Shown piece by piece: positions 1 to 64,000 of a DNA stretch of 64,000 nucleotides; position 1 is the stretch's first letter, and each line of letters starts with the position of its first letter. Below the pieces are notes generated by a model. That model was not told where the DNA came from and did no database searches. It saw only the letters and a program-made list of their open reading frames with translations. The DNA is from an uncultured Oligoflexia bacterium. Its GTDB lineage: Bacteria > Bdellovibrionota > Bacteriovoracia > Bacteriovoracales > Bacteriovoracaceae. The stretch is from the NCBI GenBank assembly GCA_913058265.1, contig CAJXPQ010000008.1, positions 62,001 through 126,000 on the forward strand, given 5' to 3'. The translations under genes were made by a program, and so were the position numbers.

Positions 1-702
1 CAGCAGTATGAGAATGATCAACCTATTTTTGAGCATTATAATATTGATGTCGAAATTGAAAGAGCACTTAGTAATAAGGTATATCTACGCTCTGGTGGAT
101 CATTAAATATTGATCAAACTGAGGCACTTGTTTCTATCGATGTTAATACAGGCAAATTTGTAGGAAAAAGAAGTTTAGAGGAAACGATTCTTAAAACAAA
201 CTTAGAAGCGGTAAGAGAGCTTGCTTACCAGTTAAGAGTTCGTAACTGTGGTGGTATCATCATCATCGACTTCATTGATATGGAAAAAGAAGAGCATAAA
301 GAACAAGTCTATACCACACTACTTGAGGCGCTTAAGAAAGATAGAGCTAAAACAAATGTCCTTCCTATCTCTGGGCTAGGACTTGTTGAAATGACAAGAA
401 AGCGAACACGAGATACCTTAACTCGTGTAATGTGTGAGCCCTGCCCTTATTGTGAAGGAACAGGAACAGTAAAATCTGTAAGCACTGTCTGCTATGAAAT
501 TTTAAGAGAAATCACTAAAGGGATGAAGAAGGCTAAGAATAAAAAAATTTCTATCTATGCTCATCCTGAAGTAAGTGCACAACTCACTAGTGAAGACTTT
601 TCAATCATCGAAGTACTAGAAGAAAAATATGGAAAGCAATTAATTATTAGAGCGGATAACTCTTATCATATTGAACAGTATGAAATTTTTTTTAATGACT
701 AG
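1..702 (+). CDS. Ribonuclease E/G family protein, 3' part
   Basis: The reading frame is open from base 1, so the N-terminal S1 and RNase H-like parts lie outside the window. The remaining 233 residues match the catalytic half of RNase E/G, the endonuclease that processes rRNA and mRNA. Visible motifs are the DNase I-like SIDVNTGKFVG and IIIIDFIDM segments, which hold the two Mg-binding aspartates, then VEMTRKRTRDTL and the zinc-link CPYC at about fragment residues 148-151. It ends shortly after a small C-terminal domain, with no long degradosome scaffold, which fits the RNase G type better than E. coli RNase E. The 3' end overlaps the convergent gene by 4 bases. Confidence 0.93.
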   Translation, partial: QQYENDQPIFEHYNIDVEIERALSNKVYLRSGGSLNIDQTEALVSIDVNTGKFVGKRSLEETILKTNLEAVRELAYQLRVRNCGGIIIIDFIDMEKEEHKEQVYTTLLEALKKDRAKTNVLPISGLGLVEMTRKRTRDTLTRVMCEPCPYCEGTGTVKSVSTVCYEILREITKGMKKAKNKKISIYAHPEVSAQLTSEDFSIIEVLEEKYGKQLIIRADNSYHIEQYEIFFND

Positions 703-1460
703 TCCACGATAGCTGCTGGAAGTCTCGATTCACAATTAATTTCTTTTTGAATCGTTGCTTCTCCCACCTTAAAACCTAAAACATTAAACCAAGGTTTCTG
801 ATATTCCTCTTGGTAGAAGAACGCATTGGTAACTTCTCCTAAGGCATTTTCTTTAAGTGTGAAATTTCTGACGACACCGTTATCCATTGAGAGTTGAGTG
901 ATGATTTCTGGTAAGCCTTGAATGGTATTCAGTGGTCTTACTCTGGTCTTAAAGTTTCCTGCAGTGATATCGTCTTGAGTAATATCAAACTTTGAAGAGA
1001 TGACTTCGCCACTTTTCATTCTCTGATAAATATTAAATGAAAGTATCTGTGCTTGATTATTAAGTTTAATATTATTAATTGAACAGTTCCCATAGTCAGA
1101 TGCGACAAGTTTTGTCTTTAATTCTTTAAGGCTTGGTTTGTGTGTGAGTGAATCAAGTGCTTCAGAGTAAATGCCGCTTATTTCTTCTGTGCGTGATTTC
1201 AAAATAATTCTATTCGCATAGTCCATACTGGCCTGTAACTTTTCGACTTCGATCTTGGTCAGTTTTCCATTTGCCATTTCTTCTGTGAGACTTTTCTTGA
1301 TACTACTAAACTCGAGTTGAAGACTAGTCAGTAACATTTTTTGAAGATCATATTGGTTCTCTAACTCTTGAAGTGCTTTGGCATATTTGTTCACTGAATA
1401 TTCATCCTTAAGTTGTGATGGTATCTTAAGGTCAAAATCTTTGATGATCGCACTCTCCAA
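699..1460 (-). CDS. Hypothetical secreted protein with interrupted signal peptide
   Basis: I do not recognise the family. The only start giving this frame is a TTG at 1460. The natural start is probably the ATG at 1556, preceded by TAAGG. In that frame the product begins MKKILLSIIL, meets a TAA at 1526-1524, then continues TSQLSFAS and directly into this frame. A typical signal peptide is therefore broken by one stop codon (TTA to TAA would explain it). The mature part has a long helical, coiled-coil-like N-terminal half and a beta-rich C-terminal half. It may be a recent pseudogene, or the base may be wrong in the assembly. Confidence 0.6.
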   Translation of the reverse strand: MESAIIKDFDLKIPSQLKDEYSVNKYAKALQELENQYDLQKMLLTSLQLEFSSIKKSLTEEMANGKLTKIEVEKLQASMDYANRIILKSRTEEISGIYSEALDSLTHKPSLKELKTKLVASDYGNCSINNIKLNNQAQILSFNIYQRMKSGEVISSKFDITQDDITAGNFKTRVRPLNTIQGLPEIITQLSMDNGVVRNFTLKENALGEVTNAFFYQEEYQKPWFNVLGFKVGEATIQKEINCESRLPAAIVD

Positions 1461-1735
1461 GCGATCAATTTTATCTTTAAAAAACTGAAACCTTTCCGGA
1501 CTTGCAAAGCTAAGTTGAGAGGTTTATAAGATTATAGATAGTAATATTTTCTTCATATAAACCTTATCGTCCCTCAACTTAATAAGCTTGAGCTTTTTGG
1601 TCTCTCTTTGCTTCCGCAAGTACTAAGTGTTTGATTTCTAATACTTTAGATAGTGAATTTGCTCAAAGTAGCTACTAATTCTCTAAGTATTGTATGATAA
1701 TGGATAAAGGATTGAGTCATTATTAGGAATAAAAT

Positions 1736-3139
1736 ATGAATAAGCTTTTTATACTAATCACCCGTATTTTTCTTGGGGGGGGACTTGCTCTCTGTTTTTT
1801 GTATGTAGTTCTTTTGAGTTATATTTATTACTCAGATACTAGAGATGTCAAAATTGTTACCAATGTTAAATCTATTTATTCGCGGATTAAAGAACCTCAC
1901 CAGTTAGAGCTACTAAAGCATGGTATTGATAGCTTAATTAAGCGGATTGATATGATTAAGTCCGCAAAAGAATCTATTGAGTTAGAGTTTTTTATTTATG
2001 AATTAGATGAAGCAAGTACGCTTGTAACTCAAGAACTGATCAAAGCCTCTAAAAGAGGTGTGAAGATAAAGCTTCTTGTTGATTATTCTGTGGCAGTATT
2101 TAAGCTCGCTCCGAAGTATGCTGGAGAACTCATGGAATCAGGGATTGAGGTCCGCTATTATAATACAGCTGCAAATTCTAATCTTATAGCTGTTCAGCAT
2201 CGTAATCATAGAAAACTTCTCATTGTGGATGGAGTGAGTGCTGTTACAGGTGGAAGAAATATTGCTACCGAGTACTTCGATCTTAACGAAAGTTATAACT
2301 TTCTAGATTATGATGTGGTTGTAAACGGAAAAATTGTTAGAGACATAAGGCAAAGTTTTTTTCATTACTGGGAATCGGACTATGCCTCTATTCCTGATAA
2401 GGATATTAATGGAGAGTCTTACTTCTCGAATAAGTCCATTGATAAAAAGATTCTTAATAAAATTGTAGCAGCGAGACTCAGTTATAATGAAAGAAAAGAA
2501 ACTTCTGAATGTCGAGACATTGCTTTTACTACGGACTTTCCAGGTGTGTTGGTAAATAACAGACAAGTATATAAGAGGCTTGAGGAATTGGTTCAGAGTG
2601 CAACAGAGGAGTTGATTGCTGAATCACCTTATTTAATTTTAAGAAAAGATGGAGCTGAGTTAATAAAATCAGTCACAAGTAGAGGAGTTTCTTTTTCCAT
2701 CTTAACCAATGGTCTTCACTCTACAGATGCATATTATACATCTGCTGCCATGGGCTTAAGTCTAGGAGTCATGGAGGATATAGATTTAACTTTATATTTA
2801 TTCGAAGGTAAGAGTATCTATTCTCAGGAGACAGTTGGTGATCGTTGGGGAATACATTCTAAAAGAGCAGTTGTTGATAAGAAGCATACTGTTATTGGAA
2901 CTTATAATATTGATCCAAGATCTGCGAACCTAAACTCAGAGATGATTATTATTTGCCGGGATAATCCAGAGCTCGCAAGTATTATTTTAGATGACATTAA
3001 TGAGAGAATTAACGGTTCTATAAAACTAGGTGTTGATGATTATAATCTATCTGCTATCACTAAAGATGCAGGCAGGTCTAGCGTTATAAAGTTCTACCTC
3101 TCCCTACCTTTGGTCTTCTTTTTAGAATTTTTACTCTGA
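1736..3139 (+). CDS. Phospholipase D / cardiolipin synthase-like protein
   Basis: A 467-residue membrane-anchored member of the PLD superfamily. Residues 7-31 form one hydrophobic N-terminal segment. Two HKD motifs are intact: H158-R-K160-LLIV-D165 followed by GGRN, and H374-S-K376-RAVV-D381 followed by GTYNIDPRS. This pairing is typical of phosphatidyltransferase/cardiolipin synthase-type enzymes and of bacterial PLDs; the exact substrate cannot be read from the sequence. The hydrophobic C-terminus ending in LEFLL resembles that of related proteins, so the end looks natural although it overlaps the convergent interrupted gene by 46 bases. The start follows AGGAATAAAAT. Confidence 0.88.
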   Translation: MNKLFILITRIFLGGGLALCFLYVVLLSYIYYSDTRDVKIVTNVKSIYSRIKEPHQLELLKHGIDSLIKRIDMIKSAKESIELEFFIYELDEASTLVTQELIKASKRGVKIKLLVDYSVAVFKLAPKYAGELMESGIEVRYYNTAANSNLIAVQHRNHRKLLIVDGVSAVTGGRNIATEYFDLNESYNFLDYDVVVNGKIVRDIRQSFFHYWESDYASIPDKDINGESYFSNKSIDKKILNKIVAARLSYNERKETSECRDIAFTTDFPGVLVNNRQVYKRLEELVQSATEELIAESPYLILRKDGAELIKSVTSRGVSFSILTNGLHSTDAYYTSAAMGLSLGVMEDIDLTLYLFEGKSIYSQETVGDRWGIHSKRAVVDKKHTVIGTYNIDPRSANLNSEMIIICRDNPELASIILDDINERINGSIKLGVDDYNLSAITKDAGRSSVIKFYLSLPLVFFLEFLL

Positions 3140-3732
3140 AGTATTTGATCTAAGACTTGTACTTGCTCCGCTGAAAGATCTTTGTTTTTCTTTGCTGCTT
3201 TAACCAAGTGAGTGACGTCTATCAATTTACCCAAATGAGTAAGTCTTTTGATACTTTTCTCTAGTTGCTCAAATGAGGTCTTCTTGGTTAAATCAATATC
3301 TATTGTTGTGATTTTTCCGGAGTAGAGACCACTCTTTCTAAACCTCTTTAAGGCTTTCTTGGAGCCATAATAATTACCTGAAGTCGTATATTCTATCTCT
3401 TCTTTAGAGATATTTAGGGGAGACCCTGAAAAGCCATTTGCATTAGCGATCTTGGAGTGCAAATCTTTAATTTCCTCTGGAATGTCTCTTTGGAGCTCAA
3501 ATAGAATGTATTCAACTGTTTTTGCAGAGTATACAGTTCTTCCATTTTTAAGAAGCTTCCCAGTCTGGATTTCTCTTACTAATTTAATATATTAAAAATC
3601 ATTAGTCGTCAGATGAAGAAAGTAGTCATGTTCTTTCTCAGGTGTTTTTATCGCCCAGTTCATAGGAAGAATAATTCCCTCTCTATCAAAAGCCATGAAA
3701 AAACGAGTTTTATGATTTAAGAGCTGTAGGTA
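3094..3732 (-). pseudogene. Interrupted hypothetical gene (in-frame TAA)
   Basis: One continuous frame of 213 codons is interrupted by a single TAA at 3594-3592. Upstream of it the frame reads FFMAFDREGIILPMNW and HDYFLHLTTNDF; downstream it continues YIKLVREIQTGKLL and then a lysine-rich 160-residue tail. The fact that the frame is kept and the protein-like composition is similar on both sides suggests one original gene. No convincing start codon remains: the first ATG is at 3696, and a stop lies just before the frame opens. I do not recognise the family. The 3' end overlaps the PLD gene tail to tail. Confidence 0.5.
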
Positions 3733-3992
3733 TTATTTGAATAAAATCAATGCAAAAACTAACCAAAAAAAAGAATTTATATAGAAAATAAAGACCGGAA
3801 GCTCTATACGCAAAAAGGTGAAGGTGAAGTAACCCTAGGCTCCGATAAATACAGTCCCAATAATAGGGGATAGTGTCGACTGCGGTATGGCGCTGGTATA
3901 TTTCAATTGAGATTGATGTATGATTTTCATAGCTAGATTCTACTACTTTAATGTGATACAAGACAAATAGAAAAAAATATATGAGGAATACT

Positions 3993-4463
3993 ATGCTAAA
4001 CAACGATGTATTACGAAGAGTTCGCTATATTGTCGATTTCAATGACCATAAGATGATGCAGGTCTTTGCTTCTGCAGGTTTAGAGATTACTCGCGAACAG
4101 TTAAGTAATTGGCTCAAGAAAGATGATGATGCAGATTATAAGTCTCTTAAGGATGCCGAGTTATCAATGTTTTTGAATGGCTTAATTAATGAAAAGCGTG
4201 GCAAGAGAGAAGGTGAACAACCTAAACCTGAAGCGAGTCTAAATAATAATTTAGTTTTTAGAAAACTCATGATTGCTTTTAACCTTAAATCTGAAGATGT
4301 GATGGAACTATTTAAACTGGCAGATTTAAAAGTTGGAAAGTCTGAACTCAGCGCATTTTTTAGAAAAAAAGAACATAAGAACTACAGGGAGTGTAAGGCG
4401 CAAATGCTTCGAAATTTCTTGAAGGGTTTACAAATGAAATACAGAGACCAAGAGACAGAATAA
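3993..4463 (+). CDS. DUF1456 family protein (YehS-like)
   Basis: The product is 156 residues and carries two copies of the DUF1456 repeat, the first starting MLNNDVLRRVRYIVDFND and the second NNLVFRKLMIAFNL. This matches E. coli YehS-like proteins. The function is unknown in the family. An upstream ATG at 3981 is in frame, but the ATG at 3993 is preferred because GAGGA lies 7-8 bases upstream of it and because family members start MLNND. The gene is followed at 10 bases by a convergent DUF456 gene. Confidence 0.85.
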   Translation: MLNNDVLRRVRYIVDFNDHKMMQVFASAGLEITREQLSNWLKKDDDADYKSLKDAELSMFLNGLINEKRGKREGEQPKPEASLNNNLVFRKLMIAFNLKSEDVMELFKLADLKVGKSELSAFFRKKEHKNYRECKAQMLRNFLKGLQMKYRDQETE

Positions 4464-4472
4464 TTAGTTACG

Positions 4473-4946
4473 CTATATTACGAGGGTTATATAATAGATA
4501 GCAATCCCAATAGATGTAAGTACCTTTCCAGCAGTGCCCAAGAGAACTCCAATAACGGAACCAATAGCTGGCTTTATCGCCTTGGAGTAGGTTTTACCGT
4601 TAATAGCTTCTCCCATTAAGGCCCCAAGAAATGCACCTGCGATTGCTCGTCCTGGTATTGGCGTAACAAAGCCTGCAAATAGCCCTATAGTGCCTCCCCA
4701 AAAGCCATATTTAGTACCTTGAAACCTCTTCGTAGCGATACCTGGAAGAATGAAATCTTGAACAGTTATTAAAGTGACGATTATTGAAATCGCGATCATC
4801 GTATTGGAGGAAATATCAACTCTGGTTTGATCCAGTATAATCAAAGCAAGTAGACTTAATGGCAGTCCTGGTAATAAAGGAACAATGCATCCCACAATGC
4901 CGGATATAAGTAGAATCATTTCGAGAATAATATATAATTCATTCAT
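4473..4946 (-). CDS. DUF456 membrane protein
   Basis: A 157-residue integral membrane protein with the DUF456 pattern: an N-terminal hairpin ending in PLLPGLPLSLLALI, and a glycine-rich second half (GFWGGTIGLFAGFVTPIPGR, then GAFLGALMGEAING) resembling glycine-zipper segments. About four membrane helices are expected. The family has no established function. It is transcribed divergently from the SHOCT/DUF4870 gene with only 28 bases between the starts. Confidence 0.85.
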   Translation of the reverse strand: MNELYIILEMILLISGIVGCIVPLLPGLPLSLLALIILDQTRVDISSNTMIAISIIVTLITVQDFILPGIATKRFQGTKYGFWGGTIGLFAGFVTPIPGRAIAGAFLGALMGEAINGKTYSKAIKPAIGSVIGVLLGTAGKVLTSIGIAIYYITLVI

Positions 4947-4974
4947 AATATAACTTTAGTACAAAAGAGTCTTT

Positions 4975-5466
4975 ATGGATAAGTATAGTGAATTAGAAAA
5001 AATGAATGAATTAAAAGAGAAAGGTGTTATCACTGAGGCCGAGTTTTTAAAGATGAAAGCTGATCTTCTAAAAGGTGAACCCCAAGATTCTTCATTCAAC
5101 ACCTCCACACTGGGCAAAGGTCTAAGTGTTTCTAACGATAAGGATATTTCTTTTTATATGCATCTATCTCAATACTTGGGTTGGTTGCTACCAATCGCAG
5201 GTTGGATTGCTCCTATCGTTCTGTGGCAAACTAATAAAGATAAATCAAAACTCATAGACGTGAGTGGCGTAAATATAACGAATTGGATTATTTCAAACAT
5301 TATTTATATATCTATTTCGCTCTTATTAAGTCTTATCCTAATTGGATATTTATTTCTTATGGTCTTATTTGTTCTAAACTCTGTATACCCGATTATTGGA
5401 GCTCTTAAGGCAAAGCAGGGGGAAGTTTGGCGTTATCCTGGAACAATAAACTTTCTTAAGTCTTAA
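4975..5466 (+). CDS. SHOCT and DUF4870 domain membrane protein
   Basis: Residues 1-34 form a SHOCT-type short helical hairpin (LEKMNELKEKGVITEAEFLKMKADLL), often found at the ends of membrane and nucleic-acid-associated proteins. Residues about 58-160 form a DUF4870 region with three hydrophobic helices, beginning MHLSQYLGWLLPIAGWIAP. The role is unknown. The predicted location is the inner membrane. Confidence 0.85.
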   Translation: MDKYSELEKMNELKEKGVITEAEFLKMKADLLKGEPQDSSFNTSTLGKGLSVSNDKDISFYMHLSQYLGWLLPIAGWIAPIVLWQTNKDKSKLIDVSGVNITNWIISNIIYISISLLLSLILIGYLFLMVLFVLNSVYPIIGALKAKQGEVWRYPGTINFLKS

Positions 5467-5479
5467 GATTCATCATGAG

Positions 5480-6007
5480 CTATCTTAATTGCCTATTATA
5501 AAGAAATAGGTCTGAAGTAGAAAGAAATGATGAACTTCTATCCTTCTGGCCTATTTGTCTCATAGTTATTTTGAATTTATATTTGTTTCTTAATTCTGTG
5601 AGTAAATCTCTAAAATCAACTCTTCCTTTCGCTGTATAATAAATACAAATTGAATTATCTGATAGGGGAATCAAAACATGGGTAATATTCATTTCTAATT
5701 TTAAGTAATCAACTAAAGTATTTATTTCGGCCTTAAGATTTACAATCTTTTTATCTAGATTTTTTCTTTGGGTTTTATCCTCTTTTGTAGCATACCTAAT
5801 TAATGAACCACTATCGAAAAATTTTTCCTTACTGTCTTCATTATCAGTTTTCAAACTCGTAATAACTGCTAGATCTTGACCGAACTCAGTTTTTATAACA
5901 ACTTCCGCTCCGTACCTAAAGGTTTGCTTGTCAGAGATATACACTTTATATAAGTTCGTATCCGCAAAAACTCTTGCAAAAAAGAATGATTTTTTATTTT
6001 CTTTCAT
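5480..6007 (-). CDS. PSP1/RicT-like protein lacking the cysteine cluster
   Basis: The 175-residue product matches the PSP1 domain of RicT (YaaT), a partner of the Y-complex that affects RNase Y and biofilm or sporulation in Bacillus. Support comes from FARVFADTNLYKV near the N-terminus and from ICIYYTAKGRVDFRDLL and FKITMRQIGQKD at about residues 123-155. Canonical RicT proteins continue with a Gly/Cys-rich iron-sulfur region; here the protein ends about 20 residues later without any such cysteines. It is either a divergent short paralog or a truncated gene. It is divergent from the dioxygenase gene. Confidence 0.65.
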   Translation of the reverse strand: MKENKKSFFFARVFADTNLYKVYISDKQTFRYGAEVVIKTEFGQDLAVITSLKTDNEDSKEKFFDSGSLIRYATKEDKTQRKNLDKKIVNLKAEINTLVDYLKLEMNITHVLIPLSDNSICIYYTAKGRVDFRDLLTELRNKYKFKITMRQIGQKDRSSSFLSTSDLFLYNRQLR

Positions 6008-6145
6008 TAGTGCTCCTTTTTATTCCATTGTGACACTAAAAAATCTGATTGTATCTATAACAAAAGTCTATATCAATTATTTGTATTATCTATTTTGTTT
6101 ATGTTTAACTCTCACTTATGCTTAACAAGTCCAATAGCAGGAACC

Positions 6146-6796
6146 ATGACTGATTTAAATAGAAGAAACTTAATAAGAAATACTGTCCTTGCAGCTGGAA
6201 CGCTAGGTCTAAGTCTTAGTGCCTTGGGGAATAGTTGTGATATTACTGCCACACAACCAGAAGGATCATTTTTCCCAGAAAACAATCAAAAAGACAAAGA
6301 TAATGATCTTACTCAAGTTGCTGGAAGTCGTCGCCTTGCGTTGGGCGAGGTCGTTTTAATGAAAGGGTTAGTCAAGGATCAGGAATGCAAACCTATTAAA
6401 GGTGCCTTAGTTGAAATATGGCAGGCCTGTGAATCTGGAAAATATAATCACTCTGGTGATCCAAATAATGCTGCGCTTGACCCAAATTTTCAATACTGGG
6501 GACGTGCAATTACAAATGAGCGCGGTGAGTATATTTTTAAAACCATTAAGCCTGGAGAATACCAAGCGACCAGTACATGGGTAAGGCCCCCTCATATTCA
6601 TATGAAAGTTCATTTGCGTGGTCATCAAGAACTTATCACTCAAGTCTATTTTAAAGAAAATAAACGTCTTAATGATCTAGACCGATTACTAAATTCAGTT
6701 AGTCCAAAAGAGAGGGAAGATCTAACTGTAGACTTTAAAAAGAATGCAACAGGTCCTAGAATAGGAACTTTCAATATTACCCTGAATGCACTTTAA
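6146..6796 (+). CDS. Intradiol ring-cleavage dioxygenase-like protein, exported
   Basis: The product is a 216-residue relative of protocatechuate 3,4-dioxygenase, a non-heme Fe(III) enzyme that opens catechol rings. The four expected iron ligands are visible: Tyr100 (SGKYNH), Tyr139 (GEYQ), His150 and His152 (RPPHIH). The ATG at 6146 is chosen because AGGA precedes it and because the protein then starts with NRRNLIRN plus a hydrophobic stretch, a twin-arginine-type signal. Export is unusual for aromatic catabolism, although secreted intradiol-like proteins are known. No other aromatic degradation genes are nearby, so the substrate is unknown. Confidence 0.85.
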   Translation: MTDLNRRNLIRNTVLAAGTLGLSLSALGNSCDITATQPEGSFFPENNQKDKDNDLTQVAGSRRLALGEVVLMKGLVKDQECKPIKGALVEIWQACESGKYNHSGDPNNAALDPNFQYWGRAITNERGEYIFKTIKPGEYQATSTWVRPPHIHMKVHLRGHQELITQVYFKENKRLNDLDRLLNSVSPKEREDLTVDFKKNATGPRIGTFNITLNAL

Positions 6797-6885
6797 CTGA
6801 GTGGCATCTCCTCGATACTTGTACTTATGTAAAAAAAAATGAGAATTTTGGATACTAAAATTTGAACAATTAAAGAGGAGAACTT

Positions 6886-7704
6886 ATGAATTTAGATCCC
6901 CAAATCTATTTAAACAAAGCCGTAGAGCTTGTCATGGCATACGGACCAAAAGTTGTACTGGCGATAATCACTCTTTTCCTTGGAACATGGGGAGTTGGGG
7001 TCATCGGTAAGATATTTGACCGAGCATTATCTAAAATGAACTTCGACGATACGCTTCAACCGTACCTTGTTGGAATTAGCACTATGCTACTTAAGGTCAT
7101 CCTTTATATCAGTGTCATTGGAATGCTAGGAGTGCAAACCACATCATTGATTGCTGTTCTTGGAGCTGCAGGTTTAGCTGTTGGTTTGGCATTGCAAGGA
7201 AGCTTAGGCAACTTTGCTGGTGGTGTTTTAATTTTAATCTTTAAGCCAATTAAAAAAGGAGACTTGATTGAGACGGGTGGAGTCACTGGAGTTGTTGAAT
7301 CTATCCAACCATTTGTCACTGTCATTCTTTCTCCTGATAATATTGTTCACTATATTCCAAATGGGGAACTTTCAAGTGGTACAATAAAGAACTATTCAAT
7401 CAATCAAGAGAGAAGAGTCGATCTCACTTTTGGGATTGGTTATGGAGATTGTATAGATCAAGCGAAAGAAGTTTTTACAAAAGTGGCTAAGGCATGCCCA
7501 AATGTCATTCAAGGTTTAGGTCCTGATGTTTATGTTTCTGGACTTGGTGACAGTTCTGTTGATTTTGCCGTTCGTCCTTATTGTAAGCCGGAACATTATT
7601 GGGATGTTTTCTTCTATATGCATGAAAATGTGAAAAAAGAGCTAGATAAAGCTGGTATCTCGATTCCATTTCCACAAAGAGATATTCATCTTCATAATCA
7701 ATAA
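6886..7704 (+). CDS. Small-conductance mechanosensitive channel, MscS family
   Basis: A 272-residue MscS protein that opens under membrane tension to release solutes. It has three N-terminal membrane helices, the third being the glycine/alanine-rich pore helix AAGLAVGLALQGSLGNFAGG at about residues 95-115, followed by the beta domain (KPIKKGDLIETGGVTGVV) and a C-terminal alpha/beta domain. The length is close to E. coli MscS. A strong AGAGGAG lies upstream of the ATG. It stands alone as a single transcription unit. Confidence 0.95.
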   Translation: MNLDPQIYLNKAVELVMAYGPKVVLAIITLFLGTWGVGVIGKIFDRALSKMNFDDTLQPYLVGISTMLLKVILYISVIGMLGVQTTSLIAVLGAAGLAVGLALQGSLGNFAGGVLILIFKPIKKGDLIETGGVTGVVESIQPFVTVILSPDNIVHYIPNGELSSGTIKNYSINQERRVDLTFGIGYGDCIDQAKEVFTKVAKACPNVIQGLGPDVYVSGLGDSSVDFAVRPYCKPEHYWDVFFYMHENVKKELDKAGISIPFPQRDIHLHNQ

Positions 7705-7727
7705 GCTATAAAGTTTGAGTAAACCAT

Positions 7728-7752
7728 GAGTACAGCATACTTTGCTGTGCTC
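7728..7752 (+). terminator. Hairpin downstream of mscS, possible terminator
   Basis: Ten-base arms GAGTACAGCA and TGCTGTGCTC (one G-T pair) enclose a 5-base loop 24 bases after the MscS stop codon. No T-run follows, so this may be a processing or pausing hairpin rather than an intrinsic terminator. Confidence 0.35.
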
Positions 7753-7886
7753 AACTCAATTCGAGCCTAGCGATATCAAAGACTTACATCCCTAAATATA
7801 TTATTCCTCTGCATCAGACGTTAATCAACTTATAGTACTATCTAGCCGATAAATAGCATCACAGACTTGTTATCCATAGGAGTAGT

Positions 7887-9575
7887 GTGAGTAAATTTTT
7901 ATTTTTCTATTTCCTTTTCACAACGGCATCCTTTGCTAGTGAACTAAATAATAGGAGCTGGCTTAGTAGCTACAAGGCCGTTGATGTAAACTCTGATCGT
8001 AAAGTGGACTATTGGGTCAAGACTGAGAAGAGTAAAATCTTTATTGTCCTAGATAGAAATAATGATAAAAGAATTGATTCAAAGCTTATTCTTGTTAAAG
8101 AAGGCGGAGTATTTAAAAAGTCTGATTTAAAGAAAGATAATAATTTTGATTTTAAATGGGATTCTTTCAAAGAATTTACCCCCATCCCTAAACTTAGTTC
8201 AGATAAAAATTTCGATGGAAAAATTGACTTTAAAGAAGAGTTTTTAAAGTATCGCGGCGGTACGATTAAAAAGATTAGTCGAGATAGTAATTTTGATGGC
8301 GTATTTGATAAGGTTTCAGTAAAAAGAATTCATCTTAAAAGTAGGGCCAGTCAAGGCGAACTAAGCTGTGAATCTCTAAGTGGAATTGATCAAATACTCA
8401 AGTTAGAAAAGTTTGCTAAAGAACAGGCAAATATACCTTTAAGTACAGGTGAGTGGACAACAACAAATTACGGACTCAGAGTTCACAGCTCATGCTTTGA
8501 ATATATAGGTGATGATAAGCTTGATTTTCTAAACAGTTTAGATAATACCCTAATGAAGGGAGCAAGGTGTCTTGCAGGTCTCGAAACAAACAAGTCTAAA
8601 GACTTATTGATTAGTTATGTTTCAAACTTACTAGAAAATCAAGCCAGCAATAAAGTGAAGTTAAGCTGTGAAGAGAAGTCTGGTGATTTTTGGGATGGAA
8701 TTAGAGCTGTAGCAACTGTTCCTGGAGAAGATGAACATCCATTGGTTAGGCTTAACCCTGATGACTTTGTTGATTTTTTTGACGATGGAACATTAGGTCC
8801 AACAGTCTTTCACGAAATGATGCATCTGGATGGTAGCATACATACAGCTGACGAGATCGAAGTTCCCTATGCTTGTGAGGGGGGCTGTATGGATACAGCT
8901 TCAAGTAATTTAGCTGAAGGCGTTTCACAGGAAGATTTAAAAAAGGTAGCTTGTCGAATATGCCAAGGTGACTATACAGATCCAACAGACCCTAAATACA
9001 CAAAAGACTTGGTCGAGCTATTTCGCATGAGAAAATTAAAGGGTAATGCTATCGAGTACGCACTATCAATGAACGCGCTCTACCCGGATGATAAAGCCTA
9101 TGTGAATCTTCTTATTGGTGAGTACGTGGGGTATTCAGATCCATTAGCGTTAGCATTATCAATTGAGGCAACCAAGAATAATGTCACTCTTGATCAAAAC
9201 TTATTAGATAAAATAGATGCGGCCAAGGATGATCCGGTATCCCAAGATTTTCTTGCTATAAATGGAGAGTTCTCGAGACTCTACATGGATAATCTGAATA
9301 AGGCTCCAATTGTTGATGTAGCAAAAAGCTTACTCGAAAAAGCAAAGCTTAAGGCACCTCAAAGTGAATTCAAACATACTCAGAAGTATCAAAATGCCAT
9401 GTTTGATTTTATTGCCTTTAGAAGATCTATAAGTCTGAATGTCAGGAATAAGCTACTTACACGATTGAGTGAATTAGAAAGCCTTGAATCCCCAAAAGAA
9501 AGTCAACTGACTGAGTTAGCAGAAGTTGAAGAATTATTATATGAAATTGAAGGTACAAGAAAGCTTTTCAGATGA
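7887..9575 (+). CDS. Secreted HExxH putative metallopeptidase with EF-hand-like repeats
   Basis: A 562-residue protein starting at GTG after ATAGGAG, with signal peptide residues 1-18 (cleavage after SFAS). Five short acidic repeats of DxNxDxxxD type lie at about residues 33-44, 56-64, 84-92, 106-114 and 133-141; they resemble EF-hand/dockerin calcium loops. A zinc motif H309-E-M-M-H313 follows in GPTVFHEMMHLDGS, and cysteine pairs (CEGGC, CRIC) lie just after it. The C-terminal 200 residues are helical. I infer a calcium-stabilised secreted peptidase, possibly acting on prey or extracellular protein, but I do not recognise the exact family. Confidence 0.7.
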   Translation: MSKFLFFYFLFTTASFASELNNRSWLSSYKAVDVNSDRKVDYWVKTEKSKIFIVLDRNNDKRIDSKLILVKEGGVFKKSDLKKDNNFDFKWDSFKEFTPIPKLSSDKNFDGKIDFKEEFLKYRGGTIKKISRDSNFDGVFDKVSVKRIHLKSRASQGELSCESLSGIDQILKLEKFAKEQANIPLSTGEWTTTNYGLRVHSSCFEYIGDDKLDFLNSLDNTLMKGARCLAGLETNKSKDLLISYVSNLLENQASNKVKLSCEEKSGDFWDGIRAVATVPGEDEHPLVRLNPDDFVDFFDDGTLGPTVFHEMMHLDGSIHTADEIEVPYACEGGCMDTASSNLAEGVSQEDLKKVACRICQGDYTDPTDPKYTKDLVELFRMRKLKGNAIEYALSMNALYPDDKAYVNLLIGEYVGYSDPLALALSIEATKNNVTLDQNLLDKIDAAKDDPVSQDFLAINGEFSRLYMDNLNKAPIVDVAKSLLEKAKLKAPQSEFKHTQKYQNAMFDFIAFRRSISLNVRNKLLTRLSELESLESPKESQLTELAEVEELLYEIEGTRKLFR

Positions 9576-9610
9576 AATTCCAAAAAATTAATACTTAAGA
9601 ATAGATTTTA

Positions 9611-10501
9611 TTAAACATCAATCTCAGGGTCTTTTTCTTTAAGCTTGGAAATAACACTATCCCGTTGTTCACCCGTTAAAGTGTTAACAAATTCTTTTAC
9701 AAAGGCTTTGTGATCTACGATTGCATCTGAAAGTATATAGGTTTCGTTAAGTAGCCTTTGTGCTATGAGGAGAATCTTGCGGTCACCCGCTTCATAAATT
9801 CTAAAAAGGACTTCAGCCTTCATTCCATCTGCCAGAGCATGAAAAGCTAAAAGAGCTTTCTCTTTTTCTAAACGAGGTAAGATACAAGCTATGGTCTGAG
9901 GGTTCTCATCTGGAATCGTAATATGAGCGACTTGCTTCTTTAGAAGTGTAGAGGCAGAGTAGGGTAGCACTAACATAAACGTTCCAGAGTAATGCTTCGC
10001 TGTGATCTCTATAGTGGTGACAGTGATAGTATCTGGATCGTTTGTAGGGTCATCAAAATCAATATCAATTGAATATTCTGTTACAGCGCTATATGTTGGT
10101 CTATAGTTTCCAATATCAAAGTGTTTGCTAAAAATACTTTTAAAATCTTTATGAACTTCACGGTAAATTTCTAGGTTAAGTTGTTTCTCGATACTCGTTA
10201 ATTTTTTTCCCATAATTGAAGTGAAGGGCCTGTCGAGTCCACCCATTTGCTGATCAAGCATGCCAAAGACTAGTTGTGGGTTTTGAATAAAGTAGAAACC
10301 ATCACTAAAGTTTTTTGAGACAATTTGTTGAGTGTCATAGGGAGTTGTATTATGTGGAAAAAACTCCGAGCCTTTTAATAAATCAGTGCTTACTATCTCT
10401 GCAGACAGCTCTTCTCCTGATATATGGGATAATGTCTTTGCTAGAGCGCTCTTAAATTCATTTAGTGCATCTTGTAGTAAGTTATTACCTGGCTTGATCA
10501 T
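9611..10501 (-). CDS. FliM/CheC-like protein without SpoA domain
   Basis: The 296-residue protein resembles the middle domain of the flagellar switch protein FliM: PQLVFGMLDQQMGG matches the region where FliM has a conserved Leu/Asp/Gly-Gly pattern, followed by KLTSIEKQLNLEIYREVHKDF. The N-terminal CheY-binding peptide (LSQxEIDxLL) is absent, and no clear C-terminal SpoA domain can be seen. It could be a divergent FliM paralog or a CheC/CheX-type phosphatase that acts in the chemotaxis switch. No other switch genes are adjacent. Family assignment is by pattern only. Confidence 0.5.
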   Translation of the reverse strand: MIKPGNNLLQDALNEFKSALAKTLSHISGEELSAEIVSTDLLKGSEFFPHNTTPYDTQQIVSKNFSDGFYFIQNPQLVFGMLDQQMGGLDRPFTSIMGKKLTSIEKQLNLEIYREVHKDFKSIFSKHFDIGNYRPTYSAVTEYSIDIDFDDPTNDPDTITVTTIEITAKHYSGTFMLVLPYSASTLLKKQVAHITIPDENPQTIACILPRLEKEKALLAFHALADGMKAEVLFRIYEAGDRKILLIAQRLLNETYILSDAIVDHKAFVKEFVNTLTGEQRDSVISKLKEKDPEIDV

Positions 10502-10561
10502 ATATTTACCCTTTAAAATGTTGCAATAGCTATTTTAGCAGGGTTTGAGAAAAATGCTAGT

Positions 10562-10882
10562 TTAGGTAATCAAGATCTTACTTTCCTTGCTTAGCTCTTC
10601 CATGTCTCGGTATGAAAACCGAGCTTTCTTGTCTCGAAAAGGAATATATCTTATGGCGGTACGATAAGAATTATCTTGGTGACTATCAATATTAACAAAT
10701 TGTGATTTTACCTGCGGATAGATTATTTCTTGCTTATCCACTTCATAAGATAGGAATCGAATCTGTCCTTGAGCTAGTAAACCATTTTTAGTTCCTTTGC
10801 TCGCACAAACAAGAACAAATTTCTCAATTCCTTTATCTTCTGCATATTATTTTGCAATAGGGCCGCCACATTCAATTAATCT
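10562..10882 (-). pseudogene. Remnant of an unknown gene with in-frame TAA
   Basis: This fills most of the 10502-10944 gap. The minus frame reads LIECGGPIAK, then TAA at 10849-10847, then YAEDKGIEKFVLVCASKGTK and about 70 more protein-like residues to a normal stop at 10564. It has no usable start codon: a stop lies directly upstream at 10885-10883 and there is no Met, Val or Leu start near the N-terminus. One base change (TAT to TAA) would explain the internal stop. I do not recognise the family. Confidence 0.5.
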
Positions 10883-10944
10883 TTACATAAGATAAGAAAT
10901 GAGATTTAACGACATAGTTAATGGACATTAAATAGGAATATGAG

Positions 10945-11157
10945 ATGGAAGAAGTAAGTTTAGGTGAAAATGAATTTATAGCGCTTTGTGATCTTTTAAA
11001 GAGAATAGGTATGTGCGAGAACGGTGGCCATGCCAAGGCGATGATTGCCGAAGGTAAAGTCAAAGTTGATGGGAAAGTAGAACTTAGAAAGAGATGTAAG
11101 ATTGTCGCAAATCAAATTGTGGAATATGAAGGACAGACTTGTCGAGTGATCGATTAG
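10945..11157 (+). CDS. S4-like RNA-binding protein, YbcJ type
   Basis: A 70-residue stand-alone S4 domain. The signature is FIALCDLLKRIGMCENGGHA followed by AMIAEGKVKVDGKVELRKRCKI, matching E. coli YbcJ-type proteins that bind structured RNA. The role is probably ribosome or RNA-related, but it is poorly defined in the family. It starts at ATG after AGGAATATGAG. It is followed at 16 bases by a small membrane-anchored ORF and then an exonuclease. Confidence 0.9.
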   Translation: MEEVSLGENEFIALCDLLKRIGMCENGGHAKAMIAEGKVKVDGKVELRKRCKIVANQIVEYEGQTCRVID

Positions 11158-11173
11158 TTGCTAAATTCTATCT

Positions 11174-11329
11174 ATGAAAAAATTTAAATACCTCGCCATA
11201 TTAATTACCATTGGCTTAATCATTTTTGGTAAAACACAGATTGATAAAAAGAATAAAAAGCAAGAAGAATTGCTTGATAGTTTCGATGACGGGATGTCTT
11301 CTCCTGTAAAACCTGCAAAAGAGAAATAA
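11174..11329 (+). CDS. Small single-pass membrane protein, 51 residues
   Basis: The ORF starts MKKFKYLAIL, has one hydrophobic helix at residues 5-19 and a charged tail (KKNKKQEELLDSFDDG). Its TAA is immediately followed by the ATG of the exonuclease gene (TAAATG), which suggests translational coupling in one operon with the S4 gene. There is no strong Shine-Dalgarno sequence. The family is not recognised. The topology suggests an inner-membrane anchored peptide with a cytoplasmic or periplasmic charged tail. Confidence 0.6.
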   Translation: MKKFKYLAILITIGLIIFGKTQIDKKNKKQEELLDSFDDGMSSPVKPAKEK

Positions 11330-12202
11330 ATGAAAAAGATATTTATCGACAGCGTTTATAACGATGAAAAAAGCGCGACGATTAAAGAATTTACAACACT
11401 CTCTCCAGATCTCTTTAATAAAGAGATTGAGATGAATGAAGATATGGGGTTTTGTTCAATTCTTGATACTGAAACCACAGGCCTTGATCATTACAAAGAC
11501 GAAATCATTGAAATAGCTATTAGAAAATGGGTTTACCATAAGAAAGAGCATTACCTAATCAAGCCTGTTGAAGAGTACTCTGAGCTAAATGCTCCTGTGA
11601 AAAATGTTATCTCAGAGGCCATTACTGAGATCACTGGTATCACTCAAGAAGATGTCGCTGGGAAAAAAATTGACTGGAATGTGGTTGCAAGACTTCTTTC
11701 AGAATCAGATTTTATCATGGCACATAATGCAGGTTTTGATCGACCTATGATTGAAGCAGTGCCAGAAGTTAAAGAGATCTCAGCATCAAAAATTTGGACT
11801 TGTTCATTTAAGCAAGTTAATTGGGCCAAGTTGGGCTTCTTGTCTTCAAAGCAAGAACTACTAAGTATCTTTCACGGCTTTCATTATTCTGGACATAGAG
11901 CGCTAACGGATATTGATGCTCTGGCAAATTTATTACTACAAGGGGATTACCTTAAGGATATCCTAGCTAATGCTAAGACTAAACAGGTCCAAGTTGATTG
12001 CGTTAAAGCTCCCTTCGATTCAAAGGATAGTTTAAAGGCATGCGGCTTCTCTTGGAATGCTCCTCGTAAGTTTTGGTCAAAGCTTGTATCAGAAAATGAT
12101 CTTGATCAAATGAAAACCTTTCTAGCTGATGATGTTTACCCTTCAGGAAGAATGACAGCAGAGTTCAAAGCTATTGATATCAGAGATCGATTCAAAGCTT
12201 AA
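11330..12202 (+). CDS. DEDDh 3'-5' exonuclease (DnaQ-like)
   Basis: A 290-residue protein with an exonuclease domain at about residues 40-205. The catalytic residues are visible: D46 and E48 in FCSILDTETTG, D137 in AHNAGFDRP, and H189 and D194 in HRALTDID, i.e. DEDDh type. The C-terminal 80 residues contain the pattern KAPFDSKDSLKACGFSWNA with FW, a small domain seen at the end of several DnaQ-like exonucleases. It is probably a DNA repair or proofreading-type exonuclease separate from the Pol III core. It overlaps the convergent acyltransferase gene by 4 bases. Confidence 0.88.
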   Translation: MKKIFIDSVYNDEKSATIKEFTTLSPDLFNKEIEMNEDMGFCSILDTETTGLDHYKDEIIEIAIRKWVYHKKEHYLIKPVEEYSELNAPVKNVISEAITEITGITQEDVAGKKIDWNVVARLLSESDFIMAHNAGFDRPMIEAVPEVKEISASKIWTCSFKQVNWAKLGFLSSKQELLSIFHGFHYSGHRALTDIDALANLLLQGDYLKDILANAKTKQVQVDCVKAPFDSKDSLKACGFSWNAPRKFWSKLVSENDLDQMKTFLADDVYPSGRMTAEFKAIDIRDRFKA

Positions 12203-12873
12203 GCAGGAACCTTTGTGCGAACTCTTGTTTCAAGGTCTGCCACAATATCTTTTCGAAACTGAATTCCATCAGAATTAAATAATGCTTTATAATCGTGAAT
12301 TTCTAAAACTTCAATATTAAGTTTTATTGTTTGAAAGAGTTTCGGAAAGTGCTGCCCAGGATGCTGAACATGATGCAGTCCCCCTGAATAAGCGATAGCA
12401 ATACGGCCCTCGTCAATAACATCTATGATTTCGGCGACACCCGAACGAACACTCATCGGCTTCCCCTTTGAGTCGAGTCCGTTACTTCTCTTCATTCGCC
12501 CCTCTGGCGCAATTAAGACAATACTCTTTTGCTTAATGAGTTTTAGGAAGTGAAACCATGTTTTATCTCTTTTTCTAGAAATTGAAATGAAGTCAGGCCC
12601 CATAAGTTTCCAAAAGAATCCTACAATAGGACGATTAAGAGTTTTATCAGCTCCGGGTGCAACCATCTTTTTAGAGAGTTGCCAGATAAAGCTCACGGGT
12701 GCTGCTTGTAGAAAGAGCGGCTCATATAAAGATGTATGGTTTAAGAGCATCGCCAATCGAACATCTGAGAAGTCATTTTTGATTTCAGAGATCCAATTGA
12801 GCTCAAGTTTATAAAAGACTTGAGAGAAGGTCCTGATGGCCATTAATAAAGTGAAACTAAAGATAACTTTCAT
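12199..12873 (-). CDS. PlsC-like acyltransferase
   Basis: A 224-residue member of the glycerol-phosphate acyltransferase superfamily. Motif I reads N45-H46-T-S-L-Y-E51, where most family members have HxxxxD; the acid is Glu here. Motif III is APEGR at 122-126, and motif II is approximated by FISISRKRDK. The hydrophobic N-terminus suggests membrane association. The reaction is probably acyl transfer to lysophosphatidate or a related lysolipid; the Asp-to-Glu change may alter activity. It is convergent with the exonuclease gene. Confidence 0.75.
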   Translation of the reverse strand: MKVIFSFTLLMAIRTFSQVFYKLELNWISEIKNDFSDVRLAMLLNHTSLYEPLFLQAAPVSFIWQLSKKMVAPGADKTLNRPIVGFFWKLMGPDFISISRKRDKTWFHFLKLIKQKSIVLIAPEGRMKRSNGLDSKGKPMSVRSGVAEIIDVIDEGRIAIAYSGGLHHVQHPGQHFPKLFQTIKLNIEVLEIHDYKALFNSDGIQFRKDIVADLETRVRTKVPA

Positions 12874-12963
12874 AAGCCTTTATCTAATCAAAAAAGATTT
12901 GAATAGGAAAGAGAAAACAATGACTTGACGCGTGGCGCTTCTGCGTTCAAGTTCTTATATTAT

Positions 12964-12991
12964 TTGCAATATTGAGCCCCTGTGTTATGTT
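12964..12991 (+). promoter_or_regulatory. Possible sigma-70 promoter for the S6-S18 operon
   Basis: A TTGCAA box and a TATGTT box, each four of six consensus bases, are separated by 16 bases and lie about 80 bases upstream of the ribosomal protein start. The placement is reasonable but the boxes are weak. Confidence 0.35.
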
Positions 12992-13072
12992 GCTTCCACA
13001 TTTATATAGTGAAAATATTATACAACCTCGCTCCGTTAATTCGGGGCTTAATTATAACCCAGGAGATTATGT

Positions 13073-13669
13073 ATGATTTACGAATCAGCGTATGTTCTTC
13101 GCCCAGAAGCTGGTGAAGAAGCGGTAAAAGTAGTAACAGATTTTGTTGCTGCAACCATCAAAGAATTCAATGGTGAAATTCTTTTAAATGACAATTGGGG
13201 AGTAAAATCTTTTGCTCAACCAACTAGTAACGGCGTTACTAAGGGTCAGTACATCTACGTTATGTATAAAGCTGACACGACTGTAAACCTAGAGCTAGAA
13301 AGAAGATTTAAAATTTCTGAAGATGTTCTTAAATTCATCTTTATCAATTTAGGTGTTGAAGCGGATCAAGAAGAAATTGTTAAAACTTACAAAAACCCTG
13401 CACTTTTAACTGAAGAAGCTGGATTTGATTCTGATAAAGAGAGAAGAATGTTTTCTAAGAAAAAATCTTGTTGGTTCTCAGCTAAGAAAACAACTCCAAA
13501 CTGGAAAGACACAAGTTCTTACTCATGGTTAGTAAATGAATTTGGTAAAATTTCTCCAGCGCGAGTTACAGGATTAAGGCCTAAGCACCAAAGAGCAGCA
13601 ACTACAGCTATTAAACGTGCAAGATGTATGGGACTTATTAGTTATATGTCTAACAGAGTTGCAAGATAA
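13073..13669 (+). CDS. Fused ribosomal proteins bS6 and bS18
   Basis: A single 198-residue frame encodes two ribosomal proteins. Residues 1 to about 105 are bS6 (MIYESAYVLRPEAGEE, VKSFAQP, KGQYIYVMY, ELERRFKISEDVLKFIF). After a short linker (DSDKERR), residues about 126-198 are a complete bS18, with TGLRPKHQRAATTAIKRARC, and W/L and GKISPARVTG at the usual positions. S6 and S18 are direct neighbours in the 30S platform and form a heterodimer, so a fusion is structurally sensible. An ATG (Met126) sits at the junction without a clear ribosome binding site. The start follows AGGAG. Confidence 0.92.
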   Translation: MIYESAYVLRPEAGEEAVKVVTDFVAATIKEFNGEILLNDNWGVKSFAQPTSNGVTKGQYIYVMYKADTTVNLELERRFKISEDVLKFIFINLGVEADQEEIVKTYKNPALLTEEAGFDSDKERRMFSKKKSCWFSAKKTTPNWKDTSSYSWLVNEFGKISPARVTGLRPKHQRAATTAIKRARCMGLISYMSNRVAR

Positions 13670-13688
13670 TCCTTGTTGAGAAAAATAA

Positions 13689-14675
13689 ATGAATCAAACT
13701 GAATTAAGTAAAAACATTCAAGAGATTAATATCCAAAAGATGATCGTTATGGGGCTTGCTCCTGTATTATTATTTTTTAGTTTTTTTCTCTCTGTATTTA
13801 CACCTTACCCGATTGGTTTGAGCTCAGTACTTTATGGCAGAAAAGTTAGCGGTATTGTTACCGGTATCACGGTTCTTGCTTTTGTTGTATTGATGCTTTT
13901 TACTTTTGATGGTATGGATATCAGCTTGAGTATTTTCTTTGCTTTGAGTTTGATTTTGGGCGTTGGAATTTCTGAAGTTGTAAAAAAAGATATTAACCCA
14001 GTTTTAGGAATCGTGGCCATTGGTGCCATTGTTAGTTTTATTGCTGGCTTATTTGTCTTTCTTTCACTGGCTTCACAACAGCTAAGTCTAAAAGAAACTA
14101 TAGTCCAAGAGATTGAACGATTAAAACCTCAATTAGAAGAACAACAGAAAGCACTAGCAGCTTCAGGAGAAAAAGGAACATTTGAGATGATGGCCATATT
14201 AGGTCAACCAGATGTTTTAGCAGCAGAGGTTATTAAGTTAGCTCCAAGCTATTTTCTTGTGACTTTGTTTATCACTTTATGGGTGAACTTCTTTATGGTT
14301 TTAAAAAGTAATCGTTTGGTTCGAGGAGAAGCAAAGTATACGGAACAATCTATGCTTAATTACCAGTTGCCGGATCAAGTTATCTGGGCCGTCATTGCTT
14401 TCTTAGGTTTTTACTTACTAGAAGAGCAACCAGGTTTTGAGTATATGGGAGCTATAGGCCTTGCAGGTTTATCTGTTCTCGGTGTTTTTTATTTTTTTCA
14501 AGGTTTTGGAATTTATTTAGCATTCTTAGATAATTATAAAATAACGGGCTTTTTTAGAACGTTACTCGTCGTCACAACGGTGATGATGGCCAATAAAATG
14601 ATTGCATTAATTGGTCTGATAAATATGTTTGTCGACTTTAAAAAACTAATGAAAAAAAACGATTCAGGAGAATAA
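13689..14675 (+). CDS. DUF2232 membrane protein (YybS-like)
   Basis: A 328-residue polytopic membrane protein with about eight hydrophobic helices and a charged loop at residues 130-160 (QEIERLKPQLEEQQKALAA). DUF2232/YybS proteins commonly lie between rpsR and rplI, as here, with 19 bases to the S6-S18 gene and 2 bases to rplI. The molecular function is unknown. Tight packing implies cotranscription with the ribosomal proteins. Confidence 0.85.
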   Translation: MNQTELSKNIQEINIQKMIVMGLAPVLLFFSFFLSVFTPYPIGLSSVLYGRKVSGIVTGITVLAFVVLMLFTFDGMDISLSIFFALSLILGVGISEVVKKDINPVLGIVAIGAIVSFIAGLFVFLSLASQQLSLKETIVQEIERLKPQLEEQQKALAASGEKGTFEMMAILGQPDVLAAEVIKLAPSYFLVTLFITLWVNFFMVLKSNRLVRGEAKYTEQSMLNYQLPDQVIWAVIAFLGFYLLEEQPGFEYMGAIGLAGLSVLGVFYFFQGFGIYLAFLDNYKITGFFRTLLVVTTVMMANKMIALIGLINMFVDFKKLMKKNDSGE

Positions 14676-14677
14676 TA

Positions 14678-15274
14678 ATGAGAGTAATATTAACAGAAAG
14701 AGTAAAATCTTTAGGAAACATTGGCGAGTTAGTAAATGTTTCTCAAGGACACGCTAGAAATTACCTTATTCCTAACAAGCTAGCTAAACTAGCTGATGAA
14801 GGGAATGAAAAGCAAATGGCCGACTATCAAAAAATGTTAGCTAAAAAAGTAGCAGAAGAAAGAGCTGAAGCAGAAGCAGCAGCGAAGAAACTTTCAGGTC
14901 TTACAGTTACAATCGTTAAGAAGATTGGTGGAAACGGAAGACTTTTTGGAACTGTTACAAACAGTGAACTTGCTAAAGAATTAGAAAAGCAAGACGTTGT
15001 AATTGAGAGAAGGTTAATTACAATTGAAACTCCTATTAAAACTCTTGGTGAATTTGATATCACAGCTAAGTTTGTTAAAGGTGTTGAGGCAACTTTTAAA
15101 GTAAAAGTTGAGTTAGATCCAAAACAAGCAGAAGAGATTAAGAAGAAACAAGAAGCAGCTGCAGCAAGAGCCGCTAAGAAGAAAGAAGCAAAAGCAGAAT
15201 CTGGTGAAGATGAAGCTACTGCTGAAGTAACAGAAGTAACTGACGAAGCTACAGAAACAGAAACTGAAGCTTAA
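14678..15274 (+). CDS. rplI: Ribosomal protein bL9 with long acidic tail
   Basis: Residues 1-150 form a normal bL9, beginning MRVILTERVKSLGNIGELV with QGHARNYLIPNKLA, a central connecting helix, and the C-domain GNGRLFGTVTNSELA. Typical L9 is about 150 residues; this one has about 48 extra, first Lys/Ala-rich (QAEEIKKKQEAAAARAAKKK) and then Glu/Thr-rich, with no aromatic residues and probably disordered. It binds 23S rRNA domain V. It is the last gene of the operon before a strong terminator. Confidence 0.97.
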   Translation: MRVILTERVKSLGNIGELVNVSQGHARNYLIPNKLAKLADEGNEKQMADYQKMLAKKVAEERAEAEAAAKKLSGLTVTIVKKIGGNGRLFGTVTNSELAKELEKQDVVIERRLITIETPIKTLGEFDITAKFVKGVEATFKVKVELDPKQAEEIKKKQEAAAARAAKKKEAKAESGEDEATAEVTEVTDEATETETEA

Positions 15275-15280
15275 TCATAT

Positions 15281-15313
15281 GGCCCTCAGCTTTGCTGGGG
15301 GCTTCTTTTTTTC
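15281..15313 (+). terminator. Intrinsic terminator after rplI
   Basis: A nine-base GC-rich stem (GCCCTCAGC / GCTGGGGGC) with a TTT loop is followed by TTCTTTTTTT. It closes the ribosomal operon just before dnaB. Confidence 0.9.
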
Positions 15314-15334
15314 AATTTTCATTTTGGAGAGAGA

Positions 15335-16675
15335 ATGGATGCACCTGTAAAAGAATTACCCCATGATCTATTAGCGGAAAAAGCCTTAATTGGATGTCTG
15401 TTAATTGATAATAGGTCGTTTGATCAAATTACCGATCTTTCTATCGTGCTAGAGGATTTCTATCATCCTCGCTACGGTATAATTTTTAACGGAATAAATG
15501 ATCTTGCTATTGATAGTAAGCCATTCGATATGGTTAGTATTTGTGCCAAGCTTACAGATATGGGGAAACTCGAGGCTGTTGGCGGGCAAACAGCAATTTT
15601 AGAATTAATTGAAGATACTGCCAGTTCTGCCAATGTTTATCATTACGGAAAAATTGTAAAGAATAAGTCAGTACTTAGGGGAATCGTTAGAACCTCAATG
15701 AAGATTACCGATCAAGGAATGAACTTCATTGGAAATGTTGAAGAGTTTATTGATGACGTTGAATCTAGCTTTTTTACACTTGCAAATCAAACCCGAACAA
15801 ACTTTATTATTACCCTTAAAGAATCTTTAAAAGAAAACTTAAAAAGACTTGAACAAGGTAAACGTGATCCAGGCGAAATTATTGGATTAAGTACGGGGTT
15901 TGATTCTGTTGATAAACGTCTCTTAGGTATGCAGGCTGGACAAATGATTATTATTGCTGCTAGACCTGGTATGGGAAAGACGGCTTTAGCACTTAATATT
16001 GCTGTGAACTCAGCTAGGCAATCTAATTTGCCAGTAATGGTTTACTCTTATGAGATGCTAGCTCCTGAACTATCGGGAAGACTTTTATCTAGTGAAGCTA
16101 ATATCGATTCGAGAAAGATAAGAACAAATGATTATAATGATTCAGATTTACGTAATTTAGGTCTTGCGGTTCAAGAGCTATCTAAAATCCCAATCTTTAT
16201 AAACGATAGTGGGGCGACGACTCTTCTTGATATTAAATCTCAAGCAAGGAAAGTTAAAACTGAGCAAGGTATTGGTCTTATTATTATTGATTACCTTCAA
16301 CTGATGCAATCCCACGTAACAAAATCTTCAAGAGAGCAAGAAATCGCAGAGATCTCGAGGGGAATTAAGGAGCTTGCAAAGGAGCTTAAGTGCCCTATTA
16401 TTGCTCTTTCTCAACTTAACCGTTCTGCTGTATCCAGAACTGATAGACGACCTCAGTTACAAGACTTAAGAGAATCAGGATCGATTGAGCAAGATGCCGA
16501 TGTTGTTTTACTTATTCATCGTGAAGACTATTATGATGAAAATACACCAGAGAAAGGTATTGCGGAAATCATTGTTGCAAAAAACAGGGCCGGTGAACCC
16601 GGAACTGTAAAACTTGCATGGATTGGTGCTCAGACTAAATTTGCTGATTTACAGTTTGATCCAGGTGCAAATTAA
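15335..16675 (+). CDS. dnaB: Replicative DNA helicase DnaB
   Basis: A 446-residue hexameric 5'-3' helicase of the replication fork. The N-terminal domain starts PHDLLAEKALIGCLLID, and the RecA-like domain holds Walker A (ARPGMGKTALA, near residue 210), the Walker B region LIIIDYLQLM, and the arginine-finger region RESGSIEQDADVV. Length and order are standard. It starts at ATG after GGAGAGAGA, separated from rplI by the terminator. PabB follows immediately. Confidence 0.97.
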   Translation: MDAPVKELPHDLLAEKALIGCLLIDNRSFDQITDLSIVLEDFYHPRYGIIFNGINDLAIDSKPFDMVSICAKLTDMGKLEAVGGQTAILELIEDTASSANVYHYGKIVKNKSVLRGIVRTSMKITDQGMNFIGNVEEFIDDVESSFFTLANQTRTNFIITLKESLKENLKRLEQGKRDPGEIIGLSTGFDSVDKRLLGMQAGQMIIIAARPGMGKTALALNIAVNSARQSNLPVMVYSYEMLAPELSGRLLSSEANIDSRKIRTNDYNDSDLRNLGLAVQELSKIPIFINDSGATTLLDIKSQARKVKTEQGIGLIIIDYLQLMQSHVTKSSREQEIAEISRGIKELAKELKCPIIALSQLNRSAVSRTDRRPQLQDLRESGSIEQDADVVLLIHREDYYDENTPEKGIAEIIVAKNRAGEPGTVKLAWIGAQTKFADLQFDPGAN

Positions 16676-16676
16676 G

Positions 16677-17864
16677 GTGGAAAATGATTTTTTTTCATCT
16701 TTCTATTTAAATAAGAAACATAAACAACTTATTTGCTCAGACCCCAAAATTGCATTCATTCAGTATAAAGACTTTCAAATAGATTTATTATCTGGTGAAA
16801 GAAAAAAAAATAATCTAGAACTTTTTAAAGAACAAATTCAAAAAATACAAATCTCTCAAAAATTCGAAAAACCAATTGTTCTCCATTTATTTTATGAGTT
16901 TGGCTTTTCCTGTGTTGAGCTTGATGAGTTAATTGATAAGAATAAACCTCTGGCGATTTATATTGAATATGGTGAGGCGACTGAAGAACCAATTTATAGA
17001 GTTGAATACAAGGAAAAATTTACTTTTGAACCGCTCTCTTTACCAAGCTTTGATGAGTATAATCAAAAATTTCAAAAGACTTATAAATCACTAATAGATG
17101 GAGAGTGCTATCAGTTAAATTTAACTATGCCTTTCTTTTTAAGGTCTAAAAATAAAATATCTGCCAACGAATATATTAATAAGCTTTGGAGTGAGCCACT
17201 TAATGTCGGAGCCTATGCTCATGCTACTTATATTGATTCTCTGGGAAAACTTTTTATTAGTAATTCTCCCGAGTGTCTCTTTCAGATTGAATCTGCAGAC
17301 GACCTGAGAATTAAAAGTATGCCTATCAAAGGAACTATTGCTGTTAATAATTATAGTGAAAGGGAAGAGGCGTGGAGTAAATTAACGGAATCTAAAAAAG
17401 ATGAGGCCGAACTCTATATGATTACAGATTTGATGCGAAATGATCTTACAAAGCTGAGTGGTGAAGTTTCAGATGTGACTCACAAAAAGAAAGCGCTTAA
17501 TGTTCCAGGATTAATTCATCAGTTCTCAGTAGTTGAAACTAAACTTAATCCAGAAACAAATGTCCTAGATATTTTAACTAATCTCTTTCCTGGGGGAAGT
17601 ATTACAGGTGCTCCGAAAAAAAATGTTATGAAACTGATTTCTGAAATTGAACGTTATGATAGGGGATTTTATTGTGGTTCTACCATTTTGCTTTATCAAA
17701 ACTCCAGAACCGCTTCAATAAATATCAGATCGGCTGAAGTTGATTTCATCCAAGATGAGATTAAGTACGGTGCTGGAGGGGGAGTAACTCTTCTTAGTCA
17801 GGCGCGAGAGGAGTATGATGAAGCCTTGGCCAAACTAAAAAGCTTTCTTTTGCTACTTAATTGA
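16677..17864 (+). CDS. pabB: Aminodeoxychorismate synthase component I (PabB-like)
   Basis: The enzyme converts chorismate with ammonia to 4-amino-4-deoxychorismate for folate synthesis. The chorismate-binding domain shows SMPIKGT, where the Lys is typical of PabB, LFPGGSITGAPK, the segment RGFYCGSTILL, and GAGGGVTLLSQAREEYDE. These favour PabB over TrpE. The preferred start is GTG at 16677, one base after the dnaB stop; an earlier in-frame ATG at 16614 lies inside dnaB. The N-terminal domain is short and divergent. No glutaminase subunit (pabA) is nearby. Confidence 0.88.
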   Translation: MENDFFSSFYLNKKHKQLICSDPKIAFIQYKDFQIDLLSGERKKNNLELFKEQIQKIQISQKFEKPIVLHLFYEFGFSCVELDELIDKNKPLAIYIEYGEATEEPIYRVEYKEKFTFEPLSLPSFDEYNQKFQKTYKSLIDGECYQLNLTMPFFLRSKNKISANEYINKLWSEPLNVGAYAHATYIDSLGKLFISNSPECLFQIESADDLRIKSMPIKGTIAVNNYSEREEAWSKLTESKKDEAELYMITDLMRNDLTKLSGEVSDVTHKKKALNVPGLIHQFSVVETKLNPETNVLDILTNLFPGGSITGAPKKNVMKLISEIERYDRGFYCGSTILLYQNSRTASINIRSAEVDFIQDEIKYGAGGGVTLLSQAREEYDEALAKLKSFLLLLN

Positions 17865-17907
17865 AATTGCTCATTTTATGAAAAATTCTTACATCTAACC
17901 AGACCAT

Positions 17908-17937
17908 TTGACATAAGTTTTTCTTAATAGATATGCT
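17908..17937 (+). promoter_or_regulatory. Possible sigma-70 promoter for the 59-residue gene
   Basis: A perfect TTGACA is followed after 18 bases by TATGCT, about 60 bases upstream of the small gene at 18000. Confidence 0.45.
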
Positions 17938-17999
17938 TGATGTCATAGTTTAGTGATATTGCCTTCCAAGGATGAAAGGCGAAAGTTCAAGGAGAGAAT

Positions 18000-18179
18000 A
18001 TGAGTGAGAATACTGGTGAGAGTACTTCTGTAAACTTAACTGAATTTGCAGAATTGACGGGATTCCCTGTAGAGCTAATAAAGAAAGAGCTAATGATTGG
18101 TGAAAAATCAGATACAGTTGAGCTTTCGGACCTGAGGTCAGTAATGCTAAAGTATTTAGACTCAGCAATGCTAGAGTAA
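18000..18179 (+). CDS. Small helical protein, 59 residues, regulator-like
   Basis: A short ORF with an excellent ribosome binding site (AAGGAGAGAAT then ATG). The product is acidic and mostly helical. LTEFAELTGFPVELIKKELM looks like a helix-turn-helix of the MerR/excisionase kind, followed by a second helix LRSVMLKYLDSAML. I infer a small DNA-binding or adaptor protein, but no family is recognised. It stands alone between pabB and the sigma-28-like promoter of the next gene. Confidence 0.75.
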   Translation: MSENTGESTSVNLTEFAELTGFPVELIKKELMIGEKSDTVELSDLRSVMLKYLDSAMLE

Positions 18180-18249
18180 TAATTTCAATAAGATATATAG
18201 TTAAGGTCAATTCAGATTTTACTACTTCCTAATAATTTCAAAAATTTAC

Positions 18250-18276
18250 TTAAGTTTTCGCCATAATACCCGATAG
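18250..18276 (+). promoter_or_regulatory. Sigma-28 (FliA)-type promoter
   Basis: TTAAGTTT and CCCGATAG are separated by 11 bases, against the FliA consensus TAAAGTTT-N11-GCCGATAA (seven of eight and six of eight matches, with exact spacing). It lies 33 bases upstream of the ATG of the unknown 457-residue gene, which places that gene in the flagellar regulon. Confidence 0.65.
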
Positions 18277-18308
18277 GTTTAGTGGACTAATCTGAGGGGA
18301 TATCTCTA

Positions 18309-19682
18309 ATGTCTTATGACATCAAGAAGAGCATGTATTTTTATCGAAACACTAATATCTATACTTTTAGTAGTAATCCGCTATTAAAGAGAAAGAGTAC
18401 AGTTCATGCCTATATGCCTTGGAGCCATGACAACGACGAAGAGTTAATGTTTAAGCTAAAAAGCGCATTAATCGGAGATGGTCTCGCCTATATTCCTTTT
18501 ATGGATATTGATCAAAAACCAATTGCCTTCAAGCCCGACGAAGAGCGAGATACCTTTAAAGAGCAATCCAAACTTCAGCTTTATGAGACTCATCTCATTA
18601 TGTGTAATGGAAGTACCATTCATATATTTAAAGTCGATAACCTTATCAGTAAGAAAGACCTACCAAAAAAAGTTAATAAAGATCAAAGCTTATTCAAAGA
18701 GAAGAATTCAAAGTATAATGATTGGTTCGTCGTAAGTGACGTCTTTATTCATACCGTTAATCATATTGAGAATACTGATGATGTAATTTTAGAGCTAAAT
18801 GGATTAATCCATAATAACCAAACACAAAATATATTTACCGGCCGCGATCAACTCATGGTTGGCAGCTCACCAGGAAAGTGGGTGAGTTTGGATCGAAATG
18901 TGACTTATGACTATTATATTAAAAGTTGTGAACTCAAAGATAATGTTTATCAAGACATGTGGAGCTTTCTCAGTCACAGAGCACAGTATAGTTTAGTTCG
19001 ATCAGACCTTGAGCGAGGTAAACTTACCTTCTATCGAGGTGAAGAGAAGTGGGATCACTTAGTTGACTCATTTAAGTCTTATAAGAATGCCTTGATTATT
19101 GAGTTAAACGAACTTTATATAACACCTCTTAATCATGCTATCCAAGAGTATGCAACACTTGCTGACGCCTGGAATAAGATTAAAGATGCAAATATTAATC
19201 AAGAGTCAATTCAGTGTTTAGATGATGTCGTGAGTAGCAAGAAGGAGTCCATTGAAACTCTTGAAGAATTTATTATCTTATCTAAAAACTCTAAGTCTCT
19301 CTTCTTTAGTCTTAAGAAGCAGTTTGCTAAAAAGCTATTTATGGCGGAGCACTTGTTAGTTGAAAACTTTTTAAATAAAAATGAAAGTCTATTTGATAGC
19401 TTTCGTTGTCGTAATATTGATAAGCAAATACAATCCATTATAGAGATTGAAGGTTGGATCAGCTCATTTTCTGAATACAAGTCTAACTCTGATCTCGCGT
19501 ACTTTAGAATATGTAACTCAAAGCTTTCGCATTTACTTAGTATTATGACCTCTGCCAGCTATACAGATAATATCTTTTTTAAGATTTTAGAAGAGAAACT
19601 AGGTAGGGGAACTGTTCAAAGATCTTTTAATGATGAAGTGAAAAGCCTCTCCCATATTGACCTTAAGAAGATTGCCTCGTAA
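18309..19682 (+). CDS. Unknown protein, probable flagellar regulon member
   Basis: The 457-residue protein has no signal peptide, no membrane segment and no motif I recognise. The N-terminal half is mixed alpha/beta (HAYMPWSHDNDEELMFKL), and the C-terminal half from about residue 240 is strongly helical with repeated Glu/Lys-rich helices. The sequence-based clue to its role is context: a good sigma-28-type promoter lies just upstream and motA follows 110 bases downstream with its own candidate site. A cytoplasmic role in motility or its regulation is an inference. Confidence 0.75.
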   Translation: MSYDIKKSMYFYRNTNIYTFSSNPLLKRKSTVHAYMPWSHDNDEELMFKLKSALIGDGLAYIPFMDIDQKPIAFKPDEERDTFKEQSKLQLYETHLIMCNGSTIHIFKVDNLISKKDLPKKVNKDQSLFKEKNSKYNDWFVVSDVFIHTVNHIENTDDVILELNGLIHNNQTQNIFTGRDQLMVGSSPGKWVSLDRNVTYDYYIKSCELKDNVYQDMWSFLSHRAQYSLVRSDLERGKLTFYRGEEKWDHLVDSFKSYKNALIIELNELYITPLNHAIQEYATLADAWNKIKDANINQESIQCLDDVVSSKKESIETLEEFIILSKNSKSLFFSLKKQFAKKLFMAEHLLVENFLNKNESLFDSFRCRNIDKQIQSIIEIEGWISSFSEYKSNSDLAYFRICNSKLSHLLSIMTSASYTDNIFFKILEEKLGRGTVQRSFNDEVKSLSHIDLKKIAS

Positions 19683-19726
19683 CCGACGAAAAGCCTCCGG
19701 AAAAAATGTTCAACTGAATTTATGTT

Positions 19727-19754
19727 TAAAGTCTAAGCTTTAAGTTACCGAATA
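19727..19754 (+). promoter_or_regulatory. Possible sigma-28 promoter for motAB
   Basis: TAAAGTCT and ACCGAATA are separated by 12 bases, 38 bases upstream of motA. The -35 box is good; the -10 box matches five of eight bases. The spacing equals that of the candidate upstream of the first flagellin. Confidence 0.4.
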
Positions 19755-19791
19755 TGTATTCAAAGCAACTGAATTTCAAAGGGCTAGGCTT

Positions 19792-20562
19792 ATGGATATA
19801 GCTACAATTATCGGATTAGTGTTAGCAGTAGCATCGATAGTAGGATCAATTTTGGCAGGGGGGACAATAGTCGCATTTTTCGACGTTCCTTCAATTCTCG
19901 TCGTTGGAGGGGGGGTTACTGCGGCAATTTTTATAAAATGGCCCATGGAGCAAATCAAGCTTCTCATTCCAGTGTATTTAAAATCAATTTTAAATACAGC
20001 AACAGATCCCAAAAAAATGATTGAAGAAATACAAAGTTTAGCTGATACAGCTAGGCGAGAGTCTGTTTTCGCTCTTGAGAAAGTTCCAGTAGAAGATGCT
20101 TTTCTTAAGAAAGCAGTAACCCTTGCTGCAGATAACAGACCTCCAGAAGTTATTACAAGTATTTTGCAGCTTGAGATAGACTCCTTAGTTGAAAGACATA
20201 AGTTAGGACAAAATATTATATCAGGTATTGGTGATGATGGTCCTGCATTTGGGATGATTGGGACACTGATTGGTCTCGTTATTATGCTTCAGAACTTATC
20301 AGGTGGACCAGAAGAACTTGGTAAGTCCATGGCCGTTGCCATCTTGACAACATTCTATGGTGCAGTTTTGGCCAATGTTTTTATGGGACCTGTTGCAAAT
20401 AAATTAAAATTCTATTCTGAAAACGAAGCTCTTGTTATGAATATTGTCGTGGCAGGTGTTTTAGGTATAGTTGCTGGTGAAAACCCACGAGTTATTAGAG
20501 AGAAATTAGACTCTTTCTTACCTCCAGCTGCAAGACTATCATCTGAGGGCGGAGAAGAGTAA
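19792..20562 (+). CDS. motA: Flagellar motor stator protein MotA
   Basis: A 256-residue MotA/MotP-type stator subunit with four membrane helices: residues 3-23, 30-50, and a pair around 145-205 (GDDGPAFGMIGTLIGLVIML and the following helix). The cytoplasmic loop contains the charged region (FALEKVPVEDAFLKKA) that contacts FliG. With MotB it forms the ion channel powering flagellar rotation. Its stop overlaps the start of motB (TAATG), indicating coupled translation. Confidence 0.95.
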   Translation: MDIATIIGLVLAVASIVGSILAGGTIVAFFDVPSILVVGGGVTAAIFIKWPMEQIKLLIPVYLKSILNTATDPKKMIEEIQSLADTARRESVFALEKVPVEDAFLKKAVTLAADNRPPEVITSILQLEIDSLVERHKLGQNIISGIGDDGPAFGMIGTLIGLVIMLQNLSGGPEELGKSMAVAILTTFYGAVLANVFMGPVANKLKFYSENEALVMNIVVAGVLGIVAGENPRVIREKLDSFLPPAARLSSEGGEE

Positions 20563-21377
20563 TGGCAGATGAAGAAGGACTCGATTGTCCAGACCCAGTC
20601 ATATGTGAAGAGTGTCCACCTCCGGGTGCCCCTGCATGGATGGCAACATTCTCGGACCTGGTTACCTTACTACTTACATTTTTTGTTTTACTCTATGCCA
20701 TGAGTAAGACTGATGAGTCTAAATTTGAATCTGTAGCGGGTTCAATACGTAAGGCCTTTGCAGGTAATGCGATGAAGGTTGGACCGACTATAACTTTAGG
20801 AAAATCTCCTGATGACTCACCAACTATGATTGAGTCACAGGATCCAGTTGAACCTTTTCCAATCGATTTATTAACGACGGAAGGTATTCTCGATAAACAA
20901 GAGATTAACCGTGAATCTGACGAGAAACTAGAAGAGATGAAAGAGGTTCTTGGAACTCATAATCTATCAGAGTCTGTTGAAATTCAGCAGATGAGTGAAG
21001 GAATCAAAGTTCGATTAAAAGATAAAATTCTCTTTAAGCCAGGAACAACTGAGATTAGTAATAACTCATTCATTCCGGTCTTTAATAAAGTGGTAAATCT
21101 ATTAAAAGATAATGATTGGACACTCTTTATTGAAGGCTACGCTGATGATGGAGAAAATGTTAAAGGAAGTACTTCTTTAGGACCAGATATTCTAAGTGCG
21201 CAGCGAGCACAAGAAGTAGCGAAAGTTCTTATTAAAAGAGGTGTCAGGCCAGAGAAGATTACTTCAGTCTTCTACGGAGATAGCAGAGCAGTAGCGAATG
21301 ATACAAATAGAAAAGTAGAATTTATACTGAGAAAAAGAGATCTTAAAACCGAGGGACGAAGAGTCCGATCACAGTAA
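20562..21377 (+). CDS. motB: Flagellar motor stator protein MotB
   Basis: A 271-residue stator subunit. Residues 25-48 form the single membrane helix, with the proton/sodium-binding Asp32 in TFSDLVTLLLTFFVLL. The C-terminal half is an OmpA-like peptidoglycan-binding domain (LFIEGYADDGENVKGS, SAQRAQEVAKVLIKRGV). The acidic N-terminus with CPDPVICEECPPPGAP is typical of the group. It starts by ATG overlap with motA. Confidence 0.95.
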   Translation: MADEEGLDCPDPVICEECPPPGAPAWMATFSDLVTLLLTFFVLLYAMSKTDESKFESVAGSIRKAFAGNAMKVGPTITLGKSPDDSPTMIESQDPVEPFPIDLLTTEGILDKQEINRESDEKLEEMKEVLGTHNLSESVEIQQMSEGIKVRLKDKILFKPGTTEISNNSFIPVFNKVVNLLKDNDWTLFIEGYADDGENVKGSTSLGPDILSAQRAQEVAKVLIKRGVRPEKITSVFYGDSRAVANDTNRKVEFILRKRDLKTEGRRVRSQ

Positions 21378-22294
21378 TGCAAACAGAAGTTCAAATATGT
21401 TTTATAGAAGAATATCCCTCCTTAATGGAGGGTATTCTTCAAATTTGCTCTTGTTCAAAAAATAAAATCAAAAAGTATTCTATCAAGAATAAACTGGCCT
21501 TACCTGTAAAGAGAAGAACTGTGCATTCCATATCATTAAACATAGTTAATGATGGGAGGATAAGTCCAAATTATTCTGGACACGAAGTCACTCTTCTATC
21601 CGAAGATGAACTTTTTACAGTTGTCTCAAAGCCGGTTGAAACTCATTGTCACCCTCTTAGCTATTGTGAGCATGATAATGTTTTAAGTGCACTCTTAAAT
21701 AAGAACTTAAATCGATCAATCAAGGTAAATCCATCAAAGTATGATCGTGGATTATTGTATAGACTAGACTTTGAGACGAGTGGTTTATTATTATTAGCAA
21801 ATACAGATGAAGTGTATGATGAGATCAGGTCAAATTTTCATACAGTCATTAAAGAGAAGTATTACTTAGCGGCGGTTCATGGTAAGCTTAAGGGATCTAT
21901 AAAGCTTAATCACTATTTAAAACCCTTTGGTACTGGTAGAAAAAAAATCGTTGTCTGTGAGCATAGTGATATGCCAGCTGAGTGCCATATCGAGTTCGTG
22001 GAATACAATCAAGAGATAGATGCATCCCTTGTGAAGGTAAGACTGGTACAAGGTCATAGGCATCAAATTAGAGTACAGCTAAGCTCCATAGGACATCCAA
22101 TCTTAGGAGATGATCTCTATCGTGATAGTGATAGTGATAGTGATAGTGATAGTGATAGTGATCGAGAAAATAATTTATTTAAACGTTTATTTCTTCATTG
22201 CTGGAAGTACAACTTAGAGTTCAAGGGTAAGAACTATGAGTTCCAGGACTCAAAGCTTGGTCTATTCTTTGATTTCTTTAACTTTAACGGTTAA
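21377..22294 (+). CDS. RluA-family pseudouridine synthase with Asp-Ser repeat
   Basis: A 305-residue RNA-modifying enzyme that isomerises uridine to pseudouridine. The catalytic Asp131 is in RLDFETSGLLLL, and later motifs include KYYLAAVHG, LVQGHRHQIRVQL and GHPILGDDLY. An unusual Asp-Ser run, six copies, is encoded by a GATAGT hexanucleotide repeat right after the GDDLY motif. It directly overlaps motB (TAATG), an odd partner for motility genes. Its 3' end overlaps the convergent small gene by 33 bases. The exact rRNA or tRNA site is not predictable. Confidence 0.9.
   Translation: MQTEVQICFIEEYPSLMEGILQICSCSKNKIKKYSIKNKLALPVKRRTVHSISLNIVNDGRISPNYSGHEVTLLSEDELFTVVSKPVETHCHPLSYCEHDNVLSALLNKNLNRSIKVNPSKYDRGLLYRLDFETSGLLLLANTDEVYDEIRSNFHTVIKEKYYLAAVHGKLKGSIKLNHYLKPFGTGRKKIVVCEHSDMPAECHIEFVEYNQEIDASLVKVRLVQGHRHQIRVQLSSIGHPILGDDLYRDSDSDSDSDSDSDRENNLFKRLFLHCWKYNLEFKGKNYEFQDSKLGLFFDFFNFNG
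22124..22162 (+). repeat. GATAGT hexanucleotide repeat, six copies plus GAT
   Basis: Six perfect tandem GATAGT units lie inside the pseudouridine synthase gene and encode alternating Asp-Ser. Slippage by one unit would change the length of the linker without shifting the frame. Confidence 0.95.
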
Positions 22295-22732
22295 CTTTAT
22301 ATGCTCAGAAATATCTTTTTGAGTCTTCTTCTTTAAAAGTTCAACTACCGCAAGTCCATCAGTTTTAGAGATGATTTTAAGCTCAGGATGAATCATATGA
22401 ATTTCAACAAACTGTAAGTACTCTAATGTTTCAGGATTTGAAAAGCGAGCTAGGTTCACATAACTATTGGCCAGTTCTCTATACATATCTCGTCTCAGAA
22501 TAGGATAGTCTCTTTTAACATCACTATGCTCAATAGAGATGACTAGTAATTGAGTTCCTGGACATTCCATCTCCCAACCTGAAGGTGTCTTAGGCCCGAC
22601 TCTGTCCATGACTGAATTACAAGTACTAGGGATGAACTTACTCTTATAGTTTTTCCAGAATTTAGCAGTACTAGGATCCTGTAAATAGATAATAAATAGG
22701 ATAATTCCTATAGTAAGTACTGGATATTTCAT
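22262..22732 (-). CDS. Hypothetical membrane-anchored protein
   Basis: From the ATG at 22732 the product has 156 residues with an N-terminal hydrophobic helix (YPVLTIGIILFIIYL) and a periplasmic-type domain containing two cysteines (PSTCNSV, MECPGT). A GTG further upstream at 22765 is possible, but GGAAAA sits at the right distance from 22732. I do not recognise the family. Its stop overlaps the end of the convergent pseudouridine synthase gene. Confidence 0.65.
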   Translation of the reverse strand: MKYPVLTIGIILFIIYLQDPSTAKFWKNYKSKFIPSTCNSVMDRVGPKTPSGWEMECPGTQLLVISIEHSDVKRDYPILRRDMYRELANSYVNLARFSNPETLEYLQFVEIHMIHPELKIISKTDGLAVVELLKKKTQKDISEHIKLTVKVKEIKE

Positions 22733-22837
22733 AGTGTTTTTCCAAATCATAGCTATATTATGCACTGAATAGCTCTTAATTGCACTAAAGTTTTACCTGA
22801 TAAAAGCCGACAAGTATTGTATCCCTAGTGAGGTAAT

Positions 22838-23764
22838 ATGACGGTAAACTCAGCTATTGAGAAAATCCATTTATTGAAATTATTAAAAAATCTGCTCGAA
22901 GTAACTACCCATGTAGAAGTTGAAACTTGGTGTAAAGAACATAAGCTTACAAACGCAGAATTTGAAGAAGTATTGAACCTCTTTGGCTCTCTAAGACTCA
23001 ACTTCGAACTGTTTAAAAAGGGCGAAAAGACCTATCTAAGACCACCTGGTCCTGATTCTTTAGTCAATATTTCGTTTTCAGAGTGGCTAGGCCTTGAACT
23101 AGGTACACAGGCCAAATCCGGGTATAAGGTCAGCTTATATGATCAATTAGAGTCTGATGCAGATGAGATTGGCCCAAGCTTATTAGATGGCTATACAGAA
23201 GCCATAGAGGCAAGTGAACCCACAATCTCCGAAAGAGAAGAGATCATAAAAACTACAGAGGAAGCTATTCATAACAAGCATACTATTAAGCTGTCTTATG
23301 GAGATAAAGATGAAGAGCTGAATCCCAGAAAGATCATATATTTGGATGGAGATATAAATATTGTAGGTGAGAATATTAAAGATGGTCACTTACAAAATGT
23401 TCACTTAACTCAAATCGAAAATATTGAAGTTGAAGCGCAGACGTATGAATGTATCTATACCTTATTAGAGGTTGACGAATTTATAAATTCAATTCGAAGT
23501 ATGAATGAGAATGCAGTTCGCCTCGTTTTAAAAATTTATTCACGAGATAATTTTAGTTTGAATTTTAATCATATGTATTTCGATAACCCTTGTTTATTTT
23601 CTAATTCTAACGGGGACTTTATTTGGGCGGCAACATTAGAGCCTAGTCAGGAAGTTTATGAGTGGTTATGTGAACTCGGTCCAGCCGTTGAGATACTAGA
23701 CCCAAGTGACTTCAAACGAGACTTCATTAGCTATTGCGAGAATAAGTTAAAAAAGTTAGCCTAG
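22838..23764 (+). CDS. WYL-domain protein, putative transcriptional regulator
   Basis: A 308-residue protein with an N-terminal winged-helix-like region (KIHLLKLLKNLLEVTTH), a WYL-type domain at about residues 145-190 (HTIKLSYGDKDEELNPRKII, YLDGDINIVGE), and a C-terminal WCX-like extension (YEWLCELGPAVEILDPSDFK). WYL proteins bind ligands or nucleic acid ends and regulate genes. The canonical W-Y-L triplet is replaced here by divergent residues. It starts after GAGGTAAT. IspZ and CPBP genes follow within a few bases, suggesting an operon. Confidence 0.75.
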   Translation: MTVNSAIEKIHLLKLLKNLLEVTTHVEVETWCKEHKLTNAEFEEVLNLFGSLRLNFELFKKGEKTYLRPPGPDSLVNISFSEWLGLELGTQAKSGYKVSLYDQLESDADEIGPSLLDGYTEAIEASEPTISEREEIIKTTEEAIHNKHTIKLSYGDKDEELNPRKIIYLDGDINIVGENIKDGHLQNVHLTQIENIEVEAQTYECIYTLLEVDEFINSIRSMNENAVRLVLKIYSRDNFSLNFNHMYFDNPCLFSNSNGDFIWAATLEPSQEVYEWLCELGPAVEILDPSDFKRDFISYCENKLKKLA

Positions 23765-23768
23765 TGCA

Positions 23769-24323
23769 ATGAAAAATCAAAAACATTTCTTCTTGATGTC
23801 ATTTTTGCCAGCAATTGCTTACTGGTATCTTGAGACTCATTACGATTTGAAAACAGCTCTTATTGGTGGGTTACTACTTGCTGTTATTGAGATAATACTA
23901 GAAAAAGTTTTTACTAAACATGTCCATGCAATTTCAAAATTTAACTTCTATTTAATTCTTGTCCTAGGAAGTATTGGCCTCGTTGGTGATGAGGGAATCT
24001 GGTTTAAATTACAGCCATTCTTTACAGGCTTACTTATGGGTGGCTATCTGCTCTTTAGAGCGAGTCGGGGCAACTCACTAATGATAGAGACTATGGAAGG
24101 TACGGGGCAGAGAATACACCTTCCTGAGTTCATTGAGATGGTAGAGAAGCACTTGGCCAGATTCTTAATTGCTTATGGCTTTTTTATGGCCTATATTGCC
24201 ATCTACCAAAATACGGACACCTGGTTGTTCTTCAAGACCGGTGGTTTTTACATCGTGTGTTTTATCTTTTTTGGTATGGAGATGTTTTTTATGAGAAGAA
24301 AAATGAAAGGGATGAGTAAATGA
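23769..24323 (+). CDS. Septation protein A / IspZ family membrane protein
   Basis: A 184-residue protein with five hydrophobic segments. The N-terminal pattern SFLPAIAYWYLETHYDLKTA and the following LLAVIEIILEKV are characteristic of the IspZ/YciB family, inner-membrane proteins linked to septation and envelope synthesis. It lies 4 bases after the WYL gene, and its stop overlaps the CPBP start (ATGA), so the three genes are probably cotranscribed. Confidence 0.85.
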   Translation: MKNQKHFFLMSFLPAIAYWYLETHYDLKTALIGGLLLAVIEIILEKVFTKHVHAISKFNFYLILVLGSIGLVGDEGIWFKLQPFFTGLLMGGYLLFRASRGNSLMIETMEGTGQRIHLPEFIEMVEKHLARFLIAYGFFMAYIAIYQNTDTWLFFKTGGFYIVCFIFFGMEMFFMRRKMKGMSK

Positions 24324-24937
24324 ATTTTTGGATGATTATTGCTCTCCCAATCTTTTACTTTTCAGTTTCTTGGTTTCTTCCTTGGGAGCGAATTCAATTT
24401 CATTCAACAATATCTGTAAGTTACTTGTTTGATCTTATTTTGATTTCCCTAACAGCTCTTTACTATAAAAAACGCCTGCTATCCTTTGGTCGTTTGAAAA
24501 TAAAGGGAACCTTACTGAGAGTTATCGCAGTCATACTTTATGGTTTCATCTGTTTACTCATGGTTAAAAAATTAGATTTCAATGCACCTTTCAAATATAT
24601 CGAGCTGACGTTTATTCAGCTAGTACTTCTTGCACCTTTTATCGAAGAATTACTTTTTAGAGGAGTGTTCTTTTTAATCGGAAGAGTTAGCGGACTTAAT
24701 AAAACATCGAATATTATACTTAACTCACTCTTTTTTAGTGTCTCTCATTTGCCAGCAATATGGTTTTTGCCACCAGAGTTTCATAATTTTATTTTCTTCC
24801 AATTATTTTATACATTTGGACTAGGTTGGCTCTGTGTGAAAGCAAGAGATAAGACAGATGGGATTTTCGAGCCCTATCTACTTCACCTCATTTTTAATAT
24901 TCAATTTTATATTGCGGTAAAATACTACGCTTTATAA
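24320..24937 (+). CDS. CPBP-family intramembrane glutamic/metallopeptidase
   Basis: A 205-residue polytopic protein of the CPBP (Abi/CaaX protease) family. Motif 1 is E109-E110-L-L-F-R114, and motif 2 includes H143 in SLFFSVSHLPA. Prokaryotic members have proposed roles in bacteriocin immunity or membrane protein processing. It overlaps the upstream IspZ-like gene by 4 bases and converges on the FN3 lipoprotein gene. Confidence 0.88.
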   Translation: MNFWMIIALPIFYFSVSWFLPWERIQFHSTISVSYLFDLILISLTALYYKKRLLSFGRLKIKGTLLRVIAVILYGFICLLMVKKLDFNAPFKYIELTFIQLVLLAPFIEELLFRGVFFLIGRVSGLNKTSNIILNSLFFSVSHLPAIWFLPPEFHNFIFFQLFYTFGLGWLCVKARDKTDGIFEPYLLHLIFNIQFYIAVKYYAL

Positions 24938-24940
24938 GGT

Positions 24941-27439
24941 TTAATCCCATCCAAACATAATTGTCTCATCATTATCAGCACCGTTGGTATCATTCTTAGG
25001 TTCATAGTACATTTGGAAAGGAGCCGTTCCTTCAAAAATTGTTCCAGCCCTAAAATCAAGAGCAGAGTATTGCTTCGTTGGTGTATTATTGTTTCCACCA
25101 GTTCGAGTCATTGTAAAAGTTCTAGGAGCTTCAAATCCAAGTCCATTAGCTGTAGGCTCATAGGCAGTTACAACGAGTTCATTCGTTGAGGCCATAGCAA
25201 CCCATTCAGCTTGTACATTAATAGCAAAACGAGTCTTCTGAAAAGCAGAGGGAGCAAGAGGTGCAGAACATGATCCGTTGGCATCCGCATAAGAGTTACC
25301 AACTATAGGGTGATTGGATCTAATTCTCATGGCATTATCTTGATAAGTATTTCTAGTCCCTGTAGAGCTAATAGCTCTAGTTGTACCTGGAGTCATCGTA
25401 TTTGATGCATCAGCACCATTTGAGTGATAATTCGTGTATGTTGTTCCAGCAGTAGCGGTTGAAAATTGACCTGTTCTAGACGGTATACCAATTAAGTCAT
25501 TACTGGCAGGCAGAAAGGGTTTCGGATCGACATATCTCGTTCCACCTTGATTTGCATACCCATAAACCATTATAAAACCTGTTGAATTAATCTCATATGA
25601 CCCATAGGACGAAATAGTAAAAACATGACCACTTTCTGCAGTAATTGCTTGTACTCCACCAGCAACAGCAGCACCATTTTTAGTAATGGTAACAGTTGAG
25701 TTTGTGAAAGCGTAAACCTTAACCTTCATTGGGTTTGATCTACTATGACTAAAAATAAATGACTTTCCAATCCATGAAGAAGTCTGCCAAACAACATTTG
25801 CTTTTGTCGTATCACTACCACTACCAAGTCTTCCGGCAATGAAAAATGGCTTAGTTGCTACAACAACTGTGAAGTCATTTGCAGGAACACTAATTGTTTT
25901 TCCACGATCTAAGTCTGCAGAAATTAAAGTTCCATCATTAAATGATGAAGCCGAGTTTGTTCCATAATAAATTTCGTTATCATCATCAAGTGAAACCAGT
26001 TGATTTAAAGTGGCCCCACCAACATTGATCGCTGAGTAAGGAGTCGAAATGAAGTCTATCGTTGGTAATGTCTCTGCTACTAGAGTAGGTGCCCATGCTC
26101 CAAAATTTGTTCCATTATAAGCTCTAACTCTAAAATCATATTCAGTTTCAGGATCTAGTCCTGTCAGTTCATACCGTCTTGTTGTTGAGACACCATCATT
26201 AATAGTGATCCAAGTCGTATCACCATTTAGTCTATACTGAATTATATAATCTGTAATAGAGAAGCCATTATCACTTGGATACGGCCATCCCACTTTAAGA
26301 CTCTCATCAGTTGAATTAACAACAGACATTGAAGTAATTTGTTCTGGAGAAAGAGCTGCTAATTGCCACGAAGGTGATGCCGCTACTGCTGATTCATTTC
26401 CAGCATTATCAACTGCTTTAATTAATGAATAGTAATCTGTTAAAACGGTAAGAAATGGTGTAGCTCCATTTGAAACAGAGCCACTTAAATTATTTCCTAC
26501 ACTTGTCCAACCACCATTTGCCACAATACCACCAACATTATTTGTTGTTGAGACAGCGACTTCATAGTTAGAGATACCTGCAGGTCCATTATCAGTTACG
26601 GCCAACCAAGTCGCCTCATCCGATTCAATATCAGAAGAGTTACTAGAGTTTGCAATACCTGCAACTGTATTTGGATTTTGATTATCATGAGTAATAGTAA
26701 GAGTTCTACAGGCAGAATATCCACCAGAACCATTACCTACAGCAAGGTAGAATGTGTTAACTGCATTCGTACTGCCGATAGTTGCGTTTAAAGTCGTAGC
26801 ATAAGGTACATCAGCACCACCGCTTACACAGCCAGAGCCAAGATACATCACACTACCAGTACTGGCAGAAAGCGTAATTCCTGGAGTCCCGTCATTGGTA
26901 ATACTTCCATCATCAAAGCTTGCAGTTAAGTTTGCAGTGTCTATATTCCATCCACTTAAATTTGGTGGAGTATAAGTGAGTTCAGCATCTTGATCTGCGT
27001 AATCTTCAACAGTAGAACCGTTAAGTTCCCAAGGAAAAACTAATTCAATTCCATCGTGGTCTAGATCTCCAGCTTGAACTGTATAGGCAAATGTAAAAAT
27101 ATAACTAGCAGATTCTGATCCACCTGTGTAAGTCGCGTATCTTGTTACGCCACCAATATTCATTGGAATTCTTGGAATGCCAGGAGTTCCAAATTTAGTT
27201 CTTTTTGAAAATTTTGCAGAAAGAATAATTATGTCACCTACACCAAATGTCCCTCTCGAGTTAAGAATCACAGATTGGATATAAGGAGCTCCAGTAAGAT
27301 TTGCTAAGGCTTCTTCCGCCGCAATATCGTCACCAACAGAGATGAGGTTATTTGGCTTAAAATCACCTTCCTCCTCACATGAGGAAAAGATGAAAAGCAT
27401 TGTGAATATTAATATAAAGTTTTTAATTTTCATAAGCAC
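24941..27439 (-). CDS. Large surface lipoprotein with fibronectin type III domain
   Basis: An 832-residue lipoprotein: the signal peptide ends in a lipobox (LFIFSSC, Cys at about residue 21). Next comes a beta-rich domain (GVGDIIILSAKFSKRT, GIELVFPWELNG). Ig-like segments follow, then a clear FN3 domain at about 365-455 (TSMSVVNSTDESLKVGWPYP, YELTGLDPETEYDFRVRAYN). The C-terminal 350 residues are Thr/Ser/Asn-rich beta. It is probably an outer-surface adhesion or binding protein; the ligand is unknown. It is a stand-alone gene with an AT-rich upstream region. Confidence 0.85.
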   Translation of the reverse strand: MLMKIKNFILIFTMLFIFSSCEEEGDFKPNNLISVGDDIAAEEALANLTGAPYIQSVILNSRGTFGVGDIIILSAKFSKRTKFGTPGIPRIPMNIGGVTRYATYTGGSESASYIFTFAYTVQAGDLDHDGIELVFPWELNGSTVEDYADQDAELTYTPPNLSGWNIDTANLTASFDDGSITNDGTPGITLSASTGSVMYLGSGCVSGGADVPYATTLNATIGSTNAVNTFYLAVGNGSGGYSACRTLTITHDNQNPNTVAGIANSSNSSDIESDEATWLAVTDNGPAGISNYEVAVSTTNNVGGIVANGGWTSVGNNLSGSVSNGATPFLTVLTDYYSLIKAVDNAGNESAVAASPSWQLAALSPEQITSMSVVNSTDESLKVGWPYPSDNGFSITDYIIQYRLNGDTTWITINDGVSTTRRYELTGLDPETEYDFRVRAYNGTNFGAWAPTLVAETLPTIDFISTPYSAINVGGATLNQLVSLDDDNEIYYGTNSASSFNDGTLISADLDRGKTISVPANDFTVVVATKPFFIAGRLGSGSDTTKANVVWQTSSWIGKSFIFSHSRSNPMKVKVYAFTNSTVTITKNGAAVAGGVQAITAESGHVFTISSYGSYEINSTGFIMVYGYANQGGTRYVDPKPFLPASNDLIGIPSRTGQFSTATAGTTYTNYHSNGADASNTMTPGTTRAISSTGTRNTYQDNAMRIRSNHPIVGNSYADANGSCSAPLAPSAFQKTRFAINVQAEWVAMASTNELVVTAYEPTANGLGFEAPRTFTMTRTGGNNNTPTKQYSALDFRAGTIFEGTAPFQMYYEPKNDTNGADNDETIMFGWD

Positions 27440-27591
27440 CTAATCAATCTAATCGGTTAAAATTGCAGATCTATTAACTTCTTTTTAATATTTTAGTCCG
27501 AAAAAAAAACTATGAAATTTCAGTGAGTTGGAAGGGTATAATTAAAGGATATTCCTTGAATTTGGAGAAAATAAGCGCAAATTATTGGCAG

Positions 27592-28320
27592 TTAAAAGTT
27601 AAAGCCCAATGTCGCCCCAACTTGCCTGACATCTATCTCTGAATCTATAAAGCCATCTCTTTGAAAGTTTAAGTGCATATTAGTGTAGAAGACCTTAATC
27701 ATTAGAGCGTTTTGATAGGCAAAACTTGGAAAGCGAAGACCTGCAGATCCAGTTACTGGAACCTTTAATTTTAATCCAATAGTTGTCTCTCTTCTGTTAC
27801 CTGTGTCAGACCATAAAGGAACTTTGAAGTAGGGCGAAATTTGTACGAACATATCTGATCCAAAAGGAAGCCATTCGAACTCAGGGTAAACGTGATTACC
27901 TCTTAAGTTTTGAAATCCAAAAGCATCGTCTTTAACTTGCATCGTTGTATAAAAATGTTCCGCGACTAATTTTATATTCCAAAAGTCAGAGATGGGAATA
28001 ACAAAGCCTAAGTTTGCATAGGCCGTTATATATCTAAATTGTTCAGCCTCATCATCAGGTTCATCTATTTGCGTACCAGTTGAACTTAAACCAACTGACA
28101 GGTCGATCCAAGGGGGAACTAAGTAGTATTGATACATGAATTGATGAAAGTCTGAAACTTGGTTTATATTTGCCCTGGTAAAAACAATAGAGGGCTGATC
28201 TTCTAGATAGAAAGTTTTAACTTTGCCATAGCTATATTCAAATCTCCACTTGGGTGGTAGCTCAGCACTATAGGTCTTAAAAGCAAACAAGAATGTGAGT
28301 AGAATATAAGTCGTTTTCAC
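27592..28320 (-). CDS. Predicted outer-membrane beta-barrel protein
   Basis: A 242-residue protein with a signal peptide (YILLTFLFAFKTYSA), alternating hydrophobic/polar strands rich in aromatic residues, and a C-terminal strand ending VGATLGFNF, the terminal Phe recognised by the BAM machinery. The family is not recognised. It lies between the FN3 lipoprotein and the flagellins, on the lipoprotein strand but 150 bases upstream of it. Confidence 0.7.
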   Translation of the reverse strand: MKTTYILLTFLFAFKTYSAELPPKWRFEYSYGKVKTFYLEDQPSIVFTRANINQVSDFHQFMYQYYLVPPWIDLSVGLSSTGTQIDEPDDEAEQFRYITAYANLGFVIPISDFWNIKLVAEHFYTTMQVKDDAFGFQNLRGNHVYPEFEWLPFGSDMFVQISPYFKVPLWSDTGNRRETTIGLKLKVPVTGSAGLRFPSFAYQNALMIKVFYTNMHLNFQRDGFIDSEIDVRQVGATLGFNF

Positions 28321-28353
28321 TTATCTATTGTAGCCTTTTTATTAAGGTAAACA

Positions 28354-28381
28354 TAAAGAAAATGGAAGAATTTGCCGATAC
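28354..28381 (+). promoter_or_regulatory. Possible sigma-28 promoter for the first flagellin
   Basis: TAAA and GCCGATAC are separated by 16 bases (consensus TAAA-N15-GCCGATAA), 215 bases upstream of the first flagellin ATG. If it is used, the transcript has a long structured leader. Confidence 0.5.
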
Positions 28382-28470
28382 AGTTTTATCTAAAGAAATA
28401 ATTCTTAAATTCTAGTTTCACTTATCTTCAAAACGATAGCTTTTGCTGGCGGATTTTTGCCGGTGTCATT

Positions 28471-28561
28471 ACCCGACATAATCACTTTCCACCTACCTAA
28501 CCGTAAAGTAATTGAAGTCTATGCTCAAAAACGAGTAGAGATAACGTACTGAAATAAGGAG
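28471..28561 (+). repeat. Conserved flagellin leader, copy 1
   Basis: The block runs from ACCCGACATAA to AAGGAG and shares order and sequence with 29465-29557 upstream of the second flagellin, including a common ATTGA(A/G)GTCTAT segment. It lies in the presumed 5' untranslated region. Confidence 0.7.
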
Positions 28562-28596
28562 TTTCATACGGTGAAGGTAATGGAGATATAGAGTAG

Positions 28597-29424
28597 ATGA
28601 GTAAACTCTATAATAGCTATTCAGCCAATAAGGCCATTCGCTACGCTAAACGAACTAGTGATAGTGATGCTGTAAGCTCTCGCAAGCTGGCCGGTGGATC
28701 TCGTATTACGAGGTCTGGTGATGATGCTGCTGGATTAAGTATTTCAACTAAGTTGAAATCCACAATCAAGAGTAATCAGATGGCGGCCAGGAATACGAAT
28801 GACGCTTTTAGTATTCTGCAGGTTATGGAAGGAACTATCAATGAGATGGGGAATATGGTTACGCGTATTCGAGAACTAGCTATGCGTTCTGCTTCAGATA
28901 CAATTTCGGATATTGAAAGGGAGATTACCCAAGGTGAAGTCACTCATATCTTGCAAGAGATTAATAGAATGTCCCAGGGGAGTGAATACCTTGATCATAA
29001 ACTTTTAAAGGGAGATAGAAAGCGATTAGATATCCAAGTTGGTAGGAGTAATAATGAAAAAAATCGAATTACTCTTGATCTTAAAGACTTTGCTCAAAGC
29101 CCATTAGCACTTGGAATTGCAGATATTAAGGTGGACTCTAAACATAGAGCACGTACCTCGTTAATTAAAATTGATTATGCTGTCGGCGTGCTCGCGGAGA
29201 GTCGCTCAAAGCTTGGAGCAACTTCTAAAAGGCTAGAGAGTACTTTAAATAATTTAAATATAAGCGTAGAGAACTCTGAGTCTGCTAAGAGTAGAATCAC
29301 TGATACTGACTACGCTCAAGAGACTGCAAATAAAGCTCGCAATAGTATCTTGGCCCATGGGCAGGCTACTGCTATCCATCAAACTCAAAACAGTGGACGC
29401 CGTTACCTTCGCCTTCTGGAATGA
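28597..29424 (+). CDS. Flagellin, first of three
   Basis: A 275-residue flagellin consisting almost only of the conserved D0/D1 ends. The N-terminal half has LAGGSRITRSGDDAAGLSIS and RNTNDAFSILQVMEGTINEM; the C-terminal half has RITDTDYAQETANKARNSIL. The variable surface domains are missing, as in minimal flagellins. The start is weakly supported: only GGAG 15 bases upstream. Three paralogs in tandem suggest a composite filament, as in Bdellovibrio-type bacteria. Confidence 0.93.
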   Translation: MSKLYNSYSANKAIRYAKRTSDSDAVSSRKLAGGSRITRSGDDAAGLSISTKLKSTIKSNQMAARNTNDAFSILQVMEGTINEMGNMVTRIRELAMRSASDTISDIEREITQGEVTHILQEINRMSQGSEYLDHKLLKGDRKRLDIQVGRSNNEKNRITLDLKDFAQSPLALGIADIKVDSKHRARTSLIKIDYAVGVLAESRSKLGATSKRLESTLNNLNISVENSESAKSRITDTDYAQETANKARNSILAHGQATAIHQTQNSGRRYLRLLE

Positions 29425-29464
29425 TGGAAGTAATTACCTCCCTATAGAAATTACCGATCCGAAT

Positions 29465-29557
29465 ACCCGACATAAACACTATCGACACAACCTACCGTTA
29501 AGAAATTGAGGTCTATCCAAAAATTAAGGATAGCAATATTAAATCGAGCCTAAGGAG
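29465..29557 (+). repeat. Conserved flagellin leader, copy 2
   Basis: This is the second copy of the leader found at 28471-28561. It begins ACCCGACATAA and ends at AAGGAGG. In this copy the Shine-Dalgarno-like end is followed six bases later by ATG and an immediate TAG stop (29565-29570). The rest of the 327-base gap to the second flagellin holds further small structured elements. Confidence 0.7.
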
Positions 29558-29682
29558 GTTTGCTATGTAGCTTTGAGTAAAGAAATTTCGGGAAGAAATT
29601 TCTAATAAAAAGAGTATTCAATGGATGAAGGCCCTGCAAGGAATGAGGGGAATTTGAAGGACTAAACAGCTCGCTTTTTTGA

Positions 29683-29700
29683 GTATAGGCAGACCTATAC
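29683..29700 (+). other. Hairpin in the leader of the second flagellin
   Basis: A perfect seven-base inverted repeat (GTATAGG / CCTATAC) with a CAGA loop, 52 bases upstream of the flagellin ATG. It follows CGCTTTTTT and precedes GAGGAGATG. It may be a regulatory or stabilising element of the mRNA leader. Confidence 0.5.
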
Positions 29701-29751
29701 CTAAATATAGAGGAGATGAATTGAAGTTTTTTGAATTGGGGTTACTAGTAG

Positions 29752-30576
29752 ATGACTAAGCTAGTTAGTAACCACTCAAATATTCAGGCGCGACGCTATA
29801 GCAAGCTGACTCAGAGAGAATCTGCAAAGAGCTCTCTAAGACTTGCTAGTGGTTCCCGTATAAATCAAGCTGCAGATGATGCGGCAGGATTGAGTATTGC
29901 TACAAATCTAAATTCAAAAACAAGAAGTAAGCAGCAGGCGGTAAGAAATTCAAATGATGCTCATAATATTTTACAGACAATGGACGGTGTACTCAATGAG
30001 ATGGGCTCAATGATTATACGAATGAGAGAACTTGCAATTGGTGCGGCTTCTGATACCTACTCTGATATTGAAAGAGCGATGATGCAAAATGAATTGAGTC
30101 AAACGAGCCACGAAATGAATCGTATCGCCAATAGTACGGACTACTTAGATCATAAACTACTTGTTGGTAATGATAAAAAACTTCAGATCCAAGTGAATAC
30201 TAATAATGGAGAGAAAAATAGAATTAATATTGATTTAAAAGATATGGCGCAAACAACTTATGCATTAGGAATAGCTGATATAAATATAGAAACTCAGCAC
30301 CGTGCAACTATATCCTTAGCAAAAATCGATTATGCTCAAAATGAAATAAGCCATAGTAGAGCGAAGATTGGAGGAATAAGTTCAAGCCTCGAGTCAAATA
30401 TTCAAAAACTAAATGTGGATGTAGAAAATGAGAAAGCATCACATTCAAGAATAAAGGATGCTGACGTGGCAGAAGAAACTGCAGCAAGTTTGAAAAATAA
30501 AATTCTGCAAGATGCACAAACATCAGCGATGGTACAAACAACAAATATGGGGAGGGACTATTTGAAATTAATTTAA
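29752..30576 (+). CDS. Flagellin, second of three
   Basis: A 274-residue minimal flagellin, similar throughout to its neighbours: LASGSRINQAADDAAGLSIA, SNDAHNILQTMDGVLNEM, and a C-terminus with RIKDADVAEETAASLKNKIL. The start context TAGATGACTAAGCT resembles TAGATGAGTAAACT at the first flagellin, supporting this ATG despite a weak ribosome binding site. The third flagellin follows after 35 bases, so these two are probably cotranscribed. Confidence 0.93.
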   Translation: MTKLVSNHSNIQARRYSKLTQRESAKSSLRLASGSRINQAADDAAGLSIATNLNSKTRSKQQAVRNSNDAHNILQTMDGVLNEMGSMIIRMRELAIGAASDTYSDIERAMMQNELSQTSHEMNRIANSTDYLDHKLLVGNDKKLQIQVNTNNGEKNRINIDLKDMAQTTYALGIADINIETQHRATISLAKIDYAQNEISHSRAKIGGISSSLESNIQKLNVDVENEKASHSRIKDADVAEETAASLKNKILQDAQTSAMVQTTNMGRDYLKLI

Positions 30577-30611
30577 TGAAAAATCAAACCTTAATGCTAT
30601 AGAGGAGGTTA

Positions 30612-31439
30612 ATGGCTAAGATACGTGGTTTTCAGACAAATATGATGTCTATACGAGACAGCCGTAAGTCGATTAATGAGGTGACGAAATCAACTCAAAG
30701 ACTTGCATCTGGTAGTCGTATTGCTTCAGCATCGGATGATGTTGCAGGGCAGAGTAGTGCTGTAAGCTCAGAGGCCAAAATACGTGGAAAGATTCAAGCC
30801 GGTAGGAACGCTACTGACGCTGTTAGTATGCTGCAAATTATGGACGGCGGAATGCAGGAGATCGGAGAGATGATTGTAAGAGTTCGAGAGCTCGCTATTA
30901 ATGCCGCCTCTGATACGGTAAGTGATATTGAGCGTGAAATGATTGATCTTGAATCAAAAGGGCTACTGAGAGAAGTAAGTCGAATAGCAAAAACGAGTAA
31001 TTATTTAAATCAAAATCTTCTGGTAGGAGATGAGCGAAAATTAAGAATCAAAATTGACACTGGAGGTACAAGCAACGACAGTATTTCATTTGATCTGAAA
31101 GATATGGCACAAACACCATATGCATTAGGTGTCTCTGATGTCTCCTTGACGAGACAGCATCGTGCCACCATCTCACTCGCAAAATTAGATTATGCCCTTA
31201 CCGCTCTTGGTGATAGTCGAGCTAAGGTAGGTGGGACTTTGAAACGTCTGAGCTCGGCCAACAGTAAATTGAGTAATGATGTTGTTCAAGAGAGTAAAGT
31301 AAAGTCAAATTATGAAGATGTTGATTATGCAAGTGAGTCAGCAAAGCTTACCTCAAGTAAAATTCAAGCTAATGCATCACAAGCTGTACTTGCACAAAGT
31401 GTAGGAAGTGGGATGGATTATATAAAACTTATTGATTGA
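30612..31439 (+). CDS. Flagellin, third of three
   Basis: A 275-residue minimal flagellin, more divergent than the first two: it has LASGSRIASASDDVAGQSSA in place of the usual AAGLSI motif, RNATDAVSMLQIMDGGMQEI, and YEDVDYASESAKLTSSKI near the C-terminus. Unlike the other two it has a strong AGAGGAGGT upstream of the ATG. The altered DDVAGQSS segment could give it a special position in the filament (an inference). Confidence 0.92.
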   Translation: MAKIRGFQTNMMSIRDSRKSINEVTKSTQRLASGSRIASASDDVAGQSSAVSSEAKIRGKIQAGRNATDAVSMLQIMDGGMQEIGEMIVRVRELAINAASDTVSDIEREMIDLESKGLLREVSRIAKTSNYLNQNLLVGDERKLRIKIDTGGTSNDSISFDLKDMAQTPYALGVSDVSLTRQHRATISLAKLDYALTALGDSRAKVGGTLKRLSSANSKLSNDVVQESKVKSNYEDVDYASESAKLTSSKIQANASQAVLAQSVGSGMDYIKLID

Positions 31440-31509
31440 TTAAAGCAAAAGCAATCTTATTCGCTAGTGTCAGCGCTACAAAAATACATACTAAAGTACT
31501 AATTCTCAT
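31429..31509 (-). CDS. Possible 26-residue hydrophobic peptide
   Basis: A tiny ORF, MRISTLVCIFVALTLANKI and a few more residues, with GGAGAG seven bases upstream of its ATG. It would be a single membrane helix or a bare signal sequence. Its 3' end overlaps the third flagellin gene tail to tail. The evidence is only the ribosome binding site and the composition. Confidence 0.35.
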   Translation of the reverse strand: MRISTLVCIFVALTLANKIAFALINQ

Positions 31510-31658
31510 GATCTCTCCATAATAATTTTTTCTAAGGTATTAAATTAAATAGATATTGAGGAGTGACCTTGTAAATTTGATAGACATGGTGCTGTAAACT
31601 TGTTAGATTTCGACAACTTATACATTCAAGCGTAAGAACCATTTAAAAGGGTGAACTT

Positions 31659-33071
31659 ATGGATCAAATTAATTATGAAGAAATCAAGACTCTTGAAAAC
31701 GGGTCAAAACTAATCGGCGAACTGGAATTTCCAAAACGAAAAGTGTGGGTGAAAACTTACGGCTGTCAGATGAATTATCATGATACCGAAAGAATACTTA
31801 CTCATCTTACGCCTTTAAATTTTACTTTAACAGATACTAAGGAAGAGGCGGATCTTTTACTGTTTAATACATGCGCCATTAGAGATTTAGCAAACCAAAA
31901 ATTCTATTCTCATCTTGGAGAATCGAAGCACAATAAAATCACCAATAAGGAAATTAAAATTGCCGCTGGCGGTTGTATTGCACAAACAGAGTCAAAAGAG
32001 TTACTTAATAAATATCCTCAATTAGATTTTGCCTTTGGAACTGATGTTATTGATAATATTGGAGAGATGGTTTACCGAACATATGCTGGAGATAAAAAAT
32101 TTGCCGTAACCAGCTGGGATCGATCTGAAAACTATTCTATTGAAACTCAGATTACTCATGGCTCTCCCCAAGCATTTGTAAATATCATTAAAGGCTGTGA
32201 TAAATTCTGCTCTTATTGTATTGTTCCCTTCACAAGGGGAAGAGAGAAGTCTAGAAGTATTACTGAGATTGTAAATGATGTGGCCAGACTAGTTGAACAC
32301 AAGGGAGTGCAAGAAGTAACTCTACTAGGTCAAAACGTAAATTCTTTTGGAAAGAAGAATGGAGAGTCATTAGCAGAACTAATTACTGAACTTGATAAAA
32401 TTGATGATCTTAAAATGATCAGATACACAACGAGTCACCCTTATGATATTTCTGATGAGTTAATGGCTGTTCACGGAACCGCCAAAAAATTATCTAATCA
32501 TTTACATCTGCCAGTACAATCTGGTTCCAATACCGTACTACAAAGAATGTTGAGACAGTATTCAGTAGAGCACTATCTTGATAGGCTGACTAAGCTTAGA
32601 GAAGCTAATCCTGATATTGTTATTTCGACAGATATAATTGCAGGTTTTCCTAATGAGACTGAAGAAGAGCATAGAGCAACTTTAGATTTACTTGATAAGG
32701 CCCAGTATGATTTTATCTACTCTTATAACTACTCATCTAGAAAAGGAACTAAGTCCGCAAGAATGAAGGATATCCTAACCAATGATATCCGCGGTAGACG
32801 ACTTCGTGAAATTCAAGCTTATCAACTAAATATACAAGCAGACGTTAGAGCATCTATGGTTGGAAAAACTTATCGAGTACTCGTGGAAAGTTTTGGCACT
32901 AAGAAAGGTGAAAAGAAGTGGAAGGGGAGAACAAGTTGTTTTCGTATTGTTCACTTTAAGGCCGAAAACGATGATGTGGATCTTACTTGGCAGTGGGTAA
33001 ATTTAAAAATCACATCTGCTACCGCTCTTTCATGTCAGGGTGAAATTGTACAAATCCTGGGAAAGAGATAG
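31659..33071 (+). CDS. miaB: tRNA-2-methylthio-N6-dimethylallyladenosine synthase MiaB
   Basis: A 470-residue radical-SAM methylthiotransferase that modifies A37 of tRNAs reading U-starting codons. The N-terminal MTTase domain holds Cys36 (YGCQMN), Cys72 (NTCAIR) and Cys106 (GGCIAQ) for the auxiliary cluster. The radical SAM motif CDKFCSYC lies near residue 180, and a C-terminal TRAM-like region follows. The TGCQMN-type YGCQMNYHDTERI opening favours MiaB over RimO or MtaB. DUF454 follows directly. Confidence 0.95.
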   Translation: MDQINYEEIKTLENGSKLIGELEFPKRKVWVKTYGCQMNYHDTERILTHLTPLNFTLTDTKEEADLLLFNTCAIRDLANQKFYSHLGESKHNKITNKEIKIAAGGCIAQTESKELLNKYPQLDFAFGTDVIDNIGEMVYRTYAGDKKFAVTSWDRSENYSIETQITHGSPQAFVNIIKGCDKFCSYCIVPFTRGREKSRSITEIVNDVARLVEHKGVQEVTLLGQNVNSFGKKNGESLAELITELDKIDDLKMIRYTTSHPYDISDELMAVHGTAKKLSNHLHLPVQSGSNTVLQRMLRQYSVEHYLDRLTKLREANPDIVISTDIIAGFPNETEEEHRATLDLLDKAQYDFIYSYNYSSRKGTKSARMKDILTNDIRGRRLREIQAYQLNIQADVRASMVGKTYRVLVESFGTKKGEKKWKGRTSCFRIVHFKAENDDVDLTWQWVNLKITSATALSCQGEIVQILGKR

Positions 33072-33072
33072 C

Positions 33073-33450
33073 ATGCCGGTAAAATTTGCCTATAAGCAGC
33101 TATTATTCTTGTCTGGTTGTTTGAGTCTTGTACTAGGCTTTATAGGCGCCTTATTACCGATACTTCCAACAACACCATTTCTTATACTCGCGGCTTATTG
33201 TTTTTCTAAGAGTTCTCCCAGGGTGCATTCTTGGCTCACTGGATTACCTTACTTTGGTGATGCTATAATAGATTGGGAGACCAATAAGGTGATAAGACCA
33301 AAGGCAAAATTACTGTCGGTATTAGTGATCGTATTAGTCTTCAGTGGAAGTATTTTTCTAACAAATATCCACAATGGTTTAAAGGTGATGTTGGTTTGTA
33401 TTGCACTAGGATGTATTACTTTTATTACCACTAGAAAATCACGGCCTTAA
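33073..33450 (+). CDS. DUF454 membrane protein (YbaN-like)
   Basis: A 125-residue inner-membrane protein with three helices and the DUF454 signature: GFIGALLPILPTTPFLILAA followed by CFSKSSPRVHSWL. E. coli YbaN is the reference; the function is unknown. The ATG at 33073 is preferred: it directly follows the miaB stop and has GGGAAAGAG upstream. An in-frame ATG at 33040 lies inside miaB. Confidence 0.88.
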   Translation: MPVKFAYKQLLFLSGCLSLVLGFIGALLPILPTTPFLILAAYCFSKSSPRVHSWLTGLPYFGDAIIDWETNKVIRPKAKLLSVLVIVLVFSGSIFLTNIHNGLKVMLVCIALGCITFITTRKSRP

Positions 33451-33467
33451 CCTTAAGGAGAAGAGGT

Positions 33468-34106
33468 TTGTTAAAAGTTTTAGCTATATTAATGTTTATA
33501 TCTAACACAGCATATGCTTATGTCGATTTAAACCTAAGTTATACCCTCTCGATGAGAAAAGTTGAGGGAGTAGAGACTGATGAAAACCCCGATCCAGGTT
33601 CCGCTATGACTACTACAACAGGCTACCTTATTAATTGGGCCTGGTTTATGTGGGAGTATACAGCGCTTGAATTCAACTATTCGAAAACCACTCAAAGAGT
33701 TGTTGATGACAGGGAAGTGACTATAACTGATGACGGCGGAGACCCATTTATTATTCAAGAAGTCGATCAGGTCATTATAACTGAAGTTAATGGTATTGGA
33801 ATCAGACAAGCATTTGCTAATCGTAAAGCAAAATTTATCCCCTCACTTGCCATTGGATATGCCCAATACACAACCTCAGGCTCAACAAAATATACAACAA
33901 AGTCTAATGATGATGATCCAGAAGTATTAGAGCAAGAGCAAGATCAGGAAGTTTTCTCATCAAGTTATGCCTCAATTTCAATTAGGTATAAATTTACTCA
34001 GCTTATGGGGCTTACTTTAGCAGCGAAAACAATTATGCCAGACTTTGACACAGCACAAGCTTCAAGTAATGTGACTTATTCCGCTGGTTTCTCTTGGATG
34101 TTCTAA
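33468..34106 (+). CDS. Predicted outer-membrane beta-barrel protein
   Basis: A 212-residue protein starting at TTG after AAGGAGAAGAGG. A signal peptide (LKVLAILMFISNTAYA) is followed by beta strands with alternating residues, acidic loops (NDDDPEVLEQEQDQE), and a terminal strand ending SAGFSWMF, with the C-terminal Phe of barrel proteins. It resembles OmpW/OmpX-size eight-stranded barrels, but the family is not certain. It lies in a run of plus-strand envelope genes. Confidence 0.75.
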   Translation: MLKVLAILMFISNTAYAYVDLNLSYTLSMRKVEGVETDENPDPGSAMTTTTGYLINWAWFMWEYTALEFNYSKTTQRVVDDREVTITDDGGDPFIIQEVDQVIITEVNGIGIRQAFANRKAKFIPSLAIGYAQYTTSGSTKYTTKSNDDDPEVLEQEQDQEVFSSSYASISIRYKFTQLMGLTLAAKTIMPDFDTAQASSNVTYSAGFSWMF

Positions 34107-34128
34107 GTTTATTCTTTAGAATGAATCA

Positions 34129-35145
34129 ATGAAATTTATACTCTTTTTTCTCTTTTTATCTTGTGCCAAAGTTAGCTACGTTACTAAACAAGGTATGGGA
34201 CAAGTTAGTCTTGAATGGAATGCAAGGTCTAATGAAAAAATTCTTGCTGATAAAATGATTGATGATGAAGTAAAACGAAAAATTAAACTCGTAGAGAAAG
34301 CGAAGGCATACTTCTATACTTACTTTGATTTACCAATAACTGATATTTATGATGAGACAACAATTCTAAATTCGGATGCAGTAACATACTTAGTTATTCA
34401 TTCTCCAAAAGATAAAATTAAGGCAATTAAAACTTCCTTTCCAATAGTTGGATCATTTCCCTACCTTGGATTCTTTTCTAAAGAGGATGCTCTTAATTAT
34501 AAAAGTAAAAAAGTCGCAGAGGGATATGCCACCTATATGAGGCCTGTCTATGCTTATTCAACTCTAAATCAGTGGATTTTTGACGATAATATTCTATCTT
34601 CATTTTTTCATTATAGTGATGAGAACCTGGTCGAACTGATTTTCCATGAGCTTGTTCATACTGTTTTCTTTGTTAAGGATAATGTGAAATTCAATGAAAA
34701 CATCGCTCAATTTATTAGCGAGAAATTGAGCCTAGAGTACTTTAAACTTTCAAATGATCAAATCGTTGAAAATGAAAGCAAAAAGAATAAGATTAAAGAA
34801 CTGATTATGTTGATAAATACTCTTACAACAGAGCTAAAAGAGCTGTATATGAAAACAGATAATCCTCAGAGCACTTTAGTGGTCTTTAATCAAAAGACCT
34901 TTAAGCCGGCGATTAAAGCTTTCTGTAAGGATAATCAGGTTCGACATTGTTGGCCGTTAAGACAAGTATGGAATAATGCAAGATACGCGGCGATAGGAAC
35001 ATATGAAGGCAGCCAAAACCAGATTGAAGAAATTTATTCTTCTCGGGGCCACACACTTAAAGTATTTTTTAACAAACTGATCACGACATTTGAAAACTAT
35101 AATGGTGAAGATAAAATTCTCACTTTTTTGGCAAAGGAAATCTAA
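34129..35145 (+). CDS. Predicted aminopeptidase lipoprotein (COG4324 type)
   Basis: A 338-residue zinc peptidase candidate. The signal peptide ends in a lipobox (FLSC). The active-site pattern FHELVHTVFFVKDNVKFNENIAQFI contains HExxH and a downstream Glu of the gluzincin kind, matching predicted aminopeptidases of the COG4324 (Pfam Aminopep) group. The YGVGQ-like segment near the N-terminus (KQGMGQVSL) is also typical. It is probably exported and lipid-anchored. GshB follows after 2 bases. Confidence 0.82.
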   Translation: MKFILFFLFLSCAKVSYVTKQGMGQVSLEWNARSNEKILADKMIDDEVKRKIKLVEKAKAYFYTYFDLPITDIYDETTILNSDAVTYLVIHSPKDKIKAIKTSFPIVGSFPYLGFFSKEDALNYKSKKVAEGYATYMRPVYAYSTLNQWIFDDNILSSFFHYSDENLVELIFHELVHTVFFVKDNVKFNENIAQFISEKLSLEYFKLSNDQIVENESKKNKIKELIMLINTLTTELKELYMKTDNPQSTLVVFNQKTFKPAIKAFCKDNQVRHCWPLRQVWNNARYAAIGTYEGSQNQIEEIYSSRGHTLKVFFNKLITTFENYNGEDKILTFLAKEI

Positions 35146-35147
35146 GC

Positions 35148-36104
35148 ATGGCACATATATTTTTTATCGATCCCTTAGAAAAATTAAATATCAAGAAAGA
35201 CTCTACTCTAATGATGGCACTCACTTTTTTGAGACAAGGAATGGATTGTTACCTTATGTTTGAAAAAGACTTCTATGTCACCAATGAAAGTCATTGTAAC
35301 TTAAAAGTTTATAAGTTCGATGGTGTTTTTACGCCTGAAGGATTTTATCTCGGTGATATTATGCTTGGAGATGAAGTAAGTTATGAGGTTTCAAAATCTG
35401 ATGTGATTCATATGCGTATTGATCCACCATACGACTCTCGCTATCAAAGATATCTTTGGATGCTAGACTTCTTACAGCAAAAAGCTCACTGTGAAGTTCT
35501 AAATAGTCCTCTTAAAATTATGAAATATAATGAAAAATTAGTCGCCTATAGAGATTTAAGCTATAGCCATTTAAGTTATATTGGAAGTTCTGAAGAGGGC
35601 TTTTTGAAGTTTATAGAAACGCTAAAGACTAAGAAGTATAAAGGGATTATTCTTAAGCCCTTAGATCTCTATTCTGGCATTGGGGTGGAGAAGGTGGAGA
35701 TTACAGATAGTAAACTGATTGAGAAGTTTAATCAAAAAGTAACCGACTTTCATGGCGCCATAGTTTGTCAGCCATTTATTGAAGAGGTCTATGACGGAGA
35801 GTATCGCTCAATTTACTTTGACGGAGAAGAGATTGGAACAATCATTAAGCGTCCAAAGGAAGGAGAGTACTTAGCAAATATTGCCCAAGGAGCAAAATTT
35901 GAAAAAGTTGAACTTCCGGTTAAACTTAAAAGTACGTGTGATAAAATTGCCCAGGAGCTTTATCAAGATAATGTTCGCTTTATTGCTTTTGACCTCTTAG
36001 GAGGTGCAGTAAATGAAATAAACGTAACCTGTCCTGGCTTATTAGTAGAGGTCTCATATGCATGTAAAGAAAATCTTTGTAACGTTATTGCTAGCAAGTT
36101 TTAG
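35148..36104 (+). CDS. gshB: Glutathione synthetase-like ATP-grasp protein
   Basis: A 318-residue ATP-grasp ligase resembling GshB, which joins gamma-glutamylcysteine and glycine. The N-terminal domain holds MRIDPPYDSRYQRYLWMLD, and the ATP-grasp part has KPLDLYSGIGVEKVE, GEYRSIYFDGEEIG and EINVTCPGLLVE. The last motif usually reads EINVTSPT; Cys for Ser is a small change. No gshA is present in the window. The 3' end overlaps the DUF2147 gene by 47 bases. Confidence 0.85.
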   Translation: MAHIFFIDPLEKLNIKKDSTLMMALTFLRQGMDCYLMFEKDFYVTNESHCNLKVYKFDGVFTPEGFYLGDIMLGDEVSYEVSKSDVIHMRIDPPYDSRYQRYLWMLDFLQQKAHCEVLNSPLKIMKYNEKLVAYRDLSYSHLSYIGSSEEGFLKFIETLKTKKYKGIILKPLDLYSGIGVEKVEITDSKLIEKFNQKVTDFHGAIVCQPFIEEVYDGEYRSIYFDGEEIGTIIKRPKEGEYLANIAQGAKFEKVELPVKLKSTCDKIAQELYQDNVRFIAFDLLGGAVNEINVTCPGLLVEVSYACKENLCNVIASKF

Positions 36105-36528
36105 TTTAAGCTCTTTCGCAGAAAAATTTGAAGCAGATGATATTACTGGTTATTGGCTAACGAAAGAAGAAAAAGCTGTCATTCAAGTTTACAAAAATGG
36201 GGATAGTTTTGAAGGGAAACTTGTTTGGTTAGTTGATCTTCATACTGGAAAAAAGAAAGAAGTTCTCGATGATAAAAACCCTGAGGAAGAATTACAAACT
36301 CGCTCATTGTTAAATCTAAAAAACTTGAGTGGATTTAAGTATGATGATGGTGAGTGGACTGGTGGAAATATCTATGACCCTAAGTCTGGTAAAACTTATT
36401 CAGCAAAAATGAAACTTGAGGGTAAGGATGACTTGAGCTTAAGAGGTTATGTAGGGATTCCGCTTTTTGGTAGAACGTCTGAATGGAAACGTCAGTCCAG
36501 CATTATCCCTGATAAGTATTCAAAGTAA
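36058..36528 (+). CDS. DUF2147 periplasmic protein
   Basis: A 156-residue exported protein: signal peptide to about SSFA (residue 21), then the DUF2147 pattern DITGYWLTKEEKAVIQVY, GKLVWLVDLHTG, GGNIYDPKSGKTYSAKMKL and LRGYVGIPLFGRTSEWKR. This looks like a lipocalin-size beta fold; the function is unknown. The start lies inside the gshB gene, after GAGGTCTCAT. Confidence 0.88.
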   Translation: MHVKKIFVTLLLASFSLSSFAEKFEADDITGYWLTKEEKAVIQVYKNGDSFEGKLVWLVDLHTGKKKEVLDDKNPEEELQTRSLLNLKNLSGFKYDDGEWTGGNIYDPKSGKTYSAKMKLEGKDDLSLRGYVGIPLFGRTSEWKRQSSIIPDKYSK

Positions 36529-37332
36529 TTAAAAAGATTGCGTATAATCTGTAGATATTTGCATTGTCATATGCCAGCAACTTCCAGTTCTTACTATCTT
36601 CTCTGCAGGACAGTAGCTACCATTTGCCTGACATGTACTATCTGCTTTAACATCTTCAACTTCCACAACTGTTCCCCATTGTGTTTGGTTTCTCATTGAG
36701 CCAACATCAATGATATTTGAACATGAGTTTACAGATACAGGCTCAATATATTGAGTACGATATCTATTTCCTAAATAGAAAGCAGAATCACAATTATTTG
36801 GGTTTGATGAGTTAGGGTTGTCACACTTGATATCTCTTAAGTGAACCCTAAAACGTAGCTTTGTGTATGGATACGGGTCGCTGGCCAAGTTTGTATTTCG
36901 GCCATAGCAGTATGTCTCACCGGTAGTAGGATAAGGTTGTGAGTTAACTTTTAATCTTACTTGTAACTTAGAGTCTGATTTAAATATTAAGCTTGATTCT
37001 TGGATCGTTGGCATTGTTTCCTGTGCCATTGAATTGCCGTATGTGCCTGGAAGCCAAGACTGGTGACCTGCAAGAACAAGACTAAATTGATGAATGGCAT
37101 AACCATCACCGACACCATCTGATGTTGTACCTGTACAACCACCACCACCATAGCCACCACCACCACCACCAATTGGTATTGGATCTGGATTTACTGGTTC
37201 TGTTCCTGTATCACCACCCGAGTTATTCGCGCCACTGTCATTCTTTGTCTCAGAAGATTCAGAACAACTTATAAATGTACAAAGCAGTAGTAGTAATAAA
37301 AAATAGTTCGTCATAAATTTTCTCATAGGCAT
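36529..37332 (-). CDS. Lipoprotein with Gly-rich linker, unknown
   Basis: A 267-residue lipoprotein with a Leu-rich signal and lipobox (CTFISC). An Asn/Gly/Asp/Pro linker and a GGGGGGYGGGGC run at about residues 55-66 follow, then a cysteine-containing beta domain (GETYCYG, IKCDNPNS, NSCSNIIDVG). The precise start among the clustered Met codons (37332, 37326, 37314) is uncertain. It is probably exposed in the periplasm or at the surface; the family is not recognised. Confidence 0.75.
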   Translation of the reverse strand: MPMRKFMTNYFLLLLLLCTFISCSESSETKNDSGANNSGGDTGTEPVNPDPIPIGGGGGGYGGGGCTGTTSDGVGDGYAIHQFSLVLAGHQSWLPGTYGNSMAQETMPTIQESSLIFKSDSKLQVRLKVNSQPYPTTGETYCYGRNTNLASDPYPYTKLRFRVHLRDIKCDNPNSSNPNNCDSAFYLGNRYRTQYIEPVSVNSCSNIIDVGSMRNQTQWGTVVEVEDVKADSTCQANGSYCPAEKIVRTGSCWHMTMQISTDYTQSF

Positions 37333-37494
37333 ACCCTAGTATTCTAATGTTCTTAATATCTTATCGGAGGATAAAGCAGCTTACTTTAGTCTGAACTCGC
37401 TCATTCTGTATCTCATAAACGCTGTAACTGTTTGAAATTGCGTTTATTTTTTTGTTTGTTTGCTTAATTAACTCAAGTTCCCTAGAATTTAAGT

Positions 37495-37974
37495 ATGAAA
37501 AAGAGTGAAGTTACTATTCTTATTGACTCATTACTACCTAGACTTTATGGCTATGCTTACGCACTTGTTGGTAGTGATCTACATGCTGAACAGCTTATAG
37601 TTGATGCTTATACTGTTTATATTGTGAACGACAAGCACTTCTTGTCTTCTGCACATTATGATTTTCAAGACAAACATGAGCGAGCAGAAATCAAGAAATA
37701 CTTACTTAAAGAAATGCTTTCATGTATTTATGAGTTAGCGGTTAAACGTGCACCTCAAATCTTGGGACATGCTAAGGAATGTTTAGAGCATGAGAAGTTC
37801 TATGAACTTGACGTGCAAAAAAGAGCTGTTGTTTATCTTAAGGAAGCTGCAGGTTATCCAGTTGAAGATCTCCAAGAGATCTTTGCAATGCAGAGATATC
37901 AAATCTTAGAGCTACTTCATAATAGTAAAAGTATATTATTGAATGAAGTGAATCAATATCAGGCGAGTATTTAA
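37495..37974 (+). CDS. Divergent ECF sigma-like protein
   Basis: A 159-residue helical protein with the layout of an ECF sigma factor. Residues 8-36, LLPRLYGYAYALVGSDLHAE and onward, resemble the start of region 2. The C-terminal RAVVYLKEAAGYPVEDLQEI followed by MQRYQILELLH resembles the region 4 helix-turn-helix. The region 2.4 promoter-contact part is poorly conserved. A 103-residue partner starts 2 bases after the stop, as in sigma/anti-sigma pairs. The assignment rests on pattern and context. Confidence 0.55.
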   Translation: MKKSEVTILIDSLLPRLYGYAYALVGSDLHAEQLIVDAYTVYIVNDKHFLSSAHYDFQDKHERAEIKKYLLKEMLSCIYELAVKRAPQILGHAKECLEHEKFYELDVQKRAVVYLKEAAGYPVEDLQEIFAMQRYQILELLHNSKSILLNEVNQYQASI

Positions 37975-37976
37975 TT

Positions 37977-38288
37977 ATGAATAATCAATTTGATAAATCA
38001 ATTATTGCTAGCTACGTTTATAGAACTCTTCGCACTAAGGATCTTGAACTTGCTGAGGAACTGATTGGAACTCATGGTAAGTTACAGGACTATTACTCGG
38101 CAAAAGTTGAAGAAAGAGACTTCTTATTACAATTAGTTCCAGATAAGCAAATATCCGTGGGAACTCTTAGGGCATTAAAGAACGAAATTAGTGAAACAAT
38201 GGATGAAATCTACCCAAAAGAGAAAAAGAGTCTCACTAAGTCGGTTGCAGAAATTCTGGATAAGCCCATTTTTACAATTAAAATTTAG
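37977..38288 (+). CDS. Small helical partner of the sigma-like protein
   Basis: A 103-residue protein, apparently cotranscribed with the sigma-like gene. It is helical (KDLELAEELIGTHGKLQDYY and onward, DKQISVGTLRALKNEISETM) and contains no cysteines, so it lacks the zinc motif of classical anti-sigma factors; there is also no membrane helix. By position it could be a cytosolic anti-sigma or co-regulator (an inference). It converges on the TonB-like gene with 1 base between. Confidence 0.6.
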   Translation: MNNQFDKSIIASYVYRTLRTKDLELAEELIGTHGKLQDYYSAKVEERDFLLQLVPDKQISVGTLRALKNEISETMDEIYPKEKKSLTKSVAEILDKPIFTIKI

Positions 38289-38289
38289 T

Positions 38290-39099
38290 CTACTGATTCA
38301 AAGTTAAGACAAAGTTAACAGCAAATTGCTCATTATCAACAATCTCTTTAGGGGGATTAGGAAGCTTATTTAAATTCTTTAAAAGCTCTTCAAAGAAAAC
38401 ATTCAGCTTTTTTATATTTGTCCATTGGAGTGTTTGGATGCGAACAATATTTCCATCTTTATCATAAATGATTTTTCCCGATAGTTTTTTTCTTTGGGCG
38501 GTTAAAGGAAAACGAAGGTGAGGGTTTTGTCTTTCAAACTGATTAAGTTCTTTATAAAAAGCGTTAACATATGCGAGCGCTGTTCGTCTTTGAAAGCTGT
38601 AAAATACTAATTCATGCTTGTTAAGTTCATCTTCAAGAATTCCCTTTGGAACTTCAAGTTTTATATCAATATCTGTATCAGCAAGTGCATGTAAAGCTTG
38701 CGCTGGGCTTAGTTGACCTGGAGATGGAGTCTTTAAAAAATTCCTAATATCATTTCTATTTATCTTTACCGCTTTAACAATTTTTTTGGTTTTCTTTTTG
38801 ACTGCCTTTTTGACATATGGTCCCTGGGCAGGTTTTTGTTTTTGCGTTACTGGAGCTTGCTTGAACGCAAGATCTTTTAGCTTTGCTTTTTGCTTAGTTT
38901 TAATAAAAGCGAGGTGTTCCTTTTTAGATTTTCTATTACCAACGGTCCGAATCGAATTCAGATTAAACTTATGAGGATCATTAAAAGTAATGTCATGAGA
39001 ATCCAAGTAGTAAGAGTTGAAGCTCAACACGGTAGTATGTACAACTAGGCTAACTAGTAAAAAACATAAGAAATGGAGTCTTTTTCTATACTTTAACAT
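38290..39099 (-). CDS. TonB-like energy transducer protein
   Basis: A 269-residue protein with one N-terminal membrane anchor (residues 9-27), a Lys/Pro/Gln-rich periplasm-spanning region (KKAVKKKTKKIVKAVK) and a C-terminal domain of TonB type (LSGKIIYDKDGNIVRIQTL, LNKLPNPPKEI). Such proteins couple the inner-membrane proton motive force to outer-membrane receptors or act as AgmX-like motor adaptors. No ExbB/ExbD genes are next to it. Confidence 0.75.
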   Translation of the reverse strand: MLKYRKRLHFLCFLLVSLVVHTTVLSFNSYYLDSHDITFNDPHKFNLNSIRTVGNRKSKKEHLAFIKTKQKAKLKDLAFKQAPVTQKQKPAQGPYVKKAVKKKTKKIVKAVKINRNDIRNFLKTPSPGQLSPAQALHALADTDIDIKLEVPKGILEDELNKHELVFYSFQRRTALAYVNAFYKELNQFERQNPHLRFPLTAQRKKLSGKIIYDKDGNIVRIQTLQWTNIKKLNVFFEELLKNLNKLPNPPKEIVDNEQFAVNFVLTLNQ

Positions 39100-39290
39100 C
39101 TGTGAAAATATACCTTGAATACTCTAGAATTGAAAAAGGTGAAAAAAATTCGAGAGCTTTTTACAGCACCTAGTGCAACCGGTTGATATTACATGGGTGA
39201 CTTGTGGCAGCATAGTGTGTTGTCTTGACGAAACTTGTTAACAATTGAGAGAATAACTGCTGAGATTCACAGGCATTTTACGCCTTAATT

Positions 39291-40676
39291 ATGGAAAATA
39301 TTTATATGAGAGATCTAATTTTGAAGCCCCGATTCTACTATGGCCTTTTAGGTTTATCTGTTGGGATGATTTTAGTTTCTAGTTTATCAAACTATAAGTT
39401 AAACGGTGACCTCCAAAAGGTTCAAAAGGCAAATGCTGGCCTTGGAATTTGTTTTCAAAGAGTAACTCAAACGTTCACATCACTAATGATTAAAGACTTT
39501 AGCTCTGGCTATTTAAATAATGATTTTCGCTCAAATTCTGCCGACTGTATTGATGAAGTAGGAAGAATAGCTACTGAGATGGGGATGACTGCTGGGACAA
39601 CAAAATCTTTAAATAATTTAAAGAGTGATCTTCATTGGTTTGATCAAAAAGTAACAAAAGTTTTAAGTATGGCAAAAGCAGAAGATATGAATCTTCAGCA
39701 GTCTAATATTACAGATAAGTATTCCGAGCTTGAAGGTCTTAAAGCTGAAGTTGAGGATAGCTTCTCAAAGCAAACAGATGGACTCTCTCAATTTAGAACG
39801 CTTGGACTTGCAGGTATTATCTTTTCTCTAATAACTCTTATGATTTCTATGCTTTCATTTCTATTTGTTGGAAGAGTAAAGGCTAAAGAATTAAAGGCTA
39901 TTGATAAGGCGGCAGAGTTAATTGACTCTAATTCAAGCTCAGAGCTTTCAACCTTACTGGCCAGATTTTTTCAAAGCCTGGGAGTTCCAAGTCTTGAGGC
40001 CAAGGTCTTAACTGCTTTTGATGGTAAAATTGAGGCTGTTAATAATTTAGAAGATCAACTGATTAAAATGAACACTATCGAAACTGAAAGGTATGAAATC
40101 GAGGTTCCAGAAGACCTTTTGAATATCGAAGTCGAAGAGACTAGTGATTTCCATATCGCCTTAACAACAGCATTAGATCGTGTTCAACAAAAAGCTTTTC
40201 AGCATGGCATTGTGATGGATACAGACCTTCAGGATGATTTTCAGATCCTTGCAAATCGTGAAGCTCTAGATCAATTACTATACTATTCACTTTCATTTGG
40301 TCTTGATGCTTCTCTAACTAGTGAAGAGAGTAGAAGAGTTATACTGAGATCAAACCCGCTCGGTGGCATCGCTTACTTGAAGATGAAGGTTGTAGGGCAT
40401 GCATTCTCTGAAGATGAAATGAAAATCTTAAATGGTGGTGAACCCACTTCTGAAACAAATGTGAACTTATTACTTTTAAGGGAGCTGATCTCGGATGCGA
40501 ATGCAACTCTGGCAGTTCGAAATATTCATAACTCAACTTCATCTAGAATTGAAAGTGAAATCGAAATTGTTTTTGCAAGATCAAAGGATATTGTTGAGAG
40601 TCAGAGTAATGTTAAAGTCGTTAAGGGTAATAAAGCTGAAATTAAAGCATATTTTGAAAGAGAAACTACTCTCTAA
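39291..40676 (+). CDS. Membrane sensor protein, degenerate histidine-kinase-like
   Basis: A 461-residue protein with membrane helices at about residues 15-33 and 171-195 flanking a helical periplasmic sensor domain that contains two cysteines. The cytoplasmic part ends in a region reminiscent of a HATPase fold (EALDQLLYYSLSFGLDASL resembles the N-box position), but no phospho-acceptor His motif or G-boxes are visible. It is either a degenerate kinase or a non-catalytic sensor. A second start Met lies at 39306. It overlaps the convergent response regulator by 11 bases. Confidence 0.6.
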   Translation: MENIYMRDLILKPRFYYGLLGLSVGMILVSSLSNYKLNGDLQKVQKANAGLGICFQRVTQTFTSLMIKDFSSGYLNNDFRSNSADCIDEVGRIATEMGMTAGTTKSLNNLKSDLHWFDQKVTKVLSMAKAEDMNLQQSNITDKYSELEGLKAEVEDSFSKQTDGLSQFRTLGLAGIIFSLITLMISMLSFLFVGRVKAKELKAIDKAAELIDSNSSSELSTLLARFFQSLGVPSLEAKVLTAFDGKIEAVNNLEDQLIKMNTIETERYEIEVPEDLLNIEVEETSDFHIALTTALDRVQQKAFQHGIVMDTDLQDDFQILANREALDQLLYYSLSFGLDASLTSEESRRVILRSNPLGGIAYLKMKVVGHAFSEDEMKILNGGEPTSETNVNLLLLRELISDANATLAVRNIHNSTSSRIESEIEIVFARSKDIVESQSNVKVVKGNKAEIKAYFERETTL

Positions 40677-41112
40677 TTACCTTTATCTTATTCTTTTTAT
40701 GTTTAATCAGTGCCTCTGAAACTTTTGCTATAAATTCTTCAGCTGTGCAAGGTTTTGTTACTACGTATTTAACTCCATAACCAATAGCTCGTTTTACCTC
40801 ATCACCAGTGACATTGGCCGATAAAATAATGATTGGTGTTTTACTATCGTCTGGATGATTTCTTGTTTCCAAGGCTTGATAGTTTTGTATAAAATCAATT
40901 CCTTTTACTATGGGCATCATTAAGTCAGTTATAATGAGGTCGAACCTTTGAACTTGACATTTTCTGTATGCATCTGCGCCGTCTTTTGCCTCTATGACAA
41001 AGGTAAAGCAAGTCATCATCTCAAGGAACATTTTTAGTGTATCGCGAATATCCTCTTGATCATCTACGACAAGTACATTTAATTTCTCATTGGGTTTTAA
41101 TTGGATTTCCAA
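40666..41112 (-). CDS. Single-domain response regulator (CheY-like)
   Basis: A 148-residue receiver domain with the complete active site: acidic pair D17-D18, phosphoacceptor D63 (LIITDLMMP), Ser98 in the switch position and K120 (VVTKPC). There is no output domain beyond a short basic tail. It is convergent and slightly overlapping with the sensor-like gene, which suggests but does not prove that they work together. Confidence 0.92.
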   Translation of the reverse strand: MEIQLKPNEKLNVLVVDDQEDIRDTLKMFLEMMTCFTFVIEAKDGADAYRKCQVQRFDLIITDLMMPIVKGIDFIQNYQALETRNHPDDSKTPIIILSANVTGDEVKRAIGYGVKYVVTKPCTAEEFIAKVSEALIKHKKNKIKVIRE

Positions 41113-41261
41113 AACTTATACTCCTTAATTAGCATATCTATACTAGTCTAATCCATATGGAATATCTTTAAGGAAGAATTTTCTTGAGTAGAATACTTCT
41201 TTCCATCTCTTGCTGCAAATCGCGTTTATATGTAAGATGAAATATAAACTGAGGACATAGA

Positions 41262-43307
41262 TTGCATAAGAATAAAAATAGGTTAGATATAAGTATTATT
41301 GGCATCGGAAGAATATTTCGACTTTACGGCTTCTTTACTCTGCTTATGATGCTATTTAGGACTTTCTTCGTTTTGTATTTCGATGATAAAAATGTATTTC
41401 TTAGTAAGACATTTGACGTCTTTACTGCTTACTATTATGGTTGGTTATATGACAGTATGGTCTTGTCATACTTCATTGTTCCAATTTTTCTCTTATTTCT
41501 TTTTGTTGTGCTCTTTAATAGCACAACACTACTTAATATACTCCAGATCTTTATGCGAATATTATTTGTGATTATCGGAGTATTCATTCCTGTAATATTA
41601 ATATCAGACTATGGCTTTTATTCTTACTTTCAAGACCACATTAACATTCTTTTCTTTGGTGTGTTGGAGGATGATACGACAGCACTAGTGGAAACAATTC
41701 AAAAAAGTTATCCATTAGAAATCCTCATGTTTGGCTTCCTCGTCTATGTTATTGCTCTCTACTTTCTTGCACAAAAATTCTTTATAAAGATTAGAAAGCA
41801 AAAATCTAGGTATAGAAGTAGTGCTGTAAAAGTTCTCTTAAGTTTACTTGGTGTTTTTGTTCTTCTCATGGGGGGAGTCCGAGGTGGATATGGAAAATTT
41901 GTATTAGCTCCAAAATATGCTGATTTTTCGGACGATGCATTTATTAATCAAATTGCATTGAATGGTGTTATTGCTTTAGATAAGGCGATTAAAATAAGAC
42001 TTGAGCGAAACAGCATCGGATTTAATATGGCAAAGTCTATGGGGTACGGAGACGACATCCATCAAGCCTTTAGTGATTACTTAGGAATTGATACAAGTCC
42101 CACGCCTAAAGAGAATTTACTGCGCTTGATTTCTAGGACAACGCCACTTAATGAAAGTTTAAATAAGAGTAAACCAAATGTGGTTGTTATTCTAATGGAA
42201 AGCTTTGGAGCTTCATGGAATAAATATAATAGTGAAACTTTTAATTTTCTAGCCGGTTTGGATCAGCATCTTAGAGAGGATTATTACTTTGAAAATATTA
42301 TCTCTTCCGACAATGGCACTATTGGATCATTACTCGCTCTCGCAACAAATATTCCAAATAGGCCAGGAGCGAGATACTTATCTGAGAGTAAGTACTTGCA
42401 AGTTCCATTAGACAGTAGCTCCCATATTCCTTACAAAAATAAAGGCTATGAGACGAATTTTATTTATGGTGGAAAACTAGGATGGAGAGATATTGGTAAG
42501 TATTTTAAGTATCAAAAATATCATAAACTGATCGGTGAAAACTTGATTCGAACTGAGTTAGAATTAAATGGTAGTCAGGGGACAGAGTGGGGACTATATG
42601 ATGAACACTTTTTTAATTATATTTATAAACAGCTAAGTGAGAGCACAAAACCTCAGTTTTTTCTCGGCCTATCAACATCTAATCACCCTCCTTTTGAAAC
42701 TCCTAAGGAGTATAAGCCGCTTGCTCTTGAGGTTCCATTAGAGCTTAATGAAAGAATATCACGTGAGAAAAATTTATTTATTCAACGTTTTAAAGCTTTT
42801 CAATATGCAAACGCAAAGCTTAGTGAATTTATACAAAAGATTAAAGATTCACCGCTAGGAAAAAACACGATCATTGCGGTCACTGGAGATCATAATTTCT
42901 GGGGGTTCATGAACTATACAAGACAGGAAACTTTTCTTAAGTATACTGTACCTTTCTATCTTTATGTTCCAAAAGAGATTTATGCAGAAGAGGCCGATCT
43001 TAGTAAAATCGGGTCTCATAAAGATATTATGACAACGATATATAATATTTCACTTTCTAATACTGATTATATTAGCTTTGGTGAAGACCTTTTTCAGTCT
43101 GAAGAAACTTTTGCTATTAACGGTTCCATATATGCTAATGAGTCCGGAGTTATTTATAAAGATAAAGACTATACTTGGGATACTATCCCATTAATTAAAA
43201 CTCAAAAATCGGAAGTCCAAAATCTCATTTTAAGAAAACGCTATCGATCAACACTTACAATTGCAGATTTTTTCTTACAAGAGCAATTAAAAAAATCTAG
43301 AGAGTAA
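41262..43307 (+). CDS. LTA synthase-like membrane phosphoglycerol transferase/sulfatase
   Basis: A 681-residue protein starting at TTG after GAGG, with about five N-terminal membrane helices (residues 15-205) and an extracytoplasmic alkaline phosphatase/sulfatase domain. The active-site pattern includes VVVILMESFGASWN, the Thr in SSDNGTIGSLLALATN, and TGDHNFWG. The family includes LtaS, OpgB and EptA-like enzymes that transfer phosphoglycerol or phosphoethanolamine to envelope glycans. For a Gram-negative, an OpgB-like role on periplasmic glucans or lipids is most likely (an inference). Confidence 0.85.
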   Translation: MHKNKNRLDISIIGIGRIFRLYGFFTLLMMLFRTFFVLYFDDKNVFLSKTFDVFTAYYYGWLYDSMVLSYFIVPIFLLFLFVVLFNSTTLLNILQIFMRILFVIIGVFIPVILISDYGFYSYFQDHINILFFGVLEDDTTALVETIQKSYPLEILMFGFLVYVIALYFLAQKFFIKIRKQKSRYRSSAVKVLLSLLGVFVLLMGGVRGGYGKFVLAPKYADFSDDAFINQIALNGVIALDKAIKIRLERNSIGFNMAKSMGYGDDIHQAFSDYLGIDTSPTPKENLLRLISRTTPLNESLNKSKPNVVVILMESFGASWNKYNSETFNFLAGLDQHLREDYYFENIISSDNGTIGSLLALATNIPNRPGARYLSESKYLQVPLDSSSHIPYKNKGYETNFIYGGKLGWRDIGKYFKYQKYHKLIGENLIRTELELNGSQGTEWGLYDEHFFNYIYKQLSESTKPQFFLGLSTSNHPPFETPKEYKPLALEVPLELNERISREKNLFIQRFKAFQYANAKLSEFIQKIKDSPLGKNTIIAVTGDHNFWGFMNYTRQETFLKYTVPFYLYVPKEIYAEEADLSKIGSHKDIMTTIYNISLSNTDYISFGEDLFQSEETFAINGSIYANESGVIYKDKDYTWDTIPLIKTQKSEVQNLILRKRYRSTLTIADFFLQEQLKKSRE

Positions 43308-44280
43308 AAGCTTTTTGCTTAAGATACATATCGGCCATAACGATTTTTGCCATACTTTCTACAACTGGCAGTACTCGCGGAAGAATACACGGATCATGTC
43401 TTCCTTTTTTGGCATTTTCACCAATAGTGGATGGCGCTTTAAATACCAATTGAAGATAGATTTCCTGTCCATTTGATATCCCCCCCTCTATACCTGAAAA
43501 GTTATGAGAGTTATTTGAAATCTCTGAGCCTAGAAGAGTCGCGAATTCTCTACCCCTACCAAACTGAATCCCCATACAACTGCCAATGCTAAGCATAGCA
43601 TGTGAGAGTTTTGCTTTTAGCTTATCAAAGACAGGATCTCCAAGACCAGCAGGGCAGTTTGTAATGGAAAGGTAAACCGAACCACCAATAGACTCACCAT
43701 TTTCTTTTAAGTCTAATAAGAACTTTTCAATTTCCTCATCTCTACCTGGTTGGGCAAAACCAACTGTTGAATTCGAGTTAAGGTTAATCTCGTTTGCTTT
43801 ATACGGACCAACTTCATCGATGAGTGCCTTGAATTTAATTTCAGGAATAATTAGTGATGCAAAGTAGCCCGCGATAACTCTAGCGGCCGTTTCCCGTCCA
43901 CTGGCCCTTCCACCACCGCGGTAATCTCTGACTCCAAACTTTTGCATAGTTGTTTTGTCGGCATGTCCAGGTCTGTAATTATCTTTTAAATTTTTATAGT
44001 CATTACTACGCTGATTTGTATTTTGAATCATAACACTTATAGGAGTTCCTAATGTAGTTGATTCAAAAACTCCTGATAAAATCTGTGCTTGATCGAGTTC
44101 ATTTCTTGAGGTCGAGACTTTTAATCTTCCAGGCCTGCGCTTATCTAATTCACTTTGTAGATCCGCTGGTAAGACTTTTAGTCCACTTGGCATTCCGTCA
44201 ATAACGACACCAATCGCCTCACCATGTGATTCACCAAAAGTTGTTATTGTAAAAAGGTCTCCAAATTGATTTCCGCGCAT
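43297..44280 (-). CDS. aroC: Chorismate synthase
   Basis: The last enzyme of the shikimate pathway, producing chorismate, the substrate of the PabB encoded elsewhere in the window. Family signatures are MRGNQFGDLFTITTFGESHG near the start, GHADKTTMQKFGVRDYRGGGR and SGRETAARVIAGY. The ATG at 44280 fits the family N-terminus; an in-frame GTG at 44331 would add 17 residues and overlap the ABC gene. It sits at the end of a dehydrogenase-MFS-ABC-aroC gene string, an unusual position for aroC. Confidence 0.95.
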   Translation of the reverse strand: MRGNQFGDLFTITTFGESHGEAIGVVIDGMPSGLKVLPADLQSELDKRRPGRLKVSTSRNELDQAQILSGVFESTTLGTPISVMIQNTNQRSNDYKNLKDNYRPGHADKTTMQKFGVRDYRGGGRASGRETAARVIAGYFASLIIPEIKFKALIDEVGPYKANEINLNSNSTVGFAQPGRDEEIEKFLLDLKENGESIGGSVYLSITNCPAGLGDPVFDKLKAKLSHAMLSIGSCMGIQFGRGREFATLLGSEISNNSHNFSGIEGGISNGQEIYLQLVFKAPSTIGENAKKGRHDPCILPRVLPVVESMAKIVMADMYLKQKAFTL

Positions 44281-44320
44281 GAGTATTGATACAAGTAATG
44301 CCGCGCATTGTCTACTTATA

Positions 44321-45352
44321 TTATAGTTCACTTAGGCAATAAATATATGCACTATTTATCGAGAATGGAATTCTCTCTTTCGTAGGAATGTCACTGGATG
44401 AAACACTTATTGTTAGTTCTTGTCCTTGATAGTTTACTACTAATAAAGTTCGCTCACCTTTGAAAATACGCTTTTCAATAGTTGCACTATCTTTTGATTC
44501 AGAGTCGATAACAATATACTCCGGACGAATGATAGCAAGAATATCATTATGCTCTTTTGAGATAAAGTCCTTAGGTCTAGGAACAATATACTCTTTACCT
44601 AAAATACTAATATTAAGCTCATTAGTCGATTCATCCGCAGCTACGACGAGCTTCCCTGGTATTAAGTTTGCTTCAGACAGAAAAGTTGCAGTAAAAGAGT
44701 TCTGTGGTTTGAAGTATAAATCTTGAGGGGGGCCAAACTGTTGAAGTTCACCAAAATTTAATAAGGCCAAATAATCACTATAGGCCAAGGCTTCATCTGT
44801 ATTATGAGTAACCCAAACGACAGTAATTCCTTTTTCTTTGAATATATCAAAAAGCTCTTCTAATAAATTTAAGCGTAGTGTCCTATCAAGATTTGCAAAA
44901 GGTTCATCAAGTAATAGTAAGGTTGGGTTTTTCACTAATGCCATGGCAATAACAACTCTTTGTCTTTGTCCGCCAGATATATTTTTCATCAGAGAATGGA
45001 TTTCGTTTGTAATTTCAAGAAATGCTAGAGTCGTACGAACTTGATTGGAACGCTTTTCAGCATCTTCAATATTTACAATTTCATTTTCTAAAACGTCATA
45101 TACAGATAGTTCTTCATCAAACTTGGGGGTTTGATCTACATAAGCGATAGTTAAGTCACCTTTGTATTCTATAGTTCCAGACTGAGGGGACTCAAGGTTG
45201 GCAAGGCACTTTAGTGTTGTGGTCTTACCTGACCCAGACGGACCAATGAGAGCGAGTACCTTGGCCTGAGGTATATTGAGATTTAGTTTATAGACCCCAT
45301 CTGTCTTTCTTGGGTCATAACGTAAATTTAAATTTTTAATCTGTACTAGCAT
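44321..45352 (-). CDS. ABC transporter ATP-binding protein (PotA/FbpC type)
   Basis: A 343-residue ATPase: Walker A GPSGSGKTT, signature SGGQRQR, Walker B LLLLDEP, H-loop VTHN, and a C-terminal TOBE-like regulatory domain of about 120 residues, as in spermidine, iron or sulfate importers. No permease or substrate-binding gene is adjacent, so it is an orphan or is shared. ATG 45352 is preferred over the in-frame TTG at 45367. It overlaps the MFS gene end by 17 bases. Confidence 0.88.
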   Translation of the reverse strand: MLVQIKNLNLRYDPRKTDGVYKLNLNIPQAKVLALIGPSGSGKTTTLKCLANLESPQSGTIEYKGDLTIAYVDQTPKFDEELSVYDVLENEIVNIEDAEKRSNQVRTTLAFLEITNEIHSLMKNISGGQRQRVVIAMALVKNPTLLLLDEPFANLDRTLRLNLLEELFDIFKEKGITVVWVTHNTDEALAYSDYLALLNFGELQQFGPPQDLYFKPQNSFTATFLSEANLIPGKLVVAADESTNELNISILGKEYIVPRPKDFISKEHNDILAIIRPEYIVIDSESKDSATIEKRIFKGERTLLVVNYQGQELTISVSSSDIPTKERIPFSINSAYIYCLSEL

Positions 45353-46571
45353 TCTGTTTACTTCCAATGTAACGATTCATTTTTAATACAAAATATATTG
45401 CGATTAATCCAATGAAAATTGAGAGATAACCCGAGTAATTAAAATTTTCTAAAGATTCTGATGTTTCTGTGATTATAAGTCCCGCTACCAGAGGGCCTGC
45501 TCCAGAAGCTAGATTCCTTACAGACATTAAGAATCCCATAAAGCTTCCTCTATCCTCGGCATTTGGACATTCAGTGATAAGTTTCATTACGGGTATAAAC
45601 CTAGCGTTTATTAAAACCATGAAACTAGTGGAGATAATAAGAAGTGTTGAGAGGCTAATGTTTTCAATTGTTGTATAGAGGTGAATTGAAATGAAAGAGA
45701 GAAATAAGGTCGGAAAAAATAATCTTAAGGAGCCAAACTTGTCTGTTAAAATCCCGGTAAACTTACTAGCAAAAATAGTAAAAATTCCTCCCACGAGATA
45801 AATAAACTTTAATTCACTTTCTTGTATCCCTACATTCTTAACAGCGTATGGTGCAATAAATGGGAAGAGAAGAAAACCGGAGAACGCCATTAAAAAGATA
45901 CTTATGAAAGCCGATCTATAGTCTTTATTAATAGCTATTTTTATAATCCGTGTAAGGATTTCTCTTGATTTAAGATTAAAGGGGGCCTGTGGGATAAGCG
46001 GAAGAAAATAGATATTAAAAAAGAAAACCACGGTAGCACCAGCACCTATAAAGTGAAAGGCATGACGCCAGCCATAAGTGTCAGCAATCCATAGTCCTGT
46101 TGGTATTCCGAGAACACTGGTCAAAGAGAAGCTGGCCATAACTGTCCCTAGGGCCTTTCCTCTTCTTTCAAAGGGAATGAGCTCAGCGATAATAGCGTAA
46201 ACACATGGAGTAAGAACACCACCGAAAATTCCTGCAATCACTCGAGCACCTAGAAATGATATATAGGTCGGAGCTATAGCACAGATAAAGGTCGCAAGAA
46301 TAAAACCGGCCAAACATGTTAGTAGTAATTTTTTACGATCATACTTATCTGCAAAACTTGAGTACAGAAATGATACGATAGCAGAACTAAAACTATATGA
46401 TGATGCCAGCGCTGCAAATTCAAAGGGACTTATACTAAAGTACCGCATGAGCATAGGGCCCATGGGAAGAATTATGACGAAGTCTAAAATATTAAATATC
46501 TGAACACCGGTAAGCAGAGATATATAGACTTTTTCTTTGAATAGTTGGTCTTTACTTGAGCCCTTTAACAT
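45336..46571 (-). CDS. MFS transporter
   Basis: A 411-residue major facilitator protein with about 12 membrane helices. The motif DKYDRKKLLL after helix 2 matches MFS motif A, and RVIAGIFGGVLTPCVYAII and GIPTGLWIADTYGWRHAFHF resemble drug/arabinose-type exporters (DHA group). It overlaps the upstream aldehyde dehydrogenase by 20 bases, suggesting joint expression; export or uptake of an amino acid derivative is possible. Confidence 0.88.
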   Translation of the reverse strand: MLKGSSKDQLFKEKVYISLLTGVQIFNILDFVIILPMGPMLMRYFSISPFEFAALASSYSFSSAIVSFLYSSFADKYDRKKLLLTCLAGFILATFICAIAPTYISFLGARVIAGIFGGVLTPCVYAIIAELIPFERRGKALGTVMASFSLTSVLGIPTGLWIADTYGWRHAFHFIGAGATVVFFFNIYFLPLIPQAPFNLKSREILTRIIKIAINKDYRSAFISIFLMAFSGFLLFPFIAPYAVKNVGIQESELKFIYLVGGIFTIFASKFTGILTDKFGSLRLFFPTLFLSFISIHLYTTIENISLSTLLIISTSFMVLINARFIPVMKLITECPNAEDRGSFMGFLMSVRNLASGAGPLVAGLIITETSESLENFNYSGYLSIFIGLIAIYFVLKMNRYIGSKQNASTD

Positions 46572-48075
46572 CCTCTAACTTTGAACTATTATCCATAGTT
46601 TCTAAACTGGAGATCATATGTGCTGTATGATCAATCATGCTAACTGCAGCGGGATGAAAATTTCCCGAATTTTTAACACCACCAAAAGGTAGTCTTGAAC
46701 TCGCTCCAACTGTAGAGCGATTTAAATTGATAATACCGGCATCAATATCTTGCAGACATTGATGGTAGATACTTTTATCCTGAGTGAAGATAGATGCGGC
46801 CAAACCATAATCGGAAATATTAGCGATCTCGATAGCTTCTTCTATTTCATCATAAGGAATAAATGTACAATTAGGTCCAAAGATTTCTTCTTGGGTAAAA
46901 GGATTGCTTTTCACAGCTTTTTTTAAAAAGTGAATTGATGGTGATCTATAGTATCCATCGAATGAACCTTTGAAATGAGTGTTTGGCAGGATTATTTCTG
47001 CCCCATTATCCTCACCGAGCTTAAGACTTTGGTCATATTTATCTACCGCTAATTGATCAATTAGTGGCCCCATAAAAGGATCGACTTTAAATTTTGTGGG
47101 GTGATCAATAATAATTTTTTGGGCAGCTTCTTTAAATTTTTGAATAAGCTCTTCTTGTATTGTTCGATGAGCAATAACAACTGAAGTTGATGTACATCTT
47201 TGACCAGCAGACAAAAAACATGCTCTTAAAAGTTCTGGGAGAGCGTGGTTTATATCAGTATCACTGTGCATGATTGAAGAGTTTTTTCCACCAAGCTCTA
47301 GAGCAATTAGTTTTGATACATCAGTTCCCACAGCTTCAAGTATCTTTTTTCCAACAGCATGAGAGCCTGTAAAGAAGATTGCCTTGATTGTAGGGTGTCT
47401 TAGAATATCTTGAGTGGTTTTTACTGTCCCATTTATAAAGTTGATGACCCCTTTAGGAAAACCAGCAGCATGAAAACATTCAATAAGTAATTGCGAAGAA
47501 ACCATCGTTTTCTCTGAAGGTTTAAAGATTATTGTATTTCCAGTCAGTAGCGCTGAGAGAATTTGTCCGTTAGCAAGGTGACATGGAAAATTAAACGGGC
47601 CAATGACAAGAGTTGGACCGATTGGCTTAAAAATAATATGGCCATCAATATCAGGGAGAACACTTTCAATTTTAATATTTCTTACTCTTTCAAGTGAGTC
47701 AGCAATCGTGACATTCACTTTCCCTGCAATCGCAGCAGCTTCCGTTAATGATTCCCAGAGAGGCTTTCCAGTTTCTAGGGCTATTGCATTCGCAATATCT
47801 TCTTTTCTTTTAACTGCTTCTTCTTGAAACCTTTTTAGAAAGTTGATTCTCTCTTCAAGGGGGACTTTTCTCCAAGTCTTATAGCCGTAATTAGCGGATT
47901 CAATGACCTTATCAATATTTTGATAATTAACTTGAGCCTCCCACAAAAGGTGAGATGTATCTCCAGGACATAATTTTTGAATCTGTTCATCAGATTTGGA
48001 AATATCACTTTCGGATATTCCTGAAGGAGAAGAGAATTGAGCGTTAAAATAATCACCGCGTAGTGTTAGCTTCAT
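46552..48075 (-). CDS. Aldehyde dehydrogenase, AstD-like
   Basis: A 507-residue NAD-dependent aldehyde dehydrogenase. GPFNFPCHLANGQILSALL and FKPSEKTMVS match N-succinylglutamate 5-semialdehyde dehydrogenase (AstD). Catalytic features are Glu in ALELGGKN and Cys in SAGQRCTS. AstD carries out the fourth step of the arginine succinyltransferase route; aminoadipate semialdehyde oxidation is an alternative. AstA and an AstC-like aminotransferase lie 4-6 kb away on the same strand. The start overlaps an inverted repeat at its ribosome binding site. Confidence 0.85.
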   Translation of the reverse strand: MKLTLRGDYFNAQFSSPSGISESDISKSDEQIQKLCPGDTSHLLWEAQVNYQNIDKVIESANYGYKTWRKVPLEERINFLKRFQEEAVKRKEDIANAIALETGKPLWESLTEAAAIAGKVNVTIADSLERVRNIKIESVLPDIDGHIIFKPIGPTLVIGPFNFPCHLANGQILSALLTGNTIIFKPSEKTMVSSQLLIECFHAAGFPKGVINFINGTVKTTQDILRHPTIKAIFFTGSHAVGKKILEAVGTDVSKLIALELGGKNSSIMHSDTDINHALPELLRACFLSAGQRCTSTSVVIAHRTIQEELIQKFKEAAQKIIIDHPTKFKVDPFMGPLIDQLAVDKYDQSLKLGEDNGAEIILPNTHFKGSFDGYYRSPSIHFLKKAVKSNPFTQEEIFGPNCTFIPYDEIEEAIEIANISDYGLAASIFTQDKSIYHQCLQDIDAGIINLNRSTVGASSRLPFGGVKNSGNFHPAAVSMIDHTAHMISSLETMDNSSKLEDVKGLK

Positions 48076-48078
48076 ATA

Positions 48079-48099
48079 TGATCCTTTATTTTAGGATCA
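48079..48099. promoter_or_regulatory. Inverted repeat between astD-like and DUF1338 genes
   Basis: A perfect seven-base inverted repeat TGATCCT-N7-AGGATCA lies in the divergent promoter region and includes the Shine-Dalgarno sequence of the dehydrogenase gene. It could be an operator or an mRNA hairpin. Confidence 0.4.
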
Positions 48100-48177
48100 C
48101 TATACAACTTTTGATAGCAATAATCACCCTTATTAGCTTATATTTCTATGCTATAATTTCCATTCTAGGAGAATAAT

Positions 48178-48978
48178 ATGAGTAAGATAAATGATTTGTT
48201 AGGTAGAATGTGGGCGGACTATATTATACTTAATCCCCATGCCCAAAAAATAGTAAATTTGCTAGAGTCAGAGGGAGAAGCGGTATTAAATGACCATATA
48301 GCTCTTAGAACATTTAACGACCCTAGAGTTTCAATCGATATTATTGCGAAGCCGTTTCTTGAGTCTGGCTATGTGGAAGCAGGCGACTACCACTTTGAAG
48401 CAAAAAAATTATATGCAAAACATTTTCAACACGAAGACCCAAAACTACCAAAGGTTTTTATAAGTGAACTCTTATTAGAAAAATTTTCAGACGAGTTTAA
48501 TCAAATCGTTCAGTTAAAACTCAACTATTTATCTGATGAGCAAATTGGTGATTTCACCTTTACAACCAGTGGTAAGTCTTGGGATATTTCTCAAGTTGAG
48601 TATAACAAATTAAAAAATGAGAGTGACTACGGAGCATGGCTTTCTGCAATTGGATATAGGCCTAATCATTTTACTGTCTCTTTAAATGATTTAAAAAAAT
48701 ATTCAGATATACTGACTCTAAATGCATTCCTCAAGAAAAATGATTATAAGCTTAATGATTCAGGTGGAGAGGTTAAGGGGAGTGTTGATGTCTTTTTAGA
48801 GCAATCATCAACTCTTGCTGCCAGTGTCGAAGTACAATTTACTGATGGTGCCTTAAGCATACCCAGTTGTTATTTTGAATTTGCTAAAAGATATATTGAT
48901 GAGTCAGGTAAACTCTATCAAGGATTTGTAGCAAAATCTGCGGATAAAATTTTTGAATCTACAGATAAGTCACAATAA
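48178..48978 (+). CDS. DUF1338 protein, HglS-like 2-oxo acid dioxygenase candidate
   Basis: A 266-residue member of DUF1338, of which HglS converts 2-oxoadipate to D-2-hydroxyglutarate in lysine breakdown. Family motifs include NDHIALRTFN with metal-ligand His and substrate Arg, LYAKHFQHEDPKLPKVFISE, FTVSLNDL, GSVDVFLEQSSTLAA and IPSCYFEFAKRY. It is shorter than Pseudomonas HglS and belongs to the compact branch. It is divergent from the AstD-like dehydrogenase, with which it may share regulation. Substrate assignment is an inference. Confidence 0.82.
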   Translation: MSKINDLLGRMWADYIILNPHAQKIVNLLESEGEAVLNDHIALRTFNDPRVSIDIIAKPFLESGYVEAGDYHFEAKKLYAKHFQHEDPKLPKVFISELLLEKFSDEFNQIVQLKLNYLSDEQIGDFTFTTSGKSWDISQVEYNKLKNESDYGAWLSAIGYRPNHFTVSLNDLKKYSDILTLNAFLKKNDYKLNDSGGEVKGSVDVFLEQSSTLAASVEVQFTDGALSIPSCYFEFAKRYIDESGKLYQGFVAKSADKIFESTDKSQ

Positions 48979-49003
48979 CTAAGCTATAAGCTCATAAAAA
49001 ATT

Positions 49004-49370
49004 TTAGGTGATTTTTGGACTTTCAACTTCTTGCATATCTTCTATGATCTCTTTAACGGTACTTCTGTCGAGAATACAGACCTTTGATCCCGGTAGTATG
49101 CGAACTGTAAATTTTCGAGGGATATTTGCCATTAATTCAGCAATACCAAAAAGAACTCCAGCAAGAACTTTTTGAATGACTCTTCTTAATGAAATGAATC
49201 TCTCCTTCAATTAGAAGGTAGCCTGCATGGGGAATCTGCCCTTCATAAAAAATCTCAGTCGCCGTGTTATAAATTCTTGGCTCATTGAAACCTTGAAGGG
49301 TATCAATATGGAAGCTTGTAATTTCATCAATGTTTAGTCTTGTTTTCATATTATAGATAATACGAGACAT
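49004..49370 (-). pseudogene. Frameshifted cyclic-nucleotide-binding domain protein
   Basis: Two overlapping frames together make one cNMP-binding fold: the first gives EIFYEGQIPHAGYLLIEGEI then HFIKKS, the second resumes KVLAGVLFGIAELMANIP and ends CILDRSTVKEIIED. The switch falls at a run of five T on the plus strand (49169-49173); removing one base joins them exactly. There is no DNA-binding domain. It is probably related to the adjacent Crp/Fnr gene, which also carries a frameshift. Confidence 0.65.
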
Positions 49371-49413
49371 AGGATAATCAGACTCTAAGCTATATCAGAA
49401 AATAAAAGAATAA

Positions 49414-50126
49414 TTAATAGCCAATATTAGCAAAATCAATAAGGCCTTCTTCATCAAGAATATAAATCGCCTTACCTTCTTGAGAAATGAGTCCTTCTTG
49501 TTTTAGTTCAGACATGAAACGAATAAGGTTTTCCGAAGCAGGTCCAATAATTGAAGCCACCTCCTCTCGGGTTCGTTTTATATCTAGGCGAATTCTAGCA
49601 TCTTCTTTTACACCATGAGACTCTTTAAGTAGCAGTAATAATTTGGCCAAACGCTCTCGAACATTTTTTGATAGAATGAAGAGATTCTTTTTTCTGCTGA
49701 TCTAAGATCGTGCCCAAGTTTGGCAATAAGATTACAGGCAACACTAGGCTGCTCTTTAACGAGTTTTAATATATATTTTTTATCAATAAAACAGACCGTA
49801 CATTCTTCAACCGCCGTAGTAGTGGCATTATAGTACTGATCAGTAAATATACTCCTATGGCCCAGAACATCACCAGCAGAGGCGATTCTAACAATTGACT
49901 CTTTTCCATCTTCACCAATTTGTGAGATTTTTATATTTTCAGTAGAGGCACAGTACATGCCGTAGGGTGGGTTCCCTTGAACGAATAAAGTTTGTCCTTT
50001 TTTATATGAATTTACGACTTTGTGGTCACTAACATCATCTAAAGCAAGGTGCTCAAGTTCACAAAAAATTCCATCGTCTTTTGAAGGGCAGTTGTCGCAG
50101 TGAAGTTGGTTACGTCTGCCATTCAT
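49414..50126 (-). pseudogene. Frameshifted Crp/Fnr-family regulator
   Basis: The first frame encodes an effector domain with N-terminal cysteines Cys10, Cys13 and Cys22 (CDNCPSKDDGIFC), suggestive of an Fnr-like iron-sulfur sensor, then SYKKGQTLFVQGNPPYGMY and GDVLGHRSIF. The second frame encodes the winged helix (NVRERLAKLLLLLKES, TREEVASIIGPASENLIRFM). They join if one A is added to the six-A run (plus-strand T run 49664-49669). An intact gene would be an Fnr/Crp regulator possibly controlling the catabolic genes around it. Confidence 0.75.
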
Positions 50127-50347
50127 GGTCGTATCCTTAAAATATTCTTTATTATAAATACATTACTTTATAGTCTCCATAAATAGCATGATCTGAATCA
50201 TATTTAGTATATTTGATTAAATCTATATAGATAAGGTCTTCTGCCGTATGCTGCGATGCCGTGCGATGGGCAATTATAAAATCAGCTAATTTTCCTAATA
50301 ACTTCAAGAATTTAGGTATTAAGGACTTTCTTGTATATAATAATACT

Positions 50348-51928
50348 ATGGAATTAAAAGTTGTATATATTGGTAAGGATAAGCTCTATTGGGAAAAAAT
50401 AAAAGGTATCCTAAATCGTGACTATAATAGTGAGTTCGAATTAGAATTCATGGATATGGAATTCACTGAAGGCAATACACCCCGTAAGGTTTTTCAAACA
50501 CTTTATTCCTATGTACCACAGATTGTTTATATTGATTTTAGTACAGAGTCTAGGGAAGCCTTATACTTGGCCAAACTAATGAATCGAAATAATGAAATGA
50601 GACTTTTCTCAGTAGTCGGATTATTTGACCTTTTGGTAAAGAAAGAATTTTTGAGTAGATCAATTTTGGCTTCAGTCAGAATCAATCATATTAAATCATT
50701 AGAAATGCACGATGTAATTTTTGATCCTATCTCCTTATTAGATGTTGATTTAGCGCACACACCTCCATTTGTAAGAAGTAAGGAGCTTGAAGCGCTTGAG
50801 ATTAGTCAGCTTTTAAGAGTCGGCTATGTCCAAGATAACTTCTTCCATATTGAAACCAATTCATATTTGGATGTTGGTGAAATTATAGACCTTGGTGGAC
50901 ACCCACTTGAAAGTATTATGCCTTCAAAAAAAGTCGTCGTTAGTAAGTTTTATGACAATGATCTTTATTATAATAAAAGATTTGCCTATGATCTTGAATT
51001 TCTCTATGTCGATGACGATTATTTTGTAAAATCAAAAGAGCGGTGGAAACTGTATAAAGAATTAAAGGAAGACCCAACCAAAATAGAGCAGGTTGATAGG
51101 TTTGAGCAACACGATGTCTTAGATGCCTTGGAAAGAAGAAAGAAAAAATATAGTCCCATAAAAAAAGAAATTGATTGCTGGTTAGATGATCGTAAAAATC
51201 AAATGATTCCAGCGAAGTTAAAGGTTATGGTGATAGATGAAACTTTAAAGATATTTTCAGAGCTTGATTGCTATCAGGACTCTTTTCCTTATAGTCTAAA
51301 TATTCAAACAAATGTCACAGATACCTTTTATCAAGTAAAAAGAACATCTCCGCATTTATTAGTCTTCAATGCGACAGAAGGCAAAAATACTATTGAAGAT
51401 TTTATTAAAATGTATGATGATTTAGTCCAAAATCAAACGATATTACCATATTTTTTAGTTTTTAATACGAATCTGAGTTCGGAAGAGCTGCAAGAAAAAA
51501 TTAATTATGAAAACGTTCTGTGTATTAAAAATGAGCTCTCTTTATCAGACATGGAAAAGCTCGCTAGTGCTCTAGATAATAAAAAGCATTTAACAAATGC
51601 AGAGTCAAAAGTTTTTATAGCATCAACGGATCCAGCTTCAATCATTTGGATGAAAAGAGAAGTTAAAGTAGTCAGAGCAACAGAGTCCGTACTGTACCTT
51701 AAATCTAATGTTGAGATTCCTATGTGGACAGTATTCAAAGTAGAGGGACCTGTTCAGATGCTGTTAACAGTTGTACCTCACCGAGAAAGCGGAGATTTCA
51801 AGTCAGACGAGGACTGCTATCGTTGTCTTATTAACGGTGTTGGTGAAAAAGAAAAAAGTGAGATTCGCCGTCTGGTAAATTCCTCTTTAGCAGAAGATGA
51901 AGAAGAGGAAGAAGACGACAGTAATTAA
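50348..51928 (+). CDS. Protein with two receiver-like domains, unknown output
   Basis: From the ATG at 50348 the product has 526 residues. Residues 2 to about 110 (ELKVVYIGKDKLYWEKI, PQIVYIDFS) and about 290-400 (LKVMVIDETLKIFSELD, SPHLLVFNA) resemble CheY-type receivers, but the acidic pocket and phosphoacceptor Asp are not conserved, so they look like pseudo-receivers. The middle and the C-terminal region (VVRATESVLYLKSNVEIPMW) have a beta-barrel, PilZ-like look. The tail is very acidic. A GTG at 50261 would add 29 residues. The function is unknown; a signalling scaffold is plausible. Confidence 0.65.
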   Translation: MELKVVYIGKDKLYWEKIKGILNRDYNSEFELEFMDMEFTEGNTPRKVFQTLYSYVPQIVYIDFSTESREALYLAKLMNRNNEMRLFSVVGLFDLLVKKEFLSRSILASVRINHIKSLEMHDVIFDPISLLDVDLAHTPPFVRSKELEALEISQLLRVGYVQDNFFHIETNSYLDVGEIIDLGGHPLESIMPSKKVVVSKFYDNDLYYNKRFAYDLEFLYVDDDYFVKSKERWKLYKELKEDPTKIEQVDRFEQHDVLDALERRKKKYSPIKKEIDCWLDDRKNQMIPAKLKVMVIDETLKIFSELDCYQDSFPYSLNIQTNVTDTFYQVKRTSPHLLVFNATEGKNTIEDFIKMYDDLVQNQTILPYFLVFNTNLSSEELQEKINYENVLCIKNELSLSDMEKLASALDNKKHLTNAESKVFIASTDPASIIWMKREVKVVRATESVLYLKSNVEIPMWTVFKVEGPVQMLLTVVPHRESGDFKSDEDCYRCLINGVGEKEKSEIRRLVNSSLAEDEEEEEDDSN

Positions 51929-52980
51929 AGCTCTAATTGACGAGCTACTTTAGAGGGAATAAGGGAACTTATTCTTACTTTGTCACCTTCGGAGACGCCA
52001 ATACTTAATGCTGTCTGTTTATTCAGAGTAACCTGTGAATCTTTAATCTTAATTCTTGAAAGTCCCATGATAAACCTCTCATTCTTTTTAGTATTCGCCA
52101 CTAAAAAGAGCTCTTCAGAAAAGTCTTGATCGTCTAATTGGATTTCTGAAACCGAAAGAATCTTAGATTCTTTAAAAACTCTAATTTCTTTTGTATTAGC
52201 TTCTAGTAGGGGACCTGGTTCTAAAATTCCGACACGATTCTTATAACTAAAACCTTCTTTTTCAAGTATTCTTCTTGCTCCTATTGTATTTGGATGAACT
52301 TCACCAATGACATCTTTTGCCTCATTTGGAAGTAGATCTATAAGTATAGGGTGCTTAGGGAAGAGATCCTCAATAAAGCTTTTAGATTTTAAGGTTAAAA
52401 AATCAGCCTCTAAGAATGTTAGATTTATAAACTTACTACCAACAGCATTCCAAAAGGGAGATTCACCGTTATCATCAACCTTACCTCTCATCTCAGCAAT
52501 AACTTCATCTTCAAAATACTCAGGATGTTCTGCCATAAATAGGAAACGAGAGAGAGATAGGAAACGACCAGCATGGGAACTTCTGTGTTTAGGAGATAAA
52601 AATAATGAACAGATTTCAGCAGGACCGGAGTGAATCTTTTCAAGGTTCATTGTCGAAATAGTGTTTTCACTATCAATTAATTTTGAATAATTTTTCTCTG
52701 AATGGATACTATAGAAGTAGTAAGGCTCAAAGCCACCAATCTTTGAGATAATTCCACATACTCCAATGATCTTTTTAAGGTGTGTAGCTTCCAGACCAAA
52801 TAGGTAGAGCTCACCTTGAGGTTTTTTATTTGTTTGGGCAAAGCTCTCAGTACTGGTTGCAATCTTTTCAGTAAGGACCTTTCTATCTTTTGGAAGGTTC
52901 GTTAGTCCATGCCCCGAGTCTTGTAGGAGTTCAAAGAGATTCTCTAAGTCTGCTTGATTTAGAGGGCGAATAATTAGCAT
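51925..52980 (-). CDS. astA: Arginine N-succinyltransferase (AstA-like)
   Basis: A 351-residue protein matching AstA, which transfers succinyl from succinyl-CoA to arginine (also ornithine). Signature stretches are ICSLFLSPKHRSSHAGRFLS, VIAEMRGKVDDNGESPFWNA, DLLPNEAKDVIGEVHPNT and RRILEKEGF. It starts 1 base after the end of the aminotransferase gene, the same order as astC-astA in E. coli. AstB and AstE are absent from the window. Confidence 0.88.
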   Translation of the reverse strand: MLIIRPLNQADLENLFELLQDSGHGLTNLPKDRKVLTEKIATSTESFAQTNKKPQGELYLFGLEATHLKKIIGVCGIISKIGGFEPYYFYSIHSEKNYSKLIDSENTISTMNLEKIHSGPAEICSLFLSPKHRSSHAGRFLSLSRFLFMAEHPEYFEDEVIAEMRGKVDDNGESPFWNAVGSKFINLTFLEADFLTLKSKSFIEDLFPKHPILIDLLPNEAKDVIGEVHPNTIGARRILEKEGFSYKNRVGILEPGPLLEANTKEIRVFKESKILSVSEIQLDDQDFSEELFLVANTKKNERFIMGLSRIKIKDSQVTLNKQTALSIGVSEGDKVRISSLIPSKVARQLEL

Positions 52981-52981
52981 A

Positions 52982-54364
52982 TTACATCTCGCTTAGTGTC
53001 TTCTCGACAAGTGCACATACTTCATCAATATGCTTATCTTCAACGGCACCAGCTGGTACTAAAAATCTTACTCTTGTGGGGCTTGATCCTGCGATGAAAC
53101 TTAAAACACCATTATCAAATAGCTTGAAAGTAAACTCTTTTGACTTAGCAGTATCACCACCAAATAGAGTCATTCCAATCATGGCGCCAATTCCAAAAGG
53201 GCCTTGTAGTTTTTCGGGATACTTCTCTGAAATAGCTTGGAGTTTCGATGAGAAATGTTTGTGTATTTTTTCAATTTTTCCATTCTCACCAAGGTATCCA
53301 TTATTTGCGACCTCATTTATAATATAATAAGCGGCATTAATAGCACTTCCAGAACTTGTAAATGTTTGAGAAATTAAGCCTGGTCTTGGTTTATGATCAT
53401 TTCTGTAGATTGTTGCACATATCTGAGAGTTCTTTCCAATGTTGACTAGATCAACATCTTTATCCAACTCAAAGTATTGAAAAGCGAACATATTTTTTGT
53501 TCTCATAAAAGTTTGAACTTCATCAATAATCACTGAGACATTATTTTTTTTACATTCAGCAATGATCGCTTTAAAGAAATCTTTATGTCCAACCCAGTAT
53601 CCACCTTCACCTTGAATTAGCTCCATACAGATAGCAGCATATTGTCCAGGGTGACGATTAAAGTATTGTTTTAGCATGCCAACAGCTCTATCAATTGAAC
53701 CTTGGTGATCTCCTGCGCAGTAGAAAGGAATGTAATCAACACTTAGAGTTTCAGGTAGTCCATCTCTGTACACATGCTTGTCTGTAATCTGTGACACAGC
53801 TAAAGTTCTACCCATAAAACATCTTTCAAAAGCAAGCACTCTGTGTGCTGGACTCTTCTTTTGAAATGCCATTTTTAGTGAGTTTTCAGCCGCCATAACT
53901 CCCGAAGAAGTCATAAACATATGATCAAAACCACCTCCATTAAGATTTGCTTGATCTAAAAGAAGTTTAAAAAGTTTTGGAGAGTCAATATTCTGTTGTA
54001 GGTTTCCACTCATTGTTGTATTTGTAACAGCACCTTCAACTTGTGCACGCACAACTCCGGGATGTGAATGACCAAAAAAGTGAACACCAATTCCAGTAAT
54101 AAAGTCATATTTAACTGAACCGTCAGCAAGTTCAACTAGAGGACCCTGTCCAATACCAGAACCAATATAGTCATAAAATAATTTGCCACCACGATCTTCA
54201 GAAAAGTCTGCAATCATTTTTGCATATTCTTCCTTCAAATCAGGATCACCGGCTTTAACTCCTGTAATTTTTTTTGAGTGATCACTTAAGGCTGCATCGA
54301 TAAGTTTTTTTGCTTCCTCAAGTCTTGAATCTGAAAAATATGCACTTGCTATTGTTTTTGACAT
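52982..54364 (-). CDS. Class III aminotransferase (AstC/ArgD- or lysine 6-aminotransferase-like)
   Basis: A 460-residue PLP enzyme: GVHFFGHSHPGVVRAQ, ELIQGEGGYWVG, and IIDEVQTFMRT (the Asp that pairs with the pyridine nitrogen). The candidate PLP lysine is in VNIGKNSQICATIY, which resembles the FGKKTQVCG motif of lysine 6-aminotransferases more than the AKALGGG motif of ArgD/AstC. Adjacency to astA argues for succinylornithine transamination; the active-site motif argues for lysine or a related substrate. It is the first gene of the pair with astA. Confidence 0.8.
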   Translation of the reverse strand: MSKTIASAYFSDSRLEEAKKLIDAALSDHSKKITGVKAGDPDLKEEYAKMIADFSEDRGGKLFYDYIGSGIGQGPLVELADGSVKYDFITGIGVHFFGHSHPGVVRAQVEGAVTNTTMSGNLQQNIDSPKLFKLLLDQANLNGGGFDHMFMTSSGVMAAENSLKMAFQKKSPAHRVLAFERCFMGRTLAVSQITDKHVYRDGLPETLSVDYIPFYCAGDHQGSIDRAVGMLKQYFNRHPGQYAAICMELIQGEGGYWVGHKDFFKAIIAECKKNNVSVIIDEVQTFMRTKNMFAFQYFELDKDVDLVNIGKNSQICATIYRNDHKPRPGLISQTFTSSGSAINAAYYIINEVANNGYLGENGKIEKIHKHFSSKLQAISEKYPEKLQGPFGIGAMIGMTLFGGDTAKSKEFTFKLFDNGVLSFIAGSSPTRVRFLVPAGAVEDKHIDEVCALVEKTLSEM

Positions 54365-54584
54365 GCCGTTTCCTTATTTAAATTAAATACCAGAGTAAAC
54401 TACCCAAAAAAGTAGAAGAATTGTAGTAAAAATAGATAAAAATTGATTTTTTTTAACTAATGTTAACCAATAATGATCTGAGGCCGTCTATTCACTGACA
54501 AATTTACATTTATGCCTACCTATGCTAATTTTTCTAGCTAATTTATAATGATTATTAATACTTAGATATACATAAAGGCCAATT

Positions 54585-56621
54585 ATGAAAGTTGCTAAAG
54601 TGCACTCAATTGAGAAAACCCCAAAGAAAAAACTTCTTGAGTGGTATAAGTTATTAGTCCTTGGAAGGATGATTGATGAACGTGCTCCAAATTATTTAAA
54701 ACAAGCATTGGGTTGGTCATATCATGCACCATACGCGGGACACGATGGTATTCAATTAGCTATTGGGCAGATCTTTGATAAAAAGTTAGATCATTTATTT
54801 CCTTACTATAGAGATATGCAAACAGCGCTTAGTGCTGGATGTTCAGCGGAAGAGTTAATCTTGAACGGTATTTCTAAGTCTACAGATCTAGCTTCTGGTG
54901 GAAGACATATGTCTAATCACTTTGCGAAGCCTGAGTGGAATATTCATAACGTATCTTCTTGTACAGGAAATCATACTTTGCATGCAGTTGGTGTTGCGAG
55001 AGGAATGAAAAGGTATAAACACAAAGGTGTCGCTATTTCGTCTCAAGGAGAATCTTCAACAAGTGAAGGTTATTGTTATGAAGCAATAAATGGAGCCTCG
55101 ACTGAGAAGCTTCCAGTTATATTTGTCTTCCAAGATAATGGCTATGGAATCTCTGTTCCAAAGAGAGATCAGACGGCCAATGAATTTGCAGCTGATAACT
55201 TTACAGGATTTAAAAATTTAAAAATAATTCACTGTGATGGAAAAGATGTTTTTGATTCTATGAATGCAATGATTGCGGCTAAAGATCACGCTCTTAAACA
55301 CTCAGAACCAGTTATCGTACATGCTCATTGTATTAGAATTGGTAATCATTCAAACTCAGATAAGCATGAACTGTATCGTGACGAAAAAGAAATTGCAGAC
55401 GCACTTAAACAAGATCCACTTCCTAAATATAAAAAATTAATTCTAAAAGCTGGCCTTAAGGCGAGCGATCTTGAAAAAATTGAAAAAGAATCTAAAGATG
55501 AATTAATGGCAGCGCATAAAGCAGCCGTTAAAGCACCTCAACCAACTCCAGAATCGATATGGGATTTTATTATTCCAGAGTCTTATGCTGGAGACAAATA
55601 CGATAACGGTACTCACTCTGAAGAAGGTGAGCCAATTAAATTTATTACAGCGCTTAATGAAACCTTGAAAGCAGAATTTAGGCACAATAAAGATACGTTT
55701 ATTTGGGGCCAAGATATGGCCAACAAAGAGAAGGGTGGGATTTTTAATGTTTCAAAAGGTATGCAACAAGAATTTGGAATTGAAAGAGTCTTTAATGGAC
55801 CGATCGCTGAGGACTATATCCTAGGTACGGCCAATGGAATGTCTCGTTTCCGTGATGATATTAGAATCGTTGTGGAAGGGGCTGAGTTTGCAGATTACTT
55901 CTGGCCTGCAATGGAGCAGTATATTGAATGTTCACATGATTATTGGAGAAGTAACGGAGCATTTTCACCAAACGTAACAATTAGACTTGCTTCTGGTGGT
56001 TATATCGGTGGAGGACTTTATCACTCTCAAAACCTTGAAGGAAACCTTGCTGGAATACCTGGTGTGAGAATCGTCTGTCCTTCATTTGCTGACGATGCGG
56101 CCGGTTTATTAAGAACATCAATGAGATCAAAAGGACCAACTTTATACCTAGAGCCGAAATCACTATATAACTCAAAAGAAGCTATGACTGTTGTTCCAGA
56201 TGATTTTGAAGTTCCATTTGGTGTGGCAAGAACAAGAAGAAAAGGAACGGACTTATCTATTATTACTTATGGTAATACAACTCACTTTTCTTTAGCGGTA
56301 GCAGAAAAATTAGCAGAAGAGGGAATCAATATTGAAGTTGTGGATCTTCGTAGTATCGTTCCAATGGATGAACAAGCTATCATTAAAACAGTATCGAAAA
56401 CGAATAGGTGTTTAGTTGTTCACGAAGATAAGGTCTTTGGTGGATTTGGGGGCGAGATTGTAGCCTTTATTAACGATAATTGCTTTGAAGAATTAGATGC
56501 ACCAGTTAAGCGTGTGGGATCAACATTCACACCTGTTGGTTTCAATAGAATCCTTGAGAAAGCGACTCTACCTAATGCTGATAAAATTGAAGAAGCTGTT
56601 AGAAGCTTATTGGCGTACTAG
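54585..56621 (+). CDS. 2-oxo acid dehydrogenase E1, alpha-beta fusion
   Basis: A 678-residue fusion of the two E1 subunits of a branched-chain-type 2-oxo acid dehydrogenase. The alpha part (1 to about 330) has DHLFPYYRDMQTALSAG and the ThDP region QGESSTSEGYCYEAING followed by FQDNGYGIS. The beta part (about 350-678) has VFNGPIAEDYILGTANGMS and SIITYGNTTHFSLAVAEKL. It decarboxylates 2-oxo acids to acyl-CoA with E2 and E3, neither of which is in the window. Its location next to aminotransferase genes suggests amino acid degradation. Confidence 0.92.
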   Translation: MKVAKVHSIEKTPKKKLLEWYKLLVLGRMIDERAPNYLKQALGWSYHAPYAGHDGIQLAIGQIFDKKLDHLFPYYRDMQTALSAGCSAEELILNGISKSTDLASGGRHMSNHFAKPEWNIHNVSSCTGNHTLHAVGVARGMKRYKHKGVAISSQGESSTSEGYCYEAINGASTEKLPVIFVFQDNGYGISVPKRDQTANEFAADNFTGFKNLKIIHCDGKDVFDSMNAMIAAKDHALKHSEPVIVHAHCIRIGNHSNSDKHELYRDEKEIADALKQDPLPKYKKLILKAGLKASDLEKIEKESKDELMAAHKAAVKAPQPTPESIWDFIIPESYAGDKYDNGTHSEEGEPIKFITALNETLKAEFRHNKDTFIWGQDMANKEKGGIFNVSKGMQQEFGIERVFNGPIAEDYILGTANGMSRFRDDIRIVVEGAEFADYFWPAMEQYIECSHDYWRSNGAFSPNVTIRLASGGYIGGGLYHSQNLEGNLAGIPGVRIVCPSFADDAAGLLRTSMRSKGPTLYLEPKSLYNSKEAMTVVPDDFEVPFGVARTRRKGTDLSIITYGNTTHFSLAVAEKLAEEGINIEVVDLRSIVPMDEQAIIKTVSKTNRCLVVHEDKVFGGFGGEIVAFINDNCFEELDAPVKRVGSTFTPVGFNRILEKATLPNADKIEEAVRSLLAY

Positions 56622-56637
56622 ATTAATATTTTTAAAA

Positions 56638-56681
56638 AGCTCCCTTTACTATCATTTATAGTGATCCCTTTTGAGGGAGCT
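56638..56681 (+). terminator. Two-part inverted repeat after the E1 gene
   Basis: Outer arms AGCTCCCT and AGGGAGCT enclose inner arms ACTAT and ATAGT. It lies 17 bases after the E1 stop and could terminate that transcript, although no T-run follows and it overlaps the beginning of the next frame. Confidence 0.3.
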
Positions 56682-57224
56682 GATAACTTTCTAGACCTTC
56701 AATACAAAAAATTAAAACCTAATATTGTGACTCTTGAAAAGGTCGTTACTTTAAAAGTGGATAGCACTGCATCACCACTCTTTTATAAGGTCGATCCACC
56801 TAAGATTTATAAAACGGCAGACATTGAGGGAATTATTCAAATTGATACTCCCCTTGGCTCAGAAGAGAAGGATTCATATTTTCAATTGGGTGTTGTTTAT
56901 GAAGGGAGCTATAGACCGGGCTCTTTCGTAAGAAAATTTCTACCAGAGTGGTTACTGAAGATATTAAGTATTAACGATAAGTATGGTGTTGGTTATGTCG
57001 ATTTTAATCATATAACGAACTCTGACTATAAACTTGATAAAGTCGATTCTATTCGAGATATTGATATGAAATTTAAGACCGTAGGAAAGCTAAATAAAGA
57101 TGGCTTTTTCAAGACGACTATTAAACTTCGAAATAAAAAAATACTTGGTCTATGGTTGCGTGCAGACGGAGATGATCATAAAGGTAAGTTTACGACTACT
57201 GTCAAAAAGTTAAACCTTAATTAG
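56661..57224 (+). CDS. Hypothetical exported protein, start uncertain
   Basis: A beta-rich protein of about 187 residues (VVTLKVDSTASPLFYKV, GLWLRADGDDHKGKF). The annotated GTG at 56661 has no ribosome binding site. The frame is open back to the stop of the E1 gene, and from the ATT at 56622 it reads INIFKKLPLLSFIVIPFEGA, a good signal-peptide pattern. The true start may be a rare ATT or a mutated ATG. The family is not recognised. The end overlaps the convergent nuclease gene by 8 bases. Confidence 0.6.
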   Translation: MIPFEGADNFLDLQYKKLKPNIVTLEKVVTLKVDSTASPLFYKVDPPKIYKTADIEGIIQIDTPLGSEEKDSYFQLGVVYEGSYRPGSFVRKFLPEWLLKILSINDKYGVGYVDFNHITNSDYKLDKVDSIRDIDMKFKTVGKLNKDGFFKTTIKLRNKKILGLWLRADGDDHKGKFTTTVKKLNLN

Positions 57225-58938
57225 TTCTACATTCCATATAAATAGGTAAGTGGTCACTTATCAGTTGCATGTAAAAATAATAGAAACTATCGTCTTTTAG
57301 CTGTGAATCAAGAATTCTTTCTTTAAAGAACTTAGCATAGTCTACTGACTCTTTTTTACTTTTTATAATTCCTCTAGTCGTTATAGAGTGAGTCGTATCT
57401 TCGTAAACATGTTTAACATTACCAATCGTGTAGAAAGGATCTGATAAGGAAGCTTTTGGTTCCACATATTTTTTCATCAGGCTTTGGTACTTTTCAGTGT
57501 TCATTTGATAAACACCAAGCTCATCAGGTTTGCCTGCTCTGACTCTGTAAACCCTATTAATGTAGCTACCAAAGCGGCTTTTTTGAAAATTAAAGGCACC
57601 ACCCTTGATTTCCCCATCATCATTAACACATTCATTTGTTGTATTAGGATTAAAGATAAAGTGATCATAGTTACTAGAAACACCATTGGTTTTATTGTCA
57701 TCACTATCAACTCTTCTTATGCTGGTCGAAGTCGCTTCAGTTATAAACATTTCACTTTCTGGCCATGCCTGTAGAAGAGTATCAACAAATTTATTCTTAC
57801 GTTCGATATTGAAGTCACCCATATATATAACATCTGCAAAAGGGTACTTTTCAGTATAAGTTTTTATGAAATCAAGAGTTATTTTTGTTTCAACAAAACG
57901 AGCATAATTATTCTTAGTAATTCCAGATCGACTCCCAAAATCTTCATAAGAATTGGTATTAAACGCAGCTTGCATATAAATAGGTATAAGCGTTTGATCT
58001 TTTGGAGAATCAAAAATTATATGAGAAGAAATAAGTGTAAAGGAGAAGTTCCCAGACATAAAGCTGGCCATAAATGGGCGTCTAGAGAAGACATGCTGTT
58101 TATCGCTACCTAGGTCATTTTCATCCATATTAATAATACACGCGTATGGCTTTGCGGCACCATTATCACGAGTTTCTTCGCAATAAGGATTTATAGTAGG
58201 CTTTACAACAGTTGTTCTATAATAATATCCAACGAGTTCAAGTGTATGGGATGTTTTTGCACCCTCTCCACGAGGAGCAAGAAGTAGTGCCCAGTCTTTA
58301 CCATTTTTTAACTTATGTAACTGCTCTAGGATCTTTAAATATCCTGGTGCTCTGTAGACTGAGTTAATTTTCTTGAAATCCTTCTGAAGTCTTTCAAGTT
58401 TACTTGTTAGTAAGACAAGTTTTCTACTTTTAATTACAGATGGCTTTTTTCGAATATCTTTTTTTAACTGCTTAATCTCAGCTTTTGTATCTATTATCTC
58501 TTGAGGAGCATCTTTCGCGAATTGAACAACAGCTTTATTGTTTTTAAGATCTTCCGCCATAAGAGGAATAAGCTCTGTGATTCCTATTATATCAAAGCGA
58601 TTCATCATTTGAGCAACTTTTTTATAATCTTTAAACCGAGTCTTTCCCATACCTGGATGTAGAGAATTAAATTCAGAAATTCTGACTTTTCCAAAACTCA
58701 TTGCATTGGTTTTTGTATAGGACTCGTAGGCACTTGAGTTATAGTGATGGTAATTCTCTTCACATAAAACATTAAATTTTTGTTTAAGGAAATTATTATT
58801 ATTTTTACATTCTTCAACTAGTAATGATCTCTTTAGACTATCAAATTCCTTATCAGAAAGAGCTTCGAGGCTGCTAGCGTCCTCTGCAAGAACACTAAGT
58901 GATAAGAAAATGGGGACTAATAAAAAAAATAATTTCAT
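57217..58938 (-). CDS. Secreted endonuclease/exonuclease/phosphatase family protein
   Basis: A 573-residue protein with a signal peptide (FFLLVPIFLSLSVLA). Its EEP fold is of DNase I type: VRISEFNSLH at the start of the domain, DIIGITEL (catalytic Glu), LISSHI, YMGDFN near residue 370, SNYDHFIF, and SDHLPIYM at the end. An internal helical insert of Lys/Leu repeats lies at about 130-200. It is likely a secreted nuclease or phosphodiesterase; in a predatory bacterium it might help degrade prey nucleic acid (an inference). Confidence 0.85.
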   Translation of the reverse strand: MKLFFLLVPIFLSLSVLAEDASSLEALSDKEFDSLKRSLLVEECKNNNNFLKQKFNVLCEENYHHYNSSAYESYTKTNAMSFGKVRISEFNSLHPGMGKTRFKDYKKVAQMMNRFDIIGITELIPLMAEDLKNNKAVVQFAKDAPQEIIDTKAEIKQLKKDIRKKPSVIKSRKLVLLTSKLERLQKDFKKINSVYRAPGYLKILEQLHKLKNGKDWALLLAPRGEGAKTSHTLELVGYYYRTTVVKPTINPYCEETRDNGAAKPYACIINMDENDLGSDKQHVFSRRPFMASFMSGNFSFTLISSHIIFDSPKDQTLIPIYMQAAFNTNSYEDFGSRSGITKNNYARFVETKITLDFIKTYTEKYPFADVIYMGDFNIERKNKFVDTLLQAWPESEMFITEATSTSIRRVDSDDNKTNGVSSNYDHFIFNPNTTNECVNDDGEIKGGAFNFQKSRFGSYINRVYRVRAGKPDELGVYQMNTEKYQSLMKKYVEPKASLSDPFYTIGNVKHVYEDTTHSITTRGIIKSKKESVDYAKFFKERILDSQLKDDSFYYFYMQLISDHLPIYMECRTN

Positions 58939-59021
58939 ACTGGCATTAACCCACGGAAAGTGGCCAGGTAGTACTAAATTGTAAGAATTACTCTCTTTTT
59001 TAAAATTAGACGGTCGTGATT

Positions 59022-59432
59022 TCAGATATTTAGGTTCTCAAATGAGTAATCTTTAAACTTCTGTCCTAGGACTTTTAGGATATTTGTATTCGCAGTATTT
59101 TTACTCTTATTGAATATATAGATCATAGCATCTGGGTGAAGAAATGAGCTTGCTAGTTCAAAGTGATTATACATAAGCTTTATATCGTCTTTATTTTCAA
59201 CGAGCACATGTCCAATAAAAAAAGGTTTTCCAAAATTCTCACCCAGAAAGAAGTGTGACTTCTTATCAACTTTTTCTTCATTGGCCAAACTTTTAACAAG
59301 CATCCCATCAAGAAGATAGTTGAATTCGTAGGCTCCATGAGAATTATAACTTAGTTTTTCATCTGTAAGCCAAAGGATCCCAGATGTTTCAGGTTTCAAA
59401 CTTTTCGATAAATGTTGAATTCCAAGACTCAA
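59022..59432 (-). CDS. Hypothetical protein cotranscribed with nusB
   Basis: A 136-residue protein starting at TTG immediately after the nusB stop codon (TAATTG), which implies translational coupling. Mixed alpha/beta, no signal, no membrane helix. Segments such as HFFLGENFGKPFFIGHVLVE are not assigned to any family I recognise. It is the last gene of the nrdR-nusB string. Confidence 0.7.
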   Translation of the reverse strand: MSLGIQHLSKSLKPETSGILWLTDEKLSYNSHGAYEFNYLLDGMLVKSLANEEKVDKKSHFFLGENFGKPFFIGHVLVENKDDIKLMYNHFELASSFLHPDAMIYIFNKSKNTANTNILKVLGQKFKDYSFENLNI

Positions 59433-59885
59433 TTATTTCTCATTTTTTGCAATATTATCTAAAACGCCATTTACAAAAGCTGAAGATTCTAGAGTTCCAA
59501 ATTTCTTTGATATTTCTATCGCTTCATTAATAACGACACTTGTAGGTACTTGTGTATTATAACATAGTTCATTAACAGCAAGAAGTAGGTTGGTGTGATC
59601 GACTTTAGATAATCTGCCCAGTTTCCAGTTCTTTAAGTTGCGCTCAATTATCTCTTCAATCTTTGGATAGTTCTCGATCGTCCCCTTAATACTTGCTTCG
59701 ATATACTTATTAGAGGAGTCACTAAATATTGAATTTGTGCTTTCTTTAAACTGACGAATTGAATCCATAAGCTCAGCATCATCTTGAGTTTCAGTGTATT
59801 CAATTCTAAGGCTTTCAAATACTGGTAGCTGAAGGTGAAAAAGGTATTGAAAACAAAACTCTCTAGCAATTCTTATGTCGTTCAT
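59433..59885 (-). CDS. nusB: Transcription antitermination factor NusB
   Basis: A 150-residue all-helical RNA-binding factor that with NusE binds boxA in rRNA leaders. Motifs: ARE-FCFQYLFHL near the N-terminus, and VNELCYNTQVPTSVVINEAI with KKFGTLESSAFVNGVLDNIA at the C-terminus. It lies 15 bases downstream of nrdR, the common nrdR-nusB arrangement. Confidence 0.95.
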   Translation of the reverse strand: MNDIRIAREFCFQYLFHLQLPVFESLRIEYTETQDDAELMDSIRQFKESTNSIFSDSSNKYIEASIKGTIENYPKIEEIIERNLKNWKLGRLSKVDHTNLLLAVNELCYNTQVPTSVVINEAIEISKKFGTLESSAFVNGVLDNIAKNEK

Positions 59886-59900
59886 AATTTTTCCTGATAA

Positions 59901-60374
59901 CTATTGTTGTAGTGGAGAGTGAAAATTTTCTTCATCGTGTTGAATATCGTGAACAAATTCTTCAATATCTTGAAATTTTCTATATACAGAAGCAAATCGA
60001 ATATAGGCAACTGGATCCAGATTTCTTAGGTATTGCATTACAATTTGGCCGATATCTTTTGTACTCACTTCTTTTTCTGAAATTTCTCTCATGGCCTTTT
60101 CTACATTTTCAACCATGCGTTCAACTTGTTCAGTTGAAATAGGGCGTTTTTGACAAGCCTTTTCAACTCCACCATATATTTTACTTCTATTATAAGCTTC
60201 ACGTCTGCCATCAAGCTTAACAATATTTGGCATTGAAATCTCTATTGTTTCATAAGTTGTAAATCTCTTGTCGCAGCCATCGCACTTTCTTCGTCTTCTA
60301 ACAGAGAAACCCTCTTTAAGAAGTCTTGAATCTACGACTTTTGTTTCACTTTCTTGACAGTATGGACACTTCAT
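59901..60374 (-). CDS. nrdR: Transcriptional repressor NrdR
   Basis: A 157-residue repressor of ribonucleotide reductase genes. The N-terminal zinc ribbon is MKCPYCQ with CDGCDKRF, followed by an ATP-cone (IVKLDGRREAYNRSKIYGGV) that senses ATP/dATP. The length is standard. Two NrdR-box-like sites lie 25-60 bases upstream of its own start, implying autoregulation. nusB follows. Confidence 0.97.
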   Translation of the reverse strand: MKCPYCQESETKVVDSRLLKEGFSVRRRRKCDGCDKRFTTYETIEISMPNIVKLDGRREAYNRSKIYGGVEKACQKRPISTEQVERMVENVEKAMREISEKEVSTKDIGQIVMQYLRNLDPVAYIRFASVYRKFQDIEEFVHDIQHDEENFHSPLQQ

Positions 60375-60398
60375 AAAAACCTCATTTTCGAAAATTTA

Positions 60399-60434
60399 CC
60401 CCTAAATATAGTGTATGTAAACTATATTTAGACT
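60399..60434 (-). promoter_or_regulatory. Two NrdR-box-like sites upstream of nrdR
   Basis: CCCCTAAATATAGTGT (13 of 16 matches to ACACTATATATAGTGT) and AAACTATATTTAGACT (12 of 16) start 20 bases apart, about two helix turns, as expected for cooperative NrdR binding. They contain a perfect ten-base inverted repeat (CTAAATATAG-N10-CTATATTTAG). Confidence 0.65.
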
Positions 60435-60551
60435 GTTTTGACACTAGTTGCGTCGCATTGATTGTGGTGCAGCTTGATAGGTTGATGAGTGGCCGATATT
60501 TTTACAATCAACACATACACACCAACAGAATAGAGTAGAGAGAGATAAAAG

Positions 60552-60629
60552 ATGGTTTTATTTAAACATGTATTATTGGCCATGTGCATGGTTGTAATTG
60601 TTCAGCAGGTATTCAGCTCAAGTTTCTAA
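60552..60629 (+). CDS. Possible 25-residue hydrophobic peptide
   Basis: A tiny plus-strand ORF (MVLFKHVLLAMCMVVIVQQV and a short polar end) divergent from nrdR, preceded by GAGAGAG about 6 bases upstream. It would form one membrane helix or a signal-like peptide. Support is limited to the start context and composition. Confidence 0.35.
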   Translation: MVLFKHVLLAMCMVVIVQQVFSSSF

Positions 60630-60633
60630 TTAA

Positions 60634-62066
60634 TTATTGAAGTCTTTGTTTTTTGTCACTATCAGTATCACTGGTTGACGATATATCTCTTAGAACTTCT
60701 TTCTCGTACTCTTCGTCTTCCAAATCAATTTTGTTTTTCTCAGCTTCGAGTTTATGTCCGAATTCCTTTACTATATCTTGTGCCGAAATTTGTTCGTATA
60801 TAGATTCTTCGGTGAAGCGTTCAGATAGAATATAGGCCACGACATTAGCAATCATAACAGGGAGAATTATATTATAGTCTCTGCTCAGTTCAAATACGAT
60901 TAGGATCGAGGTGAAGGGGGCTCGGATGACAGTAGCAAAGTATGCACCCATTCCAACCAGAGCGTATGCGCCTACGGCACCAGTCATAATACCTGGAAAA
61001 AGCCCATGACAAACAGTACCTACAAAGCTACCTAGTGTCTCTCCAATGAGTAGTGTAGGCATGAATAATCCACCTGAAGGTCCGGCAGAGTAGCATATTG
61101 CAGTTGCGAAAAATTTAAAAAGAATAATAAACCTAATACCTTCCAGTCCAGTATCTTAGAGAATAGCTACATTTCAAGAGAGCTATGGCCGCCGCCTAGA
61201 ACAGATGGATCAATTTGAGACATTCCACCAACGATTAAAAAAGAAATCATAATAAGACTTAAACGATGACTTTTTAAAACATGTCTACATGTCTTTCGTA
61301 AGAAGAGAGTGGTCTTCATCCATAATTGGCGAACTACCGCTGCAACAACACCTATTAAAAGATAAAAAAGAAGCTCTTTTGGATCATTAAGTTTGTAGTT
61401 TAGTTTATCAAAGAGAAATCGATCACCCATAAGTATCTGTCCTGTGACAGCTGCAACTACAGAGCTAATAATGATTGAGCCCATGGCCTTTGTGTTAAGG
61501 TCTCCAACAACCTCTTCCATGGTAAAAACGACAGCAGATATAGTGGTATTAAATGCAGCTGCAATCCCACTAGCTGATCCCACAGCAACTAATGCCTTAA
61601 CTCGCTTTTTAGAAAGGTGAAAGAAGCGTCCCAAGCTTGATCCAATCCCTGACGAAATTGTAACCACTGGTCCTTCTTTTCCAAGAGATATCCCGGAGCT
61701 CAAACTTAGAACTGTTGTGACATATTTAGCAATTGTATTTTTGAGAGGAATATTTCCATGGTAAACAGCAAGCGCCAGTTTTACTCCAGGAACACCTGAG
61801 CCCCCAGTCGTTGGAAATTTTCTAGTTGTTAGCCAGCCAGAAATAAAAATCAGGACACCACCCCAAAGGAAAGCTTTGGGCGTGAAGGCCTTATTAGTTC
61901 CAATATAGTCTGTAATTGTATGGATAAGATACTCAAAGCTGACGGTCACTATTCCGGCCAGTAACCCTGTTAGAATGGTAAGAGCAAAGTATGTTCTGTC
62001 TTCGGTTATTTCATTTTTTAGAAACTTACCGACAAGGGAGAATTTGATCTTATGAAGCTTTTTCAT
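60634..62066 (-). pseudogene. ClC-type chloride channel/antiporter, disrupted
   Basis: The upstream 299 codons encode the first part of a ClC protein: TTGGSGVPG, GKEGPVVTISSGIGSS, and GIAAAFNTTISAVVF, ending LGGGHSSLEM at a TAG (61169-61167). The rest resumes in another frame: EGIRFIILFKFF, then CYSAGPSGGLFMPTLLIGE and VIRAPFTSILIVFELS. Two lesions separate the halves, a one-base frameshift near 61171 and a TAA at 61158-61156, so this looks like real decay. An intact product would exchange chloride and protons across the membrane. Confidence 0.85.
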
Positions 62067-62170
62067 CTACTGTATTAAACACTCATTTCAAATTTAAGGC
62101 TATATAGCTCAATAATGAATGGATAGGGGTTATTCTTTTGATAAGTGAATTCTTTACAATCGTAATTCCA

Positions 62171-62278
62171 CTACGTTTTCTTTTTCTTCTTATTCTTCTC
62201 AGTATCTTTCGGCTTACCTATATCTAGAAAAAGCTTAGTACCGATAGCAAGTATCACTAGGACAATAGCTATCAGCAT
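62171..62278 (-). CDS. Possible 35-residue membrane peptide
   Basis: MLIAIVLVILAIGTKLFLDI followed by a Lys-rich tail, a single helix with cytoplasmic-type charges. There is no ribosome binding site. The frame is open upstream to the TAG of the Kazal lipoprotein gene (54 sense codons between the two stops), so the start may be elsewhere. Confidence 0.35.
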   Translation of the reverse strand: MLIAIVLVILAIGTKLFLDIGKPKDTEKNKKKKKT

Positions 62279-62335
62279 GAAGTTTGTTTGTGGATGGTGA
62301 CTTAGATCACCTTGAAAGTGATTATAATCATTTTG

Positions 62336-62653
62336 CTAGTGGGTTTTAATTTTAGGGCAAGGACCTTCTGCGGTTACCTTCACTTTATCACATCCGGCCT
62401 GACAGCTACTCGGGTACGTCCTTCCGTTTTCGCCGCAAACTGGCTTCCACTCTTTAGTACAAATACACATATCATTTTCTTCAACAAAGCCAGAAGGTGC
62501 GGCAGTCTCTGCATTGGCATTATTTAAAGCTTTTGCTTGCTCAATCGCTGCATTTGGATTGATTACTGTTGTCGCTGCTTTCTTGTTGGTTTCAGCATCA
62601 TTATTACAACCAATGATTATTAGGGATAAAGTTATTAGTATAATCGATTTCAT
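62336..62653 (-). CDS. Lipoprotein with Kazal-type protease inhibitor domain
   Basis: A 105-residue lipoprotein: ATG at 62653 after GAGGTG, signal ending IIIGC. An Ala/Asn-rich linker is followed by a six-cysteine Kazal domain (CICTKEWKPVCGENGRTYPS, then CQAGC and GPC). Such domains inhibit serine proteases; bacterial versions may protect the cell from its own or a prey's proteases (an inference). It lies 7 bases after glyA and is probably cotranscribed with it. Confidence 0.85.
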   Translation of the reverse strand: MKSIILITLSLIIIGCNNDAETNKKAATTVINPNAAIEQAKALNNANAETAAPSGFVEENDMCICTKEWKPVCGENGRTYPSSCQAGCDKVKVTAEGPCPKIKTH

Positions 62654-62660
62654 TTTCACC

Positions 62661-63881
62661 TCATTTATATACTGGATATTCACTACATAATTTTAAAACT
62701 TCTGCTTTAACAGATTCTCTTTTTGATTCATCAGTAAGCGCTGTATGGATCCATCCAGCAAGTTGCTTCATATGATCTTCTTTTAGTCCTCGAGTTGTCA
62801 TCGCTGGAGTTCCAAGTCTAATTCCAGAGGTAACAAAAGGAGAACGAGAGTCTTTAGGGATCATATTCTTATTACAAGTTAAATTTACGGATTCAAGTAT
62901 CGCTTCTGCATCTTTTCCTGACATATTTACCGAATCAGTCTTAACTAAGACAAGGTGATTATCAGTACCGTTTGATACGAGATCAATACCTTTATCCATA
63001 AGTCCTTGAGCTAGTGCTTTTGCATTTTTTATAACTTGTTCTTGATAAGTTTTGAACTCTGGTTGCAGAGCTTCTTTAAATGCTACTGCCTTTGCTGCAA
63101 TAACATGTTCAAGTGGACCACCTTGAATACCAGGGAAGATATTTGAGTTTAATTTCTTACCCCATTCTTCAGTTGAGAGTATAATTCCACCTCTTGGACC
63201 CCTTAGTGTCTTATGAGTTGTACTAGTAACAAAGTCAGCAACTCCAACTGGGCTAGGGTGAACACCAGCAGCAACTAGTCCTGCAATATGTGCCATATCT
63301 ACCATGAAAAGAGCATCAACAGAGTCTGCGATCTCTTTCATTTTATTAAAGTCAATAACCTTAGAATAGGCGGAAGCTCCACCAACAATAAGCTTTGGCC
63401 TATGTTCTTTGGCGAGCTTTGCCATCACTTCATAATCGATTTCTTCAGTTTCTGGATTCAGTCCATATGAGACAAAGTTAAATAGCTTTCCAGAAAAATT
63501 AACAGGAGACCCGTGAGTCAAGTGACCACCTTCATCTAATGACATTCCAAGAACAGTGTCACCTGGCTTTAAGCAGGCAAAGTATACGGCCATATTTGCT
63601 TGAGAGCCAGAATGGGGTTGAACATTTGCATATTCAGCTCCAAAGAGTTCTTTTAGTCTATCTATCGCAAGCTGCTCGGATTGATCAACAAACTCGCAAC
63701 CACCATAGTACCTTTTAGTAGGATAACCTTCTGCATATTTATTTGTCAGACAACTTCCTTGAGTTTCCATAACCGCTTTTGAACAATAGTTCTCTGATGC
63801 GATAAGTTCCAGACCTTCTTCTTGTCTATTTTGTTCTAAGTTAATAATTTTAAAGACTTGTGGATCGGTAGTTTCAAGCAT
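62661..63881 (-). CDS. glyA: Serine hydroxymethyltransferase
   Basis: A 406-residue PLP enzyme interconverting serine and glycine with tetrahydrofolate. Motifs include [48 protein letters not shown] and the PLP lysine in [14 protein letters not shown]. It starts after AAGGAAGG. glyA is often followed directly by nrdR and nusB; here a Kazal lipoprotein and a broken ClC gene intervene. Confidence 0.97.
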
Positions 63882-64000
63882 GGTGTACGCCTTCCTTGCA
63901 AAGAGGTTTATAGGGCTATGCTAGTGAATTTTTTACAATATGAGAAGAGTATTTGTGGCCGTTTTCTATTTGTATGTTATCTATGCTGCGAACCGCTATT

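Follow-up and report, generated by a model that had tools for sequence, protein, structure and literature searches.

A conserved fusion of ribosomal proteins bS6 and bS18 behind a probable S6:S18-type autoregulatory leader

Introduction

Bacterial ribosomal proteins are nearly always made as separate small chains. The locus described here, which lies in a window of 64,000 nucleotides (the whole stretch of DNA that was analysed), raises the question of whether two of them, the direct partners bS6 and bS18, are encoded as one polypeptide, how such a fusion came about, and what it would mean for the ribosome and for control of the gene. Where the fused proteins are direct partners and the fusion is conserved, nature itself offers a test of effects on assembly, stoichiometry and feedback. 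Taking the evidence jointly, we regard it as very likely that the locus specifies a single bS6+bS18 polypeptide that serves as a covalent unit of the 30S subunit, that has a probable single origin, and that has kept a leader with probable feedback on its own synthesis.

The fused gene and its predicted product

On the forward strand, positions 13073-13669 form an open reading frame of 198 amino acids that begins with ATG and contains no internal stop. Its first part is bS6 (13073-13399, +; residues 1-109), in which PF01250 (Ribosomal_S6) matches residues 3-91 (E 3.5e-19; 69.2 bits against a Pfam cut-off of 27), and its last part is bS18 (13469-13666, +; residues 133-198), in which PF01084 (Ribosomal_S18) matches residues 138-189 above its curated cut-off (E 4.9e-17) and zinc residues 2 and 3 are replaced. 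Between them lies a charged, in-frame linker of 23 residues (13400-13468, +; residues 110-132). With the NCBIfam models, the S18 score (TIGR00165, 60.2 bits) lies above the cut-off of 38.75 and the S6 score (TIGR00166, 41.5 bits) slightly below the cut-off of 42.9. The domain matches and the unbroken frame bear out the claim of an earlier note on this DNA that a complete bS6 and a complete bS18 are joined by a charged linker, and the calculated mass of 22.6 kDa agrees with the product of about 22 kDa that the note had named. Across the 3.23 Mb genome (99.6% complete), profile searches matched S6 and S18 at the window locus only, and no stand-alone copy of either was found. The S6-S18 fusion in the window is real, and the frame is neither a chance occurrence nor a read error, because the same in-frame fusion is present in 112 genomes of the family, as discussed further below.

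Three further genes follow on the forward strand: first one for a DUF2232 membrane protein (13689-14675; PF09991, E 9.4e-19), then rplI for ribosomal protein L9 (14678-15274; PF03948, PF01281, TIGR00158) and dnaB for the replicative helicase (15335-16675; PF03796, E 1.8e-96; PF00772). Elsewhere in the window, positions 10945-11157 encode a small S4-domain (S4_2) RNA-binding protein of 70 amino acids.

An AlphaFold2 model built from 85 fused rows reached a mean pLDDT of 85.8 and a pTM of 0.81, with residues 113-118 as the sole stretch below pLDDT 50, and it places S18 beside S6; with just 17 rows, the S18 half was modelled poorly. The fold of the S6 half agrees with those of solved bS6 chains, matching many ribosomal S6 chains with a TM-score of up to 0.94 over the target (8buu_f), and none of the 60 matches listed was a solved chain spanning both halves.

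Distribution of the fusion in the family and phylum

With the window protein as query, we surveyed 129 genomes of the same family, a group of predatory-type bacteria that is probably GTDB Bacteriovoracaceae, since a scan of named genomes returned only five close loci, all of them from Halobacteriovoraceae or Oligoflexia metagenome genomes. A match was obtained in 119 of the 129, including 73 of 73 genomes of good quality, and the ten genomes without a match are all incomplete. The earlier note had proposed a search for the same fusion in related genomes, and it was found in frame in 112 of the 119 matching genomes, distributed over approximately 41 genera and including assemblies of one to two contigs. 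Both halves were matched within one open frame in 110 genomes, and two others (G110 and G120) are also fused and interrupted by contig ends. Separate S6 and S18 genes are carried by five family genomes (G058, G059, G060, G064 and G020) belonging to four early-branching genera, and in G014 the match is broken within S6. In G071 (locus L068), a gene otherwise of the fused type has a TAA in the linker between S6 and S18, and its S18 part holds no ATG, GTG or TTG, which could reflect an error, stop-codon read-through or an unusual start. One fused genome also has a second, distant S6-like match (G074:C102:367-744; 33% identity), possibly a contamination.

In the other families of the phylum, where examined, the S6 and S18 genes are separate. 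S18 is located apart from S6 in the genomes examined from families f2-f10, and in most loci read from families f14-f29 the two genes are adjacent yet separate. Some individual arrangements deserve mention. At loci L103 and L120 (families f2 and f3), the sole S18, without zinc cysteines, is distant from S6 and has L28 and a KOW/L24-like gene as neighbours on the opposite strand. In G174 and G177 (family f3), S6 was found and no Pfam match to S18, G174 being a one-contig genome, and G326 has two S18 genes in a single genome.

The zinc site and the origin of the fusion

Where zinc-binding S18 has C-C-C-H, the S18 of the window reads C-S-R-H and hence falls outside the zinc-binding (C+) class. The second and third cysteines are missing in every fused S18 of our residue table, and C-C-C-H is kept in the S18 of all five split genomes and in 20 outgroup rows. 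Some unfused outgroup S18s have also lost zinc residues, so that the link between this loss and the fusion is a correlation. Residues K60 and R63 (E. coli numbers), with which E. coli S18 contacts RNA and the rpsF leader (Babina 2015, PMC4647458), are kept as K and R in 98 of 98 readable fused rows, and the interface residue K24 is kept in 99 of 99.

In a tree of S6+S18, for which 28 fused rows were sampled, the five split genomes with C-C-C-H stand outside a group made up of the fused sequences and G071. The rpoB+rpoC tree has G064 branching off first; near its base, without firm support, lie G071 and G058-G060, the latter placed weakly within the fused genera (support 73/45). A single clade of fused genomes was not rejected on rpoBC, with G071 included (p-AU 0.40) or left out (p-AU 0.115). 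One fusion event in the family is the simplest and most likely reading of these sequences, the rpoBC tree alone being no proof of it. The fusion would have arisen once, after the lineages with separate genes had branched off, when an rpsF-rpsR pair would have lost the stop codon of rpsF and become a joined frame. The gene order of the split lineages is that of the fused locus, and their S18 bears a long charged N-terminal extension that ends in D-K-D-R-R-M-F or similar and resembles the fused linker; they differ from the fusion in having a stop and a new start between the genes, and in retaining the zinc residues.

If the fusion were instead already present in the family ancestor, G058-G060, G064 and G020 would be secondary fissions, as the weak placement of G058-G060 inside the fused genera suggests. 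However, the C-C-C-H that these lineages share with many outgroup S18s is lost in every fused S18, and the S6+S18 tree sets the split lineages outside with the single clade still tenable on rpoBC, so that we consider fission unlikely, though it deserves some weight.

The linker and the proposed internal start

Linkers measure 23 amino acids in the window and about 23-42 elsewhere (their limits are approximate), with K, D, S, E and R abundant among their residues. Among 67 close pairs, linker substitutions at the three codon positions amounted to 0.078/0.060/0.320, compared with 0.112/0.062/0.318 for the S6 part and 0.043/0.019/0.275 for the S18 part in the same pairs. Because this pattern is like that of the S6 and S18 coding DNA, it is very probable that the linker is translated and that its reading frame is maintained.

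A charged, length-variable linker with a low-confidence stretch at residues 113-118 is also what a cleavage site could look like, and the fused chain could be a polyprotein cut in the linker, leaving the ribosome with ordinary separate S6 and S18. Against this, visual inspection of the linkers of about 40 genera revealed no conserved cleavage motif, and little would be gained from a fusion that is always undone; we give processing of this kind little credence and favour a protein that would remain uncleaved.

Internal initiation at Met126 (ATG at 13448-13450, +), by which the earlier note had supposed that separate S18 might still be made, would supply extra free S18 beside the fusion. An in-frame ATG does occur close to the S18 start in the window and in related genera, and a weak purine-rich stretch precedes it. 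However, no Shine-Dalgarno-like motif of at least four bases was found ahead of the Met126 ATG, the residue aligns with an inner position of S18, approximately residue 4 of the E. coli protein, and the codon is not conserved: the linkers of 43 of 99 fused genes contain no ATG, GTG or TTG, and a linker start codon with a Shine-Dalgarno-like motif occurs in 8 of 99. We judge such initiation very improbable. The earlier note is thus upheld as to a true fusion, by conservation in the family, a coding linker and the lack of lone copies, and not as to separate S18 from Met126. That a lost stop or frameshift in sequencing or assembly had joined two normal genes, a concern insofar as for most relatives the assembly is a draft of many contigs, was rejected with virtual certainty, the family comparison already refuting it with linkers of varied length that are always in frame and that show a coding substitution pattern.

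The 5' leader and promoter

A covariance model built from 45 fused leaders, among them that of the window (L033), has one match in the 64 kb, at 13019-13075 (+; 43.2 bits), which we read as an rpsF-type leader RNA. Its layout is CTC-GCTC-hairpin-GGGC, a spacer, and then CC-A-GGAG. Helix H1 (13027-13029/13063-13065, +) comprises three pairs and contains the end of the Shine-Dalgarno sequence; H2 (13030-13035/13042-13047, +) is a hairpin with base-pair covariation; conserved cytosines lie at 13058-13060 (+), with CC near invariant in the family; and the Shine-Dalgarno sequence AGGAG, within CCAGGAG, occupies 13061-13065 (+), its last three bases forming the 3' strand of H1. Across the 45 fused leaders, 96.7% of cells are paired vs 77.7% in shuffles, and covariation is 0.571 vs 0.190 in shuffles and at most 0.184 when the structure is slid. 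In H2, five of seven pairs have changed on both sides. The H1 columns (9-11 with 59-61) are 98.5% paired, with few changes and hence weak evidence of pairing.

The same model also matches leaders that precede unfused rpsF genes, four of them in other families of the phylum (L026, E 1.2e-7; L209, 4.3e-6; L009, 3.1e-5; L014) and one in a split genome (L066, 4.4e-5). It gave no match on the leaders of G058-G060 or on the E. coli leader (L214), and Rfam searches across the region returned a chance match only, none of it relevant. In E. coli, H1 of the rpsF leader includes the Shine-Dalgarno sequence, H2 is conserved, K60 and R63 of S18 contact a conserved pair of cytosines, and repression requires S6 and S18 jointly (Babina 2015, PMC4647458). 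By its match to this published layout, the leader of the fused gene is probably an S6:S18-type autoregulatory leader, whose effector would for the same reason now be one polypeptide.

Upstream, inspection by eye suggests a probable operon -10 element, TATGTT (12986-12991, +), and a possible -35 element, TTGCAA (12964-12969, +); a consensus promoter scanner did not list the TATGTT element. In 78 of 97 fused loci, vs 13.6 in shuffles, there is an element of the type TGxTAxxT, a pattern picked after inspecting the loci, and it stands mostly about 80-90 nt upstream of the ATG.

Implications for assembly and feedback

In the scheme that we propose, the gene would give rise to one 22.6 kDa polypeptide carrying bS6 and bS18 together, whose halves would each fold normally and, docked together, make up a pre-formed S6:S18 unit with a covalent link. 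Because the two are fused and no other copies exist, it is this unit that would join the platform of the 30S subunit. S6 and S18 pair prior to rRNA binding (Babina 2015, PMC4647458), so that the fusion would mainly turn that step intramolecular; a changed order of assembly, which the earlier note had raised, is speculation. Given a true fusion, the S6:S18 ratio would be fixed at 1:1 provided that the protein stays uncleaved. Because an S6:S18-type leader is kept, surplus fused protein would probably bind it, cover its own Shine-Dalgarno sequence and halt its own synthesis as one molecule; from the leader we infer this role of a one-chain repressor.

We hold it somewhat probable, on balance, that nearly throughout the family the heterodimer is one protein with no separate copies and with the zinc site lost, and that an ancient leader there senses a covalent, one-chain effector. 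If so, neither platform assembly nor feedback would any longer need two proteins to meet. The fusion also abolishes the free C-terminus of S6 and the free N-terminus of S18, the ends that E. coli modifies through RimK and RimI. A search for RimI, undertaken in view of the lost S18 N-terminus, left unfused families of the phylum below the cut-off as well, the acetyltransferase family being too broad for a loss of RimI to be read from it. Additionally, the fusion is usable as a marker character for the group.

No description of an S6-S18 fusion was found in the open-access literature, which omits most subscription papers; the genome comparison covered the window's own phylum, and annotation pipelines may already give such proteins a name.

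Comparison with known systems

The locus resembles the E. coli rpsF-(priB)-rpsR-rplI operon in its two protein families, their order, the downstream rplI and the kind of leader, and differs from it in encoding one polypeptide rather than two, in having no priB between, and in placing a DUF2232 gene ahead of rplI. Zinc-free (C-) S18 proteins are a known class, and the fused S18 is like them in its replaced second and third zinc cysteines; it is, however, the only copy and is fused to S6, rather than a second version accompanying a zinc-binding S18. Finally, the leader is like the rpsF leader described for E. coli (Babina 2015, PMC4647458) in its position, its H2 stem, its cytosine pair and the inclusion of the Shine-Dalgarno sequence in H1, whereas its H1 has three pairs, its sequence is so divergent that our model does not match the E. 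coli leader, and its effector would be one chain.
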